The notes beneath the pieces are model-generated. The model did not search any database and was not told the origin of the DNA. It saw only the letters and a program-made list of their open reading frames with translations. Shown here piece by piece: positions 1 to 29,413 of a DNA stretch of 29,413 nucleotides (position 1 is its first letter; each line of letters starts with the position of its first letter). Position numbers and translations under genes: made by a program. Origin of the DNA: Candidatus Neomarinimicrobiota bacterium (GTDB taxonomy: Bacteria > Fidelibacterota > Marinisomatia > Marinisomatales > TCS55); the NCBI GenBank assembly GCA_018651745.1, contig JABIDL010000001.1:1-29413 (forward strand), read 5' to 3'.

Positions 1-483
1 CTCATTGTCATATAAGAACTTACAGCCTTTTACTTTACGCATTCTAGTCATGACCCATTTTTTATATTCATTCCCAAATTTTGTAATCATGAGCTCTTCT
101 TCTTTTTCAACCAGCAATGACCAACAAACCGAAATGGGGATAACGAATAAAACCCAAATCCATGATTGAAACCAAAGAGCAAGTAGTCCTGATCCCGAGT
201 AAATTATTCCACTGTAAATGGGATGGCGAATGTAACGATAGGGTCCTGATTTTATTAATTTTATCCCTCGAACCGACAGCCTTGTATATAAAGAGCCAAC
301 AATAATTAAATAAAAAGCGTCAACAAAAAAAACTAGAAAAAGAATAGTTTTGGCGGGAGTCGGGATGGATATTAAAAATTGTGGGAAGATTTGAGCGACC
401 TTAAAAGCAAAGGTCCAAAAGAGTAGGGTAATACCAAAGCCTGTCGGGCCGACACCGAATATTCTTGCATAGGTTGAATTCAT
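1..483 (-). CDS. Isoprenylcysteine carboxyl methyltransferase-like membrane protein, 3' end cut by window edge
   Basis: Reading from ATG at 483 leftward gives 161 codons open to the window edge, so the C-terminus is missing. The N-terminal half holds about three hydrophobic segments. It is followed by SGPYRYIRHPIYSG near residues 87-100 and, after another membrane stretch, VEKEEELM and FGNEYKKW. The arrangement PYR..RHP-Y-G, then E-x-x-L...F-G-x-E-Y-x-x-Y/W, is the signature of the ICMT/PEMT-like integral membrane methyltransferase family (SAM-dependent carboxyl or phospholipid methylation). The substrate cannot be read from the sequence. It lies 27 nt downstream of the acetyltransferase gene and is probably the last visible gene of that transcript. 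Family assignment is fairly sure; function is not. Confidence 0.8.
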   Translation of the reverse strand, partial: MNSTYARIFGVGPTGFGITLLFWTFAFKVAQIFPQFLISIPTPAKTILFLVFFVDAFYLIIVGSLYTRLSVRGIKLIKSGPYRYIRHPIYSGIIYSGSGLLALWFQSWIWVLFVIPISVCWSLLVEKEEELMITKFGNEYKKWVMTRMRKVKGCKFLYDNE

Positions 484-510
484 TTTCAACACATCTATGC
501 GAAAGTTTTA

Positions 511-1116
511 TTACATCTCACCCGGGCCAACAGAGCTGTGGTCGTTATCTAGCCAGTCGCCAATAAATCCGTGGGCGGAACGAAGTTCTTCTAGAGGAGC
601 AATCATAATTACCAAATCTTGTTCCTTGCCTTTTAAATCATGAACATAGTCAGGTAAAACGCCCTCTATTTTAAACCCAAGGTTTGTATAAATATCCAGC
701 AGGTCCTTTTGCGGGCGCATAAACTTGGCAGTAATTTTTTCTAGTTTTTTATCGTGAGCGATGTCATACATATCTTTTGCCATCGCATATTGAATCCCTT
801 TTCCAAGATGTGTCCCCGGCACCACCAACCTGAGATAGGCTGAGCCGCTTTTCCACGAATCTGATTCAACCTCCAAGGATGCGTCCCCTACAATTTTATT
901 ATCCAAAAGAGATATTCTTCTAACTATTTTTCCCGCTTCAGACTGTTTTGCTCTTTCATTTAAGTGTTTTTCGTTAGTCACGTCACTTCGAAAAAATCTT
1001 CTTTTCGATTCCGGAATAGCACTAAAAAACTCTAGGGACTTTTTTAAATCCTTAGACGTTAAATCTCTAATGATAATTGTATTATTGTTTTTTAAACGGA
1101 AGGATTTTTTCTTCAT
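511..1116 (-). CDS. GNAT family N-acetyltransferase
   Basis: A 201-aa protein with a GNAT fold: an N-terminal strand and helix region, then AYLRLVVPGTHLGKGIQYAM near residues 92-111. That stretch has the GNAT motif A pattern: a beta strand with the V/I-x-P start, then a G-x-G-type acetyl-CoA pyrophosphate loop (here HLGKGIQ). The C-terminal IYTNLGFKIEGVLPDYV matches motif B (Y-x-x-x-G-F). GNAT enzymes move an acetyl group from acetyl-CoA to an amine; the substrate is not predictable. The ATG directly follows the TAA stop of the oxidoreductase delta-beta gene (no spacer), so the two are probably translated from one mRNA. The acidic tail after residue 180 is not part of the usual domain. Confidence 0.8.
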   Translation of the reverse strand: MKKKSFRLKNNNTIIIRDLTSKDLKKSLEFFSAIPESKRRFFRSDVTNEKHLNERAKQSEAGKIVRRISLLDNKIVGDASLEVESDSWKSGSAYLRLVVPGTHLGKGIQYAMAKDMYDIAHDKKLEKITAKFMRPQKDLLDIYTNLGFKIEGVLPDYVHDLKGKEQDLVIMIAPLEELRSAHGFIGDWLDNDHSSVGPGEM

Positions 1117-2700
1117 TTAAATCACCCCTGCTAGTTCTTGAAGAATGTGCCAGTTTGCTAGGCGGTCTTCCTGTGTGGTTTTCATAATATCGTTCGGCAG
1201 TCCATCCTTATCAAAGTGTTTTGCAAACCTGCCTTCAGTTTTCGCAAAATATGTAAAATCGATTTGTTCTTTTGTTTTTGGATTTACAAACCAATCTTTG
1301 TTTTTTGCTGGGTTTCCTTGTAAAGAAAGACGCTCTGAAAACCTATCTCCTTTGGTTGGGTCATAAATGAAAACGGGAAACGCTCGCGAATCTGCGGCTA
1401 ATTTTGCCTGTTGCATGGCCATATCATCTGCAACACCATGCTCGGGTTGGCAAGTTGTGTAAACATTGATTACGGCTGGTCCCGGATATTCATTGGCTGC
1501 CATAATCGCTTTATAAAAATGATTTGTGTGGGCTGATGTTGTTTGGGCGACAAAAATATCGGGGTGCATCATACAAAGATTTGCAATTTCTTTTCGGCGT
1601 TCGGTTTTTCCACCAATTTCTTTGCCAACCATGGACATTTTGGCGTCCTGACCCGTGAAGGTTGCTGTTGATGTTTGACCGCCCGTGTTTGAATATACTT
1701 GGGTGTCTAATATTAGCACATTGATGTCCATCCCTGACGCAAGCATGCGCGACATCGATTGAAAACCAATGTCAACCATTGCTCCATCCCCGCCAATTGC
1801 CCAAAGTTTTTTATCCTGCCAACCCATTTGATTCCATCTTGCGCGAATCCCCATAGCATCAGCAGAAACGTTTTCAAAAAGAGAGTTGGTCCAAGGAACC
1901 AAAAATGGATTATAAGGGTAGGTTGACCCATAAACCGTATTACAGCCCGTAGCGGCAACAAGTCCAATGCTTTCTTTTCCATAAACAAACCCCGTTGCTG
2001 CAAGCATCATTCTCAGCGCCGTTCCCTCTCCACAACCCATGCAGGATCCCGCCCCGCCAGTATATAACATTGAATCATTGGCAAGCATCATATCTACAAG
2101 TACGCGGTCGTTAATATATTCTGATGGAGTTGGTCCCAATCCATTAAAGAAATCAAACGCTTCCTGATAGGTTGGAATTGTATTGTCAACTTTTGTGATC
2201 ATAGTTAGAGCATCGTGGTCACCACAAGCATCAACGCATTCTGCACATCCTTTACATTTTGTGGGATCAATAAAAATGCCAAATTTTGCAGGCTCTTTTC
2301 CTTGTTTTCCGGGAACCTTGTGAAATTTATTTGTTTCTGCCCATTGGTCAGAAATCCAGCCTTTTATTTCACCTTTTTCTATCTTATCAAGTGTTTCGGA
2401 AAGCTTGGATTCTGGAATTGCTTTCCCAAGAATGGCGGTATCTGGGCACTGGGTTACACATTCCATACAAGCAACACAGTTTTCGGACGCAAACTCGGGT
2501 ATGTCAGGTGCTATATAACTAAAATCTCGAAGAGCCGCGGTTCCAGCGGGGATTAAGCTTCTTGCGGTCGTTTCGTCAGCAGGTAGACCTTCGTCTGCCG
2601 TTCCACCGTTATACGCACCAACAATTCTTTCATTAAAATCTTGAATGTCTAATATGTCTGATGCAGTTTTTTTATTTAGTTCTGAAACTTGAGTGCTCAT
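1117..2700 (-). CDS. NifJ-type pyruvate/2-oxoacid:ferredoxin oxidoreductase, ferredoxin-TPP (delta-beta) subunit
   Basis: 527 aa corresponding to the C-terminal half of NifJ. A bacterial ferredoxin domain carries two CxxCxxCxxxC motifs for 4Fe-4S clusters (C75/78/81/85 and C149/152/155/159). The TPP domain follows with CMGC at 220-223, C253 and C417, which fit the four proximal-cluster ligands of NifJ. The thiamine diphosphate motif is GGDGAMVDIG (303-312) with YSNTGGQ (336-342). With the upstream subunit it should oxidise pyruvate (or a similar 2-oxoacid) plus CoA to acyl-CoA and CO2 and reduce ferredoxin. The ATG overlaps the TGA of the upstream subunit by 4 nt (ATGA), pointing to coupled translation of an equimolar pair. 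Substrate specificity is inferred from NifJ similarity only. Confidence 0.92.
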   Translation of the reverse strand: MSTQVSELNKKTASDILDIQDFNERIVGAYNGGTADEGLPADETTARSLIPAGTAALRDFSYIAPDIPEFASENCVACMECVTQCPDTAILGKAIPESKLSETLDKIEKGEIKGWISDQWAETNKFHKVPGKQGKEPAKFGIFIDPTKCKGCAECVDACGDHDALTMITKVDNTIPTYQEAFDFFNGLGPTPSEYINDRVLVDMMLANDSMLYTGGAGSCMGCGEGTALRMMLAATGFVYGKESIGLVAATGCNTVYGSTYPYNPFLVPWTNSLFENVSADAMGIRARWNQMGWQDKKLWAIGGDGAMVDIGFQSMSRMLASGMDINVLILDTQVYSNTGGQTSTATFTGQDAKMSMVGKEIGGKTERRKEIANLCMMHPDIFVAQTTSAHTNHFYKAIMAANEYPGPAVINVYTTCQPEHGVADDMAMQQAKLAADSRAFPVFIYDPTKGDRFSERLSLQGNPAKNKDWFVNPKTKEQIDFTYFAKTEGRFAKHFDKDGLPNDIMKTTQEDRLANWHILQELAGVI

Positions 2701-4634
2701 GTCTGACTTTCTTTTAGCGATTCTTGTTTAACTTCAAAAACCTCGGAAAAACCGCGTTTAACTGCATTTAAGTTGTCTTGCACAACTTGTTCGCCTCGTT
2801 TTCCAAAATATTTCCTGAGAGACTTTTCCACGCCATCCATTAATTCGTCTTCGGTTATTCCGGATCGATCTAAAAACGGTGTTGCTTTTAAGAATATACC
2901 AAGAAGCACAATACCTTGCATTCTTTGTATTAAATCTGGTCGCGATGAAACTTCTTTGGCTATTTTCACAGTGTCTAGCGCTAAGACTGTGATGTTTTTT
3001 TCGCTTATGGTTTTCTGTGCCCAGCTTGGAAAATCACACCAAATATCTTTGGATTCTGTTTTGGGAGACTGGACAAATAGCATGCCGTTTCTTTGTAATC
3101 CTTTTAATGGGTTGGCAAGGTTGAAAGCGTTAACATCGTTAAGTGGAACAAATTCAACAAGCTCAAGCTCGTTATGTGTTTTAACACGTTCGGGGCTTAC
3201 GGTTAAATAATAAGTGGTGGGGAGCCCTTTTTTCTCTGACCCATATTTTGGATAGGCTTGTACATACATATCGAAAAGGTCGGCTACGATCGTTGCAATA
3301 ATTTTGTTTGTTGTGACCGATCCGTACCCACCGACAGAATGACCTCTCATAGAAAATGTGCCTTTGCATCGGATGTCGGTTGATTCGCCCGTTTCCAGAG
3401 ATAGGTCATGTGGAATCCCGAGAGCAAAATATTTTTTCTCATCTTTAACCATATTTTCAACAACAGCCATAATATCATCTGGGCGAACATCTCTTGACCC
3501 TAAGCCCGCTGAACCAGAATAAATTTTCGGCACTTTAATTCTTCCGTTCTCGTCTGATGCCACATTATCAAAAAAGGCGGATTTAATCTCCATTGTTAAC
3601 GGGTTGCTTTCCGCAAGAGGATTATCCAATCTTTCCAACACCGAAAAAGATTTTACATTTTTTAGGGTTTCTGCTATCTGTTTTCCCGGGAACGGTCGGA
3701 ACGATGTCATGTGAACAATCCCAACTTTAATATTTTTTTCTGACCTAAGATGATCCACCGCGGATTCTGCTGTCTCTATCATTGATCCCATACCTACAAT
3801 CGCATATTCAGCATCTTCCATTTTATATTCCGAGATTAAACCATATTTCCGACCTGTTAATTCATAAAATTCTTCAAACGCTGTTTCAAGTGATGTTTCG
3901 ATTTTGTCGGTATATAATCTTTGGGCAATTTTTCCCTTCATATACGAATCTTGGTTTTGTACCACTCCAGACATAATTGGATGATACGGGTCCATCATAT
4001 TAACGAGCTTATTTTGGGGTTTTCCAACGAACCTTTCCATCATTTCGGGCTCATGTAGTTTCACGTTTTCAATTGTATGTGTAGTTAAAAAACCATCCAT
4101 AATGTTAAAAAAGGGTGTTTGGGTGTCTTCCGAAACGCGCCGAGAAATGAGTGCAAGGTCGCCGGTTTCTTGTGCGTTTCTAGCAAATAACATTCCCCAA
4201 CCACAATCGGTAACCGCCATAACGTCATCGTGCCCAGCGTGAACGTTTAAAGAGTGGGATGTCAGCGCTCTTGCGCCAATATGAAATACGACGGGAAGCC
4301 TTTTCCCGGAAATGGTATAAAGAACTTCTTTCATCAAAACCAATCCCTGTCCGGATGTAAAATTGGTAACACGTCCGCCCGCAAGGGCAAATCCTTCGCA
4401 TGCAGATGCGGAGCTGTGTTCAGATTCTGACTCTATAAAAGCCATGCGTTCTCCCCAAATATTGGTTCCGCCGTTAGCAAGCACCGCTTGATAGCCAGAT
4501 CCCATCGTTGTTGACGAGGTTATTGGGTATGCGCACGCACCCTGGGTGATGTGGGTTTCCACCCAAACAACAATTGCGGCACCATCTGCTGTTGAATTAA
4601 TTCCGGGGTATTTTTTCATTTTTTTAAATATCAT
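2697..4634 (-). CDS. NifJ-type pyruvate/2-oxoacid:ferredoxin oxidoreductase, alpha-gamma subunit
   Basis: 645 aa matching the N-terminal half of NifJ. Domain I starts with GACAYPITSSTTMGSGYQA (32-50), equivalent to the YPITPSS loop that binds substrate and TPP. FTSGQGLVLMKE and the HAGHDDVMAVTDCGW loop follow. Domain II holds VGMGSMIETA and FRPFPGKQI. The gamma-type domain III starts near residue 430 (HSVGGYGSVTTNK) and runs through LFDMYVQAYPKYGSEKKG and LLGIFLKATPF. The protein ends where NifJ would continue into the ferredoxin domain, which here is the next gene. The start could be residue 1 or the Met at residue 6; no clear ribosome site decides. It lies 40 nt after the MATE gene and is the first gene of the POR pair. 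Confidence 0.92.
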   Translation of the reverse strand: MIFKKMKKYPGINSTADGAAIVVWVETHITQGACAYPITSSTTMGSGYQAVLANGGTNIWGERMAFIESESEHSSASACEGFALAGGRVTNFTSGQGLVLMKEVLYTISGKRLPVVFHIGARALTSHSLNVHAGHDDVMAVTDCGWGMLFARNAQETGDLALISRRVSEDTQTPFFNIMDGFLTTHTIENVKLHEPEMMERFVGKPQNKLVNMMDPYHPIMSGVVQNQDSYMKGKIAQRLYTDKIETSLETAFEEFYELTGRKYGLISEYKMEDAEYAIVGMGSMIETAESAVDHLRSEKNIKVGIVHMTSFRPFPGKQIAETLKNVKSFSVLERLDNPLAESNPLTMEIKSAFFDNVASDENGRIKVPKIYSGSAGLGSRDVRPDDIMAVVENMVKDEKKYFALGIPHDLSLETGESTDIRCKGTFSMRGHSVGGYGSVTTNKIIATIVADLFDMYVQAYPKYGSEKKGLPTTYYLTVSPERVKTHNELELVEFVPLNDVNAFNLANPLKGLQRNGMLFVQSPKTESKDIWCDFPSWAQKTISEKNITVLALDTVKIAKEVSSRPDLIQRMQGIVLLGIFLKATPFLDRSGITEDELMDGVEKSLRKYFGKRGEQVVQDNLNAVKRGFSEVFEVKQESLKESQT

Positions 4635-4674
4635 TCGTAATTGAACAAAGAATTTACTTGAAAAATTTTTACAT

Positions 4675-6102
4675 TTACACTTCTATCTCTTTCCACTTCC
4701 CCTGCAAAACCCTCCAAACCATAATAACTGCAAATAGCAAAATGTGTCCGGATAAAACCAACCACGGACCGATATAGCCTGCGTCTAGATAAACTCCCGT
4801 TAAATAACTTATGGGTATTAAAAAAAACCACACAAGCACCGATTCAACGATAGCAGGAAAAAACGTATCACCTGCGCCAGAAAGAGCAAACCAAAGCGTA
4901 AACCCAACGGCGTCAATAAACTGGATCGCTCCAACCAGCCTCAATGTAACTATACCAACCCGAACTACATCTGGGTCGTTTGTAAAAACTGGTAATATAT
5001 AATTGGGAAATAGTATAAAAACCATTCCCATGGTTCCCATGATGTACTCTGAAAACCGAATGCTTTCTTTAATGCTCTTTTCTGCTTTTTCTGTTCTCTT
5101 TTCGCCCATGTGTTTACTTACTAAGGTTGAACACGCCTGTCCCACGCCCAGCGCTGGCATAAAAGATGCGTGCATTATTGTAAAAACAACTTGTGTTGCG
5201 GCAAGCTCAACCAGGCCAATCATTCCCATAATTTTATAAAAAAACGACCACCCCACAGCAACAAACATTTCCTGAATTCCTTGGGGTAGGGCTAATTGGA
5301 TTTGTCTTATTAACATTTTTTGTTTTAACGATGGTTTAGTGATCCCAAACTGGTTTTTTATTTTCGGGGAAAACAAATAAAGGGCGTAGTGCGTTGTCAT
5401 CCACACAGAGGATATAAGCGTTGCAATTGCGGCGCCCTTAACTCCCAAAGAGGGAAATTCTGTCCAAGACCATAAGCCTGGGATTTGATTAAATGGAAAA
5501 ATTGAATCTGCAAAAACCTTTTGAAGTCCGCTCGTACCAAAAATAAGTCCCGCGTTTAAATATATGTTTAATACATTGCTGGAAATAGTTGCTTTCATGT
5601 GAATTTTGGGCTCCTCTATTCCTGTAAAAAAACCCTGAAACACAAACCCAATAGACGAAAAGAAAAGACTTAGAAAAACAATTTCTGCATAAATAATACA
5701 CTGAGCCTGTGATAGTGGGTCAAAAATAAAAAAGGGGACTACATCTTTAGAAAATATGTAGCCCAAAAAAGTGCCGGGAATGCTGTATAGGGAACCCAAT
5801 AGAAGACCATTAAAAAGAGCGTGGCCGCACTCATGGCGCTTGTGTTCGCCAAGCCGTCTTGCTGAAACGGTTTGCGTTGCTGTCCTTATGCCTATCATAA
5901 AACTTAAAATACCCCAAAACAACATATTGCCCATACCCGTGGCTACGAGCGCTGATGTCCCAAGGTGCCCGACCATCGCAACGTCCGCTATGCCCATAAA
6001 CACCCGACTCAGATTACTTAAAATTATCGGCCACGCGAGAAAAACAATCCGATTAAATAAAATCTTATCGTTCGGTAGTATATATTTTTTTATCACATCC
6101 AT
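4675..6102 (-). CDS. MATE family multidrug/Na+ or H+ antiporter
   Basis: 475 aa with about 12 hydrophobic segments in two related halves. The first half carries the MATE hallmark LAWPIILSNLSRVFMGIADVAMVGHLGTSALVA (residues about 23-55), with the conserved P, D and V-G-x-L positions. The second half contains LPQGIQEMFVAVGWSFF and ALGVGQACSTLVSKHMGEK, typical of transmembrane helices 7-8. MATE proteins export cationic or other amphipathic compounds in exchange for Na+ or H+ across the inner membrane. It sits 33 nt after yggS and 40 nt before the oxidoreductase genes, probably on one transcript. The neighbours give no substrate hint. Confidence 0.92.
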   Translation of the reverse strand: MDVIKKYILPNDKILFNRIVFLAWPIILSNLSRVFMGIADVAMVGHLGTSALVATGMGNMLFWGILSFMIGIRTATQTVSARRLGEHKRHECGHALFNGLLLGSLYSIPGTFLGYIFSKDVVPFFIFDPLSQAQCIIYAEIVFLSLFFSSIGFVFQGFFTGIEEPKIHMKATISSNVLNIYLNAGLIFGTSGLQKVFADSIFPFNQIPGLWSWTEFPSLGVKGAAIATLISSVWMTTHYALYLFSPKIKNQFGITKPSLKQKMLIRQIQLALPQGIQEMFVAVGWSFFYKIMGMIGLVELAATQVVFTIMHASFMPALGVGQACSTLVSKHMGEKRTEKAEKSIKESIRFSEYIMGTMGMVFILFPNYILPVFTNDPDVVRVGIVTLRLVGAIQFIDAVGFTLWFALSGAGDTFFPAIVESVLVWFFLIPISYLTGVYLDAGYIGPWLVLSGHILLFAVIMVWRVLQGKWKEIEV

Positions 6103-6135
6103 TGGTTTGTAGTGCTGGGGGTTGTTTTGTATAAT

Positions 6136-6813
6136 TTATCTTGGTCCAAACAAAATGGTTCCCAATCGAACCATTGTGCTTCCTTCTTCCACCGCAATAC
6201 GATAATCTCTGGACATTCCCATAGAAAGTTCGGTTAATTTTTTATCAGCTATTTGCGAGTTTAGCCTTGTTTGGGTTTTTCTTAATAAAACAAATGAATC
6301 TCGAATTTTACTTTTATCGCTAGAAAGCGGGCCAACCGTCATTAATCCTTTTACGGCGATATTGGGGATGTCCATACATTGGATCATGTTATCAATATCG
6401 TCTGGAGAAAACCCCCCTTTTTGTTGCTCGCCGCTTGTGTTCACCTCTAATAAAACCTGCGTGTTTTTATTTTGTGCTTTCCTTCCTATTTTTTTCGCCA
6501 ACACCAGCGAATCAACCGAGTCAACTGTATCAAACAGCTTTAGACATTTACTAATTTTATTGGACTGAAGGTGCCCTATCATTCTCTTTTTAAGCGGGCG
6601 GATATCTTCTGGTATTAGGAAAAACTTATCGGCAGCCTCCTGTACTTTATTTTCGCCTATTGATCTAATTCCGCCGGCTGCGGCTTTTATGATTGTTTCT
6701 ATGGGGTGGGTTTTAGTAACCGCAACAATTTCAACGTGGTGAAAAAGTCCGGCTTTGTTTTGAGCTTTATGTATTGATTCTTGAATTCTGTCGAGTGTAG
6801 TCGAAAAGCTCAA
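6136..6813 (-). CDS. YggS/PLPBP family pyridoxal-phosphate homeostasis protein
   Basis: 225 aa, the usual length for the family. The PLP-binding lysine is in [10 protein letters not shown] (K34), followed by [13 protein letters not shown] near 52-64, [13 protein letters not shown] (the H-x-Q-x-N-K signature), [12 protein letters not shown], and the C-terminal [21 protein letters not shown]-x-G-x-x-x-FGPR phosphate-binding part. This fold-type III protein binds PLP without known catalysis and keeps vitamin B6 and amino acid pools balanced. Its ATG overlaps the gyrA TGA by 4 nt. In many bacteria yggS sits in proC or cell-division clusters, so linkage to gyrA is lineage-specific. Confidence 0.93.
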
Positions 6814-9320
6814 GATTCTTCTGAAATATCTGCGCCTTTTTCTTTGGGGGTGGGCTCTTCTTCGTCAGCGTTATCCTTATCAATTTGCCCCTCTTCGTTT
6901 ATAACGCGGGTGATGGATGATATGCTTGCGCCCTCGTCAAGCTTTACAAGTTTTACGCCTTGTGTCACGCGACCAATAATTCGAAGAGCCGACACCGGCT
7001 GTCTCATCAAAACGCCGGAATTTGTAATAACTATTAAATCGTCTGAGTCCACCACTTCCATTATTTTAACCATCTTACCTGTTTTGTCGGTGCAACGCAT
7101 GGCCATTACGCCCTTTCCGCCACGCGTTTGGGTGCGAAATTGAATCACGTCTGTTCGTTTTCCCATACCCTTTTCTGTTGCGACTAAAATTGTACCTTCT
7201 CTTTTTACAATTAGCATTCCGATGACATAATCTTCTTTTGAACCTAACTTGATTCCCTTTACGCCCATGGTTTTGCGACCCGTAGGGCGAACGTTTGACT
7301 CGGAAAATCGGATGGATTTTCCTTCATAGGTTCCCAAAAGGATATCGTGTTCCCCGTTTGTAATTCGCGCCTCTATAAGCTCGTCTCCATCCCGAACCTC
7401 AATGGCATAAATACCACCCTTTCTTGGTTTACTATATGCAGATAGGACCGTTTTTTTAACAATACCTTTTTTTGTTGCCATCACAATATAGTGACTTTCG
7501 TCAAAGTCTTTAACACTAACAAAAGCTTCAACTTTCTCGCCTGGGTCGCAGCCTATTAGGTTCACAATGGCGCGGCCCTGGGTTGCTCGACCGCCTTGTG
7601 GAATATCATACACTTTCAACCAATAACACTTTCCCATATCGGTAAAGAAAAGCATATAGTTATGCGTGTTTGCTATAAAAAGGTGTTCTACAAAATCTTC
7701 ATCCTTGCTTGTTGCGCCCTGCACTCCGCGACCCCCGCGCCTTTGAGTGCGGTAGGTGTTAAGGGCGGTTCTTTTGATGTAACCTTTGTGTGTAATGGTG
7801 AGCACAACCTCTTCTTCTGCAATCATGTCTTCCATGGAAAAATCTGTATCCACCGGAATAATTTCTGTGCGGCGCTCGTCTCCATATTGATCTCGAATTT
7901 CAAGAAGCTCTTTTTTAATGATGTCCATTCGTTGTGGCTTGCTTTCTAAAATTCCCTTAAGGTGTGAAATAACTTGGATCAGTTCTTTGTATTCAGAAAC
8001 CACTTTATCAACCTCTAACCCTGTAAGTTTTTGAAGGCGCGTTTCTAGAATTGCCTGAGATTGAATTTCTGAAAGATTGAACCCATTCATAAGGCCCTCT
8101 TTGGCTTGGATTGGGTTTTTGCTTCCGCGGATAATTTTTATCACCTCGTCTATGTTGTCCAGGGCTGTTTTTAATCCCTCTAATATGTGGGCGCGCGCTT
8201 CTGCTTCTTTTAATTCAAATTTGGTTCGACGTACAACAACCTCGTGCCTAAAATTCACAAAATGCGTTAAAATTGTTTTGAGGGGCATTATTTTGGGAAT
8301 ACCATTAACAAGCGCCAATAGAATAATGCCGAACGTGTCTTGAAGTTGGGTGTGTTTATATAGTTGATTGAGGATTACCTCTGGAACTGCGTCTCTTTTT
8401 GTTTCAATTACAACGCGGATTCCATCTTTGTCTGATTCGTCGCGAAGGTCAGTTATTCCTTCGATTTTTTTATCCCTAACAAGGTCTGCAATTTTTTCAA
8501 CAAGATTTGCTTTATTGGTTTGATACGCCACCTCTGTGACAACAATACTATTTTTACCGTTTTTATTTGTTTCTATGTGGGCCCGGGCGCGCATTTTAAT
8601 TTTTCCGCGACCCGTTTCATAGGCGGATTTAAGCCCATCCATTCCAAGAATTAGTCCCGCCGTTGGAAAGTCGGGGCCCTTAATAAATGTCATTAGTTCA
8701 TCGGTGGACATGCTTTCATTTTCAATCAATGCTATTAAACCGCTTACAATCTCTGTCAAATTGTGTGGTGGGATTTTTGTGGCCATCCCGACAGCAATTC
8801 CTTCCGATCCATTTACAAGCAGTGTTGGAACCGCGGAGGGAAGGACGGTTGGCTCTTTTAGCGTTTCGTCAAAATTTAAATCCCAATCAATGGTGTCTTT
8901 TTCCAAGTCTTTAAGCATTTCTCCGGAAAGTCGGGTCATTCTGGACTCTGTGTACCTCATCGCTGCGGCATTGTCGCCGTCTATTGAGCCAAAGTTCCCT
9001 TGACCGTCAACCAGCTCATACCTCATTGAGAAGTCTTGCGCCATTCGAACGAGCGCATCATAAACCGAGCCGTCTCCGTGTGGATGGTATTTTCCTAAAA
9101 CGTCTCCTACTATTCTTGCGGACTTTTTATAAGGCCTGTTCCAGCTCGACCCCAGTTCACTCATACCATAAAGAATTCTTCGGTGAACCGGCTTAAGCCC
9201 ATCGCGCACGTCCGGTAAGGCGCGAGACACAATAACGGACATAGAATAGTTTAAATAGCTTTCCCGCATTTCATCAACAATGTCGCGTGGAATTATATTG
9301 TCTCTATTAAAATCGGTCAT
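6810..9320 (-). CDS. gyrA: DNA gyrase subunit A
   Basis: 836 aa. The breakage-reunion domain starts [40 protein letters not shown]. The catalytic tyrosine is Y123 in AAAMRYTE. The C-terminal DNA-wrapping beta-pinwheel begins near residue 510 and contains the GyrA box QRRGGRGV (about 527). That box distinguishes gyrase A from ParC, so this enzyme should introduce negative supercoils with GyrB. The quinolone-determining stretch reads [10 protein letters not shown], with Gly84 where E. coli has Ser83, while Asp88 (E. coli Asp87) is kept. The tail after about 800 is acidic and low in complexity. It starts 17 nt after gyrB and overlaps yggS by 4 nt. Confidence 0.97.
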
Positions 9321-9337
9321 AAGAATTTCCTAAAATG

Positions 9338-11595
<2,258 letters not shown>

Positions 11596-11649
11596 TAAAA
11601 AGACTATTTATAATAACGCCTCAAGGATGGTTTCTGGTACAATAAAACA

Positions 11650-12765
11650 CTAATCGCTAAGCCTAATAGGCATTAGCAGCATGGTCAGCTCAGAGTCTTT
11701 TTCTTGTGTTTCGGGAAAAAACAATCCGGCGCTTATAGATGATTTTAATTCAATTCTAATATCTTCTGTTCCAATGTGAGACAAAACATCTTTTAAATAA
11801 TTTGCATTATATCCTACGGTAACGGCTTCGCCTGACAGTTCCACATCTAGCTCTTCTTTTGCTTTGGACGCTCTCTCCGGGTCTTCGGTTGTAAGAAGAG
11901 CTTTTCCTTCTTGTATGTTGAGCGCTATTTGGTGCGTTGATCTGTTTGAAAAAATAGATACCCGCTTAACTCCGGACAATAAGCTTTCTCTGTTTGCGGT
12001 AACGGTTTTATCGTTTTCTTTTGGAATGACGCTTTCATAGTCTGGAAATCTTTCATCTATTATCCGGGTAAAATAGGTGTCGGATCCAATTGAAAGCGTC
12101 ATGTGGCTGTCTCCCATCCACACTTGAATCGTTTCTTCTGCCGGAATAATATTTGAAATCATATTCAGAAATTTTTTAGGGATAACAACGTCTCCCTGAA
12201 ATTCTTTAGACTCATAGTCATTCCTAATATACCTTACCAGTCTGTGCCCATCAGTAGAGACTGCAGTTAAGATGTTTTCTCCAAATCTAAACAAAACACC
12301 CGTAAGAGAGGGCTTGAGCTCATCTTGGCTAACTGCAAAAAGATTGGTATGAATTATTTCTCTAAGAATTGATCCCTTAATTCCAGCTGCTTTCCTATTG
12401 TCCACATCAGGAAGCGCGGGGAATTCTTCGGATGGTTTGCCGGACAAATCGTATTCACCAACCTCTGTTGACATTTTTACCTTATTAGACCCATCCACAG
12501 AAAATGTTATACGGGTCTCGGGCAATGCGTTTGTTATTTCAACTAATGGTTGAATTGGAATAGCACAAGATCCAGGTTCTTCTAAACTGGCTGGTAAAGA
12601 AACAACAATTGCAATTTCTAAATCTGTGGTTCTTAATACCGTTCCGCTTTCTTGAGCATCAAATAATACCGAAGTTAGTATTGGCAAGGTAGATCTCGTG
12701 GGTGTCGCCTTAGATAGCTTTTGAAGGGCTGACTGCAGTTCGGTTTTGGATGTGGAAATTTTCAT
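11650..12765 (-). CDS. dnaN: DNA polymerase III sliding clamp (beta subunit)
   Basis: 371 aa, the standard clamp length, with three repeated clamp domains. It starts MKISTSKTELQSALQKLSKATPTRSTLPILTSVLFDA. It contains FPALPDVDN, VLFRFGENILTAVSTDGHRLVRY at the second domain, VIPKKFLNMI, and the C-terminal GYNANYLKDVLSHIGTEDIRIEL and LLMPIRL, the peptide-groove-forming tail. It encircles DNA and tethers polymerase III. It opens the minus-strand run into dciA-gyrB-gyrA and lies directly beside the AT-rich gap, but is 10 kb from dnaA and on the opposite strand, unlike the common dnaA-dnaN operon. Confidence 0.97.
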   Translation of the reverse strand: MKISTSKTELQSALQKLSKATPTRSTLPILTSVLFDAQESGTVLRTTDLEIAIVVSLPASLEEPGSCAIPIQPLVEITNALPETRITFSVDGSNKVKMSTEVGEYDLSGKPSEEFPALPDVDNRKAAGIKGSILREIIHTNLFAVSQDELKPSLTGVLFRFGENILTAVSTDGHRLVRYIRNDYESKEFQGDVVIPKKFLNMISNIIPAEETIQVWMGDSHMTLSIGSDTYFTRIIDERFPDYESVIPKENDKTVTANRESLLSGVKRVSIFSNRSTHQIALNIQEGKALLTTEDPERASKAKEELDVELSGEAVTVGYNANYLKDVLSHIGTEDIRIELKSSISAGLFFPETQEKDSELTMLLMPIRLSD

Positions 12766-13170
12766 CTTTTATTCTCAATAATTTTACAAAGCGTTTTAGT
12801 CTTTTATTCTCTTAAAATTGCCTGATATCTTAATTCAGAGTTTACCATTTCACAAGTAATTTTTGTCAAACATATATACCAATAATTTTACATTATTAAC
12901 ATAATTGTTTATTATATATAAATAGTTTTTATTTATTATTTAATAATTTATTTTTATTTATAATGTTGAGACTGTTAACAACAAACACCCAAGACAAAAT
13001 AGATTAATTTGGGCGGTTCTTTAGCCGGTGTTTAATAAAGGGTTTCTTTATGTGGATTAAATAATAACGATGTGGAAAACCAAATAGTTATTAACAGAAA
13101 TAAGACATCTTTTTGAAGATTGAAAATTAAATAAAAAGGTGGAAGAATTGGGTATAAACTTGTTGAAAAC
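12766..13170. other. AT-rich gene-free gap beside dnaN; candidate replication origin
   Basis: The 405 nt between dnaN and the SurA-like gene have no credible reading frame. The stretch at about 12885-12964 is almost pure A/T. Downstream of it, 13071-13079 (TGTGGAAAA) is the reverse complement of TTTTCCACA and matches the DnaA-box consensus TTWTNCACA. Twenty nt away, 13051-13059 (TGTGGATTA) matches with one mismatch. TTATTAACA near 13088 is a weaker match, and a palindrome TGTTAACA lies at 12973-12980. An AT-rich unwinding element next to DnaA boxes beside dnaN is what oriC looks like in many bacteria. The promoter of the dnaN run must also lie here. The origin role is inference; few boxes are visible. 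Confidence 0.45.
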
Positions 13171-14457
13171 CTATTCAAGCACAGTAACAAAAAACTTTGT
13201 ACGAGCATTTTTTATCCAAGCACCGTACCACATCATCCGCTTATGGTTTAAAGCGAGAGACTCAATTTCATACCAATGCCCATCTAAAGAAGCGCGTCCC
13301 CCGGGCCTTAGCCCCTCTGGCCATATAAGGTGGTAGCCAAGGTCTGTTTTTAGTGGGCCGTTTATGGTTGAAAGCTCTAGTTGTTCTGCGACCATTTTGA
13401 ATTCGGGGATTGGGTAGCTTGACAGGTCGACCCAACCGAGGTCCCCTCCGATTTTTTTTGTTTCTTTATCATCAGAATATTTATTAACCAGAGCCGTAAA
13501 GCCTTCAAGGCTGTTAGCCGAATCTTTAAGAGAAACACCAAGATTATAGGCACGATTTTCATCTTCTGGTGTAAGTTCGGGCGAAAGCAGAATATGTCTG
13601 ACGTGAATTTTATCCCCACGACGATCAAGCGTTTCAATAATGTGAAACCCAAAAGCCGTTTCAATTGGAATGCTTGTGGTGCCAGGGCTAAGGGAGAAGG
13701 CTACAGCCTCAAACTCGCTTACCAAAGAACCCCTTTTTACATACCCTAGAGACCCCCCCGAGGTAGCAGACCCGGGGTCTTGAGAATAAATCATTGCAAG
13801 AGAATCGAAGGGTGCGCCGGAAACAATTTGTTTCCGTATGTCTAATAAAGAATTCCGCACGTTTTCTTTTGTTTTTTCTCCGGGCGTAATTTTTATTAAA
13901 AGATGCCTGAGCTTCATTTTGTTTGGAAAGTAAGGCAGACTGTCTTGATATGTCGAAAAAAAGTCAAGAACCTCGTCCCTGCTTATGGTTATAGAGGATA
14001 TCGTCTGTTGTTGGTATCTTTCAGTAATTAATCTATCGCGCATTTCATACCAAAAGTCTCTCTTAAAGCTTCTAATTGATTGTCCCAACATTATTTCAGC
14101 CCTATCCTCTCCTCCCGCCTGAGCAATAAAAGTTTCTACCTGTTGATCTAAAGCCCGACTAACCTCTTTTTCTTCAACAACGATGGAATCTATTTCCGCC
14201 ATTTTTAATAATATTTTTTGATCTATAAGGCTTTGTACCACTTGCTCTTGTAGTTGGCTAATTAATTTAGCGTCTTTTTCTGGGTCTAATCTTTGTTGGG
14301 TTGCCGCCATTATAACCATCTGGCTTACGTCGCTTTTTAGAATAAGATGATCGCCAACAACCGCAGCAACGCCATCGATGGTCGTTGTTTCTACGCTTTG
14401 TGCAACTAAAAACGAAAGCAACAATGTTTGTGCTTTAAGTGTTTTAAACTGTATCAT
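13171..14457 (-). CDS. SurA-like periplasmic peptidyl-prolyl isomerase/chaperone (two parvulin domains)
   Basis: 428 aa. The N-terminus has a hydrophobic stretch with a small-residue end (LLLSFLVAQS), a plausible signal peptide. A SurA_N chaperone domain follows (VDGVAAVVGDHLILKSDV-like start, then QVVQSLIDQKILLKMAE), and then two parvulin PPIase domains. The first begins MKLRHLLIK near residue 181 with GGSLGYVKRGSLVSEFEAVAFSLSPG and FGFHIIETL. The second begins KIHVRHILLSPE near 283 with GGDLGWVDLSSYPIPEF and LGYHLIWPEG. Such proteins help outer-membrane proteins fold in the periplasm, so the cell should be diderm. It is the last gene of the rpmH-to-surA run, 34 nt after mfd. Confidence 0.9.
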   Translation of the reverse strand: MIQFKTLKAQTLLLSFLVAQSVETTTIDGVAAVVGDHLILKSDVSQMVIMAATQQRLDPEKDAKLISQLQEQVVQSLIDQKILLKMAEIDSIVVEEKEVSRALDQQVETFIAQAGGEDRAEIMLGQSIRSFKRDFWYEMRDRLITERYQQQTISSITISRDEVLDFFSTYQDSLPYFPNKMKLRHLLIKITPGEKTKENVRNSLLDIRKQIVSGAPFDSLAMIYSQDPGSATSGGSLGYVKRGSLVSEFEAVAFSLSPGTTSIPIETAFGFHIIETLDRRGDKIHVRHILLSPELTPEDENRAYNLGVSLKDSANSLEGFTALVNKYSDDKETKKIGGDLGWVDLSSYPIPEFKMVAEQLELSTINGPLKTDLGYHLIWPEGLRPGGRASLDGHWYEIESLALNHKRMMWYGAWIKNARTKFFVTVLE

Positions 14458-14491
14458 ATTTAGACACCCAATTTAAACGATTTAAAAATTG

Positions 14492-17400
14492 TTAAACTAA
14501 ATGATTTGTGTTTGATAAATGTTCCCCAATTTTTCGAACTAAATGTATGTTTTTTATAATTGAAGGATTGTTTTCCTTAAATACAATCAACCCTTTGTTG
14601 TTTTGTTTTACGCTCGCCAGCGGATCGTTTTTCATAATATAATTTAATACGCGCCTAAGGATTTTAATCCCGGCAACAATCTCGAAACTATCACGAAAAA
14701 TATTTATTTTAGACACCCCCGCGCTTGAGTAATCCAACTTAACCGCGTTTATAATTAGCAGGTTTTTTATCTCGGGGAAGAGCGCACCAAACCTATCTAT
14801 AAGCTCGGCTTGTATTGCTTTTAATTTATCTACAGAATTGGCAGATACAATGCGCGCATAATACCCCAACCGAACAGAATCTGCTTCTATATAGGACGCG
14901 GGAATGCCCTGAGATATATCAGCAAACACACTAGTGCTTGGTTTTTTGTTGCTGTCTCCAAGGGCCCCAGAAAGCAAATCAACAAACAACGAATAACCAA
15001 TGTTTTGAATGTTACCACTTTGTTTAGTACCAAAAATTTCTCCAGGTCCGCGCATTTCTAAATCTTTTTGAGATATGGCGAAACCCGAACCAAGTTCCCA
15101 ATTTTCAACGATAGTTTTTAACCGTTCATGTGATTTTTGAGAAAGAGGCTTGTTTTTCGGAATAGATAAAAAACATTGAGAGTTTTTATTTGATCTTCCG
15201 ACGCGACCCCGCAGTTGGTGAAGTTGTGCCAATCCATATTTTTGTGCATCACAAACAATGATAGTGTTGACGTTTGGGATGTCTAATCCAGATTCTAATA
15301 TGGTGGTTCCACAAAGTATATTTGTTTTTCCAGTATAAAACCGAAGAAAAGCGTTTTCTAATTTTTTTGTAGAGAGTTTTCCATGAATAACATCCACCAC
15401 AGACCCCTCACAGCGAATTTCTATTTGATTTTTTAATTCAGAAAGCTCGTCAATATTATTTTGAACAACAAGAGAGCTCCCACCCAAGTCCACCTCTCTT
15501 TGTAGCGCCCGGGCTACCCAACGGTAGTCAAAATGTTTAATAAATGTTGCAATGGGCAGTCGCCCGGGTGGCGCCGTAGACAACGTGGATGCAGAAAGAT
15601 ACCCGCTCAACGATTTTTGCAATGTTCTAGGTAATGGCGTTGCGCTAATAGTTAGGTAATCTACTTTTGGGTAGCCCGTAAGAAGTTTGTTTTTTTGTTT
15701 TACTCCAAACCGATGTTCTTCATCTATAACAATTAACCCCATCTTTTTAAAGAAAACCCCGGCCCTAAGAATTGAATGTGTTCCAATTAAAACATCTATT
15801 TTATTTGATGCAAACCTATTCATTATATCATCACGACGGCCCTTGTATATAAATCTAGATACAAGGCTTACTCGTATCCCGAGGCAGCCAAGCCTAGATT
15901 TGAAAGTAAAATAATGTTGATCTGAAAGAAGGGTGGTTGGCGCGAGCACAACCACCTGATATCCGCTGGTAATTATATGTAAAGCGGTTCTTAGGATTAT
16001 TTCTGTTTTACCAAATCCAACGTCTCCGACCAATAGCCTGTTCATAGGATAGGGGGATAACAAGTCTTCCTTAATATCAGAAATTACGTTTTTTTGATCA
16101 CTCGTTAATGAGTGGTGGAATGATTTGTCCAGCTCTTTTTCATATTCAGCGTTAATGGTATATACCCTGTTTTTCTTTTCTTGACGAACAGAATAAAGAT
16201 CAACAATTGTTTTTGCGAGAGAACTGGCGTCTTTTTTTGCTTTCGATAATTTTGTTACCCAAGCCCGCTTGTTTAATTTGGCAAAAGAGGGGTTTAAAAT
16301 GTTTGGCGCAGGATAAAGAAGCGCAAGTTTATCAATTGGTACATATATTTTTCCACCATCAGCGTATTCAAGACACACGTTTTCTGAAGATCCCCCAGCA
16401 TTTGATTCAATAGTTATTAATCCGCAATACCTGCCCACACCATAGTGTCGATGAACAACGGGGTCGTTAAGAACAATGTTTTCTAAAAAAAGTTTTTTTC
16501 TATATATTTTTTGAGGCTCAGTTAGATTGGTTTTTGCTTTAATAGCTTGTTGCGATGTAATTATATCAAGACCATAAGAAGGCATGTGAACATCTGGAAA
16601 TGAGCTAGGTAGGGGTAATATAAATTTAGTTTTTTTGAAACTGTCGACCCTTGGGGCGTTTACATCGGTTTGAAAATCAATATTTTTTAGAACATTGCTG
16701 TCTTTAGATTTAAAAGAGAAATTAAAATTATCACCCCCAATATAAATAGAAGCATAGTCAAAATTTTTAAGAAATGAATTTTCATTAAGTTCTGTAGAGG
16801 GTGCGTTTTTTGAAGAGTGCGTGGTGAACGATTTAAATGTATTTATCGACAGCTGATCAACAGTTGAAAAAGTTCGAATTGAAATAACTTTTTCACCATC
16901 AAGCTCAATTCTAATCGGCTCTCGCAGGGTTTCGGGGTAAAAGTCTACTATGCAACCACGAATAGAGTATTCTTTAGAATTATATATTTGATAAGTACGA
17001 GAATATTCGGAGAGCCGCAAGAAAGCCTCAAATCCTTTTAAGCTCAGGTTTGAGCCAACATTAATTGTATAACTATTATCGCGCCCGGGCTCTATCTTGT
17101 TTAAATATTTTAGATCATTAGAGGTTGTAAAAAAGTTTCCAACTCGATGCATTATTAAATCGTCTAAACTTATAATGTTCGTCCCAGCCTGGTTTGACGT
17201 GAAGCCGGGTATATCGCATTCGCCTAACGAAAAAAACTTTGCAAGAGGACCGTTGGGAAACAGTTTTGAAAAACAAAATAAAAAATCCTCATATTTAGCG
17301 TAATTGTCAAAAACAAACGCGCACTTGTTCCCAATATGTTTTTGTATAAACAAACTTTGAAAGAGAGCAAGGGTTTTATTGCCTCCGACACACTCAAAAC

Positions 17401-17578
17401 TATATCCAGAGCTAACAATTTGTCGAAGGTTAGAAAAGCATTCTAGCTTCTCTAAATAAGAAAAAACAATATCGAACTCTTTAATTTTGCCTATACCCAA
17501 TTTTATGTTTTTTAATCCAAATTGATAAAATTGATATATCGGACGAAGTAACCCCAGAAATATTTTGAGCCTGTCCAA
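14492..17578 (-). CDS. mfd: Transcription-repair coupling factor Mfd
   Basis: Up to 1028 aa, a little short of the 1150 of E. coli. Order: a divergent UvrB-like N-terminal module; a CarD-like RNA polymerase interaction domain ([16 protein letters not shown], near 375, and [13 protein letters not shown]); then RecG-like helicase motifs with Walker [14 protein letters not shown] (near 516), DEEH box [13 protein letters not shown] (near 618), [12 protein letters not shown], and motif [18 protein letters not shown] (near 788). A C-terminal TRCF domain closes it. It removes stalled RNA polymerase and recruits excision repair. The ATG chosen overlaps the end of mnmG by 98 nt, which is long. A TTG around 17501-17503 would shorten the overlap, so the start is uncertain. 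Confidence 0.93.
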
Positions 17579-19370
17579 TGTTTTCCGGGCTTATGTCAAT
17601 TAGTTTTTCTCTTCCCTCAGAAGAGAGCCCAGACATTGTTGAATAATTAATACCGTTAGGTATATTAACCCCTAAAATGCGCCGCGTTAATTCAATAGAC
17701 CTACGATGTCTAGCAATATATCCTGAATATTTAATTTTAGACTCAGCGTCTAATAACAGTTCGTTAAAAATATGTTCGGGGATAGTGTCATTTTTAAAAT
17801 CAAAGAACTGCTTAGATAAGTCATTGATTTTGATTTCAGGCCTTTTTAACAAAGTAGACGCCCTCATTTTAGACGAAGGCGGAAGGGTTGGTCCGAGAAA
17901 ACCGTGATTGTTTAAATCGGACACATTAACGACTTTGTTTAAGTTGGACATGATTTTCTCGCCAGCAGACAAGTAATCAGAAAGCTCTCTTATAGATTTT
18001 TCGCCTAATAGTGAATACTTTTCAGAAAAAGGAAACAACCTCTCGAGAGAATTAGAATATCTAAGCAAAAGACGATACTCTGCCCTTGATGTAAACATTC
18101 GATATGGCTCGGGAGTGTCTTTTGTTATTAAATCATCAATTAGAACCCCTATGTAGGCCTCATTCCTTTTTAATAGAAGAGGCTTGGTAGCCAAAATATA
18201 GCATACGGCATTAATTCCGGCTATGAGACCCTGGGCGGCGGCCTCCTCATATCCCGATGTGCCATTTATTTGACCCGCTAAAAAAAGTCCCGAAACGGCC
18301 TTGGACTCAAGAGATGACCTTAATTGTGATGGTCGAATATAATCATATTCGATTGCATAGCCCGGGCGGAACAAGGAAACATCTTTCAATGCGGGAATTT
18401 TCTTTAAAGCAGCAAGCTGAACGCTTTCCGGGAGGCTGGTAGAAAATCCGTTTAGATATATTTGATTTGAGCCCGCCCACTCTGGTTCTAAAAACAAAGA
18501 ATGAGAGGGATGGTGAGAAAACCTAAACACTTTATCCTCAATCGATGGACAATATCTCGCCCCCACGCCCAAAACATCTCCCGAGAACATAGCTGAACGG
18601 TTTTTGTTTTTTTCTATTATATTATGACAACCCAGGTTGGTTTTAACTATATTACACTTTTCATTTGGTGGGTCAAATATTTTTGTTCTATAAGAGAACG
18701 GGGTTGGTGTTTTATCGCCATAGGTTTTCACTGTTTTTCCCCAATCAACAGAAGAAGCAATAATTCGAGGGGGGGTGCCGGTTTTTAATCTTCCAGTTGA
18801 AAAGCCAAGAGATTGCAAAAACTCAGTAATTCCCCCAGAACCCCGCTCGCCCATCCTCCCCGCACGTATTTTTTTAGACCCAATATGGACCAACCCGTTT
18901 AAAAACGTCCCACAGGTCAACACAACAGCGCGAGACCTTATAATGTTTCCGTCCCTTAAAACAACGCCGCCAATGGTATAGGAATCAACAACCAAAGACA
19001 CCGCCTCGCCCTCAACAATTTTAATTTTTTCACTTGCACCCAATCTAGACCGAACAAGGTTTTCGTATACCCGCTTGTCTACCTGCGCCCGCGGAGACCA
19101 AACCGCCCGCCCTTTCGACTTGTTCAACATTTTAAATTGAATCCCCGCTCCGTCTGCAGCCAAACCCATAAAACCCCCAAGCGCATCAACCTCTCTTACC
19201 ATTTGCCCCTTCGCGATACCGCCAATTGCCGGATTGCAAGACATTCTTCCCACCGCAGCTGTGTCCAGCGTTATTAAGACAACAGACAACCCCCTCTTTG
19301 CCGATATTAAAGAAGCCTCTATGCCGGCGTGCCCGCCTCCAACAACAATAATATCATAAGAGCGTTTCAC
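17481..19370 (-). CDS. mnmG: tRNA uridine-5-carboxymethylaminomethyl modification enzyme MnmG (GidA)
   Basis: 629 aa from the GTG at 19370, the usual length. The Rossmann FAD-binding motif follows at once: [16 protein letters not shown] (G11-G12-G13-H-A-G). Other landmarks are [22 protein letters not shown], the [17 protein letters not shown] loop, [26 protein letters not shown], and the C-terminal [19 protein letters not shown], which binds MnmE. With MnmE it modifies the wobble uridine of some tRNAs. An upstream ATG in frame (19442) lies inside mnmE and its extra 24 residues do not look like MnmG. The GTG is 7 nt after the mnmE stop and lies inside the parS palindrome. rsmG, often next to mnmG, is absent here. 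Confidence 0.95.
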
Positions 19371-19377
19371 GTGAAAC
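19364..19377. promoter_or_regulatory. parS centromere core (ParB/Spo0J binding site)
   Basis: GTTTCACGTGAAAC is a perfect 14-bp palindrome equal to the core of the bacterial chromosomal parS consensus TGTTTCACGTGAAACA; only the outermost base pair differs (C...C here). It starts directly after the mnmE TAG stop and contains the GTG start codon of mnmG (19370-19368). It is 3.5 kb from dnaA, as expected for origin-proximal parS. I saw only this one copy in the window; parA and parB are not here. ParB-CTP would load at this site for origin segregation (family knowledge). Confidence 0.85.
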
Positions 19378-20715
19378 CTATTTACCAACACAAAATGATT
19401 TAAAAATATTATCCAGAATTTCTTCTGTTGTTGTTTTTCCAAGGATAACGTCTAGGGCGCCAATAGATCTTCTTACATCTACTGCGGCCAATTCTAGGGC
19501 GGGGTTGCCACCTCTTAAATTTTTTATACCCAAAGCAAGGGCCAAGTCTGTTTCTAATAAACCATTATATTGTCTTGATGTTGTAAGGGCCGCGGAGTCT
19601 GTAATGGATGGATAAATAGACAACCTATCTTTAATTAGATTAAGTAGTTTTTTAATTCCACTGCCTTCTTTTGCTGAAATTGAGCAATCAAAATTTTTAG
19701 CATTTATCTTGTTGTTTGGTATATCTATTTTGTTTAAAACAGAAAGGCGTGGGTCAGACGTGGGGTGGGTTGGCGTTTCGTCGATATCGACAGATGAAAG
19801 AAATATAACCAGATCCGCGTTTTTAATGTGTTTTTTGGCCCGAGAAACGCCTTCTTCTTCTATTGTGTTTTTAGCAACTCTTAATCCAGCGGTGTCTATA
19901 AGGGTTACCACTACCCCGCTCAACAAAAGCGATACGCTTAGAGAGTCCCGCGTGGTTCCGGGCTGTTCGCTTACAATAGCCCTATCTGAATTTGATAATT
20001 TGTTTAAAAGGGTGGACTTGCCAACGTTTGGCTGTCCAGCGATTACCACCGTAGCGCCAGATGTTAAAAGCTGGGCTTGTTTGTGTCCATCTAAAATCGG
20101 GGCGATGGTAGATCTGGTTTTTGTCATAGCTTTTAGAATATCTTGATGGTGGTTCGGGGGTACCTCTTCTTCGCTGATGTCTAGCGAATATTCAATTGAA
20201 GCCAATATTCCCAAGAGGTTTTTTTTAAGGGCATAAAATTGCTTTGATAGGTGTCCGGAGAGAATTTTATTATTGAAGTTGGCCCCGTCTAGGGACTTAG
20301 AGTGGATTAGCTTTGCAACAGCCTCGGCCTGCACTAAATCAATTTTTCCATTTAAAAACGCGCGCTTTGTAAACTCGCCCGGCTCTGCCATTTTGGCGCC
20401 ACCCTTACAGCACGTATTTATAATTTGTTGAACAATGGCCGGATTTCCATGACAAGATATTTCTATAACATCTTCGCCAGTATACGAGGATGGCTGTTTA
20501 AAGTATGTTACGATTATCCGATCGATCTCTTCACCATAAGAATTGTTAAACCCTGTAGTGATAGCGGTGCGCGGGGATTTAAAAAGAGTTGCTGCGCTTT
20601 GAGATATGTAATTTGTTACGATATCTATACACTTGGACCCGGACAGCCTAATTACGGAAATTCCGCCATAACCGTATGGAGTGGCGGGGGCTACAATGGT
20701 GGTTTCGGCATACAT
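19378..20715 (-). CDS. mnmE: tRNA modification GTPase MnmE (TrmE)
   Basis: 445 aa. The N-terminal tetrahydrofolate-binding domain starts [25 protein letters not shown] and contains [14 protein letters not shown] and [23 protein letters not shown]. The inserted G domain has P-loop GQPNVGKST (227-235), the switch region PGTTRDSL (252-259), G3 DTAG (274-277) and NKID. The C-terminus ends FCVGK, the conserved cysteine-containing tail used in catalysis. It works with MnmG on wobble uridine modification of tRNA. It starts 10 nt after yidC; its TAG stop abuts the parS site. Confidence 0.96.
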
Positions 20716-20725
20716 GGCCGAATTA

Positions 20726-22336
20726 TCACTTTTTGGCGGGTGTTAAAAATTTTTGCTGTAAAATAGTAAATAGGTTAAAAAGTGCATAATAAAGATTTAA
20801 CCCAGAAGGAAAGCTATAAAATATGAACAAAAAGAAAACATTCATCCCATACATCATTAATTTATTTTGACTGTCTCCGCTCGTTGGCTGCATCATTTTT
20901 TGTTGGATGAACATTGTGATTGCCATAAATATAGGAAGGATATTCAAAGGAAAACCTCCCACGATAGCGATAGTGTCTGGAGAAGAAAGATCGGTAATCC
21001 ATAAAACAAAAGGCTGTCCACGAAGTTCAATGGTCGAACGAAACACGATAAACAAGGACATAAGAAGCGGCATTTGTAATAAAAGGGGAAGACAGCCCCC
21101 AAGGGGATTAACACCATGTTCTTTAAACAATTTCATTTGTTCTTGATTCAGACGTTTGGGGTCGTGCTTATATTTTTCTTTTATTTTAGCAATAAGGGGC
21201 TGAATTGCTTGCATTTCCCTTGAAGACTGGTAACTCTTTTTTGTTAGGGGATAAATCAACATTTTAATTAAGAAAGCAAAAATAATTAAAACGACTCCAT
21301 AATTAGGTATGAGAGAATGCGTTTTTTTGAGACTCCAAAGAACCGCCTTTGCTATATATCTAAAAATCCAAACACCAAAGTTCATTGTTTTTTCAAGACC
21401 AACTCCAAGGTTTTCTATAAGGTCTTTTTGCAGTGGACCAAGATAGAGCTTAAAAGAGGTGTTGAGGCTTGCATTGTTAATTAAAGAAATGGAATAAAGA
21501 GGGTGGTCTTCTTCAATCGTTCCTTTTACTATTGCGCCAATCGAAGGTTGGTTGGGAATAATTGAAGATGTGAAATATTTTGATCTAATGGAGACCCAGC
21601 GCGTTGTGCCCCGTAATTTGTCTTCAGTTAGTTTGTTAGCCGACAACTTAGTTGAATGAACGTCGGTACCCAAAAGAGCGTTTCCCTCGAAATATGAGCG
21701 ATCGTCTTTTTGGTTTTTCTCAGTAGTTGGAAGACCCCCATCCCAAGATAGGCCATACTCACCCTGAGACAACAACTCAGTTGCCCGGGCAAATGAAATA
21801 TCGATATTGATTATATAACTTTCGGGATTAAAAGTAAGGGTTTTTGTAATAGTTTTGTTTTCAACAGAAGTCACAAACTGTAAGGCCCCACTTCTGGATA
21901 AAAGGTCCATTTGGCCGTTGCTCGAAACCCCGCTCCAATTATTATCTAACGAAACCGCGTCTCCGTCAATTGTTCGAAAATTAATTAAGAGATTGTCTTT
22001 GTTAAATTGGGTTATAAGGTTGACAAAAAGGCTGTCTTGAAATTTATAGTTACGCAGTCGAAAAGATTGGATTGAACCACCGTTTTTTGAGCTTATTTCT
22101 GCGGTATATAACGGTGTTGTAACGGAGAAAGACTCAACGCCGGTATTTTGAATTGGCGTTCTATAATCATCTAGGTTTTCTTCTATTTCTTTGACGACCT
22201 TCTCTGGCTGGCTTATTGACTCCACACCCTCAGCGTCAATGCGATTTTCAACCGGATCTAACCAATTAAAATAATATGGTGTTAGGATGAAAACGACCGC
22301 GATCAACACGACCGCCAATAATGTATTTCTTTCCAT
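20726..22336 (-). CDS. yidC: Membrane protein insertase YidC
   Basis: 536 aa, the long Gram-negative form. The N-terminal membrane anchor (TLLAVVLIAVVFILTPYYF) is followed by a large periplasmic beta-rich domain (residues about 60-320). The Oxa1-type core starts near 345 with YGVVLIIFAFLIKMLIYPLTKKS, then MQAIQPLIAKIKEKYKHDP, the hydrophilic-groove region GVNPLGGCLPLLLQMPLLMSLF and IDLSSPD-like ITDLSSPDTI, ending YYALFNLFTILQQKFL. It inserts proteins into the inner membrane alone or with SecYEG. It lies 3 nt after yidD in the rpmH-yidD-yidC-mnmE order. The long periplasmic domain supports a diderm cell. Confidence 0.96.
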   Translation of the reverse strand: MERNTLLAVVLIAVVFILTPYYFNWLDPVENRIDAEGVESISQPEKVVKEIEENLDDYRTPIQNTGVESFSVTTPLYTAEISSKNGGSIQSFRLRNYKFQDSLFVNLITQFNKDNLLINFRTIDGDAVSLDNNWSGVSSNGQMDLLSRSGALQFVTSVENKTITKTLTFNPESYIINIDISFARATELLSQGEYGLSWDGGLPTTEKNQKDDRSYFEGNALLGTDVHSTKLSANKLTEDKLRGTTRWVSIRSKYFTSSIIPNQPSIGAIVKGTIEEDHPLYSISLINNASLNTSFKLYLGPLQKDLIENLGVGLEKTMNFGVWIFRYIAKAVLWSLKKTHSLIPNYGVVLIIFAFLIKMLIYPLTKKSYQSSREMQAIQPLIAKIKEKYKHDPKRLNQEQMKLFKEHGVNPLGGCLPLLLQMPLLMSLFIVFRSTIELRGQPFVLWITDLSSPDTIAIVGGFPLNILPIFMAITMFIQQKMMQPTSGDSQNKLMMYGMNVFFLFIFYSFPSGLNLYYALFNLFTILQQKFLTPAKK

Positions 22337-22339
22337 TGA

Positions 22340-22597
22340 TTAGGGGACGGGGTCGTAACCGCCACTATGAAAAGGGTGACAGCGAGCTATTCGTTGTAAT
22401 ATCAAAAAAGAAGCGGTGGGCAGGGGCTTTGTTTTTAATGCTGTAAGCGCGAAATCGGAACACGAGGGCGCAAAACGGCAATGGCTACCAAGAAGAGGAG
22501 AGAGCCCCTTCTTATATCCAAGAATTAATACTCCTAACAAATATGCTATTCCTCCCAAGAGGAAGCCCTGAACGTTTGATGATTGAATTGGTTTCAA
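22340..22597 (-). CDS. yidD: Membrane protein insertion efficiency factor YidD
   Basis: 85 aa. It has an N-terminal hydrophobic helix ([26 protein letters not shown]) and then the family signature [15 protein letters not shown] and the C-terminal [14 protein letters not shown]. YidD is a small membrane-associated protein that helps YidC-dependent insertion. The ATG overlaps the rpmH TGA by 4 nt and the stop is 3 nt before yidC. In most bacteria rnpA sits between rpmH and yidD; here there is no room for it. Confidence 0.93.
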
Positions 22598-22728
22598 GCG
22601 CTCAGCTTCTTCCGTCCCTTTTTTCTTCTCTTGGCGATAACCGCTCTGCCGCCAACAGTAGACATTCGTTCTCGAAAGCCGTGTTTGTTTTTTCTCTTAC
22701 GCTTACTAGGCTGATAAGGTCTTTTCAT
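22594..22728 (-). CDS. rpmH: 50S ribosomal protein L34
   Basis: Translated directly from the sequence: ATG at 22728 to TGA at 22594, 44 aa, very basic. It begins [18 protein letters not shown] and contains [20 protein letters not shown], the unmistakable L34 pattern (K-R-T/P-x-Q-P-S-x-x-K-R...GF-x-x-R-M-x-T-x-x-G-R-x-V-L/I). It is the first gene of the minus-strand run toward surA and is divergent from dnaA, with 165 nt between the start codons, which is the common arrangement near bacterial origins. Confidence 0.97.
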
Positions 22729-22893
22729 TGTTTCTCCAAAAAATTGAACGGGAAAATAAATATCATGTTGGTTAAGACCAATAGAAATGGGAATTATTAA
22801 AAATTAAAAATAAATCTTTAAAAACTACTTATTAAGATTGATACCATAAGAAAAAGGTTCTTAAATTAGGAAAACGAGGAGTGTGGAAAAGCT
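22729..22893. promoter_or_regulatory. rpmH-dnaA divergent promoter region
   Basis: A 165-nt AT-rich spacer between two divergent genes, so it must hold both promoters. The strongest AT block is about 22794-22850. DnaA-box 9-mers lie at its dnaA end. An AGGAG ribosome site (22877-22881) is 12 nt before the dnaA GTG. I could not assign -10/-35 boxes with confidence. This gap is a second candidate for oriC, because gene directions flip away from it. Confidence 0.5.
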
Positions 22894-22901
22894 GTGGAAA
22901 A
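22882..22901. promoter_or_regulatory. Pair of DnaA boxes over the dnaA start codon
   Basis: TGTGGAAAA occurs at 22882-22890 and again at 22893-22901, 11 nt apart (one helical turn). Its complement TTTTCCACA fits the DnaA-box consensus TTWTNCACA. The second copy includes the GTG start codon of dnaA (22894-22896). Binding of DnaA here would block initiation of its own translation unit or transcription, the known autoregulation principle. The same 9-mer recurs at 13071. Confidence 0.6.
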
Positions 22902-24258
22902 CCTATTAAACGATCCGGCAGAAGTTTGGGCCGGAACCAAAAATGATCTTCGAAAAGATATAACCAATCATGCATATAATACGTGGTTAGACCCGATTAG
23001 CGTAATCGGGATAAACTCTAACCAACTTATTTTGGAAGTACCCAACCAATTCTTTTTTGAATGGATAGAATCTCACTATGGGAAAAGGATTGAGAATGTT
23101 TTAAAAAAGAAAACAGGAGGGACTCTTATTCCAAAATATACCGTTTCTACCACCAGCGAACAGCCTGCGGCACACTCCCCGCAAGAAGAGTTTCAACACG
23201 AAAACAAACGACAAGGCCGGTCGTCAACAAAATTAAACACCAGATATACTTTTAATTCTTACATCGAAGGTCCAAACAATCAATTTGCCAGAGCGGCAGC
23301 AAAAAGCGTTTCTGAGGAACCCGGCGACCAAAGATTTAATCCGCTGGTGATATATGGAGGGGTAGGCCTAGGAAAAACCCACCTTCTTCATGCGATTGGA
23401 AACCACATCCTAGATGAAAGAAACGACTTAAAAGTTGTGTGCGCATCAAGCGAAAAGTTTACTCTTGATTTTATTTCGTCCATTCAAAAAAACAAAACGG
23501 TAGAATTTTCTAAATCATACAGAAGCGCCGATGTATTGCTTATTGATGATATCCAATTTTTTCAAGGAAAGGAGCAAACCCAAGAGCAGTTTTTTCATAC
23601 TTTTAATGAATTGTTTCAATCTGGGAAACAAATTGTATTAACAGCGGATCGCTACCCGGGAGATATGAAAGGATTAACAGACAGACTTTTATCGCGATTT
23701 AAATCTGGCCTATCTGTTGATGTACAGCAGCCCAACTATGAAACACGCGTGGCGATTTTAATGGACAAAGCTGAACAAAATGGTGTTGAAATTCCTTTTG
23801 ATGCAATTGAATTTATGGCCAGACATTTAAAGAATAATATACGCGAACTTGAAAGTACAATTATACGATTGCTTGCACACGCATCTCTCACCAATCAAGA
23901 AATTGACTTTGGGTTAATTAAAAAAGTCGTGAAAGAGAGGCTGGGAAACAAACCTCTTAATGAAATAACCGTAGAAGATATTACAAACAGGGTTGCAGAT
24001 ATTACGAAACTCTCAACCTCTGAATTGGTTGGCCCGAGCCGCCGGAAACCGATCGCAGAAGCGAGGCAGGTTGCCATTTATTTATGCCGAGAAATTTTAA
24101 ACACATCTCTCGTTTCTATTGGTCTTCACTTTGGAGGGAGAGATCATTCAACCGTAATTCACGCATGTAATAAGGTAGAAAAAATGGTATCTGAAGAAGA
24201 CAGAATGAGGTCTTTGGTAGGGGAACTAAAAAAAGAATTTAGCTTCGGTGTAAATTGA
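22894..24258 (+). CDS. dnaA: Chromosomal replication initiator DnaA
   Basis: 454 aa from a GTG start, the only plus-strand gene here. Domain I (DLRKDITNHAYNTWLDPI) is followed by a polar linker (about 85-115). The AAA+ domain III has Walker A GGVGLGKT (155-162), Walker B LLIDDIQFF (215-223), sensor 1 LTADRYPGDMKGL and the arginine-finger region RLLSRFKSGL. Domain IV has the DNA-binding signature GGRDHSTVIHA (414-424). It opens the origin and acts as a transcription factor. It is divergent from rpmH, and its TGA directly abuts the stop of the convergent membrane-protein gene. No dnaN follows it. Confidence 0.98.
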   Translation: MENLLNDPAEVWAGTKNDLRKDITNHAYNTWLDPISVIGINSNQLILEVPNQFFFEWIESHYGKRIENVLKKKTGGTLIPKYTVSTTSEQPAAHSPQEEFQHENKRQGRSSTKLNTRYTFNSYIEGPNNQFARAAAKSVSEEPGDQRFNPLVIYGGVGLGKTHLLHAIGNHILDERNDLKVVCASSEKFTLDFISSIQKNKTVEFSKSYRSADVLLIDDIQFFQGKEQTQEQFFHTFNELFQSGKQIVLTADRYPGDMKGLTDRLLSRFKSGLSVDVQQPNYETRVAILMDKAEQNGVEIPFDAIEFMARHLKNNIRELESTIIRLLAHASLTNQEIDFGLIKKVVKERLGNKPLNEITVEDITNRVADITKLSTSELVGPSRRKPIAEARQVAIYLCREILNTSLVSIGLHFGGRDHSTVIHACNKVEKMVSEEDRMRSLVGELKKEFSFGVN

Positions 24259-24756
24259 TTATTTGTGCCGATCTAGTATAGAATTAGAATATTCGCGTAA
24301 AGCAAGCAACCCAATAATAATAAATATCGCTTTATAAAATTTTTCGTGAACAATGGTAAGCGTTGCCAGTACATACGATCCCTTAAAAATTAATACGCCT
24401 ACAATTGGAAACAGAATCAACAAGATCCCGTGATAAACGCACATCGTCAAAATGAATTGGTGTTTACGGCTAATGATAAACAAGGTAAGCGGAAGAAGAA
24501 AAAACCCTCCAAATGGAAGGTCAAAACGAATCTTCGGAAAATCCAACGGCACCAGGAAAAGCTCATCTTGGGCAACACTAACGTTTATATTGTTATATTT
24601 AAGGGAATATTTTACAACCGCGGGGGCGAGGACATTTTGAACTAAATCAACCTGTGTAGGACGAATTACGCCCATATATAAAATTGAAAATAGGCTCAGA
24701 CCGAGGATGGTCCGACGCCAGAAAGCAAACTGGGCTGTTCGCTGACGATTGTCCAT
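24259..24756 (-). CDS. Small multi-spanning membrane protein, putative exosortase accessory (unrecognised)
   Basis: 165 aa from ATG at 24756 (or 168 from ATG at 24765). It shows hydrophobic segments at about 15-31, 82-97, 100-124 and 138-153, with a roughly 50-residue extracytoplasmic loop after the first segment and a short basic/acidic tail (SNSILDRHK). I do not recognise the family. Its start lies inside the end of the exosortase gene in another frame (overlap 61-70 nt), which implies translational coupling and a shared job. In Bacteroidota some exosortases have small membrane partner genes directly downstream; the analogy is inference. The stop abuts the dnaA stop. Confidence 0.6.
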   Translation of the reverse strand: MDNRQRTAQFAFWRRTILGLSLFSILYMGVIRPTQVDLVQNVLAPAVVKYSLKYNNINVSVAQDELFLVPLDFPKIRFDLPFGGFFLLPLTLFIISRKHQFILTMCVYHGILLILFPIVGVLIFKGSYVLATLTIVHEKFYKAIFIIIGLLALREYSNSILDRHK

Positions 24757-25247
24757 AAATACCATAAGGGTAAAACTACGGGATAGAAAACAACATAAGA
24801 ACTGTAAATATGGGCGACTTCCCATGTATTTGGCAAGTAATAAGACCAAAGAGCAAATCCGGCGATACGAAGAACATTTGCAATAAATAACAGACCTATT
24901 CCACCGCAAACAAACATTAACATTTTTTGCTTAGGTCCGGGGTAGGCGATAATAAAACCACAGTACAGCCCAATTAATTCTAATCCATTGCAACCGTTTT
25001 GAATTTCAACACCACTAGATCCCGGTAGTCCAACAAACCGCCCCATTGATTCTACCGCCCACCCTAAAACCGATAAAAGACCCGCAGCCAAAGAAACGCC
25101 GGAATAGCTTAAAAATGTGTCCAATCGTCCATCGGGAAGAAGAACAAATGTATATAATAACTGCCAACCGGCATACACGCCACCCGCCTTAAGCAAGAAT
25201 CGAGTTAGCGGGGAAAGGTTGAAAAAATTACTTTTTATGTTTATCAC
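24696..25247 (-). CDS. Exosortase/archaeosortase family transpeptidase
   Basis: 183 aa from a GTG at 25247, hydrophobic with about five or six membrane segments. The catalytic set of the family is visible: Cys86 in EIQNGCNGLELIGLY (the N-G-C-x-G motif), Arg127 in IANVLRIAGF, and His146 in WEVAHIYSSYVVFYPVVLPLW. Exosortases cut C-terminal PEP-CTERM-like sorting tails of exported proteins at the outer face of the inner membrane and pass them on. It overlaps the 58-aa putative substrate gene by 20 nt upstream and the unknown membrane protein by 61-70 nt downstream. It is compact compared with XrtA/EpsH and resembles the small exosortases of Bacteroidota. No EPS gene cluster is nearby. Confidence 0.85.
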   Translation of the reverse strand: MINIKSNFFNLSPLTRFLLKAGGVYAGWQLLYTFVLLPDGRLDTFLSYSGVSLAAGLLSVLGWAVESMGRFVGLPGSSGVEIQNGCNGLELIGLYCGFIIAYPGPKQKMLMFVCGGIGLLFIANVLRIAGFALWSYYLPNTWEVAHIYSSYVVFYPVVLPLWYLWTIVSEQPSLLSGVGPSSV

Positions 25248-25404
25248 GCAACTTCTTCACCGCCCACGCACCTCCAGCAGCCGCCAAAAACCCAAGCCCG
25301 CCAATGGGCGCTTGATTCGGATCAGACGGAAAACTCGGTTGAGCAGTGATAAGACTAATGAGTGGTAATACAACTGCTATGATTTTTGTAATCTGTGTCT
25401 GCAT
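25228..25404 (-). CDS. 58-aa signal-peptide plus sorting-tail protein, putative exosortase substrate
   Basis: ATG at 25404, with an AAGGA ribosome site 7 nt upstream (25412-25416). Residues 1-21 are a signal peptide (basic-poor start, hydrophobic VVLPLISLITA, cut after A21 likely). A 12-residue proline-rich segment QPSFPSDPNQAP follows, then I-G-G, a short transmembrane stretch (GLGFLAAAGGAWAV, about 36-49) and a basic tail KKLRDKHKK. A short Pro motif, a membrane span and Arg/Lys at the end is the architecture of C-terminal exosortase sorting signals; it recalls the short PID-CTERM-type proteins of Bacteroidota. The gene overlaps the exosortase start by 20 nt. Longer in-frame starts upstream run through palindromic repeat DNA and are unlikely. 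Confidence 0.75.
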   Translation of the reverse strand: MQTQITKIIAVVLPLISLITAQPSFPSDPNQAPIGGLGFLAAAGGAWAVKKLRDKHKK

Positions 25405-25438
25405 GGTTTTTTCCTTATTTACTATTGGAATAATTAAG

Positions 25439-25469
25439 CTTTGCGGAAGTTTTTTTATCTTCCGCGAAG
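25439..25469. repeat. CTTTGCGGAAG hairpin repeat, copy 1
   Basis: CTTTGCGGAAG (25439-25449), a 9-nt T-rich loop, and CTTCCGCGAAG (25459-25469) form an 11-bp stem with one G-U pair. It lies between the lamin-tail protein gene and the 58-aa sorting-tail gene. Confidence 0.75.
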
Positions 25470-25515
25470 TTGCTTTTAGGAAACGGATAAATGGATGCTT
25501 GAAACATACAATAAT

Positions 25516-25544
25516 CTTTGCGGAAGTTTTTAACTTTCGCAAAG
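25516..25544. repeat. CTTTGCGGAAG hairpin repeat, copy 2
   Basis: CTTTGCGGAAGTT (25516-25528), a 3-nt loop and AACTTTCGCAAAG (25532-25544) give a 13-bp stem with one wobble. It lies 29 nt after the stop of the lamin-tail protein gene and could stop transcription, but no clear U-run follows on the minus strand. Confidence 0.75.
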
Positions 25545-25572
25545 AAGTAAGCATCAGCAATCCAATACTCCA

Positions 25573-27681
25573 TCATTTGATAAATGTTATTTTTTGATTA
25601 AATGTTTTTTCTCCTGCTTTCATTTGAACCATGTAAATCCCGGAAGATATGTTTACTGGATTCCATTTTATTTTATGTGTCCCCGGTTGCATCTGTTCGT
25701 TGATAAGCGTTTCCACCAATTGACCATTGATGTTGAAAACCCGCATTTGTAGGGAATGCATTATTGCATCCTCTACTGCGGGAACATCAAATCGTATGGC
25801 GGCGCTCGGATTAAATGGATTCGGATAAACCGGGTGAAGTTCAAACGCTGTTGGAACCACGCCTGTATCCACACTCTGGGTTAAGGTGTTTATAGAAAGA
25901 GACAAAACCGGGGACCCAACCATGGGATAGCTATTGACGCCGGAAGATCCGTAAACAACAGAACCTTTTTCTTGGGTAAGAAAACTATATTCATCACTAT
26001 CTGCCAAATGAACCGTCTCTTGGGTTTCTGTGTTGGTTACGGTAAAACTGAGACCGGTTGGAACATTGCTTAAATCCCACGTTAGGGTTACTTCTTCTAC
26101 TTCTGTCTCAAATATGTCGCCCAATACATTAAGCGACAGTATATCCATATCAATTACTGTTGTACCCGTTAGATCTAGTGGAAGGTTGTTAACGGCAAGC
26201 GCACTGCCATCGTCGGCAAAGGTCGTTCCCACCAATCTTGGGGTCATATCTAAAGGCATGAGTTTATGGGCATCATAGTTATCCATTCCTACATCGCCCC
26301 CCTCATTGAAAGAAAGATAAAACGTTTGAGTTTTTGTCGCTGATGTTGCCGTGAAAGTTGCGCTGTAGGTTTGAGCGGTTCTATAAAAAGAGCCTGAAGA
26401 ATTAGATTTGTCCGCCGTGGCAATCGTTAAAGACCCCGAACCGCCCGAGCCTTTTACCCAAAATCCTTGATAGGGCGCAATTAGTCCGTCTGTTAAGGAA
26501 CCCGCCGAACCGTTCCAGGTTATATAGGCAGAGGTTGCATCGTCCCACACATAGCACGATGTTGTAACGGCAGCTTGGGTTACATCATCCCAATCAATAG
26601 TCTGTGCATAGGGATTTCCCGCAAGTTCCCACGCAGCATCAGCGATGGAACCGGAACTTGGCACGGTGGCACTACTGCTGTTCTCTGTTCCACTGACACT
26701 TAAAGTTGCGGGTAAATCATCTGTACCATCATTGTCTGTATCAGCAAACACATACACCAAAAATCCTTGTCCCGCTGTAAGGCTGGATCCACCACCAGAC
26801 CCTGTTATATCGCTCAAGGCAGACCAGCTCGACCCATCGTAAGTCCACACATTGGCATCTCCGCTGGTGACGTCTGCGCTTGTCATCCCTTGGGTCCAAA
26901 GTTCAGAAAGCAAATCGCTGTAAATTTGGCCGGCCACTGGGCTGCTCATCATGCGGAAACCGGAATTGCCGGAAATGGTAACACTTCGATACCCATCCCA
27001 CGAGCCAGGGTCAAAACCGTTATCTGTAAATGCAGTAGTAGTGGCAACAAGGGAATTACCAGCATTTTGATCAACCCCAGCAAGCCAGGTTTCGCTATCG
27101 CTGAAACAGTTCCAGTCGGAAGAGCTAGCAGTTGCGCCACTAGCCGATGTTGCCGTCGACACCCGCTCTGCGCGACCATCTTCAAATTCGTGCCATTTTC
27201 CACTTCCATCTTCTCCAACAACACCAAACATATCAACAATGTCATAGGTGTTTGCATCGGTGTGAGAAAATGTTTGTCCCGCCGCCTCTGTGACTATGGC
27301 ATGATTATCATCTCCATTTGAATCGGCGGGTCCGCCGGCTGAAACATCTACAACGGTCGTCGCCCCAGCGCTAAAGGTTGAATTAAGCGTTGTATTATTT
27401 ACAGCAAAAATTAGAAATTCTCCCGCCGCCAGCGAATAACTACTTAAGTTAATATTTGCTGTAGCTCCAGCGTTTGTGTTTGTCCATCTTATGATATAAT
27501 AATTTGTAAGCGTAACTGATGAGGCCCCCGAATTATGAATTTCAATATATCTAGCAGACGAATTATCGTTTGGGTCTGCAATTTCAGTAATAATTATATC
27601 GCCCCACCCAAAGCTTAAAATTCCCAATATACCTAAATAACGAATTGATTTAACTAAATTATTTGCTTTGAGCCTTATCAT
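25573..27681 (-). CDS. Secreted lamin-tail-domain protein with T9SS-type C-terminal sorting domain
   Basis: 702 aa from ATG at 27681, chosen because it puts a signal peptide (KSIRYLGILGILSFGWG) at the N-terminus; a start 45 nt upstream would bury it. A lamin-tail (LTD) domain follows: DIIITEIADPNDNSSARYIEI, near 27-47, with the typical E-I-x-N and SLAAGEFLIF parts. The middle (about 225-440) has two related beta-rich units (FRMMSSPVAGQ and WELAGNPYAQTIDWDD...APYQGFWVK) and an acidic DTDNDGTDDLP loop that may bind calcium. The last 90 residues start HPVYPNPFNPSAAIRFDV and end GIYMVQMKAGEKTFNQKITFIK, the T9SS type A sorting domain. It is likely a cell-surface or released protein; its ligand is unknown. 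Confidence 0.88.
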   Translation of the reverse strand: MIRLKANNLVKSIRYLGILGILSFGWGDIIITEIADPNDNSSARYIEIHNSGASSVTLTNYYIIRWTNTNAGATANINLSSYSLAAGEFLIFAVNNTTLNSTFSAGATTVVDVSAGGPADSNGDDNHAIVTEAAGQTFSHTDANTYDIVDMFGVVGEDGSGKWHEFEDGRAERVSTATSASGATASSSDWNCFSDSETWLAGVDQNAGNSLVATTTAFTDNGFDPGSWDGYRSVTISGNSGFRMMSSPVAGQIYSDLLSELWTQGMTSADVTSGDANVWTYDGSSWSALSDITGSGGGSSLTAGQGFLVYVFADTDNDGTDDLPATLSVSGTENSSSATVPSSGSIADAAWELAGNPYAQTIDWDDVTQAAVTTSCYVWDDATSAYITWNGSAGSLTDGLIAPYQGFWVKGSGGSGSLTIATADKSNSSGSFYRTAQTYSATFTATSATKTQTFYLSFNEGGDVGMDNYDAHKLMPLDMTPRLVGTTFADDGSALAVNNLPLDLTGTTVIDMDILSLNVLGDIFETEVEEVTLTWDLSNVPTGLSFTVTNTETQETVHLADSDEYSFLTQEKGSVVYGSSGVNSYPMVGSPVLSLSINTLTQSVDTGVVPTAFELHPVYPNPFNPSAAIRFDVPAVEDAIMHSLQMRVFNINGQLVETLINEQMQPGTHKIKWNPVNISSGIYMVQMKAGEKTFNQKITFIK

Positions 27682-27747
27682 AATACTATGGCAACCAATA
27701 TACGCCTTAAAATCTTTTTTAGTCAAGAAAAGTCTTCGCGCATCGGT

Positions 27748-29139
27748 TTAAACCGGGCTGAATTCTGCAGAAAAATGTCTGAGGAAATCAGGCTGTTTGG
27801 TTATTGTATATCCACCCAAAGCCCCTTTTTCTTTGAAAACGGCATCCATGATTTCAATCACATAATCTATATGGCTTTGGGTGTGGGTTCTGCGTGGCAA
27901 CGCCAAGCGGACCAACTCCATATCGGCCGGTGTTTCTTCTCCGGTTTCTGGGTTTATTTTTCCAAACATGACCGATCCAATCTCCACCGTTCGAATTCCT
28001 CCGGCGCGATACAATTCCACAGATAAAGACTGTCCCGGATATTGCAGCGGTTTAATGTGTGGCAAAAGCGCCTTTGCGTCTATATATATTGCGTGTCCAC
28101 CGGGCGGTTGGATAATTGGAAATCCAATTTCTGTAAGATGCTCGCCTAAATAGCGCGTTTCAGAAATCCGATAGGTGAGATAATTTTCATCCAATACTTC
28201 GTGCAATCCAACAGCAATCGCGTCCAAATCTCGTCCCGCCAGTCCGCCGTACGTTGGGAACCCTTCTGACAAAATGAGCAAATCTTTTTCTTGTTGAGCA
28301 AGGATGTCATCATTGGTGCATAAGAATCCGCCGATATTTGCCAATCCATCTTTTTTTGCGCTCATGGTGCACCCATCGCCGTACCCCATCATTTCTTGCA
28401 CGATTTCTTTAATGGATTTATCTTGAAAACCATCTTCCCGCTCTTTGACGAAATAGGCATTTTCGGCGAATCGAGCTGCATCGAAATACAGCGGAATATT
28501 ATACGGATCGAGAACTTTTTTTACACTCCGCACATTTTCCATAGATACAGGCTGACCGCCTCCGGAATTGTTGGTAATAGTTAACATGCAAAGCGGAATA
28601 TTTTTTGCCCCATATGTTTGGATCGCCGATTTTAATTTTTCAACATCCATGTTTCCCTTAAATGGAAATAAACTTTGCGGATCCAAGCCCTCATCAATGA
28701 CTATATCTATTGCCTTTGCTCCGAGATATTCTACATTGGCCCTGGTGGTGTCAAAATGTGTATTATTGGGGACAACAGATTTTTTATTACACATGACCGA
28801 AAAAAGTATTTTCTCTGCGGCGCGTCCTTGGTGAGTTGGGATGACATGTTTGTATCCAAAAATATCTTTAACAGAAGATTCAAATCTTTGGAAACTTTGA
28901 CTTCCGGCATAGGATTCGTCGCCTCGCATAATTGCTGCCCATTGTTCCGAACTCATGGCGCCGGTACCGCTATCGGTTAATAAATCAATGAGAACATCCT
29001 GCGACTGTATTTTAAAAAGATTATAATGTGCTTTTTTTAAGATTGCATCGCGCTCTTCTCTTGTGGTCATTTTAATAGGCTCAACCGACTTAATGATAAA
29101 CGGTTCTATTATGGTTCTAACGGTGGGGGTTTTTTGCAT
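27748..29139 (-). CDS. tnaA: Tryptophanase (beta-eliminating PLP lyase)
   Basis: 463 aa aligned by eye over the full length with E. coli TnaA and with tyrosine phenol-lyase: LIDLLTDSGTGAMSSEQWAA, PTHQGRAAEKI, FDAARFAENAYFVKERE, SAKKDGLANIGGFLC with the PLP lysine K263, and EGFPTYGGLAGRD. Residues known to separate the two enzymes side with tryptophanase: Asp130 in HFDTTR (Thr124 in the phenol-lyase), Ile387 in RTVEIGS (Arg381 there), and His455 in LRHFSAEF (Phe448 there). Expected reaction: L-tryptophan to indole, pyruvate and ammonia, in the cytoplasm. Some segments (GCTMSAKKD, LPRRTHT) read more like the phenol-lyase. It lies 66 nt before the lamin-tail gene. Confidence 0.85.
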   Translation of the reverse strand: MQKTPTVRTIIEPFIIKSVEPIKMTTREERDAILKKAHYNLFKIQSQDVLIDLLTDSGTGAMSSEQWAAIMRGDESYAGSQSFQRFESSVKDIFGYKHVIPTHQGRAAEKILFSVMCNKKSVVPNNTHFDTTRANVEYLGAKAIDIVIDEGLDPQSLFPFKGNMDVEKLKSAIQTYGAKNIPLCMLTITNNSGGGQPVSMENVRSVKKVLDPYNIPLYFDAARFAENAYFVKEREDGFQDKSIKEIVQEMMGYGDGCTMSAKKDGLANIGGFLCTNDDILAQQEKDLLILSEGFPTYGGLAGRDLDAIAVGLHEVLDENYLTYRISETRYLGEHLTEIGFPIIQPPGGHAIYIDAKALLPHIKPLQYPGQSLSVELYRAGGIRTVEIGSVMFGKINPETGEETPADMELVRLALPRRTHTQSHIDYVIEIMDAVFKEKGALGGYTITKQPDFLRHFSAEFSPV

Positions 29140-29246
29140 TTTCTTCTACGGTTTTTTGTGGTTTGGGCTTTGTTTTGCGAAATTAATATAAAGACGTTTC
29201 ACCTTTAATCGTGCGCAAAATGTTTCAATCACCATCCACCCTCCCA

Positions 29247-29342
29247 GTCATTCCGAGCGAGTCCCATCGGGATGACGAGGAATCTAAATTCGAAGAGCAA
29301 GGTCATCTGATGAAGATTCCTCACACTTCGGTTCGGAATGAC
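29247..29342. repeat. GTCATTCCGAG palindromic intergenic repeat
   Basis: GTCATTCCGA at 29247-29256 pairs with TCGGAATGAC at 29333-29342. An inner pair, GAGGAATCT (29277-29285) with AGATTCCTC (29314-29322), nests inside. The element is about 96 nt and would fold into a long two-part hairpin. Repeats beginning GTCATTCCGAGCGA are scattered in intergenic DNA of many environmental bacteria (general knowledge). It lies upstream of tnaA. Confidence 0.75.
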
Positions 29343-29366
29343 AGACATTTTTTTCACAAACCCTAG

Positions 29367-29396
29367 CTTTGCGAAAGTTTAGAATCTTCCGCAAAG
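29367..29396. repeat. CTTTGCGGAAG hairpin repeat, copy 3
   Basis: CTTTGCGAAAG (29367-29377), an 8-nt loop and CTTCCGCAAAG (29386-29396) form an 11-bp stem with one wobble. It is the same element as the two copies near 25.5 kb, 25 nt beyond the larger GTCATTCCGAG repeat. Confidence 0.75.
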
Positions 29397-29413
29397 GTTT
29401 TTATGTACCACTA

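Follow-up and report, generated by a model that had tools for sequence, protein, structure and literature searches.

A divergent XrtX-type exosortase locus in Marinimicrobia with a mini-protein as its likely substrate and genetic ties to type IX secretion cargo

Introduction

PEP-CTERM/EpsH systems, which join a tripartite sorting tail (motif, membrane span and basic end) to a membrane enzyme with Cys, Arg and His residues, often have twenty or more substrates. Smaller arrangements have also been described. In the Bacteroidota, the XrtX/PID-CTERM system is covered by the models NF046081 (exosortase X), NF046080 (the PID_CTERM tail) and NF046082 (the XrtX-associated membrane protein), and our literature search found no report mentioning PID-CTERM. 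In Flavobacteria, the small exosortase XrtF (TIGR04128) is encoded with an overlapping small membrane protein downstream (TIGR04127). Deletions of xrtF, of its partner and of the type IX secretion (T9SS) gene porZ share a colonisation and biofilm phenotype in F. johnsoniae (PMC10936215), a result that can serve here only as an analogy, because XrtF and XrtX belong to different branches; the targets of XrtF were unknown as of 2025 (PMC12188702). For rhombosortase and its GlyGly-CTERM targets, enzyme and target are encoded side by side when targets are few (PMC3237569).

Here we analyse a window of 29,413 nt, the whole stretch of DNA under study, from a Marinimicrobia genome. A preliminary description, made from the sequence, had seen in it a self-contained three-gene exosortase unit with one dedicated substrate. 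We find that enzyme and tail resemble exosortase X and PID-CTERM, that the substrate candidate occurs in few copies, and that its gene is linked to genes for T9SS cargo.

Results

Layout of the trio

The three overlapping reading frames lie as the preliminary description had drawn them, all on the minus strand: the mini-protein gene at 25228..25404 (58 aa, MQTQITKIIAVVLPLISLITAQPSFPSDPNQAPIGGLGFLAAAGGAWAVKKLRDKHKK), the exosortase gene at 24696..25247 (183 aa, GTG start) and the gene of a small membrane protein, here called the third protein, at 24259..24756 (165 aa, MDN..., with R-P and PFG motifs). The overlap is 20 nt between mini-protein and exosortase frames and 61 or 70 nt between exosortase and third gene, depending on whether the latter begins at 24756 or at an alternative start (24765-24259, MVFMDN...). 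These frames are not due to chance, because relatives keep them and, in most cases, a similar overlap of exosortase and third gene; there is no overlap in two genomes (G036 and G065), whose third gene is found some 2 kb further downstream. At two loci (L053 and L054) the frame downstream of the exosortase, of about 475 aa, starts with MDNxxRR like the third protein and is then unrelated, and may have taken the place of the third gene. When the list of open reading frames was read by eye, no polysaccharide genes were recognised among those of the window, as had been said before. Elsewhere, at 22340-22728, rpmH overlaps yidD directly with no rnpA seen between them; rnpA usually sits between these two genes.

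The enzyme is a divergent member of the XrtX branch

Membership of the exosortase/archaeosortase superfamily is indicated by matches to TIGR04178 (52.4 bits; cut-off 23) and PF09721 (43.1 bits; cut-off 25.7) together with the conserved Cys, Arg and His. The residues concerned, C86, R127 and H146, had been picked out from the single sequence and proved invariant across 12 aligned relatives. Among subtype models the best was exosortase X (NF046081, 147.3 bits, under its cut-off of 170), and the others scored far lower (XrtF 48.6 bits, XrtY 42.3 bits). A maximum-likelihood tree was built with 26 Marinimicrobia exosortases, 28 Bacteroidota XrtX, one long outlier and 16 other Bacteroidota exosortases. 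The 26 Marinimicrobia sequences form a single clade (support 100/99), and a branch with support 98/90 unites them with the 28 XrtX and the outlier and leaves the other 16 outside, which places the enzyme within the XrtX clade; the forks inside this branch are weakly supported. No solved structures related to the exosortase by sequence were found.

The preliminary description had counted a match to a named subtype against its own reading, and this objection holds in part, because enzyme and tail fit a named kind, exosortase X and PID-CTERM, with the enzyme staying under the exosortase X cut-off. Judged by sequence, the trio is thus a divergent Marinimicrobia branch of the known XrtX/PID-CTERM kind and not a new system, and we regard it as very likely that the enzyme is a divergent XrtX-type exosortase with the mini-protein as substrate.

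A mini-protein present in few copies

The mini-protein consists of a signal peptide ending in ITA/Q, a stretch of about 12 residues rich in Pro, the APIGG motif, a hydrophobic span and a basic tail, and the short mature part before the tail is conserved as FP..P.QAPIGG in a 17-row alignment. It passes the NCBIfam PID_CTERM model NF046080 (30.3 bits; cut-off 26) with a match that starts only after the PID motif, and the Pro-Ile-Asp signature itself is absent: PIGG, PINGL or PISGL stands in 17/17 aligned mini-proteins, and the one in the window has PIGG, not PIDGG. Since most Marinimicrobia mini-proteins score below the cut-off of this model, routine annotation likely misses them.

The idea of one dedicated substrate had to be given up, as the same genome encodes a second mini-protein (G000:C40:44616-44786, or 1501-1674 of locus L002) with 29.8 bits against NF046080. 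The two genes share 90% DNA identity that is confined to the gene itself, as if it had been copied on its own, and the second lies downstream of a gene for a 1521-aa protein with a T9SS sorting domain and upstream of groES/groEL. Sorting tails in this genome number exactly two in searches that used the mini-protein profile and, with hits admitted up to E 10, the PID model, and relatives have one to three mini-proteins per genome; dozens of tails, which would have told against the earlier reading, were not found. As such, this is a few-substrate system, with neither strictly one substrate nor dozens.

Co-occurrence across the order

In a survey of 121 genomes of the order, the exosortase was detected in 27, the mini-protein in 32 and the third protein in 25. 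The mini-protein accompanies the exosortase in 27/27 genomes (Fisher p 3e-22) and the third protein is found in 25/27 exosortase genomes versus 0/94 others (p 7e-24), p values that overstate independence because the genomes are related; the co-occurrence of the three genes that had been anticipated is thereby borne out. The third protein went undetected in two exosortase genomes, G006 and G027. Five genomes have a mini-protein call and no detected exosortase: three of them (G009, G094 and G112, 81-87% complete) hold good mini-protein matches, and the calls in G106 (69% complete) and G031 (81%) rest on weak matches, that in G031 being probably false. In the genus to which the window's genome belongs, there are two relatives (93% and 85% complete) with none of the parts.

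The third protein represents an unnamed membrane family

Neither the third protein nor its 14 aligned relatives gave a match worth naming against Pfam and NCBIfam, the protein itself giving none at all, in line with the earlier suggestion of a new component. Pfam families were discarded as candidates in the absence of matches; NF046082 was discarded as there was no model match and a negative profile comparison (with only 4 control sequences), and TIGR04127, the XrtF partner, as there was no match and no detected profile link (with a small comparison set). In the AlphaFold model (pLDDT 88), a long helix at the N-terminus is joined by a short beta segment, a helix of 13 residues at the conserved PFG motif and two more long helices, which makes the earlier count of four spans slightly generous. 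A fold search with this model returned nothing below Foldseek E 0.8, and the matches were middling helical bundles only (best Z 5.9), which are uninformative.

At 18/30 Bacteroidota XrtX loci an unnamed membrane protein of 150-170 aa with a similar PFG motif is encoded directly downstream; the NF046082 type is present at 3/30, and neither type was seen in the flank read at the remaining 9/30. Profile comparison joined the Marinimicrobia third family to this unnamed Bacteroidota family (97.2%, E 3.9e-11, 148 columns), with shuffled and reversed controls reaching at most 0.3%. At 14/14 more distant Bacteroidota exosortase loci (L326-L339) a small membrane-protein frame overlaps or abuts the 3' end of the enzyme gene, and TIGR04127 was matched by the partners at three distinct distant loci tested fully and at one locus of another exosortase branch; a small exosortase with a small membrane partner downstream therefore looks like a general rule. 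Two of the TIGR04127-matching partners among L326-L339 also match NF046082 weakly, hinting that exosortase partners may form one superfamily. We favour the view that the third protein serves the exosortase as an accessory subunit.

Linkage of mini-proteins to T9SS cargo genes

Upstream of the mini-protein gene, on the same minus strand, lies the gene of a 717-aa secreted protein at 25573..27726 (its start codon is uncertain, with an ATG at 27681 also possible). The role of this gene, like the second mini-protein, had escaped the preliminary description. This partner ends in a T9SS type A sorting domain at 25588-25830 (TIGR04183, 33.7 bits, cut-off 23; PF18962, 43.8 bits, cut-off 27), and further carries a Lamin Tail Domain (PF00932, 34.4 bits, cut-off 34.3) and, by profile match, a conserved 360-aa module at about 25882-26967. 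The arrangement recurs: once contig-edge cases and fragments are set aside, 41 intact mini-protein genes have upstream sequence, and in 39 of these the preceding gene runs in the same direction, stops 8-253 nt short of the mini-protein gene and encodes a C-terminal T9SS type A sorting domain; the exceptions are in G097 (contig C32) and G116. The 39 include mini-proteins far from the enzyme, namely the second copy in this genome and the pairs of genus g4 that lie apart from the exosortase. With 53 T9SS sorting-domain matches in this genome, chance adjacency would come to only a few percent per mini-protein. The trio is thus not self-contained as first thought, because the mini-protein belongs with the upstream cargo gene and in g4 the pair sits away from the exosortase.

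The 360-aa module (FRMMSSPVSG...LWTQGMTGAD...) is common to most partners, where it directly precedes the sorting domain. This genome has a single copy, that of the 717-aa neighbour, the 1521-aa partner of the second mini-protein being without it, and across the survey the module is present in 25/27 exosortase genomes versus 10/94 others, five of those ten also having a mini-protein match. The module stands without exosortase or mini-protein in G004, G011, G024, G030 and G095 (for example at L268, L271 and L272). Its structure model is poor (pLDDT 52), and no solved structures related to it by sequence were found. In two Rhodothermaceae genomes, 4/8 PID-CTERM genes directly follow a T9SS sorting-domain gene, the domain being model-confirmed for three, and the tie may therefore extend to Bacteroidota.

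Between cargo and mini-protein genes, at 25405-25572, two strong hairpins were predicted (RNA fold z -5.5), with copies of CTTTGCGGAAGTTTTT at 25439 and 25516; they are possibly a terminator or attenuator. The corresponding gap is only 8-60 nt in most relatives.

Discussion

The working unit is probably composed of T9SS cargo, mini-protein, XrtX-like enzyme and helper, and we put the probability of the whole model, a version of XrtX/PID-CTERM with mini-substrates, an accessory protein and T9SS cargo, at about 60%. In this model Sec would export the 58-aa mini-protein, signal peptidase would cut it so as to leave the conserved Gln at the new N-terminus, and its C-terminal span would keep it in the inner membrane. 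The enzyme, through C86, R127 and H146, would then cut near PIGG and probably transfer what is left, a peptide of some 12-15 residues, onto an acceptor that might be a lipid or a glycan, with the small membrane protein as an accessory subunit that the enzyme requires. Finally, the mini-protein or its conjugate might work with the T9SS-exported surface protein encoded upstream, for example in anchoring, assembly or capping. What the sequences themselves show is the class and triad of the enzyme, the tail type, the joint occurrence of the genes and the linkage of the mini-protein to T9SS cargo; reaction and purpose are both proposed here by analogy with other exosortases and with archaeosortases (PMC7157517; PMC12188702).

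The mini-protein might instead be a peptide precursor from which a protease frees a short Pro-rich signal or antimicrobial, its placement beside T9SS genes reflecting shared expression of surface functions. A conserved mature part of only about 12 residues and the move of one copy alone to a second locus would suit such a role, but the tail belongs to a known type of C-terminal sorting signal, the tie is specific to T9SS sorting-domain genes, many with one common module, and genes for a peptide exporter or receptor were not seen next to the loci that were read; we consider this explanation unlikely. Slightly less likely still is that the exosortase acts mainly on some unrelated protein that went unrecognised here and that the mini-protein is a minor or vestigial target travelling along. 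Tails diverged past the PID model would indeed be missed, and in g4 the mini-protein lies away from the enzyme; against this, the two tails in the genome were the only ones seen even with permissive searches, and the mini-protein is present wherever the exosortase was detected and absent from most other genomes.

That cargo and mini-protein stand together as an inherited gene order without function also seems improbable, a shade more so than the preceding alternative. All genomes are from one order and the adjacencies must therefore be partly inherited, yet they occur at different chromosomal sites, with or without an exosortase nearby, the partners are unrelated at the second copy here and at L218, and the adjacency recurs in Rhodothermaceae. 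We think it likely that the link between cargo and mini-protein is functionally meaningful. A classical PEP-CTERM/polysaccharide system with many overlooked substrates is very improbable, since beyond the match to the exosortase core family there are only two tails, no PEP motif and no polysaccharide genes recognised alongside.

The very small likely substrate, its near-perfect co-occurrence with the enzyme and its tie to T9SS cargo together offer a testable link between exosortases and type IX secretion. Our search found nothing joining T9SS with XrtX and, on Marinimicrobia and type IX secretion, nothing that looked relevant; with no earlier report found, the T9SS link of this XrtX-type system points to an unrecognised connection between pathways. 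As a tentative extension, which we hold to be possible but rather less than even, an XrtX-type exosortase with its own subunit might make a conjugated mini-peptide that anchors, caps or assembles a specific T9SS surface protein; if true, exosortase and T9SS would act on one product in a coupled pathway. In addition, most of the Bacteroidota XrtX genes sampled are accompanied by a member of an unnamed membrane-protein family that the analysis defines and that is likely a missing subunit.

Comparison with known systems

With PEP-CTERM/EpsH systems the locus has in common the tripartite tail and the Cys/Arg/His membrane enzyme, and it differs in lacking a PEP motif and any recognised polysaccharide cluster nearby, and in having one to three substrates in place of many. 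The adjacency rule of rhombosortase and GlyGly-CTERM also fits here, although the enzyme is unrelated and, unlike a dedicated rhombosortase, it has more than a single target. The XrtF system likewise combines a small exosortase with an overlapping small membrane protein downstream, but the enzyme here reaches only 48.6 bits against the TIGR04128 cut-off of 90, which places it outside XrtF, and no similarity could be detected between the third protein and TIGR04127.

XrtX/PID-CTERM of the Bacteroidota is the nearest exosortase family by both score and tree. The enzyme here is under the NF046081 cut-off, PIGG replaces PIDGG and, unlike in XrtX systems with NF046082, the third protein is of the unnamed family that also stands beside 18/30 Bacteroidota XrtX genes. 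The substrates are mini-proteins, whereas the PID-CTERM open frames of the two Rhodothermaceae genomes span about 150-320 aa. On the other hand, the tail scores above the PID_CTERM cut-off, both systems have the gene of a small membrane protein directly after that of the enzyme, and at two Bacteroidota loci (L189 and L213) a mini PID-CTERM gene adjoins XrtX, just as it does here.
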